Assembly: GCA_949294085.1 (NCBI GenBank)
Contig: CASFFX010000008.1
Span: 1 to 64,000, forward strand
Origin: an uncultured bacterium
Lineage (GTDB): Bacteria > Elusimicrobiota > Elusimicrobia > Elusimicrobiales > Elusimicrobiaceae
Length of the DNA: 64,000 nucleotides
Direction: 5' to 3'
Of this stretch, positions 1 to 64,000 are shown piece by piece. The first letter of the stretch is position 1, and every line of letters starts with the position of its first letter. The translations under genes were made by a program, and so were the position numbers. The notes under the pieces were generated by a model that worked only from the letters and a program-made list of their open reading frames with translations, was not told the origin of the DNA and made no database searches.

Positions 1-210
1 CAAATCCGCCAAGTAGTTCTTGTCCAGCGCGCACCGCTTTTCCTGCTCCGTGCGCACCGCCGCCATCAGCTCTTCCGCTTCCGTCGTCTTGCGCGTTTCC
101 AACACTTTATTGAACTTCGGCAATACCACCGCGGACAATACGCCTATCACGATGACTACCACCAACAGTTCCGTCAGCGTAAACGCTTTCTTCTTCTTTT
201 GGGAACCCAT
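1..210 (-). CDS. Type IV pseudopilin-like protein, N-terminal part (runs off the window)
   Basis: Only the first 70 residues are inside the window; the gene continues past base 1. After a short basic leader (MGSQKKKKA) comes FTLTELLVVVIVIGVLSAVV, the prepilin signature: a peptidase site just before F, a Glu five residues into the mature protein, and a hydrophobic alpha-helix. The following stretch is charged and helical, as in pilins and type II secretion pseudopilins. The start has a strong ribosome site (AGGAGG) seven bases upstream. No pilus assembly gene is nearby. It cannot be told whether this is a pilin, minor pilin or secretion pseudopilin. Confidence 0.85.
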   Translation of the reverse strand, partial: MGSQKKKKAFTLTELLVVVIVIGVLSAVVLPKFNKVLETRKTTEAEELMAAVRTEQEKRCALDKNYLADL

Positions 211-236
211 GTGTGTTCCTCCTTGATTTTTTGATA

Positions 237-242
237 ATTCTA
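237..242 (-). promoter_or_regulatory. Candidate -10 box for the truncated pseudopilin
   Basis: TAGAAT on the minus strand, leaving a leader of about 20 bases that contains the AGGAGG ribosome site. No convincing -35 box is visible. Confidence 0.4.
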
Positions 243-270
243 GAAGGACGCCATAAAAAAGCGCCCTTCC

Positions 271-303
271 CTTTCTGTCTAACGTGTGAGGAGGGACAGA
301 AAG
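271..303 (-). other. 9-bp inverted repeat upstream of the pseudopilin
   Basis: CTTTCTGTC at 271-279 is exactly complementary to GACAGAAAG at 295-303, with a 15-base loop. It lies between two possible promoters, so it could fold in a longer leader transcript or be an operator. Function unknown. Confidence 0.4.
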
Positions 304-525
304 AAATTTGGCGGTACCAAACGAAGGCAAGAAGCTGTTTTTTTACAAGGAGTCAGTACCCCTCCGCATACACCGCGTTTGAGCCACTATATCAAAAAAA
401 AAAACAAATCAAGCGGTATTCAAACAGCCTTTATCAACCACCGCCCAACACACGCCCTTTTCCCCAGCCGTTTTTCAGCGAGCATTTTCCCCCCGTTTTT
501 GCATAAACCGTATGGATTTTGGGCA

Positions 526-558
526 CAAAAAAACGGGCCTTGCAAAGAAAGCCCGTTT
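526..558 (-). terminator. Intrinsic terminator of the DAACS symporter gene
   Basis: Stem AACGGGC/GCCCGTT (532-538 with 551-557), followed on the minus strand by a T-rich run. It lies 17 bases past the symporter stop codon. Confidence 0.8.
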
Positions 559-574
559 GAAAGAGTAACCTCTA

Positions 575-1825
575 TTAGCCAATCCGTATGCCCTGCGGAT
601 TACCCGGCAACTCCGTTGGGCGCGGCGCGGGCTGTGCAGGGCGGCGGGAATAAATTTTATCCACAATCACGCTAATGGCGCCGTCCCCCGTTACGTTACA
701 GGCCGTGCCAAAGCTGTCCATGGCAATATACAAGGCAATCATGAGCCCCAGCTCTGCCTCGCCAAAGCCCAGCATGCTCTGCAAAATGCCCAGCGCGGCC
801 ATAATAGCGCCGCCCGGCACCCCGGGGGCCGCCACCATGGTAACCCCCAGCATGCAAATAAATCCGGCAAATTGGGCAAAGGGCATGGGCGTTGCGCTCA
901 TAAATAAAATGGCCAGCGCACACGCCACAATTTTCATCGTACTGCCCGACAGATGAATCGTGGCACACAGCGGCACCACGAAGCCGGCCACTTCCTCGCG
1001 TACGCCGATTTTGACGGTTTGCTTAAGCGTAACGGGAATCGTGGCCGCCGAGGACTGCGTCCCCAACGCCGTCATATACGCTACCAGCATGGTCTTAAGC
1101 ATAGCAAACGGATTTTTCCGCGCCACCAGGCCGGACACCGTAAATTGCAGTACCAGCATAACCGCCGTAATGGCAAAAATCAGCACGATGATTTTGGCAA
1201 ACACCCCAAGCACCGCCACCACCTGGCCGGACACCGTCATATTCAAAAAAATGCCGAAAATGTAATAGGGAAGCAGCGGAATAATCACCCGGGCAATGAC
1301 GCGGTCTATAATATCGCGGAAATCCCACATAATGCCTTTAAGACGGCTGCCCTGAATTACCGCCATGCCCAGCCCCAGCGTAAACGCCAGCACCAGCGCC
1401 GTCATCACGTCCATCAAAGGCGGCATGGCCACGGTAAAATACGGTTTTAATTCGGGCGCGGCCGCAAACTGTGCCGTTTTGGCCCCGGCGTCCAGCAAAT
1501 ACGGGAACGCCGCTTCCGACACCGCATAACTAAAAAATCCGGACGCCAGCGTAAACCCATAGGCCAGCACGGTGGTAATAAACAGCAACTTCCCGGCGCT
1601 GCGGCCCAGCTCGGCAATGCCGGGGGCCACCAGTCCCACAATCAGAAGAGGAATTATAAATCCCAAAAAATTGCCGAAAAGGCCGTTAAACGTAAGCGCC
1701 ACGCGCACCAGCCAATCGGGGAAGAACAGCCCGCACACAATGCCCAGCGCAATGGCACACACCACGCCCGGCAGCAGGCCCCATTTTAATTTCAAATGTA
1801 ATTTTCTTTTTCGCAGTTTTAGCAT
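575..1825 (-). CDS. Dicarboxylate/amino acid:cation symporter (DAACS family)
   Basis: Predicted inner-membrane carrier of 416 residues, close to the usual family length, importing acidic amino acids or C4-dicarboxylates with Na+ or H+. Family marks are visible: a serine-rich re-entrant loop (QSSAATIPVTL) and the substrate/cation-binding segment NVTGDGAISVIVDKI near the C-terminus, among about eight hydrophobic segments. The reading frame is open further upstream, but the ATG at 1825 is preferred: GAAAGAG lies six bases before it and the protein then starts MLKLRKRK just before the first membrane helix. A TATAAT box sits at 1853-1858. Divergent from rnhA. The exact substrate cannot be told from sequence. 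Confidence 0.88.
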   Translation of the reverse strand: MLKLRKRKLHLKLKWGLLPGVVCAIALGIVCGLFFPDWLVRVALTFNGLFGNFLGFIIPLLIVGLVAPGIAELGRSAGKLLFITTVLAYGFTLASGFFSYAVSEAAFPYLLDAGAKTAQFAAAPELKPYFTVAMPPLMDVMTALVLAFTLGLGMAVIQGSRLKGIMWDFRDIIDRVIARVIIPLLPYYIFGIFLNMTVSGQVVAVLGVFAKIIVLIFAITAVMLVLQFTVSGLVARKNPFAMLKTMLVAYMTALGTQSSAATIPVTLKQTVKIGVREEVAGFVVPLCATIHLSGSTMKIVACALAILFMSATPMPFAQFAGFICMLGVTMVAAPGVPGGAIMAALGILQSMLGFGEAELGLMIALYIAMDSFGTACNVTGDGAISVIVDKIYSRRPAQPAPRPTELPGNPQGIRIG

Positions 1826-1852
1826 AACCATCTCTTTCGGGTCAACTGTTCT

Positions 1853-1858
1853 ATTATA
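1853..1858 (-). promoter_or_regulatory. -10 box of the symporter gene
   Basis: TATAAT on the minus strand, 27 bases before the chosen start. The -35 region is not close to consensus. Confidence 0.5.
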
Positions 1859-1924
1859 CGAAACCTGACGGCCCTTTGCGGGAAAAACCGCCTTTTTCGG
1901 CCGTGCCAGCCGCCCCGGCACCGT

Positions 1925-1936
1925 TTTTGCTACAAT
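1925..1936 (+). promoter_or_regulatory. Extended -10 promoter of rnhA, apparently leaderless
   Basis: TTTTTGCTACAAT ends six bases before the rnhA ATG. The same word precedes RNase P RNA, whose 5' end can be placed by folding, so transcription here should begin at or next to the ATG. Confidence 0.6.
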
Positions 1937-1942
1937 ACCCGT

Positions 1943-2521
1943 ATGCAAGTAAAAATAAATATTGACGGCGGCTCCCGCGGCAATCCCGGCCCCGGAGCGG
2001 CGGCCTACGTAATTTGCGATATGCACGGCCAAGTGCTGGCGCAGGAAGGGCACTTTATGCCCCATTGCACCAACAACCAGGCCGAATACACCGCCCTGAA
2101 GCTGGCGCTGATTAAAGCCAAAGAACTAAACGCCACGGAGCTGTTTATCCAGTCGGATTCGCTGCTGCTAGTAAAGCAATTTTTAGGGGAATACAAAATT
2201 AAACACCCCGATTTGGCGGCCCGTATGGCGGTAATTCGCCGCCTGGCGGCGGGGTTTTCCATCCATATGGAACACGTTCTGCGCCACCTTAACAAAGCGC
2301 CGGACGCGCTGGCCAACAAAGCCATGGACGCCAAACAATCCGTCGGGTTCAACCCGATCCGTCAGCTGCCGCCGGACGAAGAGCCCCCGGCCGCTTCGGC
2401 CCATATCGTAAACGGGGTGGAAGTAAAACCGGTGCGGCGGGAGCAAAACGCGGCGCCCCAAACGCCCCGAAAAGCGCCTTCCAAAAAGCCGCACCAGCCG
2501 GATTTGTTCGGCGACCTGTAA
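1943..2521 (+). CDS. rnhA: Ribonuclease HI-like protein with a C-terminal tail ending in a clamp-type motif
   Basis: RNase H fold of about 130 residues that should cleave RNA in RNA-DNA hybrids. Catalytic carboxylates are visible: D8 in the IDGGSRGNPGPG opening, E48 in NNQAEYTAL, D72 in IQSDSLLLV and D121 in NKAPDALANKA. This layout resembles the short bacterial and archaeal RNase HI group. A Pro/Lys-rich tail (about 130-192) ends in QPDLFGDL; QxxLF at a C-terminus is the usual form of a DNA polymerase sliding-clamp binding motif. That would recruit the enzyme to replication forks, an inference from the motif alone. No ribosome site precedes the ATG, which sits six bases after a -10 box. RNase P RNA follows immediately. 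Confidence 0.85.
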   Translation: MQVKINIDGGSRGNPGPGAAAYVICDMHGQVLAQEGHFMPHCTNNQAEYTALKLALIKAKELNATELFIQSDSLLLVKQFLGEYKIKHPDLAARMAVIRRLAAGFSIHMEHVLRHLNKAPDALANKAMDAKQSVGFNPIRQLPPDEEPPAASAHIVNGVEVKPVRREQNAAPQTPRKAPSKKPHQPDLFGDL

Positions 2522-2526
2522 CGGTT

Positions 2527-2538
2527 TTTTGCTACAAT
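2527..2538 (+). promoter_or_regulatory. Promoter of RNase P RNA
   Basis: TTTTTTGCTACAAT (extended -10) ends five bases before the first paired base of the RNase P P1 helix at 2544. No consensus -35 is seen. Confidence 0.65.
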
Positions 2539-2543
2539 ATTTC

Positions 2544-2881
2544 GGGCAGCCCAGATAACCGCTCCCGGCCAATTCCGGCTTTGGGGGAGGAACTTCCGGA
2601 CTCCATAGGGCAGTGCGCCGTTTGAAAGGACGGGACGACGGGGCCAGATTACCCCGCCGGACGGAAAGTGCAACAGAAAAAATACCGCCCGCAAGGGTAA
2701 GGGTGAAATGGTGCGGTAAAAGCGCACCGCGCGTTTAGCAATAAACGCGGCAAGGCAAACCCCGCACGGAGCAAGGCCAAACCGGTCCACACGCGGCCCG
2801 CGTTCGCGACCAAGTAGGCCGCTTAGAGTAATGGTTATCCCGGCCCGCAAGGGCCGACAGAATCCGGGGTATCGGCTGCCC
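2544..2881 (+). ncRNA. rnpB: RNase P RNA (bacterial A type)
   Basis: Catalytic RNA of RNase P, which trims tRNA 5' leaders. P1 is formed by GGGCAGCC (2544-2551) and GGCTGCCC (2874-2881). Conserved blocks are recognisable: CCATAGGGCAG after the first core strand, GGAAAGTGCAACAGAAA, AAGGGTGAAATGGTGCGGTAAAAGCGCACCGC (in part), a GGCAAACCCC-type segment, and CAGAATCCGG near the 3' end. The first P4 strand reads AACTTCCGG instead of the near-universal AAAGTCCGG, and the opposite strand reads CCGGGGTA instead of CCGGCTTA, so pairing is kept. A T-rich stretch follows the 3' end, and a strong terminator lies at 2924-2953. Confidence 0.93.
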
Positions 2882-2923
2882 CTTTTCTCTTTTTAGCCCC
2901 CAGCCGGGTGCGTTGCAATATAC

Positions 2924-2953
2924 AAAAAACCCCGCCAAACGGCGGGGTTTTTT
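2924..2953. terminator. Bidirectional terminator between rnpB and a histidine kinase gene
   Basis: Stem CCCCGCC/GGCGGGG (2930-2936 with 2941-2947), loop AAAC, six T after it and six A before it, so it can serve both converging genes. Confidence 0.85.
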
Positions 2954-2970
2954 ATGAAAGGGCCAACAAG

Positions 2971-3963
2971 TTAGGCACGGGCCGCCGGGGCAGCCTCCTG
3001 CTGGGCAGGGGCCGCTTCGGGGTGGTAGCCGCTGGGCTGCTGCGGAATCGTAAACCAAAACAGGGACCCTTGCCCCAGGCCGGCACTTTCTACGCCAATT
3101 TGGCCGCCATGCGCATTGATAATTTCCTGCGCGATGGATAAGCCCAACCCCCACCCCTGTTTTTTGAGGTTGCGGTCGTTGTTGGATTGGTGAAATTTTT
3201 GGAAAATTTTTTCTTTTTCACTGTGCAGCAGGCCGGGCCCGTTGTCGGCCACCTTAAACGTCAGCCAGCCGTTTAATACGTAAAACCGCGCTTCTATGCA
3301 GCCCCCCTGCGGAGAAAATTTAATCGCATTGCCAATTAAATTGTTTAATACCTGCGAAATGCGGAATCGGTCCGCCACGACGGTTACCTCGGCCGGATAT
3401 TCGCATTTTTGCAGGAAAATGCCCTTTTTCTGCGCGTTGACCGCCTGCAAGGTAATCACGTCGCTAAGCAAAGCGTTAAAATTAAAAGGCTGGGCGTCCA
3501 TCTTAAAGCGGCCGGATTCAATCATGGAAATATCCATCAAATCGGCCATGAGCATATTCATATTGTCGGTGGCTTTGAGAATATTGTTCAGCGCCGTCTG
3601 ATCGTTATTGCCGCCGCCCTGCGGGTTATCCATCATCAAGACGGACGTAAACCCTTGGATGGAAGAAAGCGGCTGGCGCAAATCGTGCGCCACGATAGAC
3701 ATAAATTTTGCGCGGATTTCGTTCAAGCGGTTGAGTTCCTGGTTGGAAAGGCGTAATTTTTCCACCATGCTTTCCAGCACATTTACCTTGCCCGAAAGCT
3801 GCATTTGCAACGTGGCAATTTGCTGTTGGTAGTTATGTTCGGCCTTCATAATGGTGCGTTTCATTTTTTTCAGCACGAACTTTTTGGTAATCCAATACGT
3901 CAGCAGCGACAGCGACGCCGCCACCAGCAGCGAATACGACACCAAAATTTGCCCTAAACTCAT
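2971..3963 (-). CDS. Membrane-anchored sensor histidine kinase
   Basis: Protein of 330 residues. One N-terminal membrane segment (about 5-25) is followed by a coiled-coil stretch (38-85), the phosphoacceptor region with H93 in SIVAHDLRQPL, and an ATPase domain with N box (NLIGNAIKFS, about 208-217), DNGPGL at 240 and the G2 box GWGLGLSIAQE at about 270. There is no periplasmic sensing domain, so any signal would come through the membrane segment or cytoplasm. The C-terminus is an Ala/Pro/Gln-rich tail. A GGAGG ribosome site precedes the ATG. No response regulator gene is adjacent, so its partner is unknown. It lies 12 bases downstream of tsaC. Confidence 0.88.
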   Translation of the reverse strand: MSLGQILVSYSLLVAASLSLLTYWITKKFVLKKMKRTIMKAEHNYQQQIATLQMQLSGKVNVLESMVEKLRLSNQELNRLNEIRAKFMSIVAHDLRQPLSSIQGFTSVLMMDNPQGGGNNDQTALNNILKATDNMNMLMADLMDISMIESGRFKMDAQPFNFNALLSDVITLQAVNAQKKGIFLQKCEYPAEVTVVADRFRISQVLNNLIGNAIKFSPQGGCIEARFYVLNGWLTFKVADNGPGLLHSEKEKIFQKFHQSNNDRNLKKQGWGLGLSIAQEIINAHGGQIGVESAGLGQGSLFWFTIPQQPSGYHPEAAPAQQEAAPAARA

Positions 3964-3975
3964 GGGAATTCCTCC

Positions 3976-4617
3976 TTATTTTAATTGCACCGGCCGGCCC
4001 AAGGTTTTTTCCAGCTCGGCCCTGGACACACCACCCTCCCGCAATAAAAGCGGGGTCTCGCCCGTCAAATCCACCACGCTGGAAGCCACCGGGCTCAGCG
4101 TGCCGCCCAAAAAGATAAAATCCACCTGTCCGTCAAACGTTTTCAACAGGGTTTGTTCGTCCGTCAGCACGGGCTGCCCGTGCAAATTGGCGCTGGTACA
4201 GGCCAAGGGGGCTTTCATGCGGAAAAGCAACTGAACCAAAAAAGGATTGCCGGGCACGCGCAGCCCCAGCCCCGCAAACCCGCGGGTAAGGGCCTGCCCC
4301 TGTGCCGTGGGCGGCAAAATCATCGTCAGCGCGCCGGGCCAATACGCTTGGGCCAAGGCTTCGGCTTCCGCAGAAAACTGCGCCACCTGCCGGGCCTGCG
4401 CCACGGAGCCCGTCAAAATCTGCAGCGGCATTTGAGCCGGACGGTTTTTCAAATGATAAATTTTTTCAATGCCCGGCTCGCAAAACGCGCCCGTGCCCAT
4501 GCCGTACACCGTATCCGTAGGCACAACGGCCACCGCGCCGCCGTCCAGGGCGCCGGCCGCCATTTGGATGTATTCGGGCGTCATTTCAAAAGTCTTAAAA
4601 ATAAGGGTCCGTCTCAT
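3976..4617 (-). CDS. tsaC: L-threonylcarbamoyladenylate synthase (TsaC/Sua5 family)
   Basis: Makes threonylcarbamoyl-AMP from threonine, bicarbonate and ATP, the first step of t6A formation at position 37 of ANN-decoding tRNAs. The 213-residue protein shows the YrdC fold signatures PTDTVYGMG and KNRPAQMPLQI, and lacks the extra C-terminal domain of long Sua5 proteins. The start at 4617 is chosen because GGGAGGAAG lies just upstream; an upstream in-frame extension would have none. It overlaps the end of rsmI by 23 bases, so the two are probably co-transcribed. tsaB and tsaE lie about 9 kb away; tsaD is not in the window. Confidence 0.9.
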   Translation of the reverse strand: MRRTLIFKTFEMTPEYIQMAAGALDGGAVAVVPTDTVYGMGTGAFCEPGIEKIYHLKNRPAQMPLQILTGSVAQARQVAQFSAEAEALAQAYWPGALTMILPPTAQGQALTRGFAGLGLRVPGNPFLVQLLFRMKAPLACTSANLHGQPVLTDEQTLLKTFDGQVDFIFLGGTLSPVASSVVDLTGETPLLLREGGVSRAELEKTLGRPVQLK

Positions 4618-5305
4618 TTTCTTCCTCCCGTTCCGGCGCGGCCGGACGGTCAATAATCATCACAAATTCACCTTGTACTTTGTTTTTCTTTCCCAGCTCG
4701 GCAGCCAATTCCGCGGCGGTGCCGCGCAGCCATTGTTCGTACACCTTGGAAAGTTCCCGCGCCAATACCACAGGGGTATCGGCCCCCAAGGTGGCCGCAA
4801 TCAGCTGCAGCATTTTGACTACCCGATAAGGGGACTCGTAAATCACCACCGGGTGATGCAGGGCGTAGGCGGCCGCTATCAGCTTGGCGGCTTTGCCCGC
4901 TTTGCGCGGCAAAAATCCCAAAAAGGTAAACGCGCCCCCCGTAATGCCTGCCCCCGCCAGCGCACAGGCCACCGCGCTGGGCCCCGGCAAAGACGATACT
5001 TTTATGCCAGCTTCCACCGCCTGGCGGACGAGTTTCCACCCCGGGTCCGAAATGCACGGGGTGCCGCAGTCGGACACCAAGGCGCACGTCTTGCCGCTTT
5101 GCAGGGCTTCCAGGCACCGGGCAACGGAGCGTTCGTCGTTTTCGTTATAACGGTAGGTGGGTTTGGAAATGCCGAAATGGGAAAGCAAAATCTGCGTGCG
5201 GCGCGTATCTTCGCACAAAACGGCGTCGGCCGTTTTGAGCACTTCCAAAGCGCGCAGGGTAATGTCCTGTAGATTGCCTATCGGCGTAGGGACGACATAG
5301 AGCAT
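4595..5305 (-). CDS. rsmI: 16S rRNA (cytidine-1402-2'-O)-methyltransferase
   Basis: SAM-dependent tetrapyrrole-methylase-type enzyme that 2'-O-methylates C1402 in the decoding centre. The 236-residue protein begins MLYVVPTPIGNLQDIT, the characteristic family opening, and also has CEDTRRTQ, SDCGTPCISDPG and LPGPSAV. A longer frame reaches 5386, but the family N-terminus and a TATACT box ending seven bases before the ATG support 5305. That spacing implies a leaderless message. Its 3' end overlaps tsaC. Confidence 0.93.
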   Translation of the reverse strand: MLYVVPTPIGNLQDITLRALEVLKTADAVLCEDTRRTQILLSHFGISKPTYRYNENDERSVARCLEALQSGKTCALVSDCGTPCISDPGWKLVRQAVEAGIKVSSLPGPSAVACALAGAGITGGAFTFLGFLPRKAGKAAKLIAAAYALHHPVVIYESPYRVVKMLQLIAATLGADTPVVLARELSKVYEQWLRGTAAELAAELGKKNKVQGEFVMIIDRPAAPEREEENETDPYF

Positions 5306-5447
5306 ATTTAAGAGTATATAAAATAGAAAGGCCGGGCAACAGCTTTTTCGCCGTTCGGCCCGAAAAAACCCAACGGGCAGGCGCATTTTTTAGTAAAATA
5401 ATAATTTGTTGTTTATTCCAAACGCATAAAGGAAATGCAAACGAGAA

Positions 5448-6914
5448 ATGTCTAAAATTCTGTCCAAAATAAAACTAAACACCTTCGCCATTATTTTATC
5501 CATCGTGGTGGTGGTGGCCGCGCTGACGTGGATTGTGCCCAGCGGCGCGTATGACAAAATGGACGTGGACGGCCGCCAGGTCGTCGTCTCCGGGACGTAT
5601 CACCCCGTTCCGGCCAACCCCCAAGGTTTGTTTGACGTATTAAAAGCCCCCATTGCGGGTTTTTCCAACACGGCGGAAGTGATTGTGTTCCTGCTGGTGA
5701 TTGGAGGCGTATTATCCGTCGTGGAAAAAACGGGCGCCATTGCCGCCGGCATACAGGCGGCCAGCGGGTTTTTCCAGCGCAAGCCGCATTTGCGCTTTTT
5801 GTTTATTCCGCTGGGTATTATTGTGTTTTCTTTGTGCGGGGCAACTTTTGGCATGTGCGAAGAAGCGCTGATTTTTATCCCCATCTTTATTCCGCTGGCT
5901 CTTTCGCTGGGGTACGACTCCGCCCTCGGCACCGCAATTCCGTTCATCGGAGCGGGGGTCGGCTTTGCGGCCGCGTTTACCAACCCGTTTACCGTCGGCA
6001 TTGCGCAGGGCATTGCGCAGGTGCCGCTGTATTCCGGGTTTGGCTACCGCTTTATCATCTGGATCATCTGCACGACGGTGGTCATCAGCTGGCTAAGCGT
6101 GTACGCCCGCAAAATCCGCAAAGATCCCACCAAAAGCTTAACCTACGAATTTGATATTGAAAAACGCAAAGAATTAAAACTGAATAAAGAAGAAACCCGC
6201 ATTACCCGCCGTCAAAAATGGGTGTTGATCGCCTTTGGCCTGGGTATGCTGACGCTGATTGCCGGCGTGCTGAAGCCGCAGCTGTGCGCCATGATTAAAG
6301 GCATGTGGGGCGTGGACTTGATGGAAATGCTGCACCTGGAAGCCACCGGCTGGTATATTACCGAAATTGCGGCGCTGTTTTTGGGGGTAGGCTTTTTGTG
6401 CGGTTTTTTGGGCAAAATGAGCATGCAAAAATTTACCGACGCCTTCTTTGACGGTGTGCGGGGAATGGCGGAAATTGCCATGCTGCTGTGCTTTGCGCAG
6501 GCCATTGTGATTATTGCCAACAACGGGCGCATTTTGGACACGATGCTGAACTGGATGTCCGGCGCCATCAGCCACCTGCACCCGGTGTGCGCCTCGTGGG
6601 CGGCCATGATGCTGCAAACGGTGATTGATTTCTTTATTCCTTCCGGTTCCGGCAAGGCCGTGCTGACCATGCCCATTTTGGCGCCGCTGGCCGACCTGAT
6701 CGGCATTACGCGCCAGACGATGGTGCTCGCCTTCCAACTGGGCGGAAGCTGGATGAACATGGTCATCCCTACCGACCCCGTTACCATTGCGGCCATCGGG
6801 TTTGCGCGGATTGCGTATCCCAAATGGCTTAAATGGATGCTGCCGCTGCTGGTAGTGATGTATTTGCTGTCTTTCTTGCTGTTGATTCCGCCGTATTTTA
6901 TGAAGTGGCAATAA
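5448..6914 (+). CDS. YfcC/DcuC-type membrane carrier, first of two copies
   Basis: Polytopic inner-membrane protein of 488 residues with about twelve hydrophobic segments. Motifs typical of the YfcC branch of the C4-dicarboxylate carrier superfamily are present: AALTWIVPSGAY near the N-terminus, ALIFIPIFIPLALSLGYDS, NPFTVGIAQGIAQVP, and a C-terminal PSGSGKAVLTMPIL segment. Family members move amino acids (arginine/ornithine type) or dicarboxylates; the substrate is not clear here. It is about the same length and layout as the next gene, so the two are likely an old tandem duplication, separated by a strong terminator and so probably expressed independently. Confidence 0.85.
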   Translation: MSKILSKIKLNTFAIILSIVVVVAALTWIVPSGAYDKMDVDGRQVVVSGTYHPVPANPQGLFDVLKAPIAGFSNTAEVIVFLLVIGGVLSVVEKTGAIAAGIQAASGFFQRKPHLRFLFIPLGIIVFSLCGATFGMCEEALIFIPIFIPLALSLGYDSALGTAIPFIGAGVGFAAAFTNPFTVGIAQGIAQVPLYSGFGYRFIIWIICTTVVISWLSVYARKIRKDPTKSLTYEFDIEKRKELKLNKEETRITRRQKWVLIAFGLGMLTLIAGVLKPQLCAMIKGMWGVDLMEMLHLEATGWYITEIAALFLGVGFLCGFLGKMSMQKFTDAFFDGVRGMAEIAMLLCFAQAIVIIANNGRILDTMLNWMSGAISHLHPVCASWAAMMLQTVIDFFIPSGSGKAVLTMPILAPLADLIGITRQTMVLAFQLGGSWMNMVIPTDPVTIAAIGFARIAYPKWLKWMLPLLVVMYLLSFLLLIPPYFMKWQ

Positions 6915-6921
6915 GTTTTTG

Positions 6922-6979
6922 CGTCCCGCCGCATTTTTGGGCAAACAAGCCCTTGTTTGAGCCGGCGGGACGTTTTTTT
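6922..6979 (+). terminator. Terminator after the first YfcC-type gene
   Basis: Ten-base-pair stem CGTCCCGCCG/CGGCGGGACG (6922-6931 with 6963-6972) with a nested GGGC/GCCC hairpin, followed by seven T. Confidence 0.85.
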
Positions 6980-7031
6980 GCGCTGTGAAACAAAAATTAT
7001 GCCGTACCTATAAAGAGGAAAACAAAACTAA

Positions 7032-8426
7032 ATGAAAAAAATGCTGTGCAACACCTATTTTTTGGTGTTCTCCATTATGGTGTTTGTGGCCGCGCTGACG
7101 TGGATCGTCCCGACCGGCCTGTATGAACGAGTGGAAGAGGACGGCCGCACCTATGCGGTGGCCGGCTCTTACCATTTGGTGGACAAAAACCCCCAAGGCA
7201 TTGGCGATATCCTTTCCGCCCCGGTGGAAGGCTTTACCCAATGCGCGGAAATCATTGCGTTTATTTTGGTGGTCGGTGCGCTGTTTACCATTATTGAACG
7301 CACGGGGGCCATCAATACGATGATTAAAAAAATCAGCTTCTTCTTTGCCAATAAGCCCAAGTATAAGAAGCTGTTTATCCCGGTGTGTATGTTCTTATTT
7401 TCCCTGTGCGGGGCGCTGTTTGGCATGGAAGAAGAAACCTTGATTTTTATTCCTATCTTTATTCCGCTGGCCCTTTCGCTGGGGTACGACACCGTGGTTG
7501 GGATGTCTATTCCGTTTATCGGAGCGTTTACCGGGTTTTCTTCGGCGTTCGTCAACCCGTTTACCGTCGGTATCGCCCAAACGATTGCCCAACTGCCGAT
7601 GTATTCCGGCTGGCAGTACCGCGTGGTAATTTGGTTTATTTTTACCTCGGTCGTGGCGGGCTTTTTTACCTGGTACGGAGAACGCGTGCGCAAAAACCCC
7701 ACCAAAAGCTTAACCTATAAAATGGATTTGGAAAAACGCGCCGAACTCAAAATCATCAACGACGTCGTGGTGGACGAATCCTTCCGCCTGACCCGGGCCC
7801 ACAAATTGGTCATCGCCTCGTTTATTTTGGGCATGTTCGTTTTGTTTTACGGCGTGATACGCTACCAATGGTACATGATTGAAATCGCCGCCGTATTTTT
7901 GGGCGTTTCCATTGCCAGCGCCTACTTTGGCAAACTGACGCTGGACCAAACGACCGACGCCATTATAGACGGCGCCAAATCCATGATCAGCGTGTGTATT
8001 TTAATGGCGCTGGCGCGCTCCATCGTGATTGTGGCCACCAACGGGCACATCCTGGACACGTTCCTGCACGCCATGACCCAAAGCGTGGGGCATTTGCACC
8101 CCATTTTGGCCTCGCAGGCGATGTTTGTAATTCAGACGATTTTGAATTTCTTCATCGCGTCCGGCTCCGGCCAAGCGGTACTGACGATGCCCATTATGGT
8201 CCCGCTGGGGGACTTGGTCAACGTTTCGCGCCAAACCGTCATTTTGGCTTACCAGTTTGGCGAAGGCTGGGGCAACCCCATTATTCCCACCGCACCCGTT
8301 ACCATGGGGGCGCTGGCGCTGGCGGGCATTTCGTACCCGGCGTGGGTAAAGTGGTTTCTCAAATTGGAAATCATTTTGGTGGCGCTCTCGCTGCTGCTGC
8401 TTATTCCGGCATATTATATTTGGTAA
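7032..8426 (+). CDS. YfcC/DcuC-type membrane carrier, second copy
   Basis: Paralogue of the preceding gene, 464 residues, with the same motifs at the same relative places: AALTWIVPTGLY, TLIFIPIFIPLALSLGYDT, NPFTVGIAQTIAQLP and ASGSGQAVLTMPIM. It is shorter mainly in the central loop, where the first copy carries an extra segment. Such carriers belong to peptide and amino acid catabolism, which fits the other transporters nearby. An AAGAGG ribosome site lies about 14 bases before the ATG; a second in-frame ATG follows three codons later. It ends at a strong terminator. Confidence 0.85.
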   Translation: MKKMLCNTYFLVFSIMVFVAALTWIVPTGLYERVEEDGRTYAVAGSYHLVDKNPQGIGDILSAPVEGFTQCAEIIAFILVVGALFTIIERTGAINTMIKKISFFFANKPKYKKLFIPVCMFLFSLCGALFGMEEETLIFIPIFIPLALSLGYDTVVGMSIPFIGAFTGFSSAFVNPFTVGIAQTIAQLPMYSGWQYRVVIWFIFTSVVAGFFTWYGERVRKNPTKSLTYKMDLEKRAELKIINDVVVDESFRLTRAHKLVIASFILGMFVLFYGVIRYQWYMIEIAAVFLGVSIASAYFGKLTLDQTTDAIIDGAKSMISVCILMALARSIVIVATNGHILDTFLHAMTQSVGHLHPILASQAMFVIQTILNFFIASGSGQAVLTMPIMVPLGDLVNVSRQTVILAYQFGEGWGNPIIPTAPVTMGALALAGISYPAWVKWFLKLEIILVALSLLLLIPAYYIW

Positions 8427-8436
8427 AATAAACATA

Positions 8437-8465
8437 AGCCCCTTGGCCCGCCAAGGGGCTTTTTT
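8437..8465 (+). terminator. Terminator after the second YfcC-type gene
   Basis: Stem AGCCCCTTGG/CCAAGGGGCT (8437-8446 with 8451-8460), loop CCCG, five T. Confidence 0.9.
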
Positions 8466-8479
8466 AGAACCGGAAATTT

Positions 8480-9907
8480 ATGTTAAACGAATTAAAAACC
8501 GTTTCCTATTTTCAATGGGCGGACTGGCTGGTTTTCTTTGCCGTGCTGGGGGCCACGGCGGCGGCCGCCGTTTACGGCAATAAACGCCTCAAAAAAAATC
8601 AGAAAAATCACCCGCAAAGCGTGCTGGACTATTTGCTGATGGGCCGCCAGCTTACGCTGCCGCTGTTTGTAGCCACCCTGGTAGCCACGTGGTACGGGGG
8701 CATTTTTGGGGTCAATGAAATTACGTTTAACTACGGCATTTACAATTTTGTAACCCAAGGGGTCTTTTGGTACATTGCCTATTTGATTTTTGCCTTTTTT
8801 ATTGCGCCCAAAGTAGCCCGCTACAAATCCATGACCCTGCCGGATTTAACGGGGCAAATGTTCGGTCCCAAAGCGGCCAAAGTGGCGGCGGTGTTTACCT
8901 TTTTCTACATTACGCCGGTAGCCTATGTGCTTAGTTTGGGGATGTTTCTGCATATGGTGTTTGGCATAGGCGTACTGCCGGGGATGGCGGTGGGCACGCT
9001 GTTTGCCGGGCTGTACACGGCATGGGGCGGGTTCCGCTCGGTCGTGTTTTCGGATTTGGTCCAATTTTTTGTAATGTGCGGGGCGGTGTTGCTGGTGGTG
9101 CTGTTTTCGGTAGGTACGTTTGGCGGATGGGGGTTTTTGAAGGCCCATTTGCCGGCCTCGCACTTTACGATTACGGGCGGCAATTCCTGGCTCAACACCT
9201 TGATTTGGGGATTTATTGCGCTCTCCACGTTAATTGACCCCAGCTTTTACCAGCGCTGTTTTGCGGCCAAAAATCCGTCCGTCGTCAAAAAAGGCGTTTT
9301 GATTTCCACGGTCATTTGGTTTTGTTTTGACCTGTGCACCACAACCGGCTCGCTGTATGCCCGGGCGCTGTTGCCCCAGGCCGAGCCGGGACAGGCGTAT
9401 TTTTTCTACGCGATTCAACTGCTGCCGGTCGGTTTGCGCGGATTTTTTGTAGCGGGCGTACTGTCCATTATTCTGTCCACGCTCAACTCTTTTCTGTTTA
9501 TTGCGTCCAATACGCTGAGCTTTGACCTGCTGCGCACGCGCTTCAAAAACGTCGTTTTTTCCAACCGCATTGCCATTTTTGCCGTAGGGCTGTTGTCTAT
9601 CGGCATGGCGTATATGTTCCACGGAAGTTTTAAGGAAATTTGGCTGGTGTTGGGGTCGTATTTTTCGGCGTGTTTGCTGGTGCCGATTTTAATGGGATAC
9701 CTGTCCCCCGGGCGCATCAGCGACGGGTTGTTTGTCGCTTCTTCCTTAGCCAGCGCCGCCGCCATGACGGCGTGGCGGTTTCTGCCCAAGCACGAAATGC
9801 TGCAAGCGCTGGACCCGTTCTACATCGGGGTCGCCACGGGATTGATTTTATTGATTTTATTGCGCCGGAGGAAAAATGAAAATTTCGCACGCATTACTTA
9901 TCGGTAA
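8480..9907 (+). CDS. Sodium:solute symporter (SSS family)
   Basis: Protein of 475 residues with about thirteen hydrophobic segments. The segment DYLLMGRQLTLPLFVATLVATWYGG matches the first core helices of SSS carriers, and GLYTAWGGFRSVVFSDLVQFF is the family signature. It uses a Na+ gradient to import an organic solute; the substrate (sugar, amino acid, carboxylate or vitamin) is not given by sequence. The gene starts just past a terminator with only a weak ribosome site, and its last 32 bases overlap thiamine pyrophosphokinase, so both should share a transcript. That makes a thiamine-related substrate possible but unproven. Confidence 0.87.
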   Translation: MLNELKTVSYFQWADWLVFFAVLGATAAAAVYGNKRLKKNQKNHPQSVLDYLLMGRQLTLPLFVATLVATWYGGIFGVNEITFNYGIYNFVTQGVFWYIAYLIFAFFIAPKVARYKSMTLPDLTGQMFGPKAAKVAAVFTFFYITPVAYVLSLGMFLHMVFGIGVLPGMAVGTLFAGLYTAWGGFRSVVFSDLVQFFVMCGAVLLVVLFSVGTFGGWGFLKAHLPASHFTITGGNSWLNTLIWGFIALSTLIDPSFYQRCFAAKNPSVVKKGVLISTVIWFCFDLCTTTGSLYARALLPQAEPGQAYFFYAIQLLPVGLRGFFVAGVLSIILSTLNSFLFIASNTLSFDLLRTRFKNVVFSNRIAIFAVGLLSIGMAYMFHGSFKEIWLVLGSYFSACLLVPILMGYLSPGRISDGLFVASSLASAAAMTAWRFLPKHEMLQALDPFYIGVATGLILLILLRRRKNENFARITYR

Positions 9908-10505
9908 CGGGCAAACGCCGCAAAGCGATTTTCTGCAGCAGCTGGCCGCCCGGGCAGACTGGGTGCTGGCGGCCGACGGCGGAGCGGACCGCGCGCTGGC
10001 GGCCGGGGTAACGCCGGACGCTATCATCGGCGATTTGGATTCCGTTTCCGCCCGCGCCAAGCAATGCGTTCGCCCCGAGCATTTGATTTTTGTAGCCAAT
10101 CAAAACAATACCGATTTGGAAAAAGCGTTGGATTGGCTGGCCGCTCACGGCTGCAAAACGTGCACGCTGGTGGGATTTATGGGCGGACGGTGGGATTTTA
10201 CGTTTGGCAATTTTCTGTCCGTTTTTCCGTATGCCAGGCAAATGAATTTGGCTTTTGCCGGCGAAGGCTGGACGCTCTACCCCGTAGAAAAATCCCGCCG
10301 CTTTGCCTGCCGGCCGGGGCAGCGCGTGAGTCTGATTCCGTTAAAAGCGTGCCGCGGCGTAACCTTACAAGGGCTTAAGTATCCGCTGCAAAACGCCCGC
10401 CTGAAACTGGGCGGAACCGGCCGCACGCTAAGCAACGAAACGCTGGGCAAGACTTTTTCCGTAGCACTTGCCAGCGGGTTTCTGTTTGTCTATACCGAAA
10501 ATTGA
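9876..10505 (+). CDS. thiN: Thiamine pyrophosphokinase
   Basis: Transfers pyrophosphate from ATP to thiamine, giving the cofactor thiamine diphosphate. The 209-residue protein shows the family motifs WVLAADGGADRAL, PDAIIGDLDSV and NNTDLEKAL, and a C-terminal thiamine-binding beta domain (RVSLIPLKA, then TLSNETLG). GGAGG lies six bases before the ATG, inside the end of the SSS symporter gene, so translation may be coupled. No thiamine riboswitch is visible upstream. A bidirectional terminator follows. Confidence 0.92.
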   Translation: MKISHALLIGNGQTPQSDFLQQLAARADWVLAADGGADRALAAGVTPDAIIGDLDSVSARAKQCVRPEHLIFVANQNNTDLEKALDWLAAHGCKTCTLVGFMGGRWDFTFGNFLSVFPYARQMNLAFAGEGWTLYPVEKSRRFACRPGQRVSLIPLKACRGVTLQGLKYPLQNARLKLGGTGRTLSNETLGKTFSVALASGFLFVYTEN

Positions 10506-10514
10506 CCTAAAAAA

Positions 10515-10538
10515 ACCGCGCTTTCGGCGCGGTTTTTT
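10515..10538. terminator. Bidirectional terminator between thiN and the TPR gene
   Basis: Stem ACCGCGC/GCGCGGT (10515-10521 with 10527-10533), a T run after it and an A run before it. It serves both converging genes. Confidence 0.85.
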
Positions 10539-10551
10539 GCAATAAAACGGG

Positions 10552-12102
10552 TTAAAAATCGGCCGGCAATTTCCGGTACAGTTTGTCCGCTTCCTTCAGT
10601 TCCGTGCGGGCTTGTTCCAAATACGGTCTAGCTTCGCTCCACCGGCCCTGGGCACACAATACCGCGCCCAAGTGGTAGGCAATCTCCGCATTGGCCTGCA
10701 CCGTTTCCGCCGGGATAGACGCCAGCAAATCGGCCGCTTCCTGCAGTTTGCCTTGCTTGAAAAAAACCCAGGCCTGCGTGTCTATAAACGAAGCATCGTC
10801 CGGATTGACCGCCAAAGCGCGCGCGGCATATTCCTGCGCTTTTTGTAAGCGCTCCCCGCGCTGGGCCAGCGAATAGGCGTACAAATTCAGCGCGGCCCCG
10901 TTGCGGGGGTTTTTCTCCAGCAGGAGGCCTAATTGAAACTCCATTTCCTTGTAACGCTTCAAACTTTCCAGCGTAAACGCATATTGCAGGCGGGCCTCGT
11001 CGTACGAGGGGTTGCTCTGCAGCAGTTTTTCCAACACGCGGGCCGCTTTTTTGTACGACTTTCGGTCGTTTAAGGCTAGGGCGTAAAAGTAGGCCACTTC
11101 CACATTTCCTTCAAATTTTTTATAGGCCTGAGCCAGCGTTTTTAAGCTTTCTTCCGGCTGGTTCAGCCGCTGCTGGTAAAAGCTGACCTGCAGCCATTTG
11201 GAAGCGGAACGGTCGTAATCGGCGGCGTCGCGCAAGTAGCCCACCGCCCGGGAATAGTCCCCCCGCTGTTCCGCAATGAGCGACAGAAAATAAGCGGAAG
11301 GCACGTCTGCATTATCGTCGGCCTTGGCTTTCAAAAAATAGTCCTCCGCCTTGGGCACGTCTTTTACCATCAAAAAGACGGACCCCATGCGCGAAAGCGT
11401 GCCCGCATTGGCATAGCCCATTTTTTCCAGTTCTTCAAACTCGTGCAGCATTAAAAAATACTGCGAAGATTTTTCATATACCTCGCCCCGCCCCAAACGG
11501 GCCTGCGGGTTGGAAGGATCCAGCTCCAGGGCTTTATTGTAATACTGCAAGGCTTGCTGCAAGTCTTTATTGCGCAGGCAGAGCGTGCCTATTTCGGTGT
11601 AGATGTCCGAAGCCAGCGCGGGATATTCTTCCGCCAGGGAAAGCAATTTTTGAGTGGCTTTTTCCCAATCCATGACCGACAGCAACAGCACATATTGGTA
11701 CAAAATGCGGACATCATCCGGCGCCTGCTGCAAGGCTTGTTCGTAGGTTTGGGCGGCCTGGCTTAATTGGCCTTTTTTCCATTGGTAGGCGGCGTACACC
11801 ATATAATCTTCGGGGTCATTTTCCCCCTGGGAAATAAAGTTCGCATACGCATCGGCCAAAGCGGGGTTTCCGTCGGCCAATGCCTGCGACACCAGCATAC
11901 GCTTCAAATATTTGGATTCGGGGTCCATCCGCAGGGCCTGCTCCAAATACGAAAAAGCCCGCGGGTCTTCGGCCCGCTGGGCATAAACGGCTTTCAAAAA
12001 TTGGTTAAATAAACGCGCCTCACGCTTGCTCTCTGGGTTAAGCGACAGCGCAAACACCGGCGTACAGCACATACATACCGCCCACAGCAGATACTTTTTC
12101 AT
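10552..12102 (-). CDS. Secreted or periplasmic TPR-repeat protein
   Basis: Protein of 516 residues with an N-terminal signal peptide (MKKYLLWAVCMCCTPVFA) followed by a long array of tetratricopeptide repeats. Successive units such as ALQYYNKALELDPSNPQARLGRG recur through the whole length. TPR arrays are scaffolds for protein partners; in Gram-negative bacteria similar proteins support envelope assembly, secretion or pilus complexes. It is the last gene of a six-gene overlapping set: its ATG shares bases with the rimI stop (ATGA). No catalytic domain is visible. Its role beside t6A genes is unexplained. Confidence 0.85.
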   Translation of the reverse strand: MKKYLLWAVCMCCTPVFALSLNPESKREARLFNQFLKAVYAQRAEDPRAFSYLEQALRMDPESKYLKRMLVSQALADGNPALADAYANFISQGENDPEDYMVYAAYQWKKGQLSQAAQTYEQALQQAPDDVRILYQYVLLLSVMDWEKATQKLLSLAEEYPALASDIYTEIGTLCLRNKDLQQALQYYNKALELDPSNPQARLGRGEVYEKSSQYFLMLHEFEELEKMGYANAGTLSRMGSVFLMVKDVPKAEDYFLKAKADDNADVPSAYFLSLIAEQRGDYSRAVGYLRDAADYDRSASKWLQVSFYQQRLNQPEESLKTLAQAYKKFEGNVEVAYFYALALNDRKSYKKAARVLEKLLQSNPSYDEARLQYAFTLESLKRYKEMEFQLGLLLEKNPRNGAALNLYAYSLAQRGERLQKAQEYAARALAVNPDDASFIDTQAWVFFKQGKLQEAADLLASIPAETVQANAEIAYHLGAVLCAQGRWSEARPYLEQARTELKEADKLYRKLPADF

Positions 12103-12533
12103 AGCCGAATACCCATAATCAGCGCGTCCTCTTTCCCGCCGTAAAATTTTTCGCGGCGGCCCCACTCCTTCAGCCCCGCCTTGGTGTAGAGGGAAAGCGC
12201 CGGCACGTTCGTTACATTGACTTCCAACGTTACGGTTTTCCCGCCGCGGGCGCGCACGTCTTTCAACGCCTGCTGCAGCAACCGGAACCCAATCCCGCGC
12301 CGGCAGGCCGACGGCAATACCGCCAAATTCAAAATTTCGCACACGTCCGCCGCCAGCCGCAACGCCAAAAAGCCCAACACTTCGCCTTCTTCTTCCCAGC
12401 ACCACACCCGCGCGGACGCGTTGGCAATTTCGCCCGCCAGGCCTTTTTCGCCCCAATGGGCGCTGTGCGGCTGGGTTTGCTCAATAAAAGCCAGCCGGGC
12501 GGCGTCCAACATGCGGGCGGGGCGCATTTTCAT
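12099..12533 (-). CDS. rimI: GNAT N-acetyltransferase, RimI-like
   Basis: Protein of 144 residues, normal length for RimI, which acetylates the N-terminus of ribosomal protein S18. The acetyl-CoA loop RRGIGFRLL and the downstream ALSLYTKAGL motif are clear. It lies directly after tsaB, and a tsaE-tsaB-rimI order is common in bacteria, which supports the RimI name over other GNATs. Start and stop codons overlap both neighbours by four bases (ATGA), implying translational coupling. rpsR, the likely target gene, is elsewhere in this window. Confidence 0.86.
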   Translation of the reverse strand: MKMRPARMLDAARLAFIEQTQPHSAHWGEKGLAGEIANASARVWCWEEEGEVLGFLALRLAADVCEILNLAVLPSACRRGIGFRLLQQALKDVRARGGKTVTLEVNVTNVPALSLYTKAGLKEWGRREKFYGGKEDALIMGIRL

Positions 12534-13225
12534 ACGGGCTGGACCAATTCAAAACGGGCCGGCTTGAGGTACAGCGGTTCCAAAGCGTTTTCCCGCAAGG
12601 ATTCATCGGCGGACATCGCCAGCATGTTAGCCGGCTGCAGCCGGCAGAACCGCATGTCCGCCAGCGGATAGCGTCCGCCCAGCAGATCGGTCAGCGGGGT
12701 ACCGTCTTTATCCAGGCCCGCCACAAAAAGCGGCTGGCCGTATTGGCTCAGGCGCTGCAATAATTCCTCGCGCGACAGCCAGGCCGGGCCGGCATTTTGC
12801 CCGTCAAAAATTTGCAAAAAGTATTCTTCCCTAAACGCATGCAGCACCACGGCCAGCGCACCCTGCGGGTGTTGCCGCCGAAACGCCTGAAACGCGCGGG
12901 ACGATTGGGTTTGAAAGCGAACGGCTTCAAACATCGTCGCGCCGCGGACGTCGGCCTGATTTAAGTACTTCATCATAGAGGCAAACGTCAGCGAAATGCG
13001 AATCCCCGTAAAACGGCCCGGACCGCGAATTAGAAAAATCCGTCCGATGTCCTCCAACGACGCTCCCGCCTTGTCCAACAGCGCATGCAACGCCGGAAAA
13101 AGAAGTTTTTCCTGTTTGATGCCTTTGCGGCGAACGGAATAAATTTTGCCGTCCTTTTCCAAGGCCAGCATCAGCGGCGAAGCGGACGTATCCATCGCCA
13201 AAATTACATTTTTGCCGCTTTGCAT
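12530..13225 (-). CDS. tsaB: tRNA t6A synthesis protein TsaB
   Basis: Non-catalytic scaffold of the threonylcarbamoyl transferase complex; it belongs to the ASKHA fold like TsaD but lacks its metal site. The 231-residue protein has the family opening ILAMDTSASPLMLAL and the signature GPGRFTGIRISLTFA. It overlaps tsaE by 22 bases and rimI by four. Together with tsaC (3976-4617) and tsaE it provides t6A functions; tsaD is not in the window. Confidence 0.93.
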   Translation of the reverse strand: MQSGKNVILAMDTSASPLMLALEKDGKIYSVRRKGIKQEKLLFPALHALLDKAGASLEDIGRIFLIRGPGRFTGIRISLTFASMMKYLNQADVRGATMFEAVRFQTQSSRAFQAFRRQHPQGALAVVLHAFREEYFLQIFDGQNAGPAWLSREELLQRLSQYGQPLFVAGLDKDGTPLTDLLGGRYPLADMRFCRLQPANMLAMSADESLRENALEPLYLKPARFELVQPV

Positions 13226-13683
13226 AATTCCTCCAACAGCGCGTCCGATACGCGCCCAAACGACTTGAGTTTAATCACGCGGTCGTCGCCTTCTTTTAAG
13301 ATAAAATCCATTTCCAGCCGGTCCGCCGGCAGCATGTGGCGGATGGGGTCCGGCCACTCCGCCAAAATAACGGCTTGGTCGTCCTCCAGCATTTCTTCAA
13401 AGCCCAGGTTAAACACTTCCCCCTCTTCCAGGCGGAACAAATCAATATGAAACAAGCGGTGCTTTTTGTTTTTGTATTCCTTCATCAGGCTAAAGCTGGC
13501 GCTGGTGGGCGAGCTTTTCAGCCCCAGTGCCGCCGCCACCCCTTTTACAAACACCGTTTTCCCCGCGCCAATCGGCCCGCGCAAAAACACAATTTCCCCG
13601 CCTTTTAGCGCCTGCGCAAAACGGCCGGCCAAGGCCAGCGTTTCTTCGCGCGAGTGGGACAAAATTTCGCCTTCTTTCATCAT
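13204..13683 (-). CDS. tsaE: tRNA t6A synthesis ATPase TsaE
   Basis: P-loop ATPase that resets the TsaB-TsaD complex. The 159-residue protein carries the Walker A motif GPIGAGKT at 36-43, the switch segment SPTSASFSLM, and the LFHIDLFRLEE and LAEWPD motifs typical of TsaE. The first of two adjacent ATG codons is used because it overlaps the stop of the upstream CBM48-like gene as ATGA and has GGTGA before it. Confidence 0.94.
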   Translation of the reverse strand: MMKEGEILSHSREETLALAGRFAQALKGGEIVFLRGPIGAGKTVFVKGVAAALGLKSSPTSASFSLMKEYKNKKHRLFHIDLFRLEEGEVFNLGFEEMLEDDQAVILAEWPDPIRHMLPADRLEMDFILKEGDDRVIKLKSFGRVSDALLEELCKAAKM

Positions 13684-14138
13684 TTCACCGTTTTAATGCA
13701 GATTTCGTGCCCGTTAATTTCGCGGCGGTCCAGGTTGGTGGGGTCGGGCACTTCTTTGCCGTCCACGGAAAATACGTATTTGTATTCGCCGCCCGTCAGC
13801 GCGACGGACGTTTCAAAATACCCTTTCCGATACGCTTTCAAAACAATCGGGTCCTTTCCCCAGCGGTTAAAATCGGCCAGCAGTTCCACTTTTTGGGCGC
13901 CGGGGGCCGTCAAATAAAATTTGCGGTATTTGACTTCGGTGTCATAATTTTGGCGGGCCGGTTTCATGCGGGCCAGCAGGCTTTCTTTATTCAGCGGCGC
14001 CACCGAAGCGGAGCTTTCAATCGTATCGGCCGAATAATCGTAATAATCTTCCGACGCGATAAAAAACCACGTTACTACGATCACAATCAACAGCAAAAAC
14101 AACACAAACAAAGCACCCGGCTTTTTAATTTTGGGCAT
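13680..14138 (-). CDS. Membrane-anchored protein with a CBM48/glycogen-binding-like domain
   Basis: Protein of 152 residues. A basic N-terminus and one strong membrane helix (about 9-27) tether it, followed by a linker and then a beta domain from about 70 (KYRKFYLTAPGAQKVELLAD, then FNRWG and GGEYKYVFSVDG). That pattern (LxGDFNxW, then YxYxFxVDG) is the CBM48/AMPK early-set fold, which in other proteins binds glycogen or acts as an Ig-like adaptor. No enzyme is fused. Facing the periplasm, glycogen is an unlikely ligand, so an envelope or protein-binding role may fit better. It overlaps genes on both sides (14 and 4 bases) in the t6A operon; why it is there is unknown. Confidence 0.75.
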   Translation of the reverse strand: MPKIKKPGALFVLFLLLIVIVVTWFFIASEDYYDYSADTIESSASVAPLNKESLLARMKPARQNYDTEVKYRKFYLTAPGAQKVELLADFNRWGKDPIVLKAYRKGYFETSVALTGGEYKYVFSVDGKEVPDPTNLDRREINGHEICIKTVK

Positions 14139-14778
14139 CTAAAAAACTCCTCAAATAAAATTGGGCTCCAGCCGCTTCGGCAATTTTTTTGACGGCTTCG
14201 GCATCGGCCCCGGTTTGATCCACGCAGCTGGCCACCACCCGGTCAAACCCGGCCTGTACGCACTCCCGCAGGAAAGACTTTACGGCTTCGTACCCGTTTT
14301 CGTACCCCTCGGCCGGACGCACAATTTTGCGCCAGACCTCTTCATTTTGCGCGTTTAAGCTTACGTTGACCACATCCACCACGCGGCGCAAATCGGGCAC
14401 GATGTCTTTGTGATTAATCAAATTTCCCAAGCCGTTTGTATTTAAGCGGATTTTGAACGGAGGATATTTGGCCTGGGCCATCCAGCCCTTGAGCGTTTGG
14501 GCGGTAAAAAGCAATACGTCCAAGCGCATGGTCGGCTCGCCGTAACCGCAAAACACCACCTCTTTGAAAGGGGCTTTTTTTAATTCCGCTTCCAAGGCGG
14601 CCACTACTTCGCCGGCGGAGGGCTCGTTCCCCTGTAAATTCAGGTTGTTGCCGTGAAAATCCATATGCCATTTTGTTTTAATGCAAAAAGCACACAGGTT
14701 GGGGCAGCTGTTGGTGATGTTCAAATAGACGCCGTCCCCAAAGCGATAGGCGATTTTCGGCTGTTGTTGTTTTTCCAT
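14125..14778 (-). CDS. Radical SAM protein, probably of the TatD-associated type
   Basis: Protein of 217 residues with a radical SAM cluster motif C25-x3-C29-x2-C32 in the segment YLNITNSCPNLCAFCIK, a SAM-binding GYGEPTMR motif, and a short TIM-barrel core without an extra C-terminal cluster domain. The N-terminus recalls the small radical SAM family often found next to tatD; the reaction of that family is not known to me. It heads the six-gene operon; an extended -10 box (TTGCTATAAT, 14797-14806) and an AAGAGG ribosome site precede it. tatD itself is not adjacent. Confidence 0.82.
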   Translation of the reverse strand: MEKQQQPKIAYRFGDGVYLNITNSCPNLCAFCIKTKWHMDFHGNNLNLQGNEPSAGEVVAALEAELKKAPFKEVVFCGYGEPTMRLDVLLFTAQTLKGWMAQAKYPPFKIRLNTNGLGNLINHKDIVPDLRRVVDVVNVSLNAQNEEVWRKIVRPAEGYENGYEAVKSFLRECVQAGFDRVVASCVDQTGADAEAVKKIAEAAGAQFYLRSFLDAQN

Positions 14779-14796
14779 AAATACCTCTTACTTGGT

Positions 14797-14806
14797 ATTA
14801 TAGCAA
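14797..14806 (-). promoter_or_regulatory. Extended -10 promoter of the six-gene operon
   Basis: TTGCTATAAT on the minus strand, 18 bases before the radical SAM start codon. The same word recurs at several other promoters in the window. Confidence 0.6.
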
Positions 14807-14884
14807 TTTGACACGGGCAAAACCGGGAAAAAGCGGACTAGAAAAACGGACAAAACACGACGAAAATTAATAAAATAAAGGGAA

Positions 14885-14969
14885 GGAGAGGTGGCCGAGT
14901 GGTTTAAGGCACTAGTCTTGAAAACTGGCATACCGCAAGGTATCGAGGGTTCGAATCCCTCCCTCTCCG
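14885..14969 (+). tRNA. tRNA-Ser (anticodon UGA)
   Basis: Class II tRNA of 85 bases. Acceptor GGAGAGG/CCTCTCC closes it, the anticodon loop CTTGAAA gives TGA at 14919-14921, a long variable arm (ACCGCAAGGT) is present, and the T arm reads GGGTTCGAATCCC. CCA is not encoded. A TAAAAT box lies eight bases upstream. Confidence 0.96.
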
Positions 14970-15036
14970 TCGGTTTTGGCCCACACGCGGCCAAACTCCT
15001 GGGCAGGGAAGCACTGCCCGCAAACAATTTACCACT

Positions 15037-15840
15037 ATGTCCAACCGACTGATTTTTCTTGGAACGGGAAACGCGCTGGTAACCAAATGTTACAACACGT
15101 GTTTTGCCCTGCAAAACGGCGAGCAGTATTTTTTAACGGACGCCGGCGGCGGAAACGGCATTTTGACCCAGCTGGAAAAAGCCGCCATTGCCCTGCCGCA
15201 AGTGCGGGCGCTGTTTGTAACGCACGGCCACACGGACCATATTTTAGGCGTCATTTGGGTCATCCGGCTGGCGGCCTCGCTGTTTACGCGGGGGCAGCAC
15301 CCGGGGCTTACCCTTTTCTGCCACGATGAGTGCGAAGAAAAAATCCGCGCCTTCTGCCGGATGACGCTGACTGCCAAACTCCAAGCCGTGCTGGACCGGG
15401 GCATCCGTTTCGTGCGGCTAAACGACGGCGATACTTTTTCGGCAGCCGGCTTATCCTGTACGGCGTTTGACATTCACTCCACCAAGACCAAGCAATTCGG
15501 CTTCCGCGCCGTGCTGCCGGACGGACAAACGCTGGTGTGCCTGGGGGACGAGCCGTACAATCCCGCCTGCCTGGCCTATGCCCAACAGCCGGACTGGCTG
15601 CTGGCCGAAGCGTTTTGCCTGTATGCCGAGCGCGACCAATTCAACCCCTACGAAAAGCACCACAGCACCGCGCTGGACGCCGCGCGCACCGCCCGCGAAC
15701 TGGGGGCCAAAAATCTGGTGCTTTATCACACCCAGGATAATTGCCTGCCCGAACGAAAACGGCTCTATACGCAAGAAGCCCGCCAGGCGTTTGACGGCCC
15801 GGTGTACGTGCCGGACGATTTGGAAACGATTGTTTTATAA
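15037..15840 (+). CDS. Metallo-beta-lactamase-fold hydrolase, RNase Z-like
   Basis: Protein of 267 residues. The metal-binding signature THGHTDH (H63, H65, D67, H68) is intact, with a later GDEPYNP aspartate and a C-terminal YHTQDN histidine completing a two-metal site. The opening RLIFLGTGNA resembles the RNase Z/phosphodiesterase branch of the superfamily. It lacks the flexible arm that typical RNase Z uses to grip tRNA, so the substrate is uncertain: a tRNA 3' trailer or a small phosphodiester are both possible. It starts 67 bases after tRNA-Ser and ends at a bidirectional terminator. Confidence 0.82.
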   Translation: MSNRLIFLGTGNALVTKCYNTCFALQNGEQYFLTDAGGGNGILTQLEKAAIALPQVRALFVTHGHTDHILGVIWVIRLAASLFTRGQHPGLTLFCHDECEEKIRAFCRMTLTAKLQAVLDRGIRFVRLNDGDTFSAAGLSCTAFDIHSTKTKQFGFRAVLPDGQTLVCLGDEPYNPACLAYAQQPDWLLAEAFCLYAERDQFNPYEKHHSTALDAARTARELGAKNLVLYHTQDNCLPERKRLYTQEARQAFDGPVYVPDDLETIVL

Positions 15841-15872
15841 AACGGCTGTCTTGTTTCGCCTATTCTAAAAAA

Positions 15873-15898
15873 AGCCCCGCTTTTCGGCGGGGCTTTTT
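15873..15898. terminator. Bidirectional terminator
   Basis: Stem AGCCCCGC/GCGGGGCT (15873-15880 with 15887-15894), five T after and a run of A before. It separates the MBL hydrolase from the converging hypothetical gene. Confidence 0.87.
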
Positions 15899-15909
15899 GA
15901 AAAACAGCG

Positions 15910-16446
15910 TTAACTGCGGTAGGGGTCGCGGGCGTCCTCTTCGGCGGTTTCTTCTTCGTCAAAATCCTCTTCTTCCGCACGGATTTGTTTGGCAAATTCG
16001 GCCCAGTCCTTGCCCGGCGCCTCAAAGCTAATGGTCAGCCCCGTGTTGGAATACGGGCCATACACCTTGCCTTCCCCCGCAAAAATATTTTGTTCCAACG
16101 TAATTTGCAGCAAAAAATTATCCGGCAAATTGTACGTGGAGCAACACGCCGCCGGCGGCGGAAGCGGCCGCATGTAAAGCGACACTTTCGGCTCCAGCAT
16201 CGTCCAGTTGTTTTCTTTGTGTTCGGCCAAGGTTTCGGCAATAAAGTCGGACAGATAAATCCCTTCCTCGTCCTTCAGCGCCACCAATTTTTCCGCCAAC
16301 GCCGGGTTCAGCACGCTTTCCCCCTCGCAATACAACCCCAGCTGGTATTCCATAAATTCCCCTTCGCTTCCGGGGTTGGACCAAATCGTCAGCGGAGAAA
16401 TTTCCAATTCCAAATGTCCTTGTTTGCCAAATTTAATTTTAGCCAT
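15910..16446 (-). CDS. Hypothetical protein with an acidic C-terminus
   Basis: Protein of 178 residues that I do not recognise. It has no signal peptide or membrane segment, so it is probably cytoplasmic. The body is mixed alpha/beta with a Pro-rich loop followed by two adjacent cysteines near the middle (PLPPPAACCSTY), and the last 30 residues are strongly acidic (EEEDFDEEETAEED). A strong ribosome site (GGAAGGAG) precedes the ATG, which supports it as a real gene. It lies 39 bases downstream of the DUF2207 gene on the same strand and may share its transcript. Confidence 0.7.
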   Translation of the reverse strand: MAKIKFGKQGHLELEISPLTIWSNPGSEGEFMEYQLGLYCEGESVLNPALAEKLVALKDEEGIYLSDFIAETLAEHKENNWTMLEPKVSLYMRPLPPPAACCSTYNLPDNFLLQITLEQNIFAGEGKVYGPYSNTGLTISFEAPGKDWAEFAKQIRAEEEDFDEEETAEEDARDPYRS

Positions 16447-16485
16447 AAATGCTCCTTCCTTTCAAAAAAAAATAAACCATCCAGT

Positions 16486-18384
16486 TTACCAGCCTCTGCC
16501 GCCGCCTCCTCCGCTCCCGCCGCCGGAAAAGCCGCCCCCGCCAAAACCGGAAAACCCGCTTCCTCCGCCTGTGGAAGAATACGAATTTTGCAAAGTGTCA
16601 ACACCGGTGTTAAACCATGTAATCTGTCTGGAAAAGGAAAGCCCGTAGGCGTTTTCCGCCTGTTGAGCCGCGGCTTCGCCCAATTCATTTTCAAACGCCG
16701 CCCGCCATCGGCTCTGCATATCCAGCGCCGCCGCATAAGGCAAATAGCTGCAATAGATGCGGGAAGCGTCCGTCGGGTCCGATTGAAACACGCGCTGTTC
16801 TTCCGCAATCTGCATATATTGGGCAAACCCTTCAATTTGATTCATATATTCGCGTCCTTTTGCGGTATAAGCCCGCACCAGCGAATCAAAAACAATGCCC
16901 GGCAGCAAAAGGATCCCCACGCTCAGCGCCACCTTCCAATCAGACATCCCCCATACCAACAGCACCACCAGCAGTACAAAAAATCGTTTAGGCTGAAACA
17001 AAGCCGGGCAAAGCGTCTGCAAAAAGTTACGCAGGATTCTATACATAAACACGCCAAAAAAAGCACCCATAATCAGCAGGTTTGCATCTTCCGAACTCAG
17101 GCGCGACTGGCGCAGCAACACCCCACCCAGCCAGAGGATAAACAACAACGTGGGAAGATTGGCCCAGTTATGGCGGGAAAAATACCGTCCGTTCTCCCAC
17201 GACTGCAGCGCTGTTTTTAGCTCTTGGTGGGCCTGCTGGATTCTGTCAAAATAGGCTGAATCAATGCTTACGGTACGGCTGCCGGCAAATAACGTATCCA
17301 AAAAATGCTGTTCTTCCGCAGATAAAGGAGCAGGCGGTTTGACAGACGTTTTATGAAGCGAAAATACCCGTTTATTCTCTGTTACCCGCAGGCATCCTTT
17401 TTGTGCCAGCGACATTACCGTTACCGAAAACATGGCCGTGTCATATTGCATGTGCCGCAAATACCGCACCTGAGCCGGAGAAAGTCCTTCCGGCGGTTCC
17501 AACCGGCGCAAGACATTTTTCTTGGGATCACGCCCGAACAGCCCCCATATGAACAAATAGTAACACAGCAACCCCAGCCATGCCCATCCTATCTGCCTTG
17601 CCTGCCGCAACGGCAGCCCGGTTGCGCGCAGCCATTTCACCCAAAAGGCTCCTTCTTGTATGATTCCTTTATTCCACGCGGCCGAAACGGTAAATCCTTC
17701 TCCAACGGCAAGCGGGCGGGTAATGCGAAAGAGAAGCTCGCCCTGCGCCTTTGCGTCGGATTCTTGAGCTCCCAATTTTCCGGTATACAGTGAAATGCCC
17801 CCCGGCACCAGTTGGGCTCCTGGCGGCAGTACCAGCCGAAACGAAGCTTTCTCTATCGGAAAAGCCCAGCGGTTTCCGGTTACGTTCCAATACAGTTCAT
17901 CAAAATCTTTTTGAAAACGCACCGCTTGTTCCGCCCGATAGACGATTTCATATTGATGCCGTCCCGGAGAAAGTACCCGGTTTCTGTTGCCGATAATAAT
18001 CTCTATTCCGCGGCTGTTTGCCTCCACCGTATAAGGTTCCGGCCGGCCGTTGCGCAAAACGGATTTTACTTGATAGGACTCCACCCCCTGCAAAGGCAAC
18101 TCCCGAATAATGCCGCGCTTAATCTGCTCGCCGGTTACGTCAAACGTAATTTGCTCCGTAATCCAAGCAGAAGCGTCCATATTCACTTGGGCCGTTACGT
18201 CAAAAGATTGGATTTTTTCCTGCGGCGCGGCTTGCGCCCATGCCGAAAAGCCCCCTCCCAGCAGCAAACCTGCAGCCACCGTCCCCACGACAACAGCCTG
18301 TACGCGGAACGCAATCAACCTAGCAAAGGCGGAAATTTTTTCCAAACAGAAAGAAGAAATGGAATGTATGCCGTTGATAAACAT
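16486..18384 (-). CDS. DUF2207-family membrane protein with a glycine-rich C-terminus
   Basis: Protein of 632 residues. After a cleavable or anchoring hydrophobic segment (about 28-50, ending SAWAQA) comes an extracytoplasmic beta-rich domain typical of DUF2207 (IQSFDVTAQVNMDASAWITE, then a RGIIRELPL motif). Further membrane helices lie at about 280-300 and in the C-terminal half (around 445-530). The end is GGGSGFSGFGGGG-type low complexity, common in this family. The family's role is unknown. The ATG at 18384 follows a TATAAT box by six bases, implying a leaderless message. Divergent from the next gene with only 57 bases between. Confidence 0.8.
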   Translation of the reverse strand: MFINGIHSISSFCLEKISAFARLIAFRVQAVVVGTVAAGLLLGGGFSAWAQAAPQEKIQSFDVTAQVNMDASAWITEQITFDVTGEQIKRGIIRELPLQGVESYQVKSVLRNGRPEPYTVEANSRGIEIIIGNRNRVLSPGRHQYEIVYRAEQAVRFQKDFDELYWNVTGNRWAFPIEKASFRLVLPPGAQLVPGGISLYTGKLGAQESDAKAQGELLFRITRPLAVGEGFTVSAAWNKGIIQEGAFWVKWLRATGLPLRQARQIGWAWLGLLCYYLFIWGLFGRDPKKNVLRRLEPPEGLSPAQVRYLRHMQYDTAMFSVTVMSLAQKGCLRVTENKRVFSLHKTSVKPPAPLSAEEQHFLDTLFAGSRTVSIDSAYFDRIQQAHQELKTALQSWENGRYFSRHNWANLPTLLFILWLGGVLLRQSRLSSEDANLLIMGAFFGVFMYRILRNFLQTLCPALFQPKRFFVLLVVLLVWGMSDWKVALSVGILLLPGIVFDSLVRAYTAKGREYMNQIEGFAQYMQIAEEQRVFQSDPTDASRIYCSYLPYAAALDMQSRWRAAFENELGEAAAQQAENAYGLSFSRQITWFNTGVDTLQNSYSSTGGGSGFSGFGGGGFSGGGSGGGGGRGW

Positions 18385-18390
18385 ATTTTT

Positions 18391-18396
18391 ATTATA
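18391..18396 (-). promoter_or_regulatory. -10 box of the DUF2207 gene, apparently leaderless
   Basis: TATAAT on the minus strand with six bases between it and the ATG. The divergent gene has its own TAGAAT box at 18418-18423. Confidence 0.55.
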
Positions 18397-18441
18397 TTTA
18401 TTTTCATTGCTTTTTGATAGAATATAAAAAAGGATTTCACT

Positions 18442-19020
18442 ATGCGCTATATTCTTTATCTGTTTACCATGGCATTGCTGTTTGTGGGCGGGATGATGGT
18501 GGGCAACGTGTACCTGCCCCAACGGGCGGCCACGCTGGCGGCGTCCGTATCGGTGCCGCCGCTGGACACGCAAAACCCCGCTCTGCAAAATCTTTCCCGC
18601 CAAACGGCCGAACAAAATTTGGATGTGCTCAACCAGGCCCTGCAATCCTGCCAAGTGGTGGTAAACGAAGAAAAAGACCGCTTGATTAATGAAATACGTC
18701 TGTTGCTGGCGGTGGAAGATTTTGAAATCAAAAAGGCGCGTATGGAATTGGAAATGGCCAAAAATACCGATACAAACCGTCCCACTTCCCAATTTATCCA
18801 GTCGGTATCGGACTATAATTCCGCACGCACCGCGGCCGAACAACTGGCCAATGCGTTATTCCCTCTGCCTCCTGCCCCGCCGGAACAAGCGCAAACGCAA
18901 GAAGAAACACCCGCAGGAACTCAGGCCCCTGCTCCGGCTCAACAGCCGGCCCCGGCGCAAGCAGACTCGCAACAAAAAACCTCCGCGGCCAAAACCGCAG
19001 AGGCTTCTTCCAAAAAATAA
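18442..19020 (+). CDS. Hypothetical membrane-anchored protein with coiled coil and Pro/Ala/Gln tail
   Basis: Protein of 192 residues with one N-terminal membrane helix (about 4-23). Residues 60-110 are heptad-like and should form a coiled coil (NEEKDRLINEIRLLLAVEDF region), and from about 140 the chain is rich in Pro, Ala and Gln with a Lys-rich end. The layout resembles envelope tethers, but no family is recognised. An AAGGA ribosome site and a TGATAGAAT extended -10 box precede it. Its short divergent promoter region with the DUF2207 gene hints at shared control. Confidence 0.72.
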   Translation: MRYILYLFTMALLFVGGMMVGNVYLPQRAATLAASVSVPPLDTQNPALQNLSRQTAEQNLDVLNQALQSCQVVVNEEKDRLINEIRLLLAVEDFEIKKARMELEMAKNTDTNRPTSQFIQSVSDYNSARTAAEQLANALFPLPPAPPEQAQTQEETPAGTQAPAPAQQPAPAQADSQQKTSAAKTAEASSKK

Positions 19021-19027
19021 TTTTTAT

Positions 19028-19048
19028 CGCGCCCCGCGCGGTTTTTTT
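19028..19048 (+). terminator. Terminator after the coiled-coil protein gene
   Basis: Short GC stem CGCGC/GCGCG (19028-19032 with 19036-19040) with a CCC loop, followed by seven T. Confidence 0.65.
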
Positions 19049-19076
19049 ATCCGCAGCGGGCCTTTTTCTCCGCCCG

Positions 19077-20651
19077 TTACAGGCGTCCCGTTTCCTTAAG
19101 CAGTTGACGATACATTTCCAGCTGCGGCGCATACACGTCGGCCGCCTGCTGGGGCGTATATTCGCTGCGGTAAGTCCAGTTTTCTTCGCCCACCGTGCCG
19201 GGCGTGTTCACCCGGTCCAGCGTACCGATAATATCCTGCCAGGAAAACAGCGTAATGGCGGAATTGGAATCCAAAACGCGGCGCAAAATGGCGCGCTGGG
19301 TATCGGCGTTGAACGGAACGTTTCCGTCCGTCTTTTGGGCCGAAATCATTTCCCAGATATTGGCGCGTTCGTGCGGGTCCATGGTTTCCCACCACCCGCG
19401 GACGGTTTCGGTATCGTGCGTGGAAGTGGTGGCCAAAGAAACGCGCGGATAGTTGCGCGGCTCGCGGTAATACCCGTTATCTTCGCGTTCCCACCGCAGC
19501 ACTTTATAGCCGGGGATGCGCAAATCCACCAGCATACGCCGCACGTAATTGGGGATGACGCCCAGGTCCTCCCCCACGGGCAGTTTGCCTTTGGCTTCGT
19601 CCAGCACCATACGCAAAAAATTGTACCCGCGGTCTATTTGGTTTTGCTCGCCCTGCACGTCAAAGGCGCCCACGTCGTCTCCGGGGGCGAACACGTACGT
19701 GCGGAAGAATCCCACCAAATGGTCCAGGCGGAAAATGTCATACAGTTCCGTTACGCGGCGGATCTTGCGCCTCCACAAATCCAGGTTATGGGCGTGCTGA
19801 TATTCCCAGTCATACGCCGGCAGGCCCCAGCGCTGGCCGCCCTTGGAAAATTGATCGGCCGGGGCGCCGATTTCCCACCCCAAACGATAATTGGCCCGTT
19901 CGGACCAAACTTCCGCGCTGTCCAAATTCGTGCCAAACGGGATGTCGCCAAAAATCAACACGCCTTTTTGCTGGGCAAACACTTTGGCCCGGCGCAGCTG
20001 CTGGTCCAGCACCCATTGAACATACGAAAAATAGGCCACGTATTCGCGGTACTTGGCTTCAAACTCGGCCACGGCCTGCGGCTCAGAATTGCGCAGTCCT
20101 TCGGGCCATTGGGTCCAGGTTTGCCACTTAAAAAATTCCTTCAGCGCGCGGAACAGCGCATACCCGCGCAGCCAGCCGGATTGGGCCGCACAATACGCTT
20201 CAAACGCTTGAAAGCGGGGCGAATTGGCGGCGGCTTCGGCTTGCAAAAAATGCTGATAGCCCAGCCATAACGCTTTTAATTTGGCTTGCTTCACGGCAAA
20301 AAAGGGCGCTTTTTTGGCCTGATGCCACGTGCTTATTTTGTCCGCAAGCGAAGCCACATACTGCCGGGCTTCCGGGCTGGCGGAAATATCCGGCACGTCG
20401 GAAATATCGGTATAAACCGGGTCCGTTGCGAAGGCGCTGAGGGCGGAATACGGGCACGTTTCGCCGGGGGCGGTTTCCTGCAGGGGCAGAATCTGCACGA
20501 TTTTGGCCCCTTGCTGAGCAAAAAACTCCGTCCACTCCCGCAAGGAAGCAAAATCCCCCACGCCCCAATCGTGCTGCGTTTTCATCGCGGCCAGGGGCAG
20601 CAAAATGCCGTTGATGCGGCTGGAAAGCACTTGGTCTTGAATCGTCGTCAT
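19077..20651 (-). CDS. malQ: 4-alpha-glucanotransferase (GH77, amylomaltase)
   Basis: Transfers alpha-1,4-glucan segments between maltodextrins or to glucose. The 524-residue length fits short bacterial and plant-type disproportionating enzymes. GH77 landmarks: nucleophile Asp in FRLDHLVGF, acid/base Glu in PVGEDLGVIP, and the third acid in STHDTETVRGWW. RWGLPAYDWE is the usual acceptor-site motif. It starts nine bases after ridA, so the two form a small operon. Together with glycogen or starch breakdown genes elsewhere it would feed glycolysis. Confidence 0.95.
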   Translation of the reverse strand: MTTIQDQVLSSRINGILLPLAAMKTQHDWGVGDFASLREWTEFFAQQGAKIVQILPLQETAPGETCPYSALSAFATDPVYTDISDVPDISASPEARQYVASLADKISTWHQAKKAPFFAVKQAKLKALWLGYQHFLQAEAAANSPRFQAFEAYCAAQSGWLRGYALFRALKEFFKWQTWTQWPEGLRNSEPQAVAEFEAKYREYVAYFSYVQWVLDQQLRRAKVFAQQKGVLIFGDIPFGTNLDSAEVWSERANYRLGWEIGAPADQFSKGGQRWGLPAYDWEYQHAHNLDLWRRKIRRVTELYDIFRLDHLVGFFRTYVFAPGDDVGAFDVQGEQNQIDRGYNFLRMVLDEAKGKLPVGEDLGVIPNYVRRMLVDLRIPGYKVLRWEREDNGYYREPRNYPRVSLATTSTHDTETVRGWWETMDPHERANIWEMISAQKTDGNVPFNADTQRAILRRVLDSNSAITLFSWQDIIGTLDRVNTPGTVGEENWTYRSEYTPQQAADVYAPQLEMYRQLLKETGRL

Positions 20652-20660
20652 ACGGCCTTC

Positions 20661-21038
20661 TTATTTTTTGGCGATGGCTTCTATTTCCACCACACTGCCT
20701 TTGGGCAAGGCCACCACTTGCACGGTGCTGCGCGCAGGCGGATTTTCCTTAAAGAAAGACGCATACACCGCGTTCATTTCGGCAAATTTGGTCAGATCGG
20801 TCATATAGACGGTCGTTTTGACCACGTTTTTCAGCGTGCAGCCGGCTTCTTTGAGGATGTTCTCCAAATTTTTCAAAATCAGTTCGGTCTGCACCTGCAC
20901 GTCCCCGCTGAAAATTTCGCTGGTGATGGGGTCAATGGGCAAAACGCCGGAAGTAAACACAAATCCGCCTTCCTCTATCGCCTGGGAATACGGTCCGATG
21001 GCTTTGGGAGCATTGTTGGAATTAATCACTTTTCTCAT
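20661..21038 (-). CDS. ridA: RidA family enamine/imine deaminase
   Basis: Hydrolyses reactive 2-aminoacrylate and related imines made by PLP enzymes, protecting them from inactivation. The 125-residue protein is full length, with GPYSQAI, FTSGVLPIDP and the catalytic arginine in PPARSTVQV followed by the VEIEAIA end. It probably trimerises in the cytoplasm. First gene of a ridA-malQ pair. Its presence fits a metabolism with heavy amino acid turnover. Confidence 0.94.
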   Translation of the reverse strand: MRKVINSNNAPKAIGPYSQAIEEGGFVFTSGVLPIDPITSEIFSGDVQVQTELILKNLENILKEAGCTLKNVVKTTVYMTDLTKFAEMNAVYASFFKENPPARSTVQVVALPKGSVVEIEAIAKK

Positions 21039-21223
21039 AAAAACCCTCGCAAAATAATTTTGGGACTTAAAACCCGTTTTTTATATGGTAGCAAGCACGG
21101 CGGGGGTTGTCAAACCCTTTTGGCCGAAATCACGACGGAGAAAAAGAGGTTTGACGCCTCTTTCCAAAAAGTGTTATAATAAATTATCGGAAAAAAGCTG
21201 CAGCAAAAAATAAAATAAATTTC

Positions 21224-21252
21224 TTGTGTGTCAGCTTAATTTGTTGTATAAT
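21224..21252 (+). promoter_or_regulatory. Promoter of the tRNA-Lys/tRNA-Glu transcript
   Basis: TTGTGT, a 17-base spacer and TATAAT (21247-21252). An 8-bp inverted repeat GGGTTTAA/TTAAACCC (21262-21285) lies in the leader before tRNA-Lys. Another TATAAT occurs at 21175-21180. Confidence 0.65.
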
Positions 21253-21311
21253 ATTTATGTTGGGTTTAACCCGATGATTAAACCCGGACAGTTCTTTTGA
21301 CTGCTTTTTTA

Positions 21312-21383
21312 GCGCTCGTAGCTCAGTGGTAGAGCATCCGCCTTTTAAGCGGGGGGCCGTGAGTTCAAGTCTCACCGGGCGCA
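21312..21383 (+). tRNA. tRNA-Lys (anticodon UUU)
   Basis: 72 bases. Acceptor GCGCTCG/CGGGCGC includes one G-T pair, D arm GCTCAGTGGTAGAGC, anticodon loop CTTTTAA with TTT at 21344-21346, T arm GAGTTCAAGTCTC. CCA is not encoded. tRNA-Glu follows six bases later. Confidence 0.96.
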
Positions 21384-21389
21384 CATTAT

Positions 21390-21461
21390 GCCCTCTTCGT
21401 CTATCGGTTAGGACGTCGGATTTTCAATCCGAAAAGAGGAGTTCGATTCTCCTAGAGGGCG
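21390..21461 (+). tRNA. tRNA-Glu (anticodon UUC)
   Basis: 72 bases. Acceptor GCCCTCT/AGAGGGC, anticodon loop TTTTCAA with TTC at 21423-21425, T arm GGAGTTCGATTCTCC. Shares a transcript with tRNA-Lys; a T run follows directly and a terminator lies at 21497. Confidence 0.96.
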
Positions 21462-21496
21462 TTTTTTATTTGTATTTAGCCGTTAGGCGTTTTACC

Positions 21497-21528
21497 AGGA
21501 AGAGGCCGAGATCCCTCTTCCTTTTTTA
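21497..21528 (+). terminator. Terminator after the two tRNA genes
   Basis: Stem AGGAAGAGG/CCTCTTCCT (21497-21505 with 21514-21522), followed by a T run. Confidence 0.88.
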
Positions 21529-21547
21529 TTGTCTTTTTCTCCTTTGC

Positions 21548-21553
21548 TATAAT
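21548..21553 (+). promoter_or_regulatory. Extended -10 box of the EamA transporter gene, apparently leaderless
   Basis: TTTGCTATAAT ends five bases before the ATG, with no ribosome site between. Confidence 0.55.
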
Positions 21554-21558
21554 AAGCT

Positions 21559-22551
21559 ATGACCGTTTCTTCCCGTGCCGTACTGTATGCCCTAGCCGCC
21601 GCCTTGTGCTACGGCTTTAGTGCGCCTTTATCCAAACTGTTGCTCGCCCGCCTGAGCCCCACGTTTTTGGCGGCGCTTTTGTACTTGGGGGCAGGGCTGG
21701 GCATGCTGGCGGCCTATGCGGCGGAAGCCCGGCTGAACACCCTGCGCCGCGAACAACCCCTCTCCCGCAGCGATCTTCCTTACCTGGCTGCCATGGTTCT
21801 GCTGGACGCGGCCGCCCCTATTTTGCTGTTGTGGGGGCTGCAAACGGCCACGCCGGCCACGGTGGCGCTGCTGAATAATTTTGAAATTGCGGCTACGGCG
21901 CTGATTGCCTGTTGGCTGTTTGGCGAACGCGGGGGCCGGCGGCTGTGGGCCGCCGTGGGCCTGATGACGGCCGCGGGTATTTTGCTGACGGTGGAAAATT
22001 TTCGCACGCTGGCTTTTTCTTCCGGAGCGCTGTTAGCGCTGTTGGCCAGCGTATGCTGGGGATTTGAAAACAATACCACGCGCGTCCTTTCCGCCAAAGA
22101 CCCTTTGCAAACCGTTATGGTCAAAGGCTTTGGCTCCGGCACGCTGGCGCTGGCGGCGGCCGCTTGTATGGGGCAAACGAATTTTGCCTCTCCGGGATAT
22201 GTTGCCGGCGGACTCCTGCTAGGTGCGGGAGCATACGGCTGCAGCGTGTATTTTTACATTTTGGCTCAGCGCACCCTGGGCGCCGCACGCACGGGGCTGT
22301 ACTACGCGGCGGCTCCTTTTATAGGGGTGGGGCTGTCGTTTTTACTCATTGGGCAGCGGGTGGGCCTCGGCTTTTGTGCCGCGGCCGTGCTGATGGCGGC
22401 GGGGACGTATCTGTCCGTTACGGAACGGCCCGCTCCGCTTAAAACCGCTTTACGCGGCGGTGGCAGTAAGGCTGGGTGCCGTGCCGCTCATAATAGCGGT
22501 GATGATAATCTTCCGCCGGCCAAAAATCACCCGCCGCAGTTACCCTCGTAA
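21559..22551 (+). CDS. EamA-family (drug/metabolite) transporter with an overlapping C-terminal tail
   Basis: Inner-membrane protein of 330 residues with ten hydrophobic segments in two EamA repeats (first about 8-145, second about 155-285). Motifs such as ALCYGFSAPLSKLL and GRLxxxE-like ENNTTRVLSA are typical of metabolite exporters; the substrate is unknown. After the last helix (about residue 288, VTERP) comes a hydrophilic tail of about 40 residues encoded inside the end of the convergent msrB-msrA gene: the two genes overlap by 113 bases. The tail looks like read-through into the neighbour rather than a functional domain. Confidence 0.85.
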   Translation: MTVSSRAVLYALAAALCYGFSAPLSKLLLARLSPTFLAALLYLGAGLGMLAAYAAEARLNTLRREQPLSRSDLPYLAAMVLLDAAAPILLLWGLQTATPATVALLNNFEIAATALIACWLFGERGGRRLWAAVGLMTAAGILLTVENFRTLAFSSGALLALLASVCWGFENNTTRVLSAKDPLQTVMVKGFGSGTLALAAAACMGQTNFASPGYVAGGLLLGAGAYGCSVYFYILAQRTLGAARTGLYYAAAPFIGVGLSFLLIGQRVGLGFCAAAVLMAAGTYLSVTERPAPLKTALRGGGSKAGCRAAHNSGDDNLPPAKNHPPQLPS

Positions 22552-23293
22552 CAACGGGATAGCCTTTGCTTTTTAATTCTTCAATTACCCGCAGGGCCGT
22601 TTGGCGCTGCTGCGGCGTGGTGTAAAAAATTTCCGAACGATACTGCGCTCCCTCGTCCGGCCCTTGGCGGTTGAGCTGCGTGGGGTCGTGAATTTCCATA
22701 AACCCTTTCAGCAACGTTTCGTAAGACACCTGCTTCGGATCAAACACAATGCGCACCGCTTCGGCGTGGCCGGTCAGGTTGGCGCACACTTGTTCGTAGG
22801 TGGGGTTTGGCACATAGCCGCCCGTATAGCCCGGCTCTATCTTCAAAACTCCCGGAAAATTTTTCATCAAATGCTCCACTCCCCAAAAACAGCCGCCCGC
22901 AAAAAGGGCCACTTCGCCCCGAGGTTCATCGGCTTCCCGCCCGCTGGGCTGGAACACCAGCGAAACCGAATTGACGCAATGGCGCACATTTTTGGCTGTG
23001 AGCTGTTCCCCTTCAAACACGTGGCCCAAATGGCCGCCGCACCGCGCACAGACGATTTCCGTCCGCACGCCGTCCGGGTCCGGCAAACGCCGCACGGCCC
23101 CCGGGATTTCGGCGTCAAAGCTGGGCCAGCCGCAGCCGGAATTAAATTTATCTTCACTGCGGTACAAAGGCGCCCCGCATTGGCGGCACAGGTAACGGCC
23201 GGCGGCTTTGTGCCGGTAATACTTGCCGCTGAAAGGGGCTTCGGTGCCCCGCTGTAAAATCACGCGTTTTTCTTCTTCGTTTAACGGTTTCAT
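22439..23293 (-). CDS. msrBA: Bifunctional methionine sulfoxide reductase, MsrB-MsrA fusion
   Basis: Repairs both epimers of methionine sulfoxide. Residues 1-115 are MsrB: zinc cysteines C36/C39 and C82/C85, the GCGWPSF motif at 53-59, and catalytic C106 in VRHCVNSVSL. Residues about 127-284 are MsrA with catalytic C135 in GCFWG, followed by GYTGG and HAEAVRI. The domain order is B then A. No signal peptide, so cytoplasmic. A strong ribosome site (GGGGGG) and a consensus-like promoter precede it. The last 113 bases overlap the convergent EamA gene. Confidence 0.95.
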   Translation of the reverse strand: MKPLNEEEKRVILQRGTEAPFSGKYYRHKAAGRYLCRQCGAPLYRSEDKFNSGCGWPSFDAEIPGAVRRLPDPDGVRTEIVCARCGGHLGHVFEGEQLTAKNVRHCVNSVSLVFQPSGREADEPRGEVALFAGGCFWGVEHLMKNFPGVLKIEPGYTGGYVPNPTYEQVCANLTGHAEAVRIVFDPKQVSYETLLKGFMEIHDPTQLNRQGPDEGAQYRSEIFYTTPQQRQTALRVIEELKSKGYPVVTRVTAAGDFWPAEDYHHRYYERHGTQPYCHRRVKRF

Positions 23294-23310
23294 ACGGTTC
23301 CCCCCTTTTT

Positions 23311-23339
23311 ATCCTAACCGTTTGGCAGGGGCGGGTCAA
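23311..23339 (-). promoter_or_regulatory. Promoter of msrBA
   Basis: TTGACC (23334-23339), a 17-base spacer and TAGGAT (23311-23316) on the minus strand. This is one of the few clear -35/-10 pairs in the window. Confidence 0.65.
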
Positions 23340-23386
23340 GAGCGAAAGTATTTTAGCGGCAGAAAAGTTATAATATATCCAATCGT

Positions 23387-24271
23387 ATGAAAAAATGGCT
23401 GATTTTATTTTGTTGCGTATGGACGGCGGCCTGCAGTTCCTTATTGCCCTACAAGGACCAAAACTTGGACTATCTGCAAGGCATTGAGAAAAACCCCAAC
23501 GCTTACCGCGGGCAGGTGGTGGCGTTTGGCGGGGAGGTAAAAGGCATCACCGAGGACACCCTGCGCCTGCGCCTGGTGCTGAAAATAGACGCACCCTTGT
23601 ATTACTACGCCACCGGCAAAGGAAATGCCTTTTCGTACGAAATGCTGTTGGTTTCGTTTAACAAGCGGGGCATGCCCGCCATGACGGGCATTAAAAAGGG
23701 GCACACCGTCAAAGTGCTGGCGCGCGTGAGCAACTACGAAACGCGCAAAAATTTTACTGGGAAAGACATTGCCGTTTTGCACCTGATCGCCTTTGCCTTG
23801 GCAGACCACACCACCCATCGCGATTTTTTCCGTCCCGAATCGCCCGACCGTCAGCTGTACGAATCTTGGAAAGAAGGCCGCCTGTTTTTTGAAGAATCCG
23901 CCCAGGACGTAATCAGCCGCTGCCCGGCCGCCAAACCCGCGGCTGCGGCGCCTGTTCTGCCGACGGCGGCCCCCCAGCCAAGCCCTGCGGCGCCTGCGCC
24001 GGAAAAGGGCATTGTTTTTGACGAAGAAGAGCCCCCCTTTATCTTACCGCCGGACCCGCAAACGCCCACCGTCTGCCCGGAAAACGAGCCGGAACCGTCC
24101 GCCGCACCGCAGCCGGAACCGGCCCAAGAACCCCAGTCTGCCGGCCAACCTACCCCGGCGGACCCACCCGCGGCGCCTTCGCCTGCCCCGGTGCCGCCCG
24201 CCGATTGCGAAACGGACACTTCCTGCAAAGCCCCGCAAAAAGCGGCCGAATCCACCGATTTGGCCGCCTGA
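23387..24271 (+). CDS. Slp-like lipoprotein with a long proline-rich tail
   Basis: Protein of 294 residues with a lipoprotein signal peptide (lipobox ending TAAC at C16). Residues 30-150 resemble the Slp outer-membrane lipoprotein domain: a conserved GQVVAFGGEVKGI start, a central beta core and a VLARVSNYE-type strand. From about 175 the chain is Pro/Ala/Gln/Glu-rich low complexity, possibly spanning peptidoglycan. A TATAAT box ends 12 bases before the ATG and no ribosome site is evident. The Slp assignment rests on pattern and length only. Confidence 0.7.
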   Translation: MKKWLILFCCVWTAACSSLLPYKDQNLDYLQGIEKNPNAYRGQVVAFGGEVKGITEDTLRLRLVLKIDAPLYYYATGKGNAFSYEMLLVSFNKRGMPAMTGIKKGHTVKVLARVSNYETRKNFTGKDIAVLHLIAFALADHTTHRDFFRPESPDRQLYESWKEGRLFFEESAQDVISRCPAAKPAAAAPVLPTAAPQPSPAAPAPEKGIVFDEEEPPFILPPDPQTPTVCPENEPEPSAAPQPEPAQEPQSAGQPTPADPPAAPSPAPVPPADCETDTSCKAPQKAAESTDLAA

Positions 24272-24298
24272 AAATATTTTCCAAATGTCTGGCCGGCC

Positions 24299-24856
24299 TT
24301 ACAGCCCCGGCGGAAGCTTGGCCCGCATCAAGCGGCGGAAATTGAATTTTTCCCCGTCGGCATAAAACGTGCCGTCGCCCACCGCATGCACCAAACGCGG
24401 GTCCGGGCAGGAAGGGTTTTCCCACACTTTGACGGCTTGTAAGATAAACAATCCGTACGCCGGCAAGAAGCGTTCTGCACGGCACTCCACACAGGCCACG
24501 CAGTCCTCCAGCAACGGCGCTTGCACACAAGCGGCGGGCCGCGTTTTTAAGCCGAAACGGGCCAGCTTATCGGTATCGGCCCCGCTTACCATCCCAATTT
24601 GCACGGCGGTTTTGGCCAGGTTCGCCCCCGGCACACACAGCACACACTCTTTGCGTTTGCGCAACGCAGCAAACGAATAATTCCACGGCCCCGTACACAA
24701 CGCAAACCGCCCGTCAAAATCCAGCGGCATGGACCAGGAAATCGTCATTACATTGTTCTTTTTGCCGTCAAACGTCGTTACCAACAACAGCGGCCCCGGT
24801 TCCAAAAATGTAAGGGCTTTTTCCAGCTTGACGGGTTTCATCCGGCGTTCTGCCAT
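24299..24856 (-). CDS. Flavin reductase-like (FMN-binding split barrel) protein
   Basis: Protein of 185 residues. The segment PLLLVTTFDGKKNNVMTISWSMPLDF, the following CTGPWNYSF, and the GADTDKLARFGL motif match flavoprotein reductases that bind FMN in a split barrel. Anaerobes often carry such proteins of unknown specific role. Several cysteines (C115, C123, C126) cluster in the C-terminal half. The start at 24856 is chosen for the AGGAGG site before it. TTACAAT near 24905 may be its -10 box. Confidence 0.83.
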   Translation of the reverse strand: MAERRMKPVKLEKALTFLEPGPLLLVTTFDGKKNNVMTISWSMPLDFDGRFALCTGPWNYSFAALRKRKECVLCVPGANLAKTAVQIGMVSGADTDKLARFGLKTRPAACVQAPLLEDCVACVECRAERFLPAYGLFILQAVKVWENPSCPDPRLVHAVGDGTFYADGEKFNFRRLMRAKLPPGL

Positions 24857-24921
24857 ACGCGTTTCCTCCTGGCTCCGCGGCCGCACACGGCCGGGATACT
24901 ACCCATTGTAACACAAATCCT

Positions 24922-24954
24922 CCCCTGCGGCCAATTTTTGCGCAGGGGCTTTTT
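24922..24954 (+). other. Terminator-like hairpin on the plus strand with no plus-strand gene before it
   Basis: Stem CCCCTGCG/CGCAGGGG (24922-24929 with 24941-24948), then CTTTTT. The nearest plus-strand gene ends 650 bases upstream beyond a minus-strand gene. Purpose unclear. Confidence 0.5.
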
Positions 24955-24961
24955 GCCCAAC

Positions 24962-24985
24962 AAAAAACCCGCCTTTCGGCGGGTT
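24962..24985 (-). terminator. Terminator of the pseudopilin gene at 25006
   Basis: Stem AACCCGCC/GGCGGGTT (24966-24973 with 24978-24985), with a T run on the minus strand. Confidence 0.87.
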
Positions 24986-25005
24986 TTACTCTGTTGCCAG
25001 AGAAA

Positions 25006-25551
25006 TTAGTTGATCGGGTTAGGCGCCGGGCAGGTAGAAGCACCGTTGCTGCAGCAAGTAGCAGCCGGGGTGTCAATACCGCAGAAGTCGGCGCACAGCG
25101 CCTGACCGTTTTCGTTGGTGCCGTTGCACTGGGTCAAGTCGCTCGCGTAGAAGCGGGTCAAGTTATACCAATAGTTCAAGCCAGCATCATTAGACGCACC
25201 GCCCGCCACGCGGGTAGCGGTGGCTTGGCCAGCCGCATAGCCCGTATCATCGGACAACTCAATTTCAAAGCCGTTGCCAGTAGCGCCTTTCGTGTAGAAA
25301 ATATCATCGTCGCCATTGAATTCGCCTTGCGGGATGACGTCCAAGCCTTTGTACTTGGCAGAATATTTGTTAATCTGCAAGTATTTGCGCTGTTGGGCAG
25401 AAGCAATGTTGCTCAACAGGTTCACGGCTTCCGTCATGCGGGAGCGTTCCACCGCTTTGAAATACTGCGGCATAGCCATAGCAGCCAAGATGCCGAGGAT
25501 CAATACGACCACCAGCAATTCGATCAGGGTAAAACCCTTCTTATTATTCAT
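25006..25551 (-). CDS. Type IV pilin-like protein, candidate major pilin
   Basis: Protein of 181 residues with leader MNNKKG and mature start FTLIELLVVVLILGILAAMAMPQY, the classic class III/type IVa N-terminus including Glu5. The globular part contains six cysteines near the C-terminus (C143, C149, C153, C161, C162, C169 by count), suggesting disulfides. It has the best expression signals of the four pilin-like genes: AGGAGG before the ATG, a hairpin in the leader, a -35/-10 promoter, and its own terminator. No pilus assembly gene is adjacent. Could be a true pilin or a secretion pseudopilin. Confidence 0.9.
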   Translation of the reverse strand: MNNKKGFTLIELLVVVLILGILAAMAMPQYFKAVERSRMTEAVNLLSNIASAQQRKYLQINKYSAKYKGLDVIPQGEFNGDDDIFYTKGATGNGFEIELSDDTGYAAGQATATRVAGGASNDAGLNYWYNLTRFYASDLTQCNGTNENGQALCADFCGIDTPAATCCSNGASTCPAPNPIN

Positions 25552-25580
25552 AAAACCTCCTACAGTTTTATTGTTGGTTT

Positions 25581-25599
25581 AGCAGTTTATCCAACTGCT
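25581..25599 (-). promoter_or_regulatory. Leader hairpin of the pilin-like gene
   Basis: AGCAGTT/AACTGCT with a five-base loop, lying just after the predicted transcription start. 5' hairpins commonly stabilise abundant messages. Confidence 0.55.
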
Positions 25600-25605
25600 T
25601 TTTCT

Positions 25606-25634
25606 AGTCTATCAGTAAAAAAATAAAAAATCAA
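25606..25634 (-). promoter_or_regulatory. Promoter of the pilin-like gene
   Basis: TTGATT (25629-25634), a 17-base A/T-rich spacer and TAGACT (25606-25611) on the minus strand. Confidence 0.6.
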
Positions 25635-25647
25635 GTCTTTTTTGGAC

Positions 25648-27642
25648 CTATTTTTTTAAGGTCCCCCCCACCGGCACCCAAGCGCCGTCCTGCAGTAGCT
25701 CGTAGAGGGCTTTGTTTAGAGCCAGCGCTTTTTGACGTTCCGGCTGCATATCCTGCTGAAAGCCGGGCACTAAAGCCGGCGCTTCCAGCACCAGCCCCCG
25801 GCGGTCAATCCAGCCAAAATGGTCGCCCGAGTCGTAGCAAATAAAGGCAAACTCTTCCGCCCCCGGCTCAAACAAACTGTTGCCCATGGCGGCGTACGGC
25901 GTATGCAGGTGGAACATATCCACGAGCGTGGGCAGTACGTCGGCCTGGCCGCCCAAACGCAGGTTTTCCCCGGGCTCCAACAGCCCCGGCGCCACGATTA
26001 CAAACGGCACGTGGAAACTCTGCTGCAAAGAAGCGTGCGCTCTGTTACGAACGCGGTGGTCGCCCACGATGATAAAAATGGTGTCTTCGTACAGCCCGGC
26101 CTGTTGAAGGCGGCGCAGAAATTGGCCCAGGGCCCAGTCGCTGTAATACAAACCGCGCAGGTAGGATTTCTCCGGAAATTTTTTCTCCAGCCCGCTGCCA
26201 AAACTTTCCGGCACAAACGTCCCCCACGGCTCGTGCGTGCCCAAGGTAAAGAAAAAGCCGAAAAAGGGCTGAGGGGATTTTTCCAACACGTCGGCAAACA
26301 ACATAAACCCTTCGTAATCGGAAACCACGCCCTTCTCTTTATACTTTAACAGCGGTTTCATGTCCTCCCCGGCAAAAGACGTAAACCCCGTCAAACGGCT
26401 CAACGAATTGATAAACATCCACCCGTCTTTGGACGGACGCACAAACCAGGCGGCATACCCTTCCTTCGTAAACAGTTCCCCCAACCGCGACACGACGGAA
26501 TCTTCCAGCCCCTGCCCAAAATACGGCAGGCCGGAAATGCGGCACACGCCCGTCATCAGCGTACCCAGGCCGGACATACTGTTCCCGTTGCCGCACGAAT
26601 AAAAATTCGGAAACACCACCCCCCGCTTAATCAGGCGGTCCAAGTTGGGGGTGGCCCCCAGCTGCGTGCCGGCCAGCGCGTCCACCTTATCCCACTCCAA
26701 ACTTTCAAACGCCAAGATAATCAGGTTGCGGCCGCGGGCGTCCAAATTAAATTTTGTTCGGCGGCGCAAGAGCGGATACTCCGGGCTAACGGCCTTCTCG
26801 CTTGGAGAAGCAAGCAGCAGCTTGCGGACGGTGGTCAGGGCTTGGTCCAACGTAATTTCCGAAAGGGCGGGCTGAACAGCGGAAAAGTGCCGCTCTCGTT
26901 TAGCGGTAGGCAGCAGCACGTATTGCATGGCAAACACGCCGTTTTGCGCCACATGCCCCAGCCACAAGTTTTGCGTGTACCCCAACCGCGGGCTGAAACG
27001 CAGCGGTTGCAAATAATTGCCGCAAAAGCACGAAAACAGCAGCCACGCCCACATGATTAAATACAAGAGGTTCCAAAGCGGTTTGCTGGGGGTGGGCCGG
27101 CCGGATTTGGCGGCAAATTGAATTCCCGCCGCCACCAGTGCCACAATTCCCGCCGCCACACAGGCCAAGGCCCAGGCATATTGATTTTTGGCCACCAGCC
27201 ACACGAGCGAAAAAGAAGAAAACAAATTCAAAATATCCACCCCGGTATGGCGATGCACCGTTTCAAAATACGCCCAATCCCCCACCAGTAGCAGCCCATA
27301 CACGCCCAGCACCAGCATGGCGCACGCCAGCACGCCCTTCTGCCACCCCACGGAGCGAACCGGCAAATTAAGCAACAAAATAAACACTCCGCCCCAACTG
27401 GCCAGGATGCTTAAATCAAAACTCAGCCCCCACAAAAACGCCTGCGCCGTTTGCCACAGCGTTAGCTGGGAACACTCCGCCCAATGAAAGAAGAAAAACG
27501 CCACGCGAAACAGACTGGGAAGCAGTAAAAACAGCCCCGCCACAAAAAGCGTATTGCGCAGTTTACAGGGGTCGTTGAGTTTTTTGCATACGAACGCCAA
27601 CCCCGCAAAAAACAATACCCATTGCAAGGCAATCCAAATCAT
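25648..27642 (-). CDS. LtaS/MdoB-type phosphoglycerol transferase (sulfatase fold)
   Basis: Membrane enzyme of 664 residues. Five or so N-terminal membrane helices (about 5-25, 33-52, 66-92, 103-122, 150-175, another near 190-205) are followed by an extracytoplasmic alkaline phosphatase-type domain from about 300. Metal ligand E313 in ILAFESLEW, the nucleophile region GNGNSMSGLGTLMTG (likely S355) and a late GDHR metal motif are visible. Relatives transfer phosphoglycerol from phosphatidylglycerol to glycolipid, osmoregulated glucans or lipid-linked polymers. In a presumed Gram-negative cell a glucan or surface-glycan target is more likely than lipoteichoic acid. Ten bases separate it from the upstream pseudopilin gene. 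Confidence 0.85.
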   Translation of the reverse strand: MIWIALQWVLFFAGLAFVCKKLNDPCKLRNTLFVAGLFLLLPSLFRVAFFFFHWAECSQLTLWQTAQAFLWGLSFDLSILASWGGVFILLLNLPVRSVGWQKGVLACAMLVLGVYGLLLVGDWAYFETVHRHTGVDILNLFSSFSLVWLVAKNQYAWALACVAAGIVALVAAGIQFAAKSGRPTPSKPLWNLLYLIMWAWLLFSCFCGNYLQPLRFSPRLGYTQNLWLGHVAQNGVFAMQYVLLPTAKRERHFSAVQPALSEITLDQALTTVRKLLLASPSEKAVSPEYPLLRRRTKFNLDARGRNLIILAFESLEWDKVDALAGTQLGATPNLDRLIKRGVVFPNFYSCGNGNSMSGLGTLMTGVCRISGLPYFGQGLEDSVVSRLGELFTKEGYAAWFVRPSKDGWMFINSLSRLTGFTSFAGEDMKPLLKYKEKGVVSDYEGFMLFADVLEKSPQPFFGFFFTLGTHEPWGTFVPESFGSGLEKKFPEKSYLRGLYYSDWALGQFLRRLQQAGLYEDTIFIIVGDHRVRNRAHASLQQSFHVPFVIVAPGLLEPGENLRLGGQADVLPTLVDMFHLHTPYAAMGNSLFEPGAEEFAFICYDSGDHFGWIDRRGLVLEAPALVPGFQQDMQPERQKALALNKALYELLQDGAWVPVGGTLKK

Positions 27643-27652
27643 CTAAACTCCT

Positions 27653-28222
27653 TTATTCTTCGTCCTCGGAAGGAACTTCTTTTTGCATGGGATCGGGCGG
27701 CAACTGGGAAGCGTCATCTACTCCCATATAATTGATGCAGAATTTTACGTCTTTTTGATTGTTTTCACCGGGGATACAGAAAGTGGTAGAGCTGTCAAAC
27801 GGGCGAATCAAGCGGTACGTATAGCCTCCTTTTCCCACCCGTTGGGCAACCAAAAACCAATTTTCGGCGGCGTCCGTTGCAAACCACACGGCAAAACCCG
27901 CGTGCGGGCCGTCCGGCACGGTCATGCCGCCTTGAGTGTAAAAAACCGTATTGGCAAGGCCGTTGGCATAGTCGTTGTGTTGCCGAGGCAAACGCACAGG
28001 CATGGGAGCCGTGTCCAGCTGGTGCCAATAATACGTAAAACGCCCCGTGCGCAGCTTGGCGCGCACTTGGGCCGACAGCGTGGAACCCGCCAGGGCCTCT
28101 ACTTCCGCCGTGCGCATGCGCTCTACAAATTGTTCATACGTCGGCAAAGCCACCGCGGCCAAAATGGCTGCAATCACAATACAGATAATCAGTTCCATCA
28201 GCGTAAACCCTTTTTTATTCAT
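27653..28222 (-). CDS. Type IV pseudopilin-like protein
   Basis: Protein of 189 residues starting MNKKG then FTLMELIICIVIAAILAAVALPTYEQF, a prepilin cleavage site with Glu5 and a hydrophobic helix. The C-terminal half has one cysteine pair (FCIPGEN and KFCINYMG), like a pilin D-region, and an acidic end. It has a GGGGG ribosome site. It sits ten bases before the phosphoglycerol transferase, so the two are probably co-transcribed, an odd partnership. It differs clearly in sequence from the pilin at 25006. Confidence 0.88.
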   Translation of the reverse strand: MNKKGFTLMELIICIVIAAILAAVALPTYEQFVERMRTAEVEALAGSTLSAQVRAKLRTGRFTYYWHQLDTAPMPVRLPRQHNDYANGLANTVFYTQGGMTVPDGPHAGFAVWFATDAAENWFLVAQRVGKGGYTYRLIRPFDSSTTFCIPGENNQKDVKFCINYMGVDDASQLPPDPMQKEVPSEDEE

Positions 28223-28281
28223 TGTTTTCCCCCGGGTCTTGCTTTAGTTTATGCTGCATGAGCGGTGCGCGGCATGAACCC

Positions 28282-28872
28282 TTATAATTTCATAAAAGAC
28301 GAAACGCCGCCCATTACCATATCCACCGACATCAAAATCAAAATCATACCCGTCAGCCGTTCAATGGCAATTAACCCGCGCTTGCCCAACAATTTGCTCA
28401 GCGGAAAAGACGCCATTAAAATGGCCGAGTTGATTAACGACGCCACCAGCACCGCCCCCAGCGTAATAAGCTTGTTGGACTGCTGGGCCGCCGTAATCAT
28501 GACCATAGACAGCGCCGCCGGCCCCGCCACCAGCGGAATCGCCAGCGGCACGACAAAAGGTTCATCTTCCTTCGGGTCGTTTTTAGGTTCTTCGTCCCCG
28601 CCGCCAAACACCAATTTGACGGAAATCATAAACAAGATAATGCCCCCGGCAATGCTCAGCGAATACTCGTGAATTCCAAACGCATGCAAGAACCATTTGC
28701 CCAAAAATAAAAACGCCACCATAATCAACAGCGCTATGCCCAGTTCGCGCAGCAGCACGATTTTGCGCCGTTCCGGAGCAACTTTTTTAAGCGCCGTAAT
28801 AAACAGCGGGATGTTGCCAAAACCATCCATAACCAGCGCCAACGTGATGACAGACGATATAAACTCATCCAT
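28282..28872 (-). CDS. MarC/UPF0056 family membrane protein
   Basis: Inner-membrane protein of 196 residues, normal for MarC, with six hydrophobic segments. FVVPLAIPLVAGPAALSMVM is the family hallmark, and the N-terminal ALVMDGFGNIPLFI also fits. The loop between helices three and four is unusually charged (GGGDEEPKNDPKEDE). The family's function is not established; early links to antibiotic resistance were not upheld. AAGGAG precedes the ATG. Confidence 0.9.
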   Translation of the reverse strand: MDEFISSVITLALVMDGFGNIPLFITALKKVAPERRKIVLLRELGIALLIMVAFLFLGKWFLHAFGIHEYSLSIAGGIILFMISVKLVFGGGDEEPKNDPKEDEPFVVPLAIPLVAGPAALSMVMITAAQQSNKLITLGAVLVASLINSAILMASFPLSKLLGKRGLIAIERLTGMILILMSVDMVMGGVSSFMKL

Positions 28873-29020
28873 AAAAACGACTCCTTCTTCTTAAAACACC
28901 TATAAAAAATGAGATTTTCCCGTTTACGGGGATTGACTTCCTTTATAGTATAGCAAAAAAGCTTTTCGCCCGTTTGACGGGGTTTGGTAGCGCCGGGGGC
29001 AATTTAGTAAGATATGTAAT

Positions 29021-30394
29021 ATGCTTACAGAACACAAAAGCAATGTCGTAAACATTATCAAATGGTTTTTCCTGGCCACCGTGATTGGGGCCATTGTGGG
29101 CGTGCTGGACGCGCTGTTTCTAACGATTCTGGACGACGCCATCCGCCTGCGCAACACGATCCCCCTGTTTTATTTGGGGCTTCCGTTTGTTCTGTACGGC
29201 GTGGCAGTATTGGGGCGCAAAGTGGCCAAACGCCATAAAGATTATTCCACCGACGCCGTAATCAATAAAATCAATTCCTACCAACCCATTTCGTTTATTT
29301 CTATTTTCAAAGGGTTTACCCTCTCCATTGTTACCATGGTAACGGGCGGTTCCGCCGGGAAAGAAGCCCCCTGCGCAGACGTGGGGGCCGGTATTTCTTC
29401 CATTTTGGCCCGGCTGATGCGCATGAACCCGCAGGACCAGCGCAAAATGATGATTTGCGGCGTAAGCGCGGGGTTTGCCGGCGTGTTTGGCGTGCCGATA
29501 TCGGGGGCGCTGTTCGGGCTGGAAGTGCTGTGGGCCGGGCACATTTTTTACGAAGTGATGTTCCCCTCGTTAGTCGCAGGCATTACGGCGTTTCAGGTAA
29601 CGTCTTTTTTGGGGGTGGATTACATTTATCACCCGCTGCACTTTGTGCCCGTATTTTCGGAACAGTTCTTTTTGAAAATGATTGTGGCCGGAATGTTTTT
29701 CGGGCTGGTGTCTATCCTATTTATTGAAATCACAAAATTTGTACGGGTGGTCTTTCGCTACCTGGCGCTTAAAACCCGCCTGTTTTGGGCGTGCGCCATC
29801 GGCGGTTTATTTTTGGTAGCGGTGGGATATTTTATTTCCCCGCTGTACTTGGGGCTGGGGATGCCGGGGATAGAATCCGTCCTCAGCGGGAATCCGCCCG
29901 ATTCGCCGTTCGGATTTTTTTATAAAATGCTGACCACCTCCGTTACATTTGCCGCCGGCGGGATTGGCGGGATTGTAACCCCCATTTTCTTTGTGGGGGC
30001 TCAAGCCGGCGCCATGCTGGCCGACGTACTGCGCGTGGACAGCGCCACCCTGGCCGCCATGGGATTAGTGGCGGTGCTGGCCGGCACGGCCAATACGCCG
30101 CTGGCCGCCAGCATTATGGCCATAGAACTTTTCGGCCCCGCCATCGCCCCCTATGCCACGGTGGCGTGCGTCATCAGCTTTTTGGTAACGGGCCAGCAGA
30201 GCATTTACCCCAGCCAGCGCATTTCGCTGGAGGGCGGCAAAACCGGCGACGACGAAGCGGCCCCGCTGACGCAGGGGCAGCCGCTGCACCCGACCAAAAT
30301 TCCTACCCGCAAAGCGCTGTTTAAGCAGGCGTTTAAGCAAATGGTCAAACACTTAATTCCCAACCCCAAAGGGTTTGACGAAGAAAACAAATAA
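29021..30394 (+). CDS. ClC-family chloride channel or antiporter
   Basis: Protein of 457 residues with about ten to twelve membrane segments. Selectivity segments can be placed: GGSAGKEAPCADVGA near 109-123, with the gating glutamate at E115; a GVFGVPISGALFGLE stretch; and GGIGGIVTPIFFVGA at about 318. The usual GREGP reads GKEAP here. There is no CBS domain; after the last helix comes a basic amphipathic tail. It could be a Cl-/H+ antiporter or a fluoride- or chloride-selective branch. TAAGAT ends seven bases before the ATG, suggesting a leaderless message. Confidence 0.88.
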   Translation: MLTEHKSNVVNIIKWFFLATVIGAIVGVLDALFLTILDDAIRLRNTIPLFYLGLPFVLYGVAVLGRKVAKRHKDYSTDAVINKINSYQPISFISIFKGFTLSIVTMVTGGSAGKEAPCADVGAGISSILARLMRMNPQDQRKMMICGVSAGFAGVFGVPISGALFGLEVLWAGHIFYEVMFPSLVAGITAFQVTSFLGVDYIYHPLHFVPVFSEQFFLKMIVAGMFFGLVSILFIEITKFVRVVFRYLALKTRLFWACAIGGLFLVAVGYFISPLYLGLGMPGIESVLSGNPPDSPFGFFYKMLTTSVTFAAGGIGGIVTPIFFVGAQAGAMLADVLRVDSATLAAMGLVAVLAGTANTPLAASIMAIELFGPAIAPYATVACVISFLVTGQQSIYPSQRISLEGGKTGDDEAAPLTQGQPLHPTKIPTRKALFKQAFKQMVKHLIPNPKGFDEENK

Positions 30395-30414
30395 TTTCTT
30401 CAGCTTGTCCAAAA

Positions 30415-30452
30415 ATAAAAAACCCCGCCGCAGTTTCTTGCGGCGGGGTTTT
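30415..30452. terminator. Bidirectional terminator between the ClC gene and add
   Basis: Twelve-base-pair stem AACCCCGCCGCA/TGCGGCGGGGTT (30421-30432 with 30439-30450), with A tracts before it giving a T run on the minus strand. Confidence 0.87.
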
Positions 30453-30466
30453 GGTCAAAATGCGGA

Positions 30467-31690
30467 TTAATACAGCGGGACGCCGTATTCTTTGGCAAGC
30501 ATATTGTAGCGGTCAATTACCTTGCGCACAAAGCGGCGTTTTTCCACATAGCTGCCTGGGAAAAACCCGCTCTTAAAACCGGCGATGACGATGTTTTTCA
30601 ACTCTTTCGGCGCCAGCGGCACGTTGTGCACCAGCAGTTCCATTTCCTTCGTAACCGTGGTGTTGGATACCAGGCGGTTGTCCGTATTGATGCTGACCGG
30701 CAGCCCGCGCTTAATCATTTCTTTAATGGGATGATTTTTGACGGATTTAATTTCCGGCAGCGTCTGCAAATTGCTGGTCAGGCAGACTTCTATCCCGATA
30801 CGCTCGCTGGCAATATAGTCCGCCAGCGAATTGACGTATCCTTCTTTGTCTTTGACTTTTTTGTCTTTAATCATATCCGCGGCAAACAAATGCGTGCCGT
30901 GGCCCAGGCGGTTGGCGTAGCAATCGGTAATGGCCTGAAAAATGGACTCCGGCCCGTACGCTTCGCCCGAGTGAACGGTTTTGCGGATAAAATGTTTGTG
31001 CACGTAGCGGTACGCGGCCAAATGGTCCGCCGCGGGGTAACCGGCCTCTTCGCCGGCCAGGTCAAACCCTACCACGGGCAAGTGTTCTTCTTTGGCCAAT
31101 TTCACCACCATCTTGGCCAATTCCAGCGACGCGATAGACACAATTTCGCTCTTGCTCGCCTGAGAAAGTGCCTTAATCAGCGTAGCGTAATAGGGCGACA
31201 TATTTTGGTTAAAATTGCGCATGGCGCACGCAATAATTCCAAAATAAAATTCCAAATCGTCTTCTTTTTTGACGGCGGCCGAAGAATTATGTTCCTTTTG
31301 GGCCCGTTCCAACCCGCGCACCACCGCGCGGACGGCTTCCTGCGCGGTCAGGTTTTCGCTGGCGTGCAGCTGCGGAGCAAAGCGCACTTCCAGGTAGCGC
31401 ACGCCTTCGGCAATGGCGTCCTGCCCCAATTCGTACGCAATCCGTTCAATGTTTTCGGCGCTGCGCATGACGGCATCGGTGTACGAAAAGCCTTTCAAGT
31501 ATTCCACCAGCGAGGAATATTGGTCCTTAAACACCAATTCGCGCATGCCCCGTTCGGTGTAAGCGGGCAATTCTACCCCGTCCTTTTGGGCCAGTTCAAT
31601 CAAGGTGGAAAGGCGAAGCGAACCGTCCAAATGGACGTGCAAATCCGCTTTCGGAATACGTTTTAAGAATTCGGCGGGCACTCTTTTCAT
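30467..31690 (-). CDS. add: Adenosine deaminase family protein
   Basis: Amidohydrolase-superfamily enzyme of 407 residues that should deaminate adenosine or a related purine. Zinc ligands H18 and H20 in DLHVHLDGS, the VGFDLAGEE strand, HSGEAYGP with the catalytic Glu, GHGTHL, and SINTDN near the end are all in place. It is somewhat longer than typical bacterial adenosine deaminase (about 340), with an insertion near 140-190, so adenine or aminodeoxyfutalosine-type substrates cannot be excluded. One base separates it from cysS, so it ends a long minus-strand operon. Confidence 0.88.
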   Translation of the reverse strand: MKRVPAEFLKRIPKADLHVHLDGSLRLSTLIELAQKDGVELPAYTERGMRELVFKDQYSSLVEYLKGFSYTDAVMRSAENIERIAYELGQDAIAEGVRYLEVRFAPQLHASENLTAQEAVRAVVRGLERAQKEHNSSAAVKKEDDLEFYFGIIACAMRNFNQNMSPYYATLIKALSQASKSEIVSIASLELAKMVVKLAKEEHLPVVGFDLAGEEAGYPAADHLAAYRYVHKHFIRKTVHSGEAYGPESIFQAITDCYANRLGHGTHLFAADMIKDKKVKDKEGYVNSLADYIASERIGIEVCLTSNLQTLPEIKSVKNHPIKEMIKRGLPVSINTDNRLVSNTTVTKEMELLVHNVPLAPKELKNIVIAGFKSGFFPGSYVEKRRFVRKVIDRYNMLAKEYGVPLY

Positions 31691-31691
31691 A

Positions 31692-33092
31692 TTATTTTTT
31701 CTCCGTTTGCTGTCCCTGCGGCGTGTCTTTTACGAGATATCCCGCTTGGGCAATGGCGTCGCGAAGTTCGTCGGACTTTTTCCAATCTTTCGCGGCGCGG
31801 GCGCGGGCCCGTTCTTCCAGCAGGGCCGTTACTTCGGCCGGCAATTGCTGGGCGGCGGGCTCGGATTTGGCAAACAAATCCAGTGCCAAAATCGTATCGG
31901 CAAATTGCAGAAAATCCAGCTTCTCGGCCGGGGTCAATTCCGCACTGCGTACGGCTTCCCACGTAACGGCCAGCGCTTTGGGGGCGTTCAAGTCGTCCTC
32001 CATCGCGGCTACAAATTTTTGTTTCCAGGCGCGGGATTTTTCGGTTTCCTGGGCCTGGCCTTGGGCGGCCTGCTGGGCTTGCACGCACAGGGCACGCAGA
32101 TTTTTTAAGCTCTTGGCGGCGCTGTCCATGCTTTCGTACGAAAATTCCAGCTGGGTGCGGTAATGCGCCCCCAAGCATAAATAGCGGTACGCCAGCGGCT
32201 CGTATCCTTTTTCCTTCAGCACGTCCAGCGTTACAAACGTGCCGCCGGACTTGGACATTTTGCCCGAGCGCAAAATTAAAAATTCGCCATGCACCCAATA
32301 ATTCACGTATTTCTCGCCGGTGGCGGCTTCGCTCTGGGCGATTTCGTTGGTGTGGTGGATCGTTACGTGGTCAATCCCGCCGCAATGGATGTCCAGCGTA
32401 TGGCCCAAGTACTTCATGGCCATGGCCGAGCACTCAATATGCCACCCCGGGAACCCCACGCCCCACGGGCTGTCCCACTCCATTTGGCGTTTTTTGTCTT
32501 TCGGGGAGAACTTCCACAGGGCAAAATCCGTCGGGTTGCGTTTTTCGTCGCTCATTTCCACGCGGGCGCCGCCCTGCAGCCCGCTGATGCGCGCATGCCC
32601 TACCAAGGCATCGTAACGGGCAAACTTGGACGTATCGTAATAAATCCCGTCCGACGTGCGGTACGTATAGCCTTTTTCTTCCAGGGTTTTGACTAGCGCT
32701 ATCATTTCGGGAATATGCTGCGTGGCGCGGCTGATGATGGTAGGCCGCGTGCAATGCAGGGCATCGTAATCCTGCCAGAATTTGGTTTCGTAAAATTTGG
32801 CAATGTCCCACGCGCTTTTGCCTTCGCGGGCGGTGGCCACTTCCATTTTGTCCTCGCCGTCGTCCGCGTCGGACACCAAATGCCCCACGTCCGTTACGTT
32901 CATCACGTGCTTAAGCGGGTAGCGCAGGCGAATCGTGCGCGAAAGCAAATCTTCAAAAATATACGTACGCAAATTGCCGATGTGCGCGTAATTGTACACC
33001 GTCGGCCCGCAGCAATACATCGTAACCTGGTGTTCGTTCTGCGGTTTGAATTCGTCTTTATGCCGGGTGGCAGTATTGTATAGAAAAAGCAT
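31692..33092 (-). CDS. cysS: Cysteinyl-tRNA synthetase
   Basis: Class I synthetase charging tRNA-Cys. The 466-residue protein has the HIGH motif as YAHIGNLRTY, the zinc cysteine in MYCCGPTVYNY, further zinc ligands in GWHIECSAMA, and KMSKS within SGKMSKSGGTFVTL. The C-terminal domain is normal length. It directly abuts the lipoprotein gene upstream and overlaps nothing. AAGAGG lies within the end of that gene. Confidence 0.96.
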   Translation of the reverse strand: MLFLYNTATRHKDEFKPQNEHQVTMYCCGPTVYNYAHIGNLRTYIFEDLLSRTIRLRYPLKHVMNVTDVGHLVSDADDGEDKMEVATAREGKSAWDIAKFYETKFWQDYDALHCTRPTIISRATQHIPEMIALVKTLEEKGYTYRTSDGIYYDTSKFARYDALVGHARISGLQGGARVEMSDEKRNPTDFALWKFSPKDKKRQMEWDSPWGVGFPGWHIECSAMAMKYLGHTLDIHCGGIDHVTIHHTNEIAQSEAATGEKYVNYWVHGEFLILRSGKMSKSGGTFVTLDVLKEKGYEPLAYRYLCLGAHYRTQLEFSYESMDSAAKSLKNLRALCVQAQQAAQGQAQETEKSRAWKQKFVAAMEDDLNAPKALAVTWEAVRSAELTPAEKLDFLQFADTILALDLFAKSEPAAQQLPAEVTALLEERARARAAKDWKKSDELRDAIAQAGYLVKDTPQGQQTEKK

Positions 33093-33662
33093 TTATTTTG
33101 CCTCTTGGGTTAATTCCAAATACGTGGATTTAATGGTGTTAAAAAACAGCGTGCAGGTGGACTGCCCCACATCGTTGGCCGATTGTTCGCTGAGCATGCA
33201 GCGTACTTCAATGTCCGAAAGCGGGTTGACGGCCCCCACGCTGCTCATGGCGTACGTAAAGCCCACCGGGCGGTATTTTTTAAGCGCCACGGCGTAAGCT
33301 TTGTCCAGCGATTTTTGGAAGAGGCCCATTTCCTTGCGCGAGGCCGAAGAGCCCAATTTGAATTTATGCGCCGCCACGTTGACCACCACGTCGCCGTAGC
33401 TGCCGTAGGTGCTGGCCATGTTTTCGGAAGTAAAATCTTCGTCCTCTCCCAGGATATTTTCCTGCGGATCCGTCAGCTGGCCCTCCGTCAGGACGGACGG
33501 ATCCATCGGCACATCGGAAGTAAATTCGTAGTACACTTCGTTTCCGGGGTAGCGGGAATAGTCAATCCCCTGGGTAACTTGTTTGCGGGAGCGATAGTCC
33601 GTGCTGCTACAGGCGCACGCCAACCCCGCCAACAATAAAATAAACGCGAAACGAATCTTCAT
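33093..33662 (-). CDS. Hypothetical lipoprotein
   Basis: Protein of 189 residues with a signal peptide and lipobox region (LLLAGLACACSS, modified cysteine at 16 or 18). The rest is soluble and mixed alpha/beta, with a conserved-looking segment YGDVVVNVAAHKFKLG and two later cysteines (C167, C177 by count). No family is recognised. The start at 33662 follows AAGGAG and overlaps the ispDF stop as ATGA, so a longer frame is rejected. It sits between ispDF and cysS in one operon. Confidence 0.75.
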   Translation of the reverse strand: MKIRFAFILLLAGLACACSSTDYRSRKQVTQGIDYSRYPGNEVYYEFTSDVPMDPSVLTEGQLTDPQENILGEDEDFTSENMASTYGSYGDVVVNVAAHKFKLGSSASRKEMGLFQKSLDKAYAVALKKYRPVGFTYAMSSVGAVNPLSDIEVRCMLSEQSANDVGQSTCTLFFNTIKSTYLELTQEAK

Positions 33663-34813
33663 AAGCTGCTCCTTATTTTTAATGTAGCCACGGCCTGGCA
33701 CATGGCCGCTTCTGCACGGCCGATTTCACCCACATGCTCGTGGCTTTTTGATTTGAAACTCACTTGTTCCAGCGGCATTTCAAAAATGGCCGCCAAAGAA
33801 CGGCGCACCGCTTCGTAATGCGGCTTCATTTTGGGTTCTTCGGTAATAATGGTGGCGTCTATATGGTCAATTTCCGCCCGGTGCGCGCGGACAATTTCCA
33901 GCACTTTTTTGGCAATCGTTACGCTGGAAATGCCTTTGATGGAATTATCCGTCGGCGGGAACAAAATGCCGATTTCGCCCGCACACAAGGCGCCCAAAAT
34001 AGCGTCGCACAGCGCATGCAGGACCAAGTCCCCGTCGCTATGGCCCAAAAATCCTTTCGTGTACGGGATTTCCACCCCGCCCACAAACATTTTGCGCCCC
34101 GGTTCCAGCCGATGCAAATCAAACCCGAACCCGGTGCGATAAATCGTTTTTTCTTCCAAAAGAGCCTCCGCAAACACCAAATCTTCCGGCGTGGTAATTT
34201 TGTTGTTTTTGTAATCGGACGGCACCAGCCGCACCTTCAGGCCCAGTTTTTCCACTAACTGCGACTCGTCGGTTGCGTCTTTCTCGTCCCCAAATTTTTC
34301 CAGTGCAGCAGCCAAAATTTCGCGGCGGTAGCACTGCGGGGTTTGCGCCGCCCACAAAGAGGCCCGGTCCAGCGTTTGCTGCACAAAGCCTTCCGCCCCC
34401 ACTTTTACGGTGTCTTTTACCGGCACGGCCAACACCGCCGCCCCATACTGGGCGGCCGCCGCCAGGCACGCGTGCGCCGCCGCCGGATTGACCAGCGGCC
34501 GGGCTCCGTCATGCACGGCTACGGTTTGCGCCTGCACGGACGTTTTGGCAAAACCGTTTTTGACCGATTCCAGCCGCGTGGCGCCGGGCTGAGCGTAAAT
34601 TAAACCGGGGAAATATTTATCCAGCTCCGGGCGGTTTTCTTCCGGCGTTACCACCACAATTTCCCGCACGCCGGGCGTTTGCCGCCAGGCTTCCAGGGTG
34701 CGGACAAGAACGGGCCTTCCGGCGAGCGGCAACATTTGCTTGGGCCGGCCCATCCGAGTGCCGCTTCCCCCCGCTACAATTACCGCCGACGAAAAACCCG
34801 TCTCTTTATTCAT
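33659..34813 (-). CDS. ispDF: Bifunctional IspD/IspF enzyme of the MEP isoprenoid pathway
   Basis: Fusion of 384 residues. Residues 1-225 are the CDP-methylerythritol synthase domain (AVIVAGGSGTRMGRPKQML, later VHDGARPL and DESQLVEK). Residues about 228-384 are methylerythritol cyclodiphosphate synthase with zinc ligands in GFDLHRLEPG and GHSDGDLVLHALCDA. The pathway makes isopentenyl diphosphate from pyruvate and glyceraldehyde phosphate. The fused form skips nothing else in the pathway; IspE is not in this window. It follows the PIN-TRAM gene by seven bases. Confidence 0.96.
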   Translation of the reverse strand: MNKETGFSSAVIVAGGSGTRMGRPKQMLPLAGRPVLVRTLEAWRQTPGVREIVVVTPEENRPELDKYFPGLIYAQPGATRLESVKNGFAKTSVQAQTVAVHDGARPLVNPAAAHACLAAAAQYGAAVLAVPVKDTVKVGAEGFVQQTLDRASLWAAQTPQCYRREILAAALEKFGDEKDATDESQLVEKLGLKVRLVPSDYKNNKITTPEDLVFAEALLEEKTIYRTGFGFDLHRLEPGRKMFVGGVEIPYTKGFLGHSDGDLVLHALCDAILGALCAGEIGILFPPTDNSIKGISSVTIAKKVLEIVRAHRAEIDHIDATIITEEPKMKPHYEAVRRSLAAIFEMPLEQVSFKSKSHEHVGEIGRAEAAMCQAVATLKIRSSL

Positions 34814-34820
34814 ACAAACC

Positions 34821-35768
34821 TTATTTAATTTTGGCAAAAATCATCCGGCCGGACGACGTTTGCAAAATGGAATACACCGATACTTCCGCCCGCTTGCCGA
34901 TATATTTTCGTCCTTCCTCCACCACGACCATCGTGCCGTCGTCCAGGTAGCCGATGCCCTGTTCTTTTTCTTTGCCGTCTTTCATAATAAACAGCGACAT
35001 GCTTTCCCCCGGCAACACCACGGGTTTTAAGGCGGTGGCCAAATCGGCAATGTTCAGCACGATGACATCGTGCAGCGCCGCAATTTTGTTGACGTTAAAA
35101 TCCAGCGTAACCACTTCCGCGTCCATGCTTTCGGCCAGTTTAACCACGCGTTCTTCCAGCGTATCGGCCTTGGGCATTTTGGACGAAATGCGCACCGCCA
35201 CTTCGGTCAATTCCTGCAGGCGGGTGGCAACGTCCAGCCCGCGGCGGCCTTTGGCGCGCTCCAGCGGATCGCGGGAAGCGGCCATTTTGTTCAATTCGTC
35301 CAGCACAAATACCGGCAGTACAATAATGCCGGAGAGGAAATTGATTTCGCACAAATCCACAATGCGTCCGTCCATCAGGGCCGTTACGTCGGCCACCTTG
35401 AGGTGGTGCCCTTTATAGGACAGGCCTTCCAAATCGTTGGATTTAATCAAACTGGCAATGACCCCAAACGCCAACAGAGCGAGTTCAATGTCCCGCCCAT
35501 AAGCGGCCCAAAAATTCATCACGTCGCCGTTGGCGAAGTTCATCATGCCGTAATCAAAAAAGACAAACAGCATGTACCCCAGCAAAAAGCCGGAGCACGC
35601 AATCATAATTTTTACCAGGCGCAGGCGTTTGAACAGCACTTCGCCGCCCACCACCAGCGCACCGCACAGCAGCCCCGCCAGCAGGCTCATCCATTCTTTA
35701 TCAATAAAATTGTACGTAAGAAAAGGAAACGCCACCAACGTGGAAATACGAAAAATCCAAATAGGCAT
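34821..35768 (-). CDS. PIN/TRAM-domain membrane protein (YacL-like)
   Basis: Protein of 315 residues: four membrane helices in the first 110 residues, a PIN nuclease-like domain (ADVTALMDGRIVDLCE, VFVLDELNK, VVTLDFNVNK supplying the acidic residues), and a C-terminal TRAM domain (about 255-315). YacL-type proteins occur widely and often sit before ispD, as here; they are thought to be membrane-bound RNases. GGAGGG precedes the ATG, and TAGAAT at 35817-35822 may be its -10 box, making it the head of the ispDF-cysS-add operon. Confidence 0.9.
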   Translation of the reverse strand: MPIWIFRISTLVAFPFLTYNFIDKEWMSLLAGLLCGALVVGGEVLFKRLRLVKIMIACSGFLLGYMLFVFFDYGMMNFANGDVMNFWAAYGRDIELALLAFGVIASLIKSNDLEGLSYKGHHLKVADVTALMDGRIVDLCEINFLSGIIVLPVFVLDELNKMAASRDPLERAKGRRGLDVATRLQELTEVAVRISSKMPKADTLEERVVKLAESMDAEVVTLDFNVNKIAALHDVIVLNIADLATALKPVVLPGESMSLFIMKDGKEKEQGIGYLDDGTMVVVEEGRKYIGKRAEVSVYSILQTSSGRMIFAKIK

Positions 35769-35884
35769 ATGCCCTCCAAAATACGGGGAAATTCCTCCCC
35801 AAATAAGACTAGCTATATTCTACCACTTTACGGGCTTTTTTGCAGGATTTCCTGGGCGGACGGCCCGACGACAGCCGCTCCCGC

Positions 35885-37252
35885 TCAGCGCAGTTTTAAG
35901 GCCAGGGCGTTCAAATCGGCCAATTCCACCAGCTCAAGCGTTTTGAGTTTTTGTTTTTCGCTCTTGGCCACCGGAGCCGAAAAGGCTTTCTTAAATCCCA
36001 GCCGCTGGGCTTCTTCCAGGCGGCGGTCCGCCTGCGGCACTTTGGCCACTTGGCCCAAAATGCCCACTTCCGCCATAAACACGCTGTCGGGCGCAATGGG
36101 AATCTCCTTGCACGAGCTGATGACCGCCGCGCACACGGCCAAATCCAGCGCCGGATCCTTCAGCTTTACGCCCCCCGCCAGGCTGACGAAAATGTCTTTG
36201 TTGTCCAGCGACAGGCCAATGTGCTTTTCCAATGCGGCAAACAACATCAGGCACCGGTTCAAATCCACCCCCGTCGCTACCCGCCGCGGGAACGGATACC
36301 GCGTGGGCGACACCAACGCCTGCACTTCGGTCAAAATCGGGCGGGAACCTTCCGCCGCGATGGAATACGCCCGGCCTTTTAGGGCGCGGTCGCGCGAGGT
36401 TTGGGCAAAATATTCGCTGGCGTTTTCCACCGATTCCAAGCCGTGCCCCGTCATTTTGAACAGGCCGATTTCCCCGGTGGAGCCAAAGCGGTTTTTATGC
36501 GGGCGCAACAGCCGCAGGACGTTATCCTTCTCCGTGTCAAAATACAGCACACAGTCCACCATATGCTCCAAAATTTTGGGGCCGGCCAGTTCGCCGTCTT
36601 TGGTTACGTGGCCCAATACAAACGTGATAATGCCCTTGGGTTTGCACAGGCGCACCAGTTCGCTGGTGCACTCGCGCACTTGCGCCACGGTGCCGGCCGA
36701 AGAAGAAAACTCCGGGTGGTACACCGTTTGGATAGAGTCTAAAATCAACACGTCCGGGTTGACCTGCTCCACCGATTCCACAATTTTTTGGATGTCGGTT
36801 TCGCAATGCAAAAAGATATTGTCCCCCCGCACGCCCAGCCGCTGGGCGCGGCCGGAAATCTGCCCGATGCTCTCCTCCCCGGAGATATACAACACCTTGC
36901 TTGTTTTGGAAAGTTCCGCCGCCACCTGCAGCATCAGCGTGGATTTGCCGATCCCCGGGGCGCCGGCCAGCAGCGTCAGCTGGCCCTTTACCAAACCGCC
37001 GCCCAACAGGCGGTCAAATTCGGCAATATGGGTTTGAATACGGGGCTCCTGCACGGCCTTGCTGTCGGAAAGTTTAACGATTTCGGACGAAAAATCCGTA
37101 AAGCTCCGCGTGCGCTGGGAAGCTTTTTTGCTTTCTTGCTGTTTCACTTCTTCCACCAGCGTATTCCACGCGCCGCAGTCCGGGCATTGGCCCGCCCATT
37201 TGGGCGTTTCGTACCCGCATTTTTGGCAGACAAAAACCGTCTTGAATTTCAT
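35885..37252 (-). CDS. radA: DNA repair protein RadA
   Basis: RecA-like helicase that extends heteroduplex DNA during recombination. The 455-residue protein has the zinc finger C9/C12/C23/C26, Walker A in GAPGIGKST (about 97-105), the RadA-specific KNRFG motif, and a C-terminal Lon-like domain (SLAGGVKLKDPALDLA). The start at 37252 follows GAGGAAG; an upstream in-frame extension overlapping the MCE gene is rejected. It is the last gene of a run starting at dnaB. Confidence 0.96.
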   Translation of the reverse strand: MKFKTVFVCQKCGYETPKWAGQCPDCGAWNTLVEEVKQQESKKASQRTRSFTDFSSEIVKLSDSKAVQEPRIQTHIAEFDRLLGGGLVKGQLTLLAGAPGIGKSTLMLQVAAELSKTSKVLYISGEESIGQISGRAQRLGVRGDNIFLHCETDIQKIVESVEQVNPDVLILDSIQTVYHPEFSSSAGTVAQVRECTSELVRLCKPKGIITFVLGHVTKDGELAGPKILEHMVDCVLYFDTEKDNVLRLLRPHKNRFGSTGEIGLFKMTGHGLESVENASEYFAQTSRDRALKGRAYSIAAEGSRPILTEVQALVSPTRYPFPRRVATGVDLNRCLMLFAALEKHIGLSLDNKDIFVSLAGGVKLKDPALDLAVCAAVISSCKEIPIAPDSVFMAEVGILGQVAKVPQADRRLEEAQRLGFKKAFSAPVAKSEKQKLKTLELVELADLNALALKLR

Positions 37253-37259
37253 TTCTTCC

Positions 37260-38552
37260 TCACGAGCCCGCCATCGCCGCCAAGCCAAAGAAGGACGAGA
37301 TGTCCTGATCGTTAAACGACACATTGGCCCGGATGGCAAAATTGTTGGTTTCCAGCGCGTCGCGCGCCCACGCCCCCACCGAGAAGTAGCGGTTGAAGCG
37401 GAAGTCCACCCCGTAGCTTAAGTTGGGCTTGTTAAACAAACGCCCGTTGATGACGCGGTCGCGGCCCCAGTCGGAGAATTCCCCCGTAAAGGTAAAGCGG
37501 TCCAAAAAGTCCTTGTCATAGAACGGCTTAAGCTCCAGCGCCACCCCGCCGGCCCCGCGGATTAACCCGGCCGACAGTACCGCCCACTTGTTGTAGAGCC
37601 CGAAGCGGACGTCAAACTTGTTCTTTTCCAGGTAGTCTTTGGAATCCAGGGTGTCGTCCTCGTTGCCGATGTTGGCAATCCCGGCGCGGTAGAACGTATA
37701 ACCGCTGGAAGGATAGATTTCCAGGGCTAAATCGCTGGTGGCCAACGCCGGCTCAGGCATATAGAAGAAATCGTAATCCCAATACACGCGGAAGCGGCTC
37801 ATCTTGCCCACAAACGTCTTTACTTCCCCCATTGTTTCCTTCAAATCCTTCACGCTGTCTTTCACGTCCTCTTTCATTTGCGGGTCTTTAATCAAGCTGC
37901 CAATCACGCCTTCGCCTTGTTCCAGGCTGCTCATTAACGAATCCGCCTTGGCCATCAGCGTGTTGAGCCGTTCGGAAGCAACGTCCAAATTTTTCACCGA
38001 GCGCGACAAATACGGCTTCATCTGCGCCACCAACTGGTTCAAATTGGCCGACAGCTGCCGCACCTCGTGCATGGTTTGGTTCAGCTGTTCGCCAAACTCG
38101 CCGTGGCGGTTGACGCTGTCCACAAATTCCCGAATACTGCTCATCGTTTGGGTAATCATCACTTCCATCGGCATTTCGTCCACCCCGTGCACATAGTCCC
38201 CCGGCTTCAGCACGCCGGCAGCAGGCGTTCCCTGTTCTATTTTCAAATATTTGGTGCCGATGATCCCCGTCATCACCACGGTAAAGCGTGCGTCGCGGAA
38301 AATGGTTACATCGTCGTGAATATCCGCCACCACTACGGCGCGGCCTTTTTCTATCTTAATGGCCCGTACGCGGCCCACTTCCACCCCCGAAAGCTTGACC
38401 GGCGCCTTCTCCGGCAGGCCCGACACGTCGGCAAACGTAACGTTAATTTCGTAGGAACGCGTAACGGAAAAACCGCCTAAAAAATAAAGCGAAAATCCGA
38501 ATATAATAAGCCCCACTACGGTAAAAATACCCAATTTGGTTTCTGGTTTCAT
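37260..38552 (-). CDS. mlaD: MCE-domain lipid transport protein (MlaD-like) with a long C-terminal domain
   Basis: Protein of 430 residues. An N-terminal membrane helix (about 8-30) and an MCE domain (about 36-115, including FADVSGLPEKAPVKLSGVEVG) match MlaD, the hexameric periplasmic ring of lipid transporters. Residues 120-265 form a helical coil with amphipathic repeats. The last 165 residues, beginning FRVYWDYDFFYMPEP, alternate short beta-like strands with aromatic ends and finish ISSFFGLAAMAGS, resembling an outer-membrane barrel or porin-like module. Typical MlaD is only about 180 residues. If the tail inserts in the outer membrane it could bridge the periplasm. That is inference. Confidence 0.85.
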   Translation of the reverse strand: MKPETKLGIFTVVGLIIFGFSLYFLGGFSVTRSYEINVTFADVSGLPEKAPVKLSGVEVGRVRAIKIEKGRAVVVADIHDDVTIFRDARFTVVMTGIIGTKYLKIEQGTPAAGVLKPGDYVHGVDEMPMEVMITQTMSSIREFVDSVNRHGEFGEQLNQTMHEVRQLSANLNQLVAQMKPYLSRSVKNLDVASERLNTLMAKADSLMSSLEQGEGVIGSLIKDPQMKEDVKDSVKDLKETMGEVKTFVGKMSRFRVYWDYDFFYMPEPALATSDLALEIYPSSGYTFYRAGIANIGNEDDTLDSKDYLEKNKFDVRFGLYNKWAVLSAGLIRGAGGVALELKPFYDKDFLDRFTFTGEFSDWGRDRVINGRLFNKPNLSYGVDFRFNRYFSVGAWARDALETNNFAIRANVSFNDQDISSFFGLAAMAGS

Positions 38553-38603
38553 GACCTGTATCCTTTTTGCTAAAATCCCCGGGCGCACGCGGCGCCGCGG
38601 CCG

Positions 38604-39368
38604 TTAATCTTTCATAAGTTTCATTTGTATCGGTCCGTGGCTGCTTCCGTCCACAAACTGTTTGACGTATGGATTATCCGTCTGGCGGAATTGCTCCGGC
38701 GTACCGTACATTAAAATATTTCCTTCATACAAAAAAGCGATGTAATCCGCTATCTTAAAAGCGGAACGCATATCGTGCGTAATGACGACCGACGTAACCC
38801 CCAGCTTGGCCTTCAGGTCCATAATCAGGTCGCTGATGATGTCGGACATAATCGGGTCCAGCCCGGTGGTTGGTTCGTCGTACAAAATGACCCGCGGTTC
38901 CACCGCCAGCACCCGTGCCAACGCCACGCGTTTTTTCATCCCGCCGGAAAGTTCGCTGGGGTTGAGCTTGGCCACATCCTCCTGCAAGCCCACCAGCGCC
39001 AGTTTTTCTTTGATGACGGCCGGATAATCCTTTTCGGGCGTATCGGTTAAATATTTCAGGCCAAAGGACACGTTTTCCCCCACGGTCATGGAGTCAAACA
39101 GCGCCCCTTCCTGGAACAAGTACCCAAAATGCCGGCGAAGCGCGGCGAGCTTAATTTCGCTGTGAATTTTGGTAATATCCTTTCCGTCCACCAAAATCTG
39201 CCCGCCCGAGGCTTCTTCCAGCCCGATTAAGCACTTAATCAGCGTGCTCTTGCCCGAGCCAGAACCGCCCAAAATACAGGTGGTTTTGCCTTCCTCTATT
39301 TTCAGGTTGACGTTTTTGAGGACTTGCTTCGTTCCAAAATTTTTCTTCAGCCCGATGATGTTAATCAT
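38604..39368 (-). CDS. mlaF: ABC transporter ATPase of the Mla system
   Basis: Protein of 254 residues with Walker A GGSGSGKST, Q-loop, signature LSGGMKKRVALARVL and Walker B VILYDEPTTGLDP. It pairs with the MlaE permease encoded one base upstream to power phospholipid movement between inner and outer membrane. A TTG-started extension of four residues is possible, but the ATG at 39368 has a purine-rich site at better spacing. No mlaB gene is seen between these genes. Confidence 0.94.
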   Translation of the reverse strand: MINIIGLKKNFGTKQVLKNVNLKIEEGKTTCILGGSGSGKSTLIKCLIGLEEASGGQILVDGKDITKIHSEIKLAALRRHFGYLFQEGALFDSMTVGENVSFGLKYLTDTPEKDYPAVIKEKLALVGLQEDVAKLNPSELSGGMKKRVALARVLAVEPRVILYDEPTTGLDPIMSDIISDLIMDLKAKLGVTSVVITHDMRSAFKIADYIAFLYEGNILMYGTPEQFRQTDNPYVKQFVDGSSHGPIQMKLMKD

Positions 39369-39369
39369 A

Positions 39370-40146
39370 TTAAATTCCAAATGCCGTCAAAATGGCGGTC
39401 AGAAAATAATCCAGCACCAAAATCAGCACAATGGTGGTTACCACGGCCCCGGTGGTGGATTTGCCCACCCCTTCCGCACCGCCGCGCGTGCTGATGCCTT
39501 TGTAGCAGCACACGGTGGCGACCATAAACGCAAACACAAAGGTTTTAATAAACCCGTGCATAAAATCGCGCACGCCCATAAACGAAGTGATATCCGTTAT
39601 ATACACTTCCCCGGGCACGCCCAAAGCGTACGTGGCCACCAAATAACCGCCCAGCACGCCAAATAAATTGGAAAACAGGGTCAAAATGGGCATCGTCAGC
39701 ACGAAGCCAAACATACGCGGAATTACCAAATAACGTATGGGGTTGGTGCCCAGCGTATAGAGGGCGTCAATCTGTTCGGTTACGGCCATCGTGCCGATTT
39801 GGGCCGTTACCGCCGCCCCCGCCCGGCCGGATACGACCACGCTGGTCAGCACCGGGCCCAATTCGCGAATCAGCGAAAAGGTAACAATCGTTCCTACAAA
39901 AATCGGTTCCCCAAAAATATTGCCAATCGTGTTGCCCGCCTGCAGGGCCAGCACCATGCCCGTAAACAAACTGGTCAGCGCCGTAACACCCAGGGATTCC
40001 ACCCCAATCGTTACGCTTTGGTCCACCGCTTGGCGGAATTCAAAACGCGCGTGCGTCAGCCAGAACAAGCTGGAGCGCACCATTTGGGCGGCGCCTCCCA
40101 CTTGGTCCAGCAAACGCGTTAAATACGTTCCGATAGCGGTAAACAT
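39370..40146 (-). CDS. mlaE: MlaE-type ABC permease
   Basis: Inner-membrane permease of 258 residues with about five to six helices. The family signature region TGMVLALQAGNTIG, SLIRELGPVLTSVVVSGRAGAA and GTMAVTEQIDAL is intact. It forms a dimer that, with MlaF and the MCE ring, moves phospholipid across the envelope. It lies one base after alr and before mlaF, so it is in the same transcript. Confidence 0.95.
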   Translation of the reverse strand: MFTAIGTYLTRLLDQVGGAAQMVRSSLFWLTHARFEFRQAVDQSVTIGVESLGVTALTSLFTGMVLALQAGNTIGNIFGEPIFVGTIVTFSLIRELGPVLTSVVVSGRAGAAVTAQIGTMAVTEQIDALYTLGTNPIRYLVIPRMFGFVLTMPILTLFSNLFGVLGGYLVATYALGVPGEVYITDITSFMGVRDFMHGFIKTFVFAFMVATVCCYKGISTRGGAEGVGKSTTGAVVTTIVLILVLDYFLTAILTAFGI

Positions 40147-40147
40147 A

Positions 40148-41254
40148 TTATTCCTTGTAAATCCTTGGCACGCGCGGCATTAAAAGCGTGCATAATTCGT
40201 AATCAATCGTGCCGGCTTTTTCGGCCAGTTCGGCAAACGTAATTTCGTCGTCTCCCTGGCGGCCGACGGCCACGGCTTCATCGCCCACCGCCACGGGCCC
40301 GGCGTGGGTAATGTCCACCATCAGCATATCCATTGTTACGTTGCCCAACACCCGGCAGCGCTGCCCGCGGATTAAAATTTCGCCCTTATTGGAAAGCGCC
40401 CGCAAATAACCGTCCCCATACCCCAAAGGCAGCGTGGCCACTTTCATCGGCTGCGGCGCAATAAAACTGCGGTTATAACTGATGCTGCTTCCGGCGGGGA
40501 CGTCCTTGACGTACACGACCCGCGTTTTGAGCGATAAAATCGGTTCAAACCCCTTCTCCAGCCCAAATGCGCTGTGCCCCGTACGAACCATATCGTAATG
40601 GGCGTCCGGCCGGGCCACAATGGCCGAAGAAGCCGCCACATGGCAATGATTGATGTGAATCCCGTGCAGTCTGACGTTGGTCAGCGTATCGCGAAAGTAA
40701 CCGATTTGTTCTTCGGTATATTCGGGGTCGGTTTCCACGCTGGACAAATGCGTATAGAGCCCGTCCAAAATCACATGCGGATCCTGAGCCAAAAATTCAA
40801 TCACCTTAAACACGCCGCCGCGGCGGGTGCCGATGCGCCCCATGCCCGTATCTTGCTTGACGTGGCAAAGCGCCTTTTTGCCCAGCTTGGCCGCAATTTG
40901 GCTGATGGCTTTGGCGGCGTCTAAGCTGGCTACGGTAACGGCCAGCTGATTGTTAATGGCGTATTCAAACGCTTCAAACGGGTAAATACTGCCCAACACC
41001 AAAATCGGCAGCGTAACCCCCGCCTGGCGCAGTTCCATCCCTTCTTCCACCGAGGCCGTACCAAAAAAATCGCTCAAATGCTGCTGCTGTAAAAACAATC
41101 CCAGCCGCTTGGCCCCATGCCCGTAGGCGTTGGCCTTCAGCACGGTCAGCACTTTCACGCCGGGGCCGGCCTGCTCGTGCACTTTGCGCATGTTGCGGGC
41201 CAGTTTTTTCAAATCCACTTCGGCAAGGGTCGGACGTAAAATCGGCAAGCTCAT
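40148..41254 (-). CDS. alr: Alanine racemase
   Basis: PLP enzyme giving D-alanine for peptidoglycan. The 368-residue protein has the cofactor lysine K40 in VLKANAYGHG, a HVKQDTGMGRIG segment, the catalytic tyrosine region ISYNRSF, and PLGYGDGYLR. The ATG at 41254 is preferred because GGAG sits five bases before it; an upstream GTG that overlaps the dnaB stop as GTGA has no room for a ribosome site. Confidence 0.95.
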   Translation of the reverse strand: MSLPILRPTLAEVDLKKLARNMRKVHEQAGPGVKVLTVLKANAYGHGAKRLGLFLQQQHLSDFFGTASVEEGMELRQAGVTLPILVLGSIYPFEAFEYAINNQLAVTVASLDAAKAISQIAAKLGKKALCHVKQDTGMGRIGTRRGGVFKVIEFLAQDPHVILDGLYTHLSSVETDPEYTEEQIGYFRDTLTNVRLHGIHINHCHVAASSAIVARPDAHYDMVRTGHSAFGLEKGFEPILSLKTRVVYVKDVPAGSSISYNRSFIAPQPMKVATLPLGYGDGYLRALSNKGEILIRGQRCRVLGNVTMDMLMVDITHAGPVAVGDEAVAVGRQGDDEITFAELAEKAGTIDYELCTLLMPRVPRIYKE

Positions 41255-41256
41255 AC

Positions 41257-42675
41257 TCACTCCGGCAAGGCCATAGCGGTATTTCCGTTCATATCCTGGG
41301 CCGCTTCCATGTGTTCGGGGGCCGGGTTGGTAAACAAGGCATATTCCCCAAAGAAGGCCAAATCAATGTCTCCCACCGGGCCGTTGCGCTGTTTGGCGAT
41401 AATCAGCGTGGCCTTGTTTTTCAGGGATTCATCGTCGCGTTTGTAATACGCTTCGCGGTGGATCAAAGCCACCACGTCGGCGTCCTGCTCAATAGAGCCG
41501 GATTCGCGCAAATCCGAAAGCTGGGGTTTGTTGTCCACGCGGGTTTTATCTTCGTTTTTGCGGCTGAGCTGCGAAAGCGCCAGCACCGGCACGTTGAGCG
41601 TGCGGGCCAAGTCTTTAAGCATGCGGGAAATTTCGGACACTTCCTGCTGCCGGCTTTCCGTCCGGCGTTCCCCGCCGCGGATTAACTGCAAATAGTCAAT
41701 CACAATCAGCCCCAGTTCCTTGCCCTGTTTTTTGAGCTCCGTGGCCAACCGGCGCGCCCGCATGCGCAATTCCGTAATGGAAATGCCGGACGTATCGTCT
41801 ATATACATCGGTGCGGCGGCCAGGCGGCCCAGCTCGCGCGTCAAATCGGACCATTTGCTCTGCTCGTAATACCCGGTGCGCAGCTTGTAAATTTCCACCA
41901 TAGCGGCCGCCCCCAGCATACGTTCAAAAATAATGTGCCGTCCCATTTCCAGCGAGAAAAAAGCCACCGGAATTTTGCACTCCACGCACGCGTGGTGGGC
42001 AATGTTCAGCGCCAGGGCCGTTTTCCCCTGGCTGGGGCGCGCCCCCAAAATAATCAAATCCGACTTGCGCAGCCCGCCGGTTTTGCGGTCAAATTCGTCC
42101 AGCCCCGTCGGCACGCCTTGGATGGCGCTTTTGTTGCGGACGGCTTTTTCCAGCATTTCAATCACTTCGGGCGCCAAATCTTTAGACGAAATAAACCCCG
42201 AAAGTTTTTGCTTCTGGCTTAAGCGGTAAATTTGGTCGGCCGCTTCGTCAATCAGCACCTGAGGGTCGTCGTCCTCTTCCTTATAACAGCGCTGCACCAG
42301 GCCCGTAGCGGTGCGGATTAAATCGCGCACGACAAACTTTTTGTACACGATTTCCGCATAGTGCTTTACGTGGGCCGCGGTGGACACTTTGTCCACCAGC
42401 TGCGTTAAATACAATTCGCCCCCCAGCTGGGTAAGCAGGTGGTTCTTTTTTAATTCTTCCGTCAGCGTAATGATGTCCACCGCCTGGTTGCGTTCGGCCA
42501 GGGCTTTCATCGCGGCAAAAATCTTTTGGTGGGCTTCCTTATAAAAATGCTCCGGCTTCAAAATTTCCAACGCCTGCACTACGGCATCGGCGTCCAGCAG
42601 CATGGAACCCAAAACGGCCATTTCCGCGTCCAGGGCCTGCGGGGGAATACGTTCTTCCAACAAATTACTCGCCAT
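41257..42675 (-). CDS. dnaB: Replicative DNA helicase
   Basis: Hexameric helicase unwinding the replication fork. The 472-residue protein has the N-terminal DnaB domain (PPQALDAEMAVLGSMLLD), a linker, and a RecA-like motor with Walker A GARPSQGKTAL, Walker B LIVIDYLQL and the DLRESGSIEQDAD motif. No intein. The start at 42675 follows AAGAGG. It heads the block dnaB-alr-mlaE-mlaF-mlaD-radA. Confidence 0.97.
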   Translation of the reverse strand: MASNLLEERIPPQALDAEMAVLGSMLLDADAVVQALEILKPEHFYKEAHQKIFAAMKALAERNQAVDIITLTEELKKNHLLTQLGGELYLTQLVDKVSTAAHVKHYAEIVYKKFVVRDLIRTATGLVQRCYKEEDDDPQVLIDEAADQIYRLSQKQKLSGFISSKDLAPEVIEMLEKAVRNKSAIQGVPTGLDEFDRKTGGLRKSDLIILGARPSQGKTALALNIAHHACVECKIPVAFFSLEMGRHIIFERMLGAAAMVEIYKLRTGYYEQSKWSDLTRELGRLAAAPMYIDDTSGISITELRMRARRLATELKKQGKELGLIVIDYLQLIRGGERRTESRQQEVSEISRMLKDLARTLNVPVLALSQLSRKNEDKTRVDNKPQLSDLRESGSIEQDADVVALIHREAYYKRDDESLKNKATLIIAKQRNGPVGDIDLAFFGEYALFTNPAPEHMEAAQDMNGNTAMALPE

Positions 42676-42710
42676 AAAACCTCTTAAAAATAAAAATCGG
42701 CAAAATACCG

Positions 42711-42755
42711 CGTTTCCGCGTCCGCGCGGAAACGTATATATGTTCATTGTAGCAA
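42711..42755 (-). promoter_or_regulatory. dnaB promoter and 5' hairpin
   Basis: TTGCTACAAT (42746-42755, minus strand) is an extended -10 box. About five bases into the expected transcript lies a perfect 10-bp hairpin, CGTTTCCGCG/CGCGGAAACG (42711-42720 with 42725-42734) with a four-base loop. Confidence 0.6.
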
Positions 42756-42877
42756 TTTAACACGCGAAAAGGGGAAAAGCGCGCGAAACGCGCGCTCCAA
42801 CAGCCAAAACGCCTGGGAAAGCTCCAAATTTTGTAAAGTGTATTGTTCTATACTTTTTATATTATCAGGAGGATTCC

Positions 42878-44326
42878 ATGGAACAACCCGTTGTAAAAAC
42901 AAAACAACCCACCGGTCTGTGGCTGCTGTTTTTGACCGAAATGTGGGAACGCTTCAGCTATTACGCCATGCGCGGTATTTTGATTTTCTATATGATTTAC
43001 CTGCTCAAAATGGGCAATACCCAAGCGTCCAACATTTACGGCACGTTTACCAGTTTGGTCTATCTTTCCACGCTGTTGGGCGGCTTCTTGGCGGACCGCT
43101 ACCTGGGCCAAAAATGGGCCACCATTTGGGGCGGCCTGATGCTGGCGTCCGGTATGTTTGTGATGAGTGTGCCGACCGAATCGTTTTTGTATATTGCCAT
43201 GGGGCTCATTATTTTGGGCAACGGGTTCTTTAAGCCCAACGTGGTGGCGATTGTGGGCCAGCTCTACGAAAAGAACGACGCCCGGCGCGATGGCGGATTT
43301 ACCATCTTTTACATGAGCGTCAACATCGGGGCGTTTTTCGGCCCGCTGATGGTGGGGCACTTGGCCGAAGCCGGCAACTATACGGCGGCGTTTGGCATCG
43401 CCGGTGCGGGGATGATTATCGGACTGCTGACCTTTGTGCTGGGCTATAAAAAATTCTTAAACGGCAAAGGAGCCGCCCCGGCCGAAAAACCCGTGTTCTA
43501 CAAAGATCCCGCCCTCTGGGCCATTGTGCTGGCGATTCCGATGGTGGCACTGTATATGAAAGGACACCACACGGCTTCTTACATTTCGTTTGCCGTATTA
43601 GCGGCGGCGTATTACCTGTATAATAAAAAGGTAAAACGGGTCAAAACCCAAAACACCGCCCCGCTGACTACGCAGGAAAAACAACAAATTGCCGTAATCG
43701 GTATTTTGGCCTTTTTCAGCATTTTCTTCTGGGCCGCGTTTGAGCAGGCCGGCGCCGCGCTGAACCTGTTTGCCTATGAATATACGGACCGGGTCATCTC
43801 GCTGTTTGGGCACTCGTGGGAAATTCCGGCCAACTGGTTCCAAAGCTTAAACCCGCTGTATGTGGTCATTTTCGCGCCGTTGTTTTCCAAACTGTGGATT
43901 GATCTGGCCAAAAAAGGAAAAGAGCCTTCCACCCCCGCCAAATTTATGATTTCGCTGTGGCTGATTGCGGCGGCGTTTGGCATTATGCTGGCGGGTGCGT
44001 TTGCCCTGGTGGGCAATGCCAAAATCAGCTTGTTCTATTTGGCGTTTACGTACCTGTTTCAAACCTTCTCCGAGCTGTGCATTTCGCCGGTGGGGAAATC
44101 GATGGTTACCAAACTGGCGCCGGCGCGGTATGTGTCGCTGTTGATCGGGATTTGGTACCTCTCCAACGCGGTAGCCAACAAGCTGGCCGGCGTCTATTCG
44201 GGCTATTTCCAAAAAATCAGCAACGAACAGTTCTTCCTGTGGCTGGTCCTCGTTCCGCTGGCCGTATCGGGCGTGCTGATGCTTTCTATGAAAAAAATCA
44301 AAGCCTGGATGCACGGCATACACTAA
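42878..44326 (+). CDS. Proton-dependent oligopeptide transporter (POT/PTR family)
   Basis: Major-facilitator protein of 482 residues with about fourteen hydrophobic segments that imports di- and tripeptides with protons. The first-helix EMWERFSYYAMRGIL segment is the POT ExxERFxYY proton-coupling motif, and GNGFFKPNVVAIVGQLY is the second family signature. AGGAGG precedes the ATG. It fits a peptide-fed lifestyle with the amino acid carriers elsewhere. It ends at a strong terminator. Confidence 0.94.
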   Translation: MEQPVVKTKQPTGLWLLFLTEMWERFSYYAMRGILIFYMIYLLKMGNTQASNIYGTFTSLVYLSTLLGGFLADRYLGQKWATIWGGLMLASGMFVMSVPTESFLYIAMGLIILGNGFFKPNVVAIVGQLYEKNDARRDGGFTIFYMSVNIGAFFGPLMVGHLAEAGNYTAAFGIAGAGMIIGLLTFVLGYKKFLNGKGAAPAEKPVFYKDPALWAIVLAIPMVALYMKGHHTASYISFAVLAAAYYLYNKKVKRVKTQNTAPLTTQEKQQIAVIGILAFFSIFFWAAFEQAGAALNLFAYEYTDRVISLFGHSWEIPANWFQSLNPLYVVIFAPLFSKLWIDLAKKGKEPSTPAKFMISLWLIAAAFGIMLAGAFALVGNAKISLFYLAFTYLFQTFSELCISPVGKSMVTKLAPARYVSLLIGIWYLSNAVANKLAGVYSGYFQKISNEQFFLWLVLVPLAVSGVLMLSMKKIKAWMHGIH

Positions 44327-44334
44327 GCGATTGC

Positions 44335-44364
44335 AAGCCCCTTCGTTTAGAAGGGGCTTTTTTT
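44335..44364 (+). terminator. Terminator after the POT transporter gene
   Basis: Stem AAGCCCCTTC/GAAGGGGCTT (44335-44344 with 44350-44359), then a T run. Confidence 0.9.
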
Positions 44365-44365
44365 A

Positions 44366-44528
44366 AGCCCGCCTTCTTATTTACTCCTTTGCACTCCCCC
44401 AGCTTGGGGGCCTAGTCATTTGTCCGCCTGGGCAAAACACTCGGCCCGGCTGTATGCTGGGCTTTCTGTGCGCGCATTTACCGTCAGCGGGCGGATTTTC
44501 TGCCCCGGGTCCAATCCCGTTTATACGC
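44366..44528. other. Unexplained GC-rich intergenic stretch
   Basis: No convincing gene. It contains hairpins (CCCCCA/TGGGGG near 44396, GCCCGG/CTGGGC near 44443) and a long-range TCCGCC/GGCGGA pairing followed by TTTT near 44500. It may be a small RNA or only two converging 3' regions. Confidence 0.35.
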
Positions 44529-44554
44529 AAAAACCCCCGCTTTCGCGAGGGTTT
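44529..44554 (-). terminator. Terminator of the rpsF-ssb-rpsR-rplI operon
   Basis: Stem AAACCCCCGC/GCGAGGGTTT (44531-44540 with 44545-44554, one mismatch) with a T run on the minus strand. Confidence 0.82.
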
Positions 44555-44577
44555 TACAAAACGCAATACCGTTGGAT

Positions 44578-45090
44578 TTATTTGGTTTCGGCCGCAGCTT
44601 CGGCTTTTTCGGCCGGTTTAGCATCGGCTACTTTTTCTTCCACCGTGGTCAAGGGGTTGATTTGCACCTTGATCATCGCGGTAACGGTCGGTTTCAAATA
44701 AATGCCCACTTCGGTTTCACCCAAAGCTTTAATCGGCATATTCAGCTCAATGGCGTCTTTGGCAATGTTGTGGCCCAAGGCGGTCAAAGCTTTGAAAATA
44801 TCGGCTTTGTTGACGGAACCGAACACCACTCCGTCGCTGTTGACGGTTTTGGTGAACGGAAGAACCACACCCGCCAATTTTTCGGCGATGGCGCGGGCTT
44901 CGGCCAGTTCCGCTTCAATGCGTTTGGCGCGTCTTTCGGCGCCAAGCTGCCAGTTCTTAATCGCGCCTTCGGTGGCGAGTTCCGCCAAGCGGTGCGGGAT
45001 CAAGAAGTTGCGGGCATAGCCGGGCTTCACATCTACAATGGTGCCCACCATACCCAAGTTTTTCACATTTTGTTTCAAAATAACTTTCAT
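44578..45090 (-). CDS. rplI: 50S ribosomal protein L9
   Basis: Ribosomal protein with N-terminal domain MKVILKQNVKNLGMVGTIVD followed by GYARNFLIPHRLA, the L9 signature, then a connecting helix and C-terminal domain. At 170 residues it is longer than usual (about 150) by an Ala/Glu/Lys-rich tail (VADAKPAEKAEAAAETK). GGAGG lies before the ATG. Last gene of the operon. Confidence 0.96.
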   Translation of the reverse strand: MKVILKQNVKNLGMVGTIVDVKPGYARNFLIPHRLAELATEGAIKNWQLGAERRAKRIEAELAEARAIAEKLAGVVLPFTKTVNSDGVVFGSVNKADIFKALTALGHNIAKDAIELNMPIKALGETEVGIYLKPTVTAMIKVQINPLTTVEEKVADAKPAEKAEAAAETK

Positions 45091-45106
45091 TTCCTGGTCC
45101 TCCGGC

Positions 45107-45433
45107 TTATTTCTTGGGCAACGAATACGGCAAAATCGCCAAGTTGCGGTCGCGTTTGATCGCTTTGGTGATTTGGCGCTGGTGTTTGGCGCAGGTGCCG
45201 GTAATTCTTCTGGAAAGGATTTTGCCGCTTTCCATCGTGAAAGACTTTACGAACTGAAAGTTCTTGTAATCTACATTTTCAATTTTTTCAGCGCAGACTT
45301 TGCAGACTTTTCTTCTGCTTTCAAAGCGCTTTTTGCCCATAAACGGACGCGCCGGTCTTTCGGAGCGGGCGGCCGGAGCAGCGGCGGCAGGGGCCGCGGC
45401 GGGGGCTTGCGTGTTTTTGATTTCTTCAGACAT
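45107..45433 (-). CDS. rpsR: 30S ribosomal protein S18 with an N-terminal extension
   Basis: The S18 core starts at about residue 40 (KVCKVCAEKIENVDYKN) and ends RDRNLAILPYSLPKK, all typical. The CxxC pair suggests a zinc-binding form. Before it is an Ala/Pro-rich extension of about 35 residues; the total is 108 against the usual 75-90. An in-frame ATG at residue 32 exists but an AGAGAG site supports the first start. S18 is the usual RimI substrate; the extension would move its acetylatable N-terminus away from the ribosome body. Confidence 0.93.
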   Translation of the reverse strand: MSEEIKNTQAPAAAPAAAAPAARSERPARPFMGKKRFESRRKVCKVCAEKIENVDYKNFQFVKSFTMESGKILSRRITGTCAKHQRQITKAIKRDRNLAILPYSLPKK

Positions 45434-45456
45434 TTTTTATCTCTCTTTGGTTCCTG

Positions 45457-45900
45457 TTAAAAAGGCACGTCGTCTTCCATCACGTCGGTGGTGGGAACGT
45501 CGTCCTTGGCGGCCGGGGCAACGTCTTGATTATACGAAGCCGCGGCGCCGGATTCCAGTATTTGGATTCTCCGGGCAGTTACCTGCATGGATTTGCGGGT
45601 TTGTCCGGTATTTTTGTCGGTGTATTCGCTGCTGGTGAGGCGGCCTTCCACAAAAATGGGGGTCCCTTTTTTCACCCGGTCTTTACACCGCTCGGCGGCA
45701 GCACCCCAAACCACTACGGGAACAAACACCGTGTCGTCCTTCCACTCGTTCGTGGTAGAATCCAAGTATCTGCGGTTTACCGCAATATCACAACGGCACA
45801 CTGCCTGACCTTTCTGCGTAAAAGACACGTTAGGGTCACGTGTTAACCGTCCGACCAGAAGTACAAGGTTTTGTTCCGGTAATCTGATTTGTGCTGACAT
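45457..45900 (-). CDS. ssb: Single-stranded DNA-binding protein
   Basis: OB-fold protein of 147 residues that coats single-stranded DNA. The N-terminal domain (NLVLLVGRLTRDPNVSFT, later FVEGRLTS) is typical, followed by a short flexible linker and the conserved acidic tip DDVPF that recruits repair and replication partners. The start at 45900 follows AAGG. Located between rpsF and rpsR as in many bacteria. Confidence 0.95.
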   Translation of the reverse strand: MSAQIRLPEQNLVLLVGRLTRDPNVSFTQKGQAVCRCDIAVNRRYLDSTTNEWKDDTVFVPVVVWGAAAERCKDRVKKGTPIFVEGRLTSSEYTDKNTGQTRKSMQVTARRIQILESGAAASYNQDVAPAAKDDVPTTDVMEDDVPF

Positions 45901-45907
45901 AGCGACC

Positions 45908-46228
45908 TTATTTTGCAACGGCAGGAGCCGGTTTCACTTTCACTTCCACGGCGGTCATCGTCATGGAGCGAAGCACTTTTTCGTTAAGTTTCAAAGCGTC
46001 TTCAAACACTTTTACGAATTTGGGTTCGGCTTTGAACTTAAGGTAGAGGTAAAAACCGTCGCGAACGTGGTTTACTTCGTGGGTGAATTTTCTTCTGCCC
46101 AGTTTTTCTTCGCTGACGACTTCTCCACCGTTTTTCGCAATCAAGTCTTTGGCCTTGGTCACGAATTCGCCCACTTCTCCGTCGGAGAGTTGGGGTTTAA
46201 CAATAATCACGCTTTCGTAAGTTCTCAT
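45908..46228 (-). CDS. rpsF: 30S ribosomal protein S6
   Basis: The 106-residue protein starts MRTYESVIIVKPQL and contains KLGRRKFTHEVNHVRDGFYL, the S6 core; the C-terminus is a short Pro/Ala/Lys tail. S6 forms a pair with S18 on the platform. It is first in the operon. The ribosome site is weak (TTGGTAT before the ATG) and a folded RNA element lies directly upstream, consistent with the known autoregulation of S6 operons by the S6-S18 pair in other bacteria. Confidence 0.95.
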   Translation of the reverse strand: MRTYESVIIVKPQLSDGEVGEFVTKAKDLIAKNGGEVVSEEKLGRRKFTHEVNHVRDGFYLYLKFKAEPKFVKVFEDALKLNEKVLRSMTMTAVEVKVKPAPAVAK

Positions 46229-46269
46229 ATACCAATTATTCTTTTTTGTTGCGTTTTGTAGAGTCAAAA

Positions 46270-46363
46270 AGCCCCCGCGGGCTTTGCTGCCCGGAGAGTT
46301 TGGCAGATATCTTCGGCTTGGCTCACCTATTGCCGGGGCTATCCTGACCCTATGGATATTATA
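46270..46363 (-). promoter_or_regulatory. Promoter and folded leader RNA upstream of rpsF
   Basis: TTGTTATAAT on the minus strand puts the -10 at 46358-46363. The transcript would then contain AGCCCC (46335-46340) able to pair with GGGGCT (46270-46275), enclosing about 60 bases with inner hairpins (GGGC/GCCC near 46280-46293), and ending in a run of five T. This looks like a terminator-closed leader: an attenuator, an S6-S18 binding leader, or a small RNA of about 85 bases. It is not a riboswitch class I can name with confidence. Confidence 0.5.
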
Positions 46364-46390
46364 ACAAAAATAGAGTAAAAACGGACGTTT

Positions 46391-46618
46391 TTACTCCCTT
46401 TTCAGAAAAATTTTGGCGGGGCTGGTGGCCCCTTTGATTAAGGAAAGTTTGTTTTCCGCCACGCCCAAATGCTGTGCCAGCAGGGTGCGCACCGCCTCGT
46501 TGGCGCGGCCTTGTTCGGCCGGGGCTTTGACCCAGATTTCGTAGCTGTCCGGGCTTTTTTGTTCCAGGCGGTTCTTCTTTTCGCCGGCGTGGACTTTTAC
46601 TTTGACGTAACTTTCCAT
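46391..46618 (-). CDS. DUF167 (YggU-like) protein
   Basis: Small protein of 75 residues with the family pattern VKVHAGEKKNRLE, WVKAPAEQGRANEAVRTLLA and the closing SLIKGATSPAKIFL. The family occurs in nearly all lineages and has no firm function. TATAAT ends six bases before the ATG, so the message appears leaderless. It is transcribed away from the rpsF operon on the same strand. Confidence 0.9.
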   Translation of the reverse strand: MESYVKVKVHAGEKKNRLEQKSPDSYEIWVKAPAEQGRANEAVRTLLAQHLGVAENKLSLIKGATSPAKIFLKRE

Positions 46619-46704
46619 ACCCGTATTATACTTTTTCCCGCCGGCCGGCGCAAAAAAGCGGGGGGCGGACTTTTTCCGCTCCCCCGCTCTCTGTCCAGCA
46701 AAAA

Positions 46705-48261
46705 CTACTTGTGGACAATCAGGCTCTTGGCCGTCATATCGGCCGGTTTCTTAAGCCCCATCACGTCCAATACCGTTACCGCGATGTCGCCCAGGTTGCC
46801 GGTGGCAGCCAGTTGGGCGTCTTTGTGGTCTTTGCTGACGTACACAAAGTCCACCAGGTTCGTGGTGTGGGCGGTTTTGGGCATATTAATTTTATCGTCC
46901 CACATTTCTTCGGCGTTGCCGTGGTCGGCGGTGATGAACACCGTGTAATCTTTGGCCAAGGCCGCTTCGGTTACGGCGCCGGTGCATTCATCCACCACTT
47001 CCACCGCTTTCACGACGGAATCAAAATTGCCCGTGTGGCCCACCATATCGCAGTTGGCAAAGTTGATGACGATAAAGTCGTACTTGCCGGAAGCGATTTG
47101 TTTCAGCGCTTCGTCTTTGACGAAATACGCTTCCATTTCCGGGTGTTCCGCAAAGGTGGCCGGGTCAAAGCGGCCTTTGATTTCAATGCGGTCTTCGCCG
47201 GGGTAGGGTTTAATGAGCTTGCCGTTGAAGAACGACGTAACGTGTTTGAACTTTTGGGTTTCGGCCAAGCGCAGCTGTTTGAGGCCCGCCTTGGAAATCA
47301 CTTCACCCAACAGGTTGTTCATCCCGCCGCCGTCGGTCATAGAAGGCAACGCATTGTACGGGAACGCATCGTAATATTTGGTCAAGCCGCAATACACGCA
47401 AGGCACGCGCGGCCCGCGGTTTTTGCCGGGGTAATTGTCGTCAATAAACGCACGCGTGATTTGGATGGCGCGGTCCTGGCGGAAGTTGAACAAAATCACG
47501 CTGGAACCGGGCTCCATCCCTTTATAATCGCCCAGCACGGTCGGCGGAATATATTCATCCACCATCGGGCCGCCGTCGGGCGTTTTCATCGTTTTGTAAT
47601 CGGTCAGCACCACTTCTTCGGCGGTCGTTCCGTGCAGGCCTTCCGCGCGGACAATCAGGTTATAGGCTTTGTCGGTCAGGCTCCAATCTTCGCCGCGGTC
47701 CATGGCGTAGTAGCGGCCCTGGATCGTGGCAATTTTGCCCACACCGTATTCCTTCATTTTACCTTCCAGCGTGCGGATAAAGCCCACCGCGCTCTGCGGC
47801 GGCGTATCGCGTCCGTCCGAAAAGAAGTGCACGTACACCTCTTTAATTCCTTTTTCCGCCGCATACTTCAAAATGGCAAACAGGTGATCTTGGTGCGCGT
47901 GGACGCCTTCGTCCTGCACCAAACCCATCACGTGCAGCGGTTTATGGTTGTTCAGGCAGTTGTCAATGCACGCGGCAAACGCGGCCGACTTAAACAAAGA
48001 GCCGTCTTCAATCGTGTCTTTCAAGCGTTTGAGCTCCTGGATAACGATTCTGCCGGCCCCCATATTCAGGTGCCCTACTTCGGAAGAGCCCATATATCCC
48101 GCCGGCAAGCCCACTTGTTCGCCGGAGGCTTCAATCTGCGTGTGCGGATATTGGGACAGGTACTTGTCCATATTGGGCGTTTTGGCGGTGGTAACCGCAT
48201 TGTGCGGGCCCGCTTTGGCATCGCCCCAGCCGTCTCTAATAATTAAAACCACTCTGTTCAT
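46705..48261 (-). CDS. gpmI: 2,3-bisphosphoglycerate-independent phosphoglycerate mutase
   Basis: Mn-dependent glycolytic enzyme interconverting 3- and 2-phosphoglycerate. The 518-residue protein has metal ligand D10 in IIRDGWG, the phosphoserine nucleophile S60 in MGSSEVGHLNMGAGR, and late metal motifs GHTGNFD and ITADHGNAEEM. AAGGAG precedes the ATG. It follows the DnaQ-like exonuclease gene by 12 bases. Confidence 0.97.
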   Translation of the reverse strand: MNRVVLIIRDGWGDAKAGPHNAVTTAKTPNMDKYLSQYPHTQIEASGEQVGLPAGYMGSSEVGHLNMGAGRIVIQELKRLKDTIEDGSLFKSAAFAACIDNCLNNHKPLHVMGLVQDEGVHAHQDHLFAILKYAAEKGIKEVYVHFFSDGRDTPPQSAVGFIRTLEGKMKEYGVGKIATIQGRYYAMDRGEDWSLTDKAYNLIVRAEGLHGTTAEEVVLTDYKTMKTPDGGPMVDEYIPPTVLGDYKGMEPGSSVILFNFRQDRAIQITRAFIDDNYPGKNRGPRVPCVYCGLTKYYDAFPYNALPSMTDGGGMNNLLGEVISKAGLKQLRLAETQKFKHVTSFFNGKLIKPYPGEDRIEIKGRFDPATFAEHPEMEAYFVKDEALKQIASGKYDFIVINFANCDMVGHTGNFDSVVKAVEVVDECTGAVTEAALAKDYTVFITADHGNAEEMWDDKINMPKTAHTTNLVDFVYVSKDHKDAQLAATGNLGDIAVTVLDVMGLKKPADMTAKSLIVHK

Positions 48262-48273
48262 ACGTATTTCTCC

Positions 48274-48867
48274 TTATTTACGACAAATCAAATCTTTCCA
48301 GCGTTTATGCTGAAACGGCTCCAGCTGTTCCAGCGTTTCTACCCCTTCCTTACTTAATATTGTAAGAAAATAATAGAAGATCTGCTCGGCCATTTTGGTA
48401 TCGGCCATGGCCCGGTGCCAGCCTTGGGGGTTAATCCCCAATTCGGCCGCAATACAGCCCAAATTGTTTTTGGCGAATTTGCCGCTTTTGCGCGCCAGCT
48501 TCAGCGTGTCCACCACCGGATAGGGCGGGAAATGCATACCGCATTGGGCAAATTCGCTTTTCAAAAAGCCCACGTCAAAATCGGCATTATGCGCCACCAG
48601 CACACTCCCGTCCAACAGCGCAAGCAGCTTGGGCAAAATTTCCGCAAAGGTGGGCGCCGAAGCCACCATCTCGTTGGTAATGCCGTGAATAGCCACCACG
48701 TCCGGGTGCATGGGCATACCGGGATTGACGAGCGTGGAATACTGCTCCAGCACGCGCCCCCCGCGGGAAACGGAAACCGCCACTTCGCAAATTTTTCCGC
48801 CCTCTTCGGGGGAAAGGCCCGTCGTTTCCGTATCCAAACACGCAAATTTAATTTCCGTCAGCCGCAT
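48274..48867 (-). CDS. DEDDh 3'-5' exonuclease, DnaQ-like
   Basis: Protein of 197 residues with the RNase T/DnaQ exonuclease fold. Catalytic residues: D12 and E14 in CLDTETTGL, D98 in HNADFDVGFL, and H151 plus D156 in GWHRAMADTKMA. It could be the proofreading subunit of DNA polymerase III or a separate exonuclease; the short C-terminal segment (about 165-197) could be a polymerase-binding region. It is the third gene of a set starting with the histidine kinase at 51290. Confidence 0.88.
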   Translation of the reverse strand: MRLTEIKFACLDTETTGLSPEEGGKICEVAVSVSRGGRVLEQYSTLVNPGMPMHPDVVAIHGITNEMVASAPTFAEILPKLLALLDGSVLVAHNADFDVGFLKSEFAQCGMHFPPYPVVDTLKLARKSGKFAKNNLGCIAAELGINPQGWHRAMADTKMAEQIFYYFLTILSKEGVETLEQLEPFQHKRWKDLICRK

Positions 48868-48870
48868 AAA

Positions 48871-49584
48871 TTACCAATTCAAATAGAAGCGCAGGCGCAC
48901 CAAAAATCCAATCAGCGCCGCTCCGAACGACCCTACATAAAACGCCATATTGGAAATATCCATCAGGCGGATTTTGCGGGCATACGCACACGCAAAAAAC
49001 CAAACCACCAACAGCACCACCCACCGCCAGCCCGGCAGCAGCATAATCAAAAAGAAGATGGCGCACATCATCGTCAGCAGCCAGCGTTCGTCAAAGGTGG
49101 GGTAATCCCTGCCGTAGCGGTCCTGTTCCACGGCAAAAATAAACCAGCCCAGCACGCGGGTGGCCGTTACCAGCCCCACACAAAAAATGATCCACGGTTC
49201 GGCAAAGAAGTTCCCCGTTTCATATAACACGCGAAACGGCACACACAAAAACAGGAACCACAAATTGGCCAGCGTTTTGACAAAAAACGTTACCACATGG
49301 CCATGGCGCATTTTCCCGCCAAATTGGAAAAAGCGGTCCGTAAACACCAAAAACACGCAAAACAGCAAAATGCACAGCCAGCCCGGTATCTGCCACACGC
49401 CCAAAAAAGGCCATTTCATCGTCAAATAGCCATAGCAAAGCAAAAACGCCCACGCCAAAAACACGCCGGCATGCAGCGCAATGGCCCGCGGCCGATTTTG
49501 CTCTTCCATCCGGTTAATCGTTTTGTGGAAAAAGACAAAATCGGTCAAGAAAAACGCCAAAAACAAACGCCAAAAAACAATCAT
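48871..49584 (-). CDS. Polytopic membrane protein, DUF3307-like
   Basis: Protein of 237 residues with six or seven hydrophobic segments. The N-terminus (FWRLFLAFFLTDFVFFHKTIN) recalls DUF3307 proteins, whose first helix carries a similar acidic pattern; the rest is not clearly conserved. Function unknown. Its ATG overlaps the histidine kinase stop as ATGA and the exonuclease gene follows after three bases, so all three are co-transcribed. Confidence 0.72.
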   Translation of the reverse strand: MIVFWRLFLAFFLTDFVFFHKTINRMEEQNRPRAIALHAGVFLAWAFLLCYGYLTMKWPFLGVWQIPGWLCILLFCVFLVFTDRFFQFGGKMRHGHVVTFFVKTLANLWFLFLCVPFRVLYETGNFFAEPWIIFCVGLVTATRVLGWFIFAVEQDRYGRDYPTFDERWLLTMMCAIFFLIMLLPGWRWVVLLVVWFFACAYARKIRLMDISNMAFYVGSFGAALIGFLVRLRFYLNW

Positions 49585-51290
49585 TTTTGCTCCTTGGGCA
49601 AAGTAACGGTAAAGGTACTTCCTTCGCCCGGTTTTGAAATTACGTCCAGCGTTCCCCCGTGCGCCTGCACAATCTGGCGGCTGATAAACAGCCCCAGCCC
49701 GTAGCCGGGCCGGTCGGAACGGACCTGGTGATACTTTTGAAAAAGTCCTTTTATCTCCTGCTCGGAAAGGCCGATTCCGCTGTCCTGCACGGTCAAATAA
49801 TAGGCCTGTCCGTCTTGATACGCGTGCACCCGCACGAATCCTTTGTCCGTAAACTTAACGGCATTGGACACCAAATTCATCATCACCCGCTGCAGCAGTT
49901 TGGGGTCGGCCGGCAGACGCGGAACCTCGGTCTGCACCGTCAGTTCCAAGTTTTTCTGGCGGGCGGCCGGGGCCAGCGTATCGGCCACGTTTTGCAGCAT
50001 AGCGGCCACGTCCACGCTTTCTTTATGGGGCGTCATCATCCCCGCCTGCACGCGGGAAACGTCCAGCACGTCCTCCAGCAAGGACGATAAATTTTTGGCG
50101 GCCTGGCTCATCAATTCCAAATACTGCTTGCGTTCTTCTTCGCTTACTTTGCCGCTCTGCAAAATATACAAATATCCCTGCAGGCCCAGCAAGGGGGCGC
50201 GCAAATCGTGCGCCACGGAGCGAAAGACTTGCTCCTTCATCTCGCTGAGCTGCGCCTGCAGCTGCAGCACTTGATAATCTTTCAAATCGGCCGTCATCTG
50301 GTTAAAGGCGGCAATCAGCTGTTTGAATTCCCCCCAGCCGATTTCTTCGTCCACCTTTTCGTCCAAATTGCCGCCGCTTACTTCCTGGGCGGCATGGGCC
50401 AGCGCGCCAATCGGCTCGCCCAGCCGTTCGGCAAACGTCAGCGCGCCGAAATACGCCAGCGTGGCAATGGAAAGCAGAAAGAGGGCAATAATAATGTTGG
50501 TATAGTAAATACTGCGATAGGCTTCGCTCTTAAGCTGCAAAACCGTTACATACGCTCCCAAAATGGGCGACGCCGCAAACGCACCCACATACGTTTCCTG
50601 CGGGGTTTTTAAGCGTTTAATCAGCGGGTCCTTGGAAGCAAAGGCGTTTTTTAAGGCTTCGGCGTCAAAGGCGGGTTTATATTGATAATCGTTGGCATAA
50701 ACGGAGCCGTTCTGATCCACAATATAGATGCGCCCCGTCAGGCCGATGCGCTGTTCCTGCACGCGGGAAAGAAACCCAAAAAAGCTCATAATGCCATATA
50801 AAAAATCCCCGTTGGAAAGCGGATAAATAAACTCGCTGATGGGGCGGCCGTCCATCACGTCAAAACTGCTGATGGACAGCTGCGGTTTTTCGGCCAGTTG
50901 CGGCAGGGACGGGTCCTGCTCCAAATTCAACGCAGGCACATGCTTAAGAATTTGGCTTTCCCCCGCGCGGGCCAGCTCTTTGCCTTTGGGGGACAACACC
51001 GCCAACATCAAAAAATCGGGATTTGCGTTAAGCGCTTCCTGCAGGACGGGCTGGGGATTGCCGCCTTTTTTCAGCACATCCGTCAGGTGTTGGGCAAACG
51101 CCAGGCGCCAGGTCAAATCTTCTATGTGCTGGTTCATAGACGAAGAAACAATCTGAGCCAAATTGGCATGCGTTTCCAAAATATTGTTTTTCAAATGCAC
51201 CTGGTAATAGGCCAGCAGCAATAGCATGGGAATCAGCGGCATGAGTACTACGGCCAGGAATAATTTGAAAAGTTTAGAAAATAGGGACAT
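49581..51290 (-). CDS. Sensor histidine kinase with periplasmic sensor and HAMP domain
   Basis: Protein of 569 residues. A first membrane helix (about 9-29), a periplasmic double-Cache-type region (about 35-265), a second helix (about 268-290), a HAMP domain (about 290-345), phosphoacceptor His in RSVAHDLRAPL (about 363), and the ATPase domain with NLVSNAVKF, DSGIGL and GYGLGLFISRQIV. No response regulator is adjacent, so it is an orphan kinase like the one at 2971. It shares its transcript with the membrane protein and DnaQ-like gene. AAGG precedes the ATG and TATAAT boxes lie at 51301-51313. Confidence 0.9.
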   Translation of the reverse strand: MSLFSKLFKLFLAVVLMPLIPMLLLLAYYQVHLKNNILETHANLAQIVSSSMNQHIEDLTWRLAFAQHLTDVLKKGGNPQPVLQEALNANPDFLMLAVLSPKGKELARAGESQILKHVPALNLEQDPSLPQLAEKPQLSISSFDVMDGRPISEFIYPLSNGDFLYGIMSFFGFLSRVQEQRIGLTGRIYIVDQNGSVYANDYQYKPAFDAEALKNAFASKDPLIKRLKTPQETYVGAFAASPILGAYVTVLQLKSEAYRSIYYTNIIIALFLLSIATLAYFGALTFAERLGEPIGALAHAAQEVSGGNLDEKVDEEIGWGEFKQLIAAFNQMTADLKDYQVLQLQAQLSEMKEQVFRSVAHDLRAPLLGLQGYLYILQSGKVSEEERKQYLELMSQAAKNLSSLLEDVLDVSRVQAGMMTPHKESVDVAAMLQNVADTLAPAARQKNLELTVQTEVPRLPADPKLLQRVMMNLVSNAVKFTDKGFVRVHAYQDGQAYYLTVQDSGIGLSEQEIKGLFQKYHQVRSDRPGYGLGLFISRQIVQAHGGTLDVISKPGEGSTFTVTLPKEQK

Positions 51291-51300
51291 AATCTACCTT

Positions 51301-51317
51301 ATTATAAATTATAACAA
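51301..51317. promoter_or_regulatory. AT-rich palindromic promoter region
   Basis: ATTATAAATTATAACAA contains two minus-strand TATAAT boxes (51301-51306 and 51308-51313, the latter as TTGTTATAAT) and plus-strand TATAAA, so transcription could leave in both directions. Confidence 0.5.
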
Positions 51318-51370
51318 TTCGCACAGCTCCTCGGCAGAATTCTTAAGCCCCCGTTTGGGCGGGCCCAAAG

Positions 51371-51421
51371 GCCCACTTGCGGCTGGGCCCGGCCGCCCGT
51401 TTGCCGTGGGTCTTTTTTATC
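51371..51421 (+). other. Terminator-like GC-rich hairpin without a known plus-strand gene
   Basis: CCCAC and GGC pair with GCC and GTGGG around a GC-rich apical stem, followed by six T. With the plus-strand box at 51301 it would bound an RNA of roughly 100 bases. Possible small RNA; no family recognised. Confidence 0.35.
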
Positions 51422-51479
51422 CGCCCGGACGGGCCCTTTGACCCTGGCGAAACCCCGTCGGAAGCGATAAAGTATAAGT

Positions 51480-51743
51480 ATGACTGAAAAGCTGATTTCT
51501 CTAGCCGCCCGCATGCGCCGCGCATTTAAGCACAAAACTTATTGCGACTGGCACCAAAACGAAATGCGCGTAATCCGCGTGCAGGAGCGTATTATTTATC
51601 TGAGCAACGAGGAAGCCGCCTTTGTGGACTTGGAATCGCGCCGCTTGCTGCGAGCCCAACGCCAGGAAGCCCAACGCAAAAGACGCCTGGGGATTCCTCC
51701 GCCCCCCGCGCCCGGCAAAATTGCCTATGCGGTATATATGTAA
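51480..51743 (+). CDS. Small hypothetical basic protein
   Basis: Protein of 87 residues, rich in Arg and Gln, with a helical middle (NEEAAFVDLESRRLLRAQRQ) and a Pro-rich segment (GIPPPPAPGK) before the end. No family recognised. TAAAGT ends six bases before the ATG, the same layout as seven other genes here, and a clean terminator follows the stop; both support a real gene. There is no ribosome site. Confidence 0.6.
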   Translation: MTEKLISLAARMRRAFKHKTYCDWHQNEMRVIRVQERIIYLSNEEAAFVDLESRRLLRAQRQEAQRKRRLGIPPPPAPGKIAYAVYM

Positions 51744-51764
51744 TTTTCTCCCTCCTACAGTTCA

Positions 51765-51791
51765 AACCCCCGGCCACAAGCCGGGGGTTTT
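51765..51791. terminator. Terminator between the small basic protein and the ChaN/TIKI-like genes
   Basis: Stem AACCCCCGGC/GCCGGGGGTT (51765-51774 with 51780-51789), short T run after it. Confidence 0.8.
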
Positions 51792-51814
51792 CCGTTTCTG
51801 CAAGAGGGTAGGAA

Positions 51815-52975
51815 TCAGTCTGCCGCGCGCAGTCTTTTTACGTGCAAATCGCAGCCGACGGTTACCGCCGCGCGCTTGCTTTTGAATTGGCGGACTAAAT
51901 AAATGGGCCGAAGAGGATTCTGCTCCTTCCAGGACTGCACCTTTTGCCGCGTTTGTGGGTCAACGGGCACATGCCGCTTTAACAGCGTATTCAAGTCCTC
52001 CATCCCCGGCTGAGAAAATTCCACTACAAATGGGGTAAATTCCTTTAACATCCACGGCAGCGAATTGGCGTGATTGTAATCGGTGTGCCCTAAGCCGGCA
52101 TGCACCACCACCAGGGCCTGCGGGTCCTGCTGGTAAATTTGGCGAATAATCCGGGTCCAATACTGGTTCCGCTCCTTAAGCGCGGAAGCGGACACCGTTT
52201 TCCAGGCAAAAGCCGTCCGGCGAAAAACCAGCTGTTGGCTCCTCATTTGAACAAATTCTTCCGACAGGGCCGGATTTTCCAACCCCACCACCCGCACGCC
52301 GGCCGTAACCAAACGCTCCGTCAGCGGGCGGTAATACGGGCGTTTGCGCACCAAGTGCTCCACGTCCCGGGCGTCTTGCAGTACGTACAAACGGCCCGCA
52401 GCGGGCGCGTCCACAAATTCCGACGCATAATAGACGTGCTTATTCGGATACGTTTTCTGCAACTGCAAAACGGCGCGCTCCACTTCGTTGACCATCCAAT
52501 CGTGCTGGTGCACTTCCCCCAGCAGGATAAGCCGCGTCCCGCGCGGAATCAGCTGGGCATAATCCAACGGGCCTTGCAGGGCCTGGATAGCCATGTTTTT
52601 ACGAAGCGGCTCCAAATACGCCGCGGCATAAAAGTCCCGCTCCAGCCAATTGCGCACCGTCCGGCGCAGTTCTTGGCGGTTCCGCTTCAGCGCTGCGGAC
52701 GACACATGGCGCTGATCCAATAAAAAATAATCCTGCAGCATGTCATCCAAATCCTCAAAGGTTCCCCTTCCCTGCGCCCGCAAATACGCCGCAAAATCTT
52801 CCCGCACCGGCGTCTTTCTGCCCGTTTGCTGCAGGCGTGCCGATGAACGTAACAATCGTTTGACCACCATAGACGGCAAATACGTTCCTCGGGCACACAG
52901 CGGCCCCGCCAACAGCAAGAAACCGATGGCCAAAATTCCTATTTTGCGTTTTGTCTTGTCCACGTTCTTTTTCAT
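51815..52975 (-). CDS. Secreted ChaN/TIKI-like protein, second of a tandem pair
   Basis: Protein of 386 residues with a signal peptide (hydrophobic core about 12-27, ending LCARG). Core motifs GTRLILLGEVHQHDW (about 147-161), a conserved YYASEFVD strand, GVRVVGLENP and VVVHAGLGHTDYN resemble the EreA/ChaN/TIKI superfamily, whose members use a GExH motif and a late histidine for metal-dependent hydrolysis or haem binding. The N-terminal helical part (about 35-140) is shared only with its neighbour. Substrate unknown. It follows the paralogue by eight bases, so they form an operon. Relationship to the superfamily is my pattern-based inference. Confidence 0.72.
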   Translation of the reverse strand: MKKNVDKTKRKIGILAIGFLLLAGPLCARGTYLPSMVVKRLLRSSARLQQTGRKTPVREDFAAYLRAQGRGTFEDLDDMLQDYFLLDQRHVSSAALKRNRQELRRTVRNWLERDFYAAAYLEPLRKNMAIQALQGPLDYAQLIPRGTRLILLGEVHQHDWMVNEVERAVLQLQKTYPNKHVYYASEFVDAPAAGRLYVLQDARDVEHLVRKRPYYRPLTERLVTAGVRVVGLENPALSEEFVQMRSQQLVFRRTAFAWKTVSASALKERNQYWTRIIRQIYQQDPQALVVVHAGLGHTDYNHANSLPWMLKEFTPFVVEFSQPGMEDLNTLLKRHVPVDPQTRQKVQSWKEQNPLRPIYLVRQFKSKRAAVTVGCDLHVKRLRAAD

Positions 52976-52983
52976 AGGCCAAC

Positions 52984-54123
52984 TTATTCCCCGCGTGCGT
53001 TAGGCGCCAGCTTTACCGACAGATGACACCCCGCCATCCACGCCGCTTTGGGGCTCTTTAACTGCTGAATCAAATATACCGCTTTGGACGGTTGTTTGGC
53101 CAACAGCAAAGCGCCTTGTGCCCGTACTTGCGGCGGAACGGGCATGTATTTTTCCAAAAACACATTGGAACTTTTGGCCAACGAAAATTCCGCCACAAAG
53201 GGCTTATACTCCTGGAGCATACGGGAAAGCGAATTTAACTGATTCATACTGGTATGCCCGTTCCCGGCGTGCACAATGACCAACGCCAGCGGGTCCTGTT
53301 CGTAAATCGTGCGGATGATTTCCGCCCAAAATTGATTTCGCTCCCGCACGCCGGCCGGCGCCAGCATTTCCCACGACCGGCCCGAATTCCAAAATGTTTT
53401 CCCTTCGCGGTTCAATTTTTCGGTTTCGCCTTTGGTCGGATCTTCCAGCCCCACCATGCGCACCCCCGTCTGGCGCACGCGCTGGTTAAAGGTTTGATAG
53501 AACCCGTTGGACAGCGAAAATCGTTCCACTTCTTCGGCCGTGCGCAAAACGGCGCCGGGTTCGTCGGGGTGGGCGTAGAGAAATTCGGAAGCGTAATAAA
53601 TATGCCGTTCGGGATAAGCTTTTTGCATTTGTAAAATTACGCTAAGCACCTGCCACCCAATCCAGGGCTGCATATGCACTTCGCCCAGCATCAACAGCCG
53701 GGTATGTGCCGGAATATAATCCAAAAAATTAATTTTACCCTGCACGGCCTGGCTGCGCACGCTTTTTTGCAAAGCGGCTGCCTGGCGGGCGGCGGCGTAT
53801 TCCTGGTCCAGCCAGTGCTGCACCATTTTGCGCTGCAAGATGTGATTCTCTTCCAGTTTGTACGAAGCAATCGCCTGCCCGTTGGGCAGAAAATAGTTAC
53901 CCAACATGAAATCCAACTCGTCCAAATTGGTGTTTTGTTGCCAATGGGTAATTTTAGAAGTTAAAGGGGCCAGGTTTTTTCCGCGGACGCGGGCCGCCGC
54001 CGCGCGCGAAGAAGCCGACAAAATCAGCTCCTTAGCCAGGGTGGAAGGCAAATTTGGAATTTGGGCTTGCAGCGTGCCAGCAGCTCCCAGCAGCAACAAC
54101 CCCATTAAAAGCATTTTTTTCAT
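52984..54123 (-). CDS. Secreted ChaN/TIKI-like protein, first of a tandem pair
   Basis: Protein of 379 residues with a signal peptide (MKKMLLMGLLLLGAAGTLQA). It lines up with the next gene along its whole length: N-terminal helical part, HTRLLMLGEVHMQPW, YYASEFLY, GVRMVGLEDP, VIVHAGNGHTSMNQ and a shared C-terminal AGCHLSVK (GCDLHVK in the partner). The GEVH and HAG-GH motifs are kept in both, so both are likely active; elsewhere the sequences have drifted. The start at 54123 follows GAGAGGG; a longer frame lacks a signal peptide at its N-terminus. Roles could be peptide or ester hydrolysis, or haem handling. Confidence 0.74.
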   Translation of the reverse strand: MKKMLLMGLLLLGAAGTLQAQIPNLPSTLAKELILSASSRAAAARVRGKNLAPLTSKITHWQQNTNLDELDFMLGNYFLPNGQAIASYKLEENHILQRKMVQHWLDQEYAAARQAAALQKSVRSQAVQGKINFLDYIPAHTRLLMLGEVHMQPWIGWQVLSVILQMQKAYPERHIYYASEFLYAHPDEPGAVLRTAEEVERFSLSNGFYQTFNQRVRQTGVRMVGLEDPTKGETEKLNREGKTFWNSGRSWEMLAPAGVRERNQFWAEIIRTIYEQDPLALVIVHAGNGHTSMNQLNSLSRMLQEYKPFVAEFSLAKSSNVFLEKYMPVPPQVRAQGALLLAKQPSKAVYLIQQLKSPKAAWMAGCHLSVKLAPNARGE

Positions 54124-54190
54124 AGGCGCCCTCTCTTTATTTTTGTATTTTAAGAGGGCAAAAAAAAGGGCCCTTGGCCCTAACTTCCCC

Positions 54191-54222
54191 AAAAAAAGGA
54201 CCCACTGTAAAGTGGGTCCTTT
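54191..54222 (-). terminator. Terminator of the etf operon
   Basis: Stem AAAGGACCCACT/AGTGGGTCCTTT (54195-54206 with 54211-54222), loop GTAA, with a T run on the minus strand, 15 bases after the etfA stop. Confidence 0.9.
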
Positions 54223-54236
54223 GGGTGGAAAAACCG

Positions 54237-55427
54237 TTATTTGGTTTTCTTAATCTGCTCTATAATGCGGGGCAGGATTTGATGCGCATCGCCCACGAAG
54301 CCATATTTGCAGACGTTGAAAATCGGCGCGTTTGCGTCTTTGTTAATGCCGATAATTACGTCGCTGTGCTCCATACCGACGATGTGCTGCACCGCACCGG
54401 AAATGCCGCACGCCACATACAGCTTGGACGCTACGGTTACGCCGCTCTGGCCGATTTGCTTTTCTTTGGGTTTGAGGCCCAAGTCAATGGCCGCACGGCT
54501 GGCGCCCACGGCACCGCCCAATTCGCCGGCCAATTCTTCCAGCAAGGCAAAACCGTTTTTGTCCTTCATACCGCGTCCGCCGGCGATGACCACGCTGGCT
54601 TCGTCCAGCTTGTCCATGGCGGACACTTCGTCAATGTGCGTATTGATAATGCGCACTTTGGCCGCCTGAGCCGGCACGGCAATCGCTTCCGTTACCACTT
54701 GGGCCATTTTGCCGGGCGTGGTAACCACTTTTTTGAACACGTTGGGGCGCACGGTGGACATTTGCGGGCGGTAATCCGGGCATTTAATGTCGGCCATGAT
54801 GTTGCCGCCAAACGCGGGGCGGGTTTGAATCAAATTCCCGTCTTTGACGGAAAGACCCGTGCAGTCCGCCGTCAAACCGACGAACAATTCCGAAGAAATG
54901 CGCGGGGACAAATCGCGCCCGATGTAGGTGGACGGGAACAACACCACGCTGGGGCTGTATTTTTTAATCAGCGTTACCATCGCATTGGCATAGGCCAACG
55001 TGTTATAGTGGTGGTATTCCGGCCCGTTTACGGCGTAAATTTTGTCCGTCCCGTATTGGGAAAGCTCGGCATAATACTGGGGCACATTGTCGCCAATGAC
55101 CACGGCGCACAATTCTTCGCCCAGCTGGTTGGCCAGTTCGCGCCCTTTGGACAAAAGTTCAAAGCCCACGGGGCGTACTTTTTGGGTTTTTCCGTCGTCG
55201 GAAATTTCAATAAACACCCACACGCCTTTGTAGGCGGACAGGTCTTTCTTTTCCGCCGCGGAAGCCGGAAGCGACAGCGCCTTCACCGGGCAGACCGGCA
55301 CGCACGCGCCGCACATCGTACAGCTGGCATTGGGCACCGCTTTGCGGTTGACCAGAGAGAGCGCACCAAACGGGCAGGTGCTTACGCATTTGCCGCATCC
55401 TACGCAATTAGAAGCTACTTGAATCAT
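54237..55427 (-). CDS. etfA: Electron transfer flavoprotein alpha subunit with an N-terminal ferredoxin domain
   Basis: Protein of 396 residues. Residues 1-55 form a two-[4Fe-4S] ferredoxin (C8, C11, C14, C18 and C36, C39, C42, C46). Then come the EtfA alpha domain and the FAD-binding C-terminal domain with GISGAVQHIVGMEHSDVIIG and NKDANAPIF. This ferredoxin-EtfA fusion is known from anaerobes such as the caffeyl-CoA reductase/Etf complex and lactate dehydrogenase/Etf relatives, where the extra clusters pass electrons to or from ferredoxin. It overlaps the etfB stop as ATGA. Together with the acyl-CoA dehydrogenase next door, bifurcation is plausible but unproven. Confidence 0.93.
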   Translation of the reverse strand: MIQVASNCVGCGKCVSTCPFGALSLVNRKAVPNASCTMCGACVPVCPVKALSLPASAAEKKDLSAYKGVWVFIEISDDGKTQKVRPVGFELLSKGRELANQLGEELCAVVIGDNVPQYYAELSQYGTDKIYAVNGPEYHHYNTLAYANAMVTLIKKYSPSVVLFPSTYIGRDLSPRISSELFVGLTADCTGLSVKDGNLIQTRPAFGGNIMADIKCPDYRPQMSTVRPNVFKKVVTTPGKMAQVVTEAIAVPAQAAKVRIINTHIDEVSAMDKLDEASVVIAGGRGMKDKNGFALLEELAGELGGAVGASRAAIDLGLKPKEKQIGQSGVTVASKLYVACGISGAVQHIVGMEHSDVIIGINKDANAPIFNVCKYGFVGDAHQILPRIIEQIKKTK

Positions 55428-56212
55428 TTGATTACACTCTCCTTTTTCAAAATTTCTACAAATTTATCCGCCAGTTCCACGGCCGAGCCGGTGAACATTT
55501 CCCCTTTCGGGCGGGCCGGCGGCGGGAAGATGCGGTCCACGCGCGTAGGCGAACCTTCCAGCCCGATTTTGTGCGGGTCGGCCCCAATGTCGGCGGCGGA
55601 CCAGGTAAGGGTTACCTTGTCCTGCGCTTTATGGGCCGCCATAAAGGAAGGATATTTCGGCGCATAGTCGTGCGGCATCGTCATCGTAACGAGCACCGGC
55701 AAGTCGGCTTCCAAAATTTGGTGGCCGCCTTCAATCAGTTTTTTCACGACGACCTGATTGCCGTTGGCGTCAATGCTTTCGCAAAACGTAATTTGGGGAA
55801 TTCCCAAATGATGCGCAATGCCGGGCCCGGTTTGGGCGGTATCACCGTCAATGGCCATTTGGCCGCAGAGGATTAAATCGTACTGGCCAATTTTGCGGAT
55901 CGCCGTGGCCAGCGCATAAGACGTGGCCCACGTGTCCGAACCGGCCAGGGCACGGTCCGCCAGCAGGACGCCTTCGTCCGCCCCTAAGGCCAGCGCCAGG
56001 CGCAGCACCGCATTGGCTTGGGCGGGGCCCATGGTCAGCACGGTTACTTTCGCGCCGGTTTTGGCTTTAATGTCCAGCGCTTTTTCCAAAGCGTAATGGT
56101 CATACGGGTTCAAGATGCTGGGCACGCCCGCGCGAATGAGCGTACCGGTTTTCGGGTTCACCTTTACTTGGGTGGAATCGGGAACTTGTTTAATACAAAC
56201 AATGATATTCAT
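55424..56212 (-). CDS. etfB: Electron transfer flavoprotein beta subunit
   Basis: Protein of 262 residues, normal for EtfB. Motifs: NIIVCIKQVPDST, an AMP/FAD-binding VTVLTMGPAQANAVLRLALALGADEG-type stretch (in part), DLILCGQMAIDGDTAQTGP, and the LPVLVTMTMP strand. In bifurcating Etf complexes this subunit holds the second FAD. It follows the acyl-CoA dehydrogenase by ten bases; AGGAT precedes its ATG. Confidence 0.95.
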   Translation of the reverse strand: MNIIVCIKQVPDSTQVKVNPKTGTLIRAGVPSILNPYDHYALEKALDIKAKTGAKVTVLTMGPAQANAVLRLALALGADEGVLLADRALAGSDTWATSYALATAIRKIGQYDLILCGQMAIDGDTAQTGPGIAHHLGIPQITFCESIDANGNQVVVKKLIEGGHQILEADLPVLVTMTMPHDYAPKYPSFMAAHKAQDKVTLTWSAADIGADPHKIGLEGSPTRVDRIFPPPARPKGEMFTGSAVELADKFVEILKKESVIK

Positions 56213-56222
56213 GCGTTATATC

Positions 56223-57866
56223 CTATTTCTTGAAAACTTCTCTCAACTTGGCGGAAACGACGTCCATATCGTCAATGAGTCCGCGCATTTTTTCTTCAAT
56301 GCTCACCAGGTGTACGCCTTGGCTCAGGTCCGCCGCGTTGATGTTGGGGCAAGTGCCCAAAATCAGGCGCATACCGTCCGTGGCGGTTTTGAACGCGCTC
56401 TGGCGGGCATTGACGCGGGCCATCGTGCTTAAAGAAGTCAAGTCAAAGCGGCTGCCTTCGGTAATGACTTTGTTGGCGCATTGGCGGCTGAATACGGCGG
56501 CCACTTCCATTTCGCTGATCAAATCGCCCAGCATAAAGGTAACGTACTGATGGCGGGTCAGCTTATTGGCGCGGCAGTCTTCCAACACGCGGGCCAGCGC
56601 TCTAAAGCCCAGGGCCACGCTGTCGGCGCCCACATCGGGGTTCTGCGCGTGAATTGCGTCAAACTCGTCGGCTTGTTTCAAATAGTATTGGCCGCGGCTC
56701 TTCAAATGTTCCTGCCAGCGCCCGCGGAAGATGGTCATTTCCAACACTTCGCTGGTGCCTTCGTAAATGCAGGTAATTTTAACGTCGCGTTTGATTTTTT
56801 CCACCGGGAATTCTTTGGTGTAACCAAAACCGCCCATGGCCTGGATGGAATCTTCGGCCGCTTTGTTGCCGGTTTCGGTGGCATACAGCTTGGCAATGGC
56901 GCCTTCGGTGGCCAGGCCGTGATTGTTCACTTCCAGCTGTTTGGCCGTCCAATCAATGTACGCGCGCGCCGCTTCAAAGCGGATGTAGTGCGGGGTGATG
57001 AGCTTTAACATAAAGCCCTGTTTTTCGGCCAGCGGGCCGCCCGCCTGGATGCGCTGCTGGGCATACTGCAAGGCGGTTTCCACCGCTTCTTCGCCGCCGC
57101 CCAAACCAAACGCCGCTACCATAAGGCGCGTATAGCCAAACACCGCCTGCGCTTGCAGGAAGCCTTGGCCTTCCTTCAGACCAATCAAATTTTCAGCCGG
57201 CACATACACGTCGTCAAACGCCAAACCGGCGGTGTTGGACAAGCGAATCCCATGCTTGTCTTCGTGTACGTCTTGGGTGAATCCGGGGGTGCCTCTTTCT
57301 ACAATAAACCAGCTCGGGCCGCCCGGAGCCAACGCGAGCACGGTGTAAATGTCCGCCACGCCGCCGTTGGAAATCCACATTTTGCTGCCGGTAATTTTGT
57401 ACCCCACCACTTTGCCGTCTTTCACTACGTGTTCGGCGCGGGTGCGCAGGGATACCAAGTCGGACCCGGCGTCCGCTTCGGTAGCGCCGTAGGCCACGAG
57501 TTTATTTTCATGGGCAATTTTTTGGAACCACTTGGCTTTTTGTTCCGGGGTACCGCCTACGTTAATCGGGTCGCTGCCCAGGAAGGTGGCAAATACGCCG
57601 GTGGCGATGCCCAAGTCTATGCGGGCCAACTGCTCGCACACGCGGTAAATTTCGGTGGTCTGGCCGCCGAGCCCGCCGTATTCTTCGGGAATAAGCAAAA
57701 GATGTACGCCCAATACGTTGTGGTCGTACATCTCTTTCAAAATGTCTAACGGAATTTCGTTTTTCGCGTCATGCTCCCGGATAAAATTAAAGGAAATCCG
57801 GTTCTTCGCATATTGCTTCAAACTGTCCAACATCAGGTTTCTGGTTGTCAGGTCGTTTTTTGCCAT
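56223..57866 (-). CDS. Acyl-CoA dehydrogenase with a C-terminal extension
   Basis: Flavoenzyme of 547 residues, about 160 longer than short-chain acyl-CoA dehydrogenases. The standard core is clear: YGATEADAGSDL (FAD and substrate loop), GSKMWISNGGVAD, and the catalytic-base segment CIYEGTSEV with E369 where short-chain and butyryl enzymes keep it. Residues 385-547 add a helical domain like very-long-chain and other large bacterial members. It should oxidise acyl-CoA or, run backwards, reduce enoyl-CoA using the Etf encoded downstream. Substrate chain length is unclear. The start at 57866 follows GGAG. Confidence 0.92.
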   Translation of the reverse strand: MAKNDLTTRNLMLDSLKQYAKNRISFNFIREHDAKNEIPLDILKEMYDHNVLGVHLLLIPEEYGGLGGQTTEIYRVCEQLARIDLGIATGVFATFLGSDPINVGGTPEQKAKWFQKIAHENKLVAYGATEADAGSDLVSLRTRAEHVVKDGKVVGYKITGSKMWISNGGVADIYTVLALAPGGPSWFIVERGTPGFTQDVHEDKHGIRLSNTAGLAFDDVYVPAENLIGLKEGQGFLQAQAVFGYTRLMVAAFGLGGGEEAVETALQYAQQRIQAGGPLAEKQGFMLKLITPHYIRFEAARAYIDWTAKQLEVNNHGLATEGAIAKLYATETGNKAAEDSIQAMGGFGYTKEFPVEKIKRDVKITCIYEGTSEVLEMTIFRGRWQEHLKSRGQYYLKQADEFDAIHAQNPDVGADSVALGFRALARVLEDCRANKLTRHQYVTFMLGDLISEMEVAAVFSRQCANKVITEGSRFDLTSLSTMARVNARQSAFKTATDGMRLILGTCPNINAADLSQGVHLVSIEEKMRGLIDDMDVVSAKLREVFKK

Positions 57867-57913
57867 ATTTGGGAATCTCCAAAATACAATATAGATATAT
57901 AATACCAATTTTT

Positions 57914-57942
57914 AAGCCCCCGCGCATGTCCGGCGGGGGCTT
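57914..57942. terminator. Possible terminator hairpin after the pseudopilin at 57981
   Basis: Stem AAGCCCCCGC/GCGGGGGCTT (57914-57923 with 57933-57942). Neither side has a good T run, so this is uncertain. Confidence 0.4.
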
Positions 57943-57980
57943 GAAAACTCATCAGCGGCTGTGTATCACCCAAATATCAG

Positions 57981-58463
57981 TTAAAAAGGATAGACCGTAA
58001 TTCCCATAACCTCAAAACGCACGCCGGGCTGGCCACCCAACGCCTTGCAGAATCTTTGGCTTTTTTCATCCAATGGGGCACAATAGCGTTCGGGAGCGTC
58101 CGATATGGCAGGCGTGATTTCTTTCAAAAACCCCGGGGCCAAGCCCAGTCTGTAAACGAAAGGACCGTTTACCCTATCCGCTCCAAAAATACTGGTATTT
58201 CCATAAAAGGTATAATATTTTCCCTCCCCACTGGCGGGAAGGCCTGTGTCCTCCAAAAATTCACAATTGTTTAATTGAGAATCTCCCGCTAGGATACACA
58301 TTTGGGCATTCTCTGATATCTTTTTAAGCATAGTAACCGCTTCCGCGGTGCGGCTTTTCTCTACCGCAATTTGATACTGCGGCAGCGCAACCGCCGCCAA
58401 AATACCAATGATTAGCACCACTACCAGCAATTCAATTAGGGTAAACCCTTTCTCTTTTTTCAT
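57981..58463 (-). CDS. Type IV pseudopilin-like protein
   Basis: Protein of 160 residues starting MKKEKG then FTLIELLVVVLIIGILAAVALPQYQIAV, a perfect prepilin N-terminus with Glu5. The C-terminal part has four cysteines (C56, C67, C129, C139 by count) that may form two disulfides. GGAGAG precedes the ATG and an extended -10 box (58495-58505) lies upstream. It is a single gene between the Etf block and hinT, unconnected to either. Confidence 0.9.
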   Translation of the reverse strand: MKKEKGFTLIELLVVVLIIGILAAVALPQYQIAVEKSRTAEAVTMLKKISENAQMCILAGDSQLNNCEFLEDTGLPASGEGKYYTFYGNTSIFGADRVNGPFVYRLGLAPGFLKEITPAISDAPERYCAPLDEKSQRFCKALGGQPGVRFEVMGITVYPF

Positions 58464-58494
58464 GGTTCTCTCCGTTTTCAGTTCATCTGACGGT

Positions 58495-58505
58495 ATTATA
58501 GCAAA
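58495..58505 (-). promoter_or_regulatory. Extended -10 promoter of the pseudopilin gene
   Basis: TTTTTGCTATAAT on the minus strand, about 31 bases before the ATG. Confidence 0.6.
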
Positions 58506-58536
58506 AACCCCCCACTACAGCCAGGCGGAAAATATG

Positions 58537-58542
58537 TATAAT
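58537..58542 (+). promoter_or_regulatory. -10 box of hinT, apparently leaderless
   Basis: TATAAT ends seven bases before the ATG at 58550, with no ribosome site between. Confidence 0.55.
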
Positions 58543-58549
58543 ACTTTAT

Positions 58550-58885
58550 ATGAATTGCATTTTTTGCGGCATTGCCGACGGCTCCGTAAAAAGCCAACTG
58601 ATTTATGAAGACGAGGATGTGGTAGCGTTTAAGGATTTGAATCCGCAAGCGCCTACCCACTTGTTGATTATCCCGCGCAAGCACATTGCGCGCCTGTCCG
58701 AAACGGACGAAAAAGACGCTTTGCTGCTAGGCAAAATTCTGCTGGTGGCCAAAAAATTGGCCAAACAGCTGGATTTGAAAGACTTCCGCCTGGTAACCAA
58801 CAACGGCAAAGGCGCCGGCCAAAGCGTGGATCATCTGCACTTCCACCTGATGGCGGGCAGACGGTTTCTGTGGCCGGCCGGTTAA
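58550..58885 (+). CDS. hinT: HIT family nucleotide hydrolase (HinT-like)
   Basis: Hydrolyses adenosine phosphoramidates and aminoacyl-adenylates. The 111-residue protein has CIFCGIADG (C3, C6), PTHLLIIPRKHI, and the histidine triad VDHLHFHLMAGR (H95, H97, H99) at its end. Length and layout are those of the HINT branch. Divergent from the pseudopilin gene. Confidence 0.95.
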   Translation: MNCIFCGIADGSVKSQLIYEDEDVVAFKDLNPQAPTHLLIIPRKHIARLSETDEKDALLLGKILLVAKKLAKQLDLKDFRLVTNNGKGAGQSVDHLHFHLMAGRRFLWPAG

Positions 58886-58912
58886 AAACCGTACAAAACA
58901 GAAAAAATAAGC

Positions 58913-58918
58913 TATAAT
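58913..58918 (+). promoter_or_regulatory. -10 box of the rpsU-dnaG-rpoD operon
   Basis: AAGCTATAAT, about 65 bases before the rpsU ATG. A classic ribosome site (AAGGTGGTG) follows in the leader. Confidence 0.55.
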
Positions 58919-58982
58919 ATATATAAGGTAAAAATTACCCTTTTATTTTTGTCTATTGACCGTAGAAGGTGGTGAAAAAAGC

Positions 58983-59177
58983 ATGGTTTTTGTAAAAGTC
59001 AGAGACGCCGAGCACCTGGAAGAAGCTCTCAAACGCTTCAAAAGAGAATGTGAGAAAAACGGCATTTTGAAAGAAATCAAAAGACGCGAAACTTACATGC
59101 CTCCGAGCGTAAAGAGAAAACTCAAATCGCAGGAAGCTCAACGCCGCGCCCGCCGCACCAAACGCAGACGTTTTTAA
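58983..59177 (+). CDS. rpsU: 30S ribosomal protein S21
   Basis: The 64-residue basic protein MVFVKVRDAEHLEEALKRFKRE, with KNGILKEIKRRETYMPPSVKRK, is typical S21. The ATG at 58983 is chosen because AAGGTGGTG lies upstream and the family begins with VFVKV. First gene of the conserved rpsU-dnaG-rpoD macromolecular synthesis operon; a hairpin between it and dnaG may make it the most expressed of the three. Confidence 0.94.
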   Translation: MVFVKVRDAEHLEEALKRFKRECEKNGILKEIKRRETYMPPSVKRKLKSQEAQRRARRTKRRRF

Positions 59178-59192
59178 TGAAAGCAGTACCAC

Positions 59193-59235
59193 AGGCAATA
59201 GTCCTTTACGCAAGTATCGGGCTATTGCCTTCTTT
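59193..59235 (+). terminator. Internal terminator or attenuator between rpsU and dnaG
   Basis: A 12-bp stem, AGGCAATAGTCC (59193-59204) with GGGCTATTGCCT (59219-59230), followed by a pyrimidine-rich TCTTTGCCTT. The T run is weak, suggesting partial termination, as described for the same position in the E. coli operon. Confidence 0.6.
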
Positions 59236-59262
59236 GCCTTAATTCAAAACAGGCGGCACAGC

Positions 59263-61017
59263 GTGAACAGCAATATCGTACAGCAAATTAAGGACAGGTT
59301 GGACATTGTAGAATTTATCCGGCAATACGTGCCAGACTTAAAACGCGCGGGTAAAACCTACAAGGCCTGCTGTCCTTTTCATAAAGAAAAGACCCCTTCC
59401 TTCACTTGCAGCAGCGAAAAGGGGTTGTTCTATTGTTTCGGCTGTCAGGAAGGGGGCGACATCTTTGCTTTTTTAATGAAGATGGAAAACCTTTCCTTCA
59501 ACGAAGCATTGGAAAAACTGGCCAATTTGGCCGGCGTGGAATACAAGCCGTTAAAACCCATGACCGGCGAAGAAGCCCGCCGCGCCGGCGTACGGCGGCT
59601 GTTGGATTTTGCCAAGGAGTTCTATCATAAAAATTTAATGGGTGCGGGCGGCGAACACGCGCGCGCGTACGTGAAGGAACGCCATTTAACCAAAGAAACG
59701 TGCCAGAAATTTGAATTGGGCCTGGCCAAAAACGAGCCTACCGCGCTGGCACGCGAAGCCAAGGCGGCCGGCTATACGGACCGGGATTTGAAAGACGCCG
59801 GCCTGTGCGTATTGACGGATTACGGCCCGCGGGATTATTACCGCAACCGCCTGATGTTCCCCATCATCAACCAACGGAGCGACACGGTGGGCTTTGGCGG
59901 GCGGATTTTGGGGGAAGGCGAGCCGAAATACCTCAACTCGCCGGAAACGGTTCTTTTTACCAAAAGCCATGTGCTGTACGGCTTAAATTTTGCAGGCCCG
60001 GCCATTCGCAAGGCGGGGCGCGCGGTACTGCTGGAAGGGTATATGGACGTGATCGCCTGCCACCAGGCCGGCGCGGAATACACGGTGGCGCCGCTGGGCA
60101 CCAGCCTAACCGAGGACCATGCCCGCCTGCTAAAGCGCTATACGGACAACGTCATCGTACTGTTTGACCCGGACGCGGCCGGCATTAAAGCCGCGCTGCG
60201 CGGCGCGCTGATTTTGATTGAACGGGGCCTGTTTGTTAAAGTGGCGTCGCTGCCCGAAGGGCTGGACCCGGACGAATTTATCGCCAAATACGGCAAAGAA
60301 CGTTTTGAAGAAATTTTGAATCAGGCCCAGGATTTGATTGCGTTTCACACCCGGCTGCAGCTGGATTTGTACCCCAAGCCGCTGGACGCGCAAAGCAAAA
60401 CGCGCATCATTTCCGAATTGGCGGATACCATTGCCAAGCAGCCGGACGAAATCGTCCGGCGGGAGTGGGCCAAATACGTGGCGGAACACGTAGGGGTGGA
60501 CGAGCAGCTGGTGCTGGAACGCTTGCGCAAGCCGGCGCTGCAAAACCCCGCTTTTGTGCGCCGCACGCCCGCAGCCGCAGCGCCCAAAATGCCGCCGGCC
60601 ACTTCGGCGGAAGAGGATTTGCTGTCCTGGCTGTTAAAAAGCCCGGAACACATCGTGCTGTGCTCCGAGCTGACGCAGGAAGATTTTTCCGGCAATGCCG
60701 CTTGGAAATTATTCCAAGCCATTGTGCAGGCCCATGCGCAAAACCCGCACGCGGCCGACCTGGCGGAATTGGCCGCTGCCAACGTGCCGGAATTAAAAAA
60801 CGAACTGGTCAAACTGGCCATGCTGCAAACGCCGGAAGATTTTGAACCCGCACGGGACATAGCGGCCTGCGTGGCCAAGCTGGAACGCGCCGGGCTGCAC
60901 AAACGGCTGGAAGCCGTCAAACGGCAAATGAAGCAGCTGGGTGCGGGAAACGTTCCGCAAGACGTTATTCAAAAATACATGCAGTTGCAGAACAAATTAA
61001 AAAAATATCGCAGTTGA
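59263..61017 (+). CDS. dnaG: DNA primase
   Basis: Makes RNA primers at the replication fork. The 584-residue protein has the CHC2 zinc finger (C37, H40, C58, C61 in the [13 protein letters not shown] to YCFGC region), a TOPRIM core with [10 protein letters not shown] and LFDPDAAG acidic residues, and a C-terminal helicase-binding domain (about 440-584). Translation starts at GTG (59263) after AGGCGG, a weak start that would help keep primase low. Confidence 0.96.
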
Positions 61018-61024
61018 GGGAAAT

Positions 61025-62737
61025 ATGGCATCGGCAAATAAAGCGCTGAAAGATTTAGTGGAAGAAGGAAAAGAAAGCGGTTTCCTGTCGTTGGAAGACT
61101 TGAACCGCTCCATTGCCGCGTCCGACATGAGCGCGGAAGACATTGACGGCGTGATGGGAACGCTGGACGATTTGGGCATACAGGTAGTGGACCAGAAAAA
61201 ATTCAAATCGGTTTCCTCGTCCGACAAGGAAGCGTTAAGCGAAGATTGGTCCTCCAGCCCCGATATTTCCAACTCAATCCGTATGTACTTGTCCGAAATG
61301 GGCAAAGTGCCGCTGTTGTCGCGCGACGAAGAAATCACCCTGGCGCGCAACATCCGCGAACGCGAAAAAGAACTGCGCAAATTGGTGTTGGAATCGCCCA
61401 TTACCATGCGCGAAATCTGCAACTGGGAAGAATTGGTGGACCAGGAAGAAATGACCACCAAAGAATTAATGCCCCGCGGCAAACGCACCACGCGCGAGCT
61501 GAACAATATGCGCAAAAAACTCAAAGACGCGGCGCAGTTTATCGGCAAGCGCGAGCAGGAAATCACCAAACTGATGAAGGAACTGCGCGAAGGCAACCTG
61601 AGCGAAAAGAAACGCAACAACGCCATTGAAAAGCTGGAAGCCAAGCAAAAAGAAGTGGTGGCCAGCATTACCAAACTGAATTTGAACCAGAATAAAATCA
61701 AACGTTTGACCAACAAAATCAAAAACTTGGCCGACCGCTTGAACGAAGCCCGCAACGATATGAAACGTTTTGACGAATACTTCGGCCCGTACGAAGACGT
61801 CAAAAAACTGGTTACGCGCTACAAAGCCGGCAAAATGACGGACAAAGAATTCAAAAAAGCCACCAAGTTTACCCTGCCCGAACTGGAACGCGCGCTGACG
61901 AACATTGAAGAAGTCCGCCGCCGCCACGACCAAATGGTGGACACGCTGCCCATGACCGAAAAAGAATTTCTTTCGTTCAACGACCGCATCGTGTTTTTTG
62001 AGGACATGATTTTGCAGGACAAATTAAAACTCATCAAAGCCAACTTGCGCTTGGTGGTGTCTATCGCCAAGAAGCACGTCAATTCCAATTTGGAACTGTC
62101 GGACTTAATCCAGGAAGGCGGGCTGGGGCTGATGAAAGCCGTGGAAAAATTTGAATACAAACGCGGGTTCAAATTTTCCACCTATGCCACGTGGTGGATC
62201 CGCCAAAGCATCAACCGCGCCATTGCGGACCAGGCCAACACCATCCGTATCCCGGTGCACATGAAGGAATTGGTTTCCAAGCTGACGAAAGTAACCAACA
62301 AATTCCGCCAGGAACACGGCCGCGAACCCACGCTGGAAGATTATTCCAAAACGCTGCGCCTGTCGGTAGAAAAGGTGAAAAGCGTGCTGAAAATTATGCA
62401 GGATCCCATTTCGCTTTCCACACCGATTGGCGAAGACGAGGATTCCAACCTGGAAGACTTTATTGAAGATAAGAACGGGCCAAACCCCACCAGCGCGGCG
62501 GTGGATTTCCTGCGCAAGCAAGAAGTGGCCGATGTGTTGGCTACCTTGTCGGAACGGGAAGCCAAAATCATCAGCCTGCGCTTTGGGATAGACTCGGGCT
62601 ACCCCCGTACGTTGGAAGAGGTGGGCAAAATGTTCAACGTTACGCGCGAACGCGTGCGCCAAATTGAAGCCAAAGCCATCCGCAAACTGCGCCACCCCAG
62701 CCGTACCAAAATGCTGAAAGATTATCAAGACAACTAA
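61025..62737 (+). CDS. rpoD: Primary RNA polymerase sigma factor (sigma-70)
   Basis: Protein of 570 residues. Region 1.1 (about 1-60), region 1.2 ([20 protein letters not shown]), a long non-conserved region (about 135-310), region 2 with [36 protein letters not shown] (2.3-2.4), region 3, and region 4 with the helix-turn-helix [23 protein letters not shown]. The region 2.4/2.5 part reads -10 and extended -10 boxes, in keeping with the TGC-TAYAAT promoters seen here. Terminator follows. Confidence 0.97.
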
Positions 62738-62740
62738 CAA

Positions 62741-62768
62741 AAACGCCCCGATTTACCGGGGCGTTTTT
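62741..62768 (+). terminator. Terminator of the rpsU-dnaG-rpoD operon
   Basis: Stem AAACGCCCCG/CGGGGCGTTT (62741-62750 with 62757-62766), loop ATTTAC, then T. Confidence 0.9.
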
Positions 62769-62797
62769 AGGTTACCTAGAAGCTTCGTTTTTGCAAT

Positions 62798-62823
62798 AAA
62801 CGGCCCCTTTGCAGGGGCCGTTT
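62798..62823 (-). terminator. Terminator of the metalloprotease gene
   Basis: Stem AAACGGCCCC/GGGGCCGTTT (62798-62807 with 62814-62823). On the minus strand a short T-containing run follows. Confidence 0.7.
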
Positions 62824-62837
62824 CATGATAAGCAGGC

Positions 62838-64000
62838 TTATTTTTTTACTTCTTCCAAATACCATTTCATCAACAAGCCGGTTATTTGATCCCACTCTTG
62901 GCGGGCCGCTTGCCGCTTGATTTCCAAGGGGAGCAATGCTTTCAGCCTGGCCGCATCTTCCTTCCCCATCAGCAAGCTCTTGCTGGACGGCGGAGGGTTG
63001 CCGAAGCGGTCCCCAGAAATCAACTGATGCCGCTTATTAAACCTGATAGTTATTTCCAGATGAGTGGCCCCGGAAGAATACCGTTCGGCATAGAAAGCCT
63101 TGCTGTTGCCGTTGCTTGGCAAAATCAATCCGATCAAAGACACCCGGTTGTCTTTCCTCATATAAACGCCCAACTTGCGCGTTTTCTTGTTGTTATTTAC
63201 CCAACTGACGGTAAAAGTTTCGCCGCGGATGGCTTTCCCGTCCCGGAACACCAATTTCATTTGCTGATCATAGAAATAGGAGTGGTAAATTTGTTCCCCT
63301 TGCGGGCCTTGGCCCAATACCGGCCGGCCCAGGGCGTCCCGCTGCAATACCGTCTCCGGCACCGGAGTAAACAACGAATAGCCGGGCATTTGTTCCAAAA
63401 CTATTTCTTCGGAGTGGACTTGCTTGCCTTTGTCATATACTTCAAATTTCCACCGGAAGCCGTCTTCGGTCGTAATCGTGTACGGCCCGCGCATCGCCGA
63501 TTGACCGCGGACGTAATACTCCGGCGACTTGGGACACAAGCTTTTCCACCCTTTATCGCCGCCGCGGGCATTGCCCAAGGCGATGTCTATCAAATTGACG
63601 ATTCCGTCCGCGTCATCGCACGAGATGGATTTGGATTTATTCATCACCCCTTTGCCGGCGATGGCCGACGAATAACGCCTGGAAGCATTGCCTTCCAACC
63701 CTGATTTATATTGCTCGTCTAATCCCAGCGAGTGGCCGATTTCATGCATCCTAATCTGGCGGGTGGACATGCGCCAACTGGTTAAAGCCCCAATCAAAAA
63801 GAATCCGTGGGCAGATACAGTTCGGGCAAGCCGGCGGGGTTCAGGGGCATTCTAAAACACCCTCCCGCATTGTCGCCGCAGACGGTTTGCACAAACTTCA
63901 AGCGTTCCACAACAATCTCAATATCCCGCTCCGGCCTTTGGGACTTGTCCAAAAATTCTATCTTCACGCCCCGGTCCAAAATTTTAAGCACATCCGCAAA
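62838..64000 (-). pseudogene. Zinc metalloprotease-like protein, frameshifted and running off the window
   Basis: Two adjacent minus-strand frames belong together. The upstream part is open from the window end to a TGA at 63794-63796; its last residues are LPTDSF. The downstream part starts in the -1 frame at 63797 and runs to 62838 (319 residues). Translation joined across TTTTTGA gives LPTDSF-LIGALTSWRMS-, followed at once by the zinc motif MHEIGHSLGLDEQY (HExxH with a third ligand position). The join is at a run of five T; a sixth T would restore one frame. The rest is a beta-rich region of unknown kind. It may be a broken gene, a sequencing error, or slippage-dependent expression. Substrate and location unknown; the N-terminus is outside the window. 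Confidence 0.7.

What the first reader, a model, noticed from the sequence alone, without database searches (positions are those of the whole stretch)
2591..2871. Compensatory change in the catalytic P4 helix of RNase P RNA
The near-universal first P4 strand AAGUCCGG reads ACUUCCGG here (2592-2599), and its partner CCGGCUU reads CCGGGGU (2864-2870). Pairing survives: A2592-U2870, C2593-G2869, U2594-G2868, a bulged U2595, then CCGG/CCGG. So the bulged uridine is kept while two pairs of the metal-binding helix have changed on both sides. Because both strands change together it is unlikely to be a read error.
Basis: partly seen in the sequence, partly recalled or inferred. Interest (0 to 1): 0.6.

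Follow-up and report, generated by a model that had tools for sequence, protein, structure and literature searches.

The report
Rewired catalytic helix in RNase P
The tRNA-trimming ribozyme of this gut bacterium, a member of the Elusimicrobia, has swapped base pairs in the most conserved helix of its active centre; the same swap is shared by about a hundred related genomes and arose separately in bifidobacteria, so nature tolerates letters there once thought nearly fixed as long as the helix and its bulged U survive.

Summary
Window 2543-2886 (+) is a class A RNase P RNA (201.7 bits), the only one in the genome. P4 reads ACU[U]CCGGA (2592-2600) with UCCGGGGU (2863-2870): 67:359 A-U to C-G, 68:358 G-C to U·G, 74:353 G-C to A-U, with the bulged U kept. 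It is not an error: 100 Elusimicrobiota genomes in five families share C67/G358/G359, one of them a single-contig genome. Relatives preserve a graded series: AAG/CUU (canonical), AAG/UGU, AAU/GGU, ACU/GGU, ACC/GGU, ACU/AGU. Pair 68:358 shows five standard pair types and no mismatch across 35 distinct P4s. The same ACU/GGU occurs in Bifidobacteriaceae (49 loci), another phylum. Elsewhere in Actinomycetota 67:359 covaries but 68:358 stayed G-C in the loci read, so the rare part is 68:358. Published structures place the catalytic metal on the phosphates of 67 and 68 and O4 of U69, which explains the tolerance: geometry and backbone matter, base identity at 67/68 does not. A new variant of a known ribozyme; activity untested. 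Side finding: large viral contigs carry RNase P RNAs in tRNA arrays, many with a further P4 swap (C71-G356 to G71-C356).

The parts
2543..2886 (+). rnpB: class A RNase P RNA, only copy found in the genome
   Evidence: RF00010, 201.7 bits, model 1-367 of 367; single match in the 1.5 Mb genome
2587..2591 (+). GAGGA lead-in to P4 (J3/4 side), canonical
   Evidence: Same in nearly all relatives read
2592..2600 (+). P4 5' strand A C U U C C G G A = E. coli 66-74; C2593 (A67), U2594 (G68) and A2600 (G74) are changed
   Evidence: Sequence and Rfam alignment
2595..2595 (+). Bulged uridine (E. coli U69), ligand of the catalytic metal
   Evidence: U69 column invariant in 35 distinct P4s; ACC[U]/GGU relatives fix the register
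2863..2870 (+). P4 3' strand U C C G G G G U = E. coli 353-360; U2863 (C353), G2868 (C358) and G2869 (U359) are changed
   Evidence: Sequence and Rfam alignment
2857..2862 (+). ACAGAA (includes A351/A352) before the P4 3' strand, canonical
2930..2954 (+). Hairpin with T run downstream, a likely transcription terminator
   Evidence: Read directly: ccccgccaaacggcggggttttttat; not tested further

Best explanation
This is the genome's ordinary, functional class A RNase P RNA whose P4 helix has been rewritten by compensatory evolution. What P4 must provide is kept: a helix of the right length with A66-U360 at one end, C70-G357 and C71-G356 next to the bulge, the bulged U69, and backbone phosphates at 67 and 68 that hold the catalytic metal. 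The bases at 67:359 and 68:358 mainly pair with each other, so they could drift together. In Elusimicrobiota the states read as a path from AAG/CUU through AAG/UGU (A.G mismatch plus G.U wobble) and AAU/GGU to ACU/GGU, with later U68 to C (full Watson-Crick) more than once. In Bifidobacteriaceae the same end state probably came from the Actinomycetota form ACG/CGU. Shown: identity, covariation, lineage distribution, a second origin. Inferred: that the RNA is active, that the metal site is unchanged, and the order of steps.
For: RF00010 full-length match and single copy. RnpA protein gene present (G000 C6:303479, PF00825 E 4.8e-24) and no protein-only RNase P candidate above cut-off (PF08745). 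C67/G358/G359 in 100 genomes of five families, including G090, a one-contig genome. RpoB tree: the ACU/ACC-GGU rows form one group with support 100/98. 35 distinct P4s: 97.1% of cells paired against 52.5% and 49.6% when slid by one column; covariation 0.504 against 0.201 in shuffles, 0 of 500 as high; 68:358 takes five pair types with no unpaired cell. A66, U69, C70, C71, G72, G356, G357, U360 invariant. Same ACU/GGU in Bifidobacteriaceae. An E. coli cryo-EM paper describes the metal on the phosphates of A67 and G68 and on O4 of U69, not on the 67/68 bases (PMC9433436).
Against: No activity, probing or structure data for any RNA with this P4. The path contains fixed A67.G359 mismatches (AAG/UGU in 22 genomes, AAU/GGU in 3), so pairing at 67:359 is not strictly required. 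In ACU/GGU the nearest-neighbour model prefers U68 rather than U69 as the bulge, so bulge position could be dynamic. The family also changed L15 and lost P18, so P4 did not change in an otherwise standard RNA.
Confidence: 0.83

Rival explanations
1. Adaptive retuning: the new P4 changes metal affinity, cleavage-site choice or fit to altered substrates (tRNAs without encoded CCA, changed L15), and was selected for that.
For: The same two-pair change arose in two phyla. The window's family has AAGU where the L15 GGU motif should be, and the three tRNA genes of the window do not encode CCA. U68/U69 bulge degeneracy could alter metal binding.
Against: Families f7/f8 have the same P4 but keep CGGU in L15, so the two changes are not tied. 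Several pair types at 68:358 inside one clade look like drift under pairing constraint.
Confidence: 0.12
2. Bulge migration: in ACU/GGU the catalytic bulge is U68 and U69 pairs with G358, so the metal site has moved by one residue.
For: In the window U2594 and U2595 are equivalent partners of G2868; duplex folding puts the bulge at U2594.
Against: Relatives with ACC[U]/GGU (14 genomes with both strands read, in families f1, f2, f7 and f13) fit a bulge at U69, and U69 is invariant.
Confidence: 0.06
3. Decaying RNase P RNA under relaxed selection because another enzyme processes tRNA 5' ends.
For: Lower Rfam score than canonical relatives (201.7 bits here against 232-271 in five f16 loci); P18 missing.
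Against: Single copy with RnpA kept; no PIN_5/HARP match over cut-off; pairing strictly kept at 68:358; conserved in a clade of 100 genomes.
Confidence: 0.02
4. Sequencing or assembly artefact, or misalignment of P4.
For: None found.
Against: Identical change in independently assembled genomes, including a one-contig genome; Rfam aligns the same columns.
Confidence: 0.003

Closest known systems
Bacterial RNase P RNA, class A (Rfam RF00010), E. coli M1 RNA
   Same: Full-length architecture, J3/4 GAGGAA, bulged U69, ACAGAA, C70-G357 and C71-G356; RnpA protein partner in the genome
   Different: 67:359 C-G instead of A-U, 68:358 U.G instead of G-C, 74:353 A-U instead of G-C; P18 absent; L15 GGU replaced by AAGU
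Bifidobacteriaceae RNase P RNA (Bifidobacterium, Gardnerella, Scardovia, Alloscardovia, Aeriscardovia)
   Same: The same ACUU/GGU P4 (49 loci read on both strands)
   Different: Different phylum; keeps G74-C353 and P18; likely derived from ACG/CGU rather than AAG/UGU
Actinomycetota RNase P RNA with ACG/CGU or AGG/CCU P4
   Same: Compensated change at 67:359
   Different: 68:358 remains G-C in those read
RNase P RNAs in tRNA arrays of large viral contigs
   Same: Some also have U68.G358
   Different: Additionally swap C71-G356 to G71-C356, a pair invariant in the 35 bacterial P4s

Membership tests
RNase P RNA class A (RF00010) | Covariance-model score over the curated gathering score, full length | tested here: met
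   201.7 against 100 bits, model 1-367
RNase P RNA class A (RF00010) | P4 helix with a bulged U on the 5' strand | tested here: met
   A-U, C-G, U.G, bulged U, CCGGA/UCCGG; register supported by ACC relatives
RNase P RNA class A (RF00010) | Consensus P4 letters AAGUCCGG/CCGGCUU (sequence consensus, not a structural requirement) | tested here: not met
   ACUUCCGG/CCGGGGU; compensated, and shared by relatives
RNase P RNA class A (RF00010) | L15 GGU motif that pairs with the tRNA 3' RCC(A) | tested here: not met
   AAGU in the window; changed in the same family, kept as CGGU in f7/f8. Also absent in cyanobacteria (PMC4264200), so not required for membership
RNase P RNA class A (RF00010) | Protein cofactor RnpA encoded in the genome | tested here: met
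   PF00825, E 4.8e-24 at G000 C6:303479-303808
RNase P RNA class A (RF00010) | Cleaves pre-tRNA 5' leaders | not testable with these tools
   Needs a biochemical assay

The most novel reading that the evidence does not exclude
The two-pair change is a recurrent, selected re-engineering of the RNase P active-site helix, with a bulge that can slide between two uridines or an altered metal site; and large phages have taken the same route further, encoding their own RNase P RNAs with up to three rewired P4 pairs to mature their own tRNA arrays.
Probability: 0.15. Interest if true: 0.8.

Novelty: new variant of a known kind. Interest (0 to 1): 0.56.

Why it matters
P4 is treated as fixed: its 5' strand AAGTCCG has been used as a search string for rnpB (PMC4264200) and a recent survey calls P4 universally conserved (PMC12974513). 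A phylum that keeps canonical, mismatch and fully rewired P4s, plus an independent repeat in bifidobacteria, separates what the catalytic helix needs (bulged U, backbone, A66-U360, C70-G357) from what it merely usually has (67:359 and 68:358). It supplies ready-made natural RNAs to test that split, and it warns that string-based rnpB searches miss whole clades.

Tried and rejected
Assembly error: rejected by relatives. Misplaced P4: rejected by the Rfam alignment. Second canonical rnpB in the genome: none. Protein-only RNase P back-up: PF08745 only 18.8 bits, below cut-off. Pattern-scan hits L189, L190 and L198 gave no Rfam RNase P match. Literature search for an earlier report of P4 sequence variants in Elusimicrobiota or Bifidobacterium found none in the open-licence library; subscription papers were not searchable, so earlier notice cannot be excluded. 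Viral rnpB against INPHARED phages: no blastn match.

Full report
What is there. Window 2543-2886 (+) is a complete class A RNase P RNA: RF00010 scores 201.7 bits over the whole model, and it is the only match in the 1.5 Mb genome. In E. coli numbering (my own mapping, consistent with A67, G68, U69, A351 and A352 as named in PMC12710915) the P4 strands are A66 C67 U68 [U69] C70 C71 G72 G73 A74 at 2592-2600 and U353 C354 C355 G356 G357 G358 G359 U360 at 2863-2870. Against AAG[U]CCGGG/CCCGGCUU three pairs differ on both sides: 67:359 A-U to C-G, 68:358 G-C to U·G, 74:353 G-C to A-U. The Rfam alignment puts exactly these stretches on the P4 columns.

Relatives. G090 is a single contig of 1,643,562 bases, which I take from memory to be Elusimicrobium minutum Pei191. 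Across about 146 genomes of the phylum with both strands read, the C67/G358/G359 state is found in 100 genomes of families f1, f2, f7, f8 and f13, with U68 or C68 (14 of them C68). f5 (3 genomes) has AAU/GGU. f3, f9, f11, f15, f19, f21 and f26 (22 genomes) have AAG/UGU, a G·U wobble with an A·G mismatch. f20 (one genome) has ACU/AGU, in which U68-A358 is Watson-Crick. f4, f14, f16, f22, f23, f24 and f28 are canonical.

Tree. On an RpoB tree of 25 of these genomes the ACU/ACC-GGU rows form one group with support 100/98, and ACC appears in two separate places within it. f20 sits on a long branch with three AAG/UGU rows, so its state is best counted as a separate origin, with the caution that long branches deserve.

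Covariation. In 35 distinct P4s (Elusimicrobiota, Bifidobacteriaceae and other Actinomycetota) 97.1% of cells are standard pairs, against 52.5% and 49.6% when the partner strand is slid by one column. Pair 68:358 shows G-C 15, U-G 9, G-U 6, C-G 4 and U-A 1 with no failure; pair 67:359 shows C-G 15, A-U 12, G-C 1 and seven A·G. A66-U360, C70-G357, C71-G356 and the bulged U never vary. These controls do not remove relatedness; the tree and the second phylum are the argument against a single inherited accident.

A second origin. Of the 80 loci listed, three (L189, L190, L198) were not RNase P by Rfam; the rest are, by title and P4 reading, Elusimicrobia or Bifidobacteriaceae (one carries only the title 'bacterium', one 'uncultured bacterium', both with the Elusimicrobia-type P4). 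Bifidobacteriaceae show GGAACUUCCGGGC/GAACCCGGGGUA, the same 67/68/358/359 letters (49 loci with both strands). The pattern required C71 and a GGRCU continuation and the scan was truncated, so other clades may exist. In a 296-genome Actinomycetota sample the 5' strand shows A, C or G at 67 and, apart from the Bifidobacterium centre and a few stray hits, G at 68; the 3' strands read agree: AAG/CUU, ACG/CGU, AGG/CCU. So covariation at 67:359 is common there and the change at 68:358 is the rare event.

How it probably works. An E. coli cryo-EM study describes an inner-sphere ion held by the phosphates of A67 and G68 and by O4 of U69 (PMC9433436), and modelling work likewise lists phosphates of A67, A351 and A352 (PMC12710915). 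In these descriptions the contacts at 67 and 68 are to phosphates, not bases. The simplest reading is that the P4 variant keeps the site because it keeps the helix, the bulge and the backbone. This is inference; nothing here measures activity. The genome keeps RnpA and has no protein-only RNase P candidate above cut-off, so the RNA is presumably needed.

A caveat on the bulge. With ACUU/GGU either U can be the bulge and a nearest-neighbour duplex calculation prefers U68. Relatives with ACCU/GGU fit a bulge at U69, which supports the canonical register, but a sliding bulge in ACU lineages is not excluded and is testable.

Known or new. The ribozyme is known; the P4 state is, as far as the open-licence library shows, unremarked. 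One paper used AAGTCCG as a universal rnpB search string (PMC4264200). Older subscription papers could not be searched, and sequence databases surely hold such sequences without comment, so I claim a new variant, not a first sighting.

Side finding. One Elusimicrobiota genome (G251) has, besides its canonical rnpB, a second short RNase P RNA on a 6.8 kb contig with 27 tRNA genes and RtcB, HNH and macro-domain genes. Following its P4 into IMG/VR showed RNase P RNAs in viral contigs up to 497 kb, many inside tRNA arrays. Many of these swap C71-G356 for G71-C356, and some also have G67-C359 and U68·G358. Neighbouring genes of two such loci include a phage-type DnaB helicase, ribonucleotide reductases and a homing endonuclease. 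I did not test whether these RNAs are functional or previously described.

Noticed in passing
L385 800-1149, L407 6074-6431, L378 4030-4350, L415 351-704, L419 5068-5413, L405 11470-12119, L372 12670-13008, L422 3911-4249 (IMG/VR contigs of 145-497 kb): RNase P RNAs (118-280 bits) in large viral contigs, several sitting inside tRNA arrays; no blastn relative of L378 or L419 among 50,697 phage records.
   Followed up: partly
L370, L371, L373, L393, L394, L397, L399, L403, L405, L410, L411, L413-L417, L419-L421: P4 core swap C71-G356 to G71-C356 in viral RNase P RNA candidates, some with G67-C359 and U68.G358 as well; this pair never varied in 35 distinct bacterial P4s. Not all of these loci were scored with Rfam.
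   Followed up: partly
L363 (G251:C75:1-6841), RNase P RNA at 3088-3413: 27-tRNA array with an embedded divergent RNase P RNA (103 bits), RtcB, HNH and macro-domain genes in a MAG that also has a canonical rnpB; probably phage-derived.
   Followed up: partly
L148-L166 (family f15 and others): AAG/UGU P4 with a fixed A67.G359 mismatch and G68.U358 wobble in 22 genomes, a mismatch in the catalytic helix that persists across families.
   Followed up: yes
window 2808-2822: L15 GGU motif replaced by AAGU and P18 missing in the window's family; the three tRNA genes of the window (14885, 21312, 21389) do not encode CCA.
   Followed up: partly
L364 3931-4107 (G229:C57): Second, partial RNase P match with a canonical 3' P4 strand between tRNA genes, in a genome that has a full rnpB.
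   Followed up: no
L413 5070-5488: GOLLD RNA in the tRNA array of a 385 kb viral contig that also holds an RNase P candidate.
   Followed up: no
L312-L331: Pair 67:359 of P4 covaries freely in Actinomycetota (A-U, C-G, G-C) while 68:358 stays G-C.
   Followed up: yes
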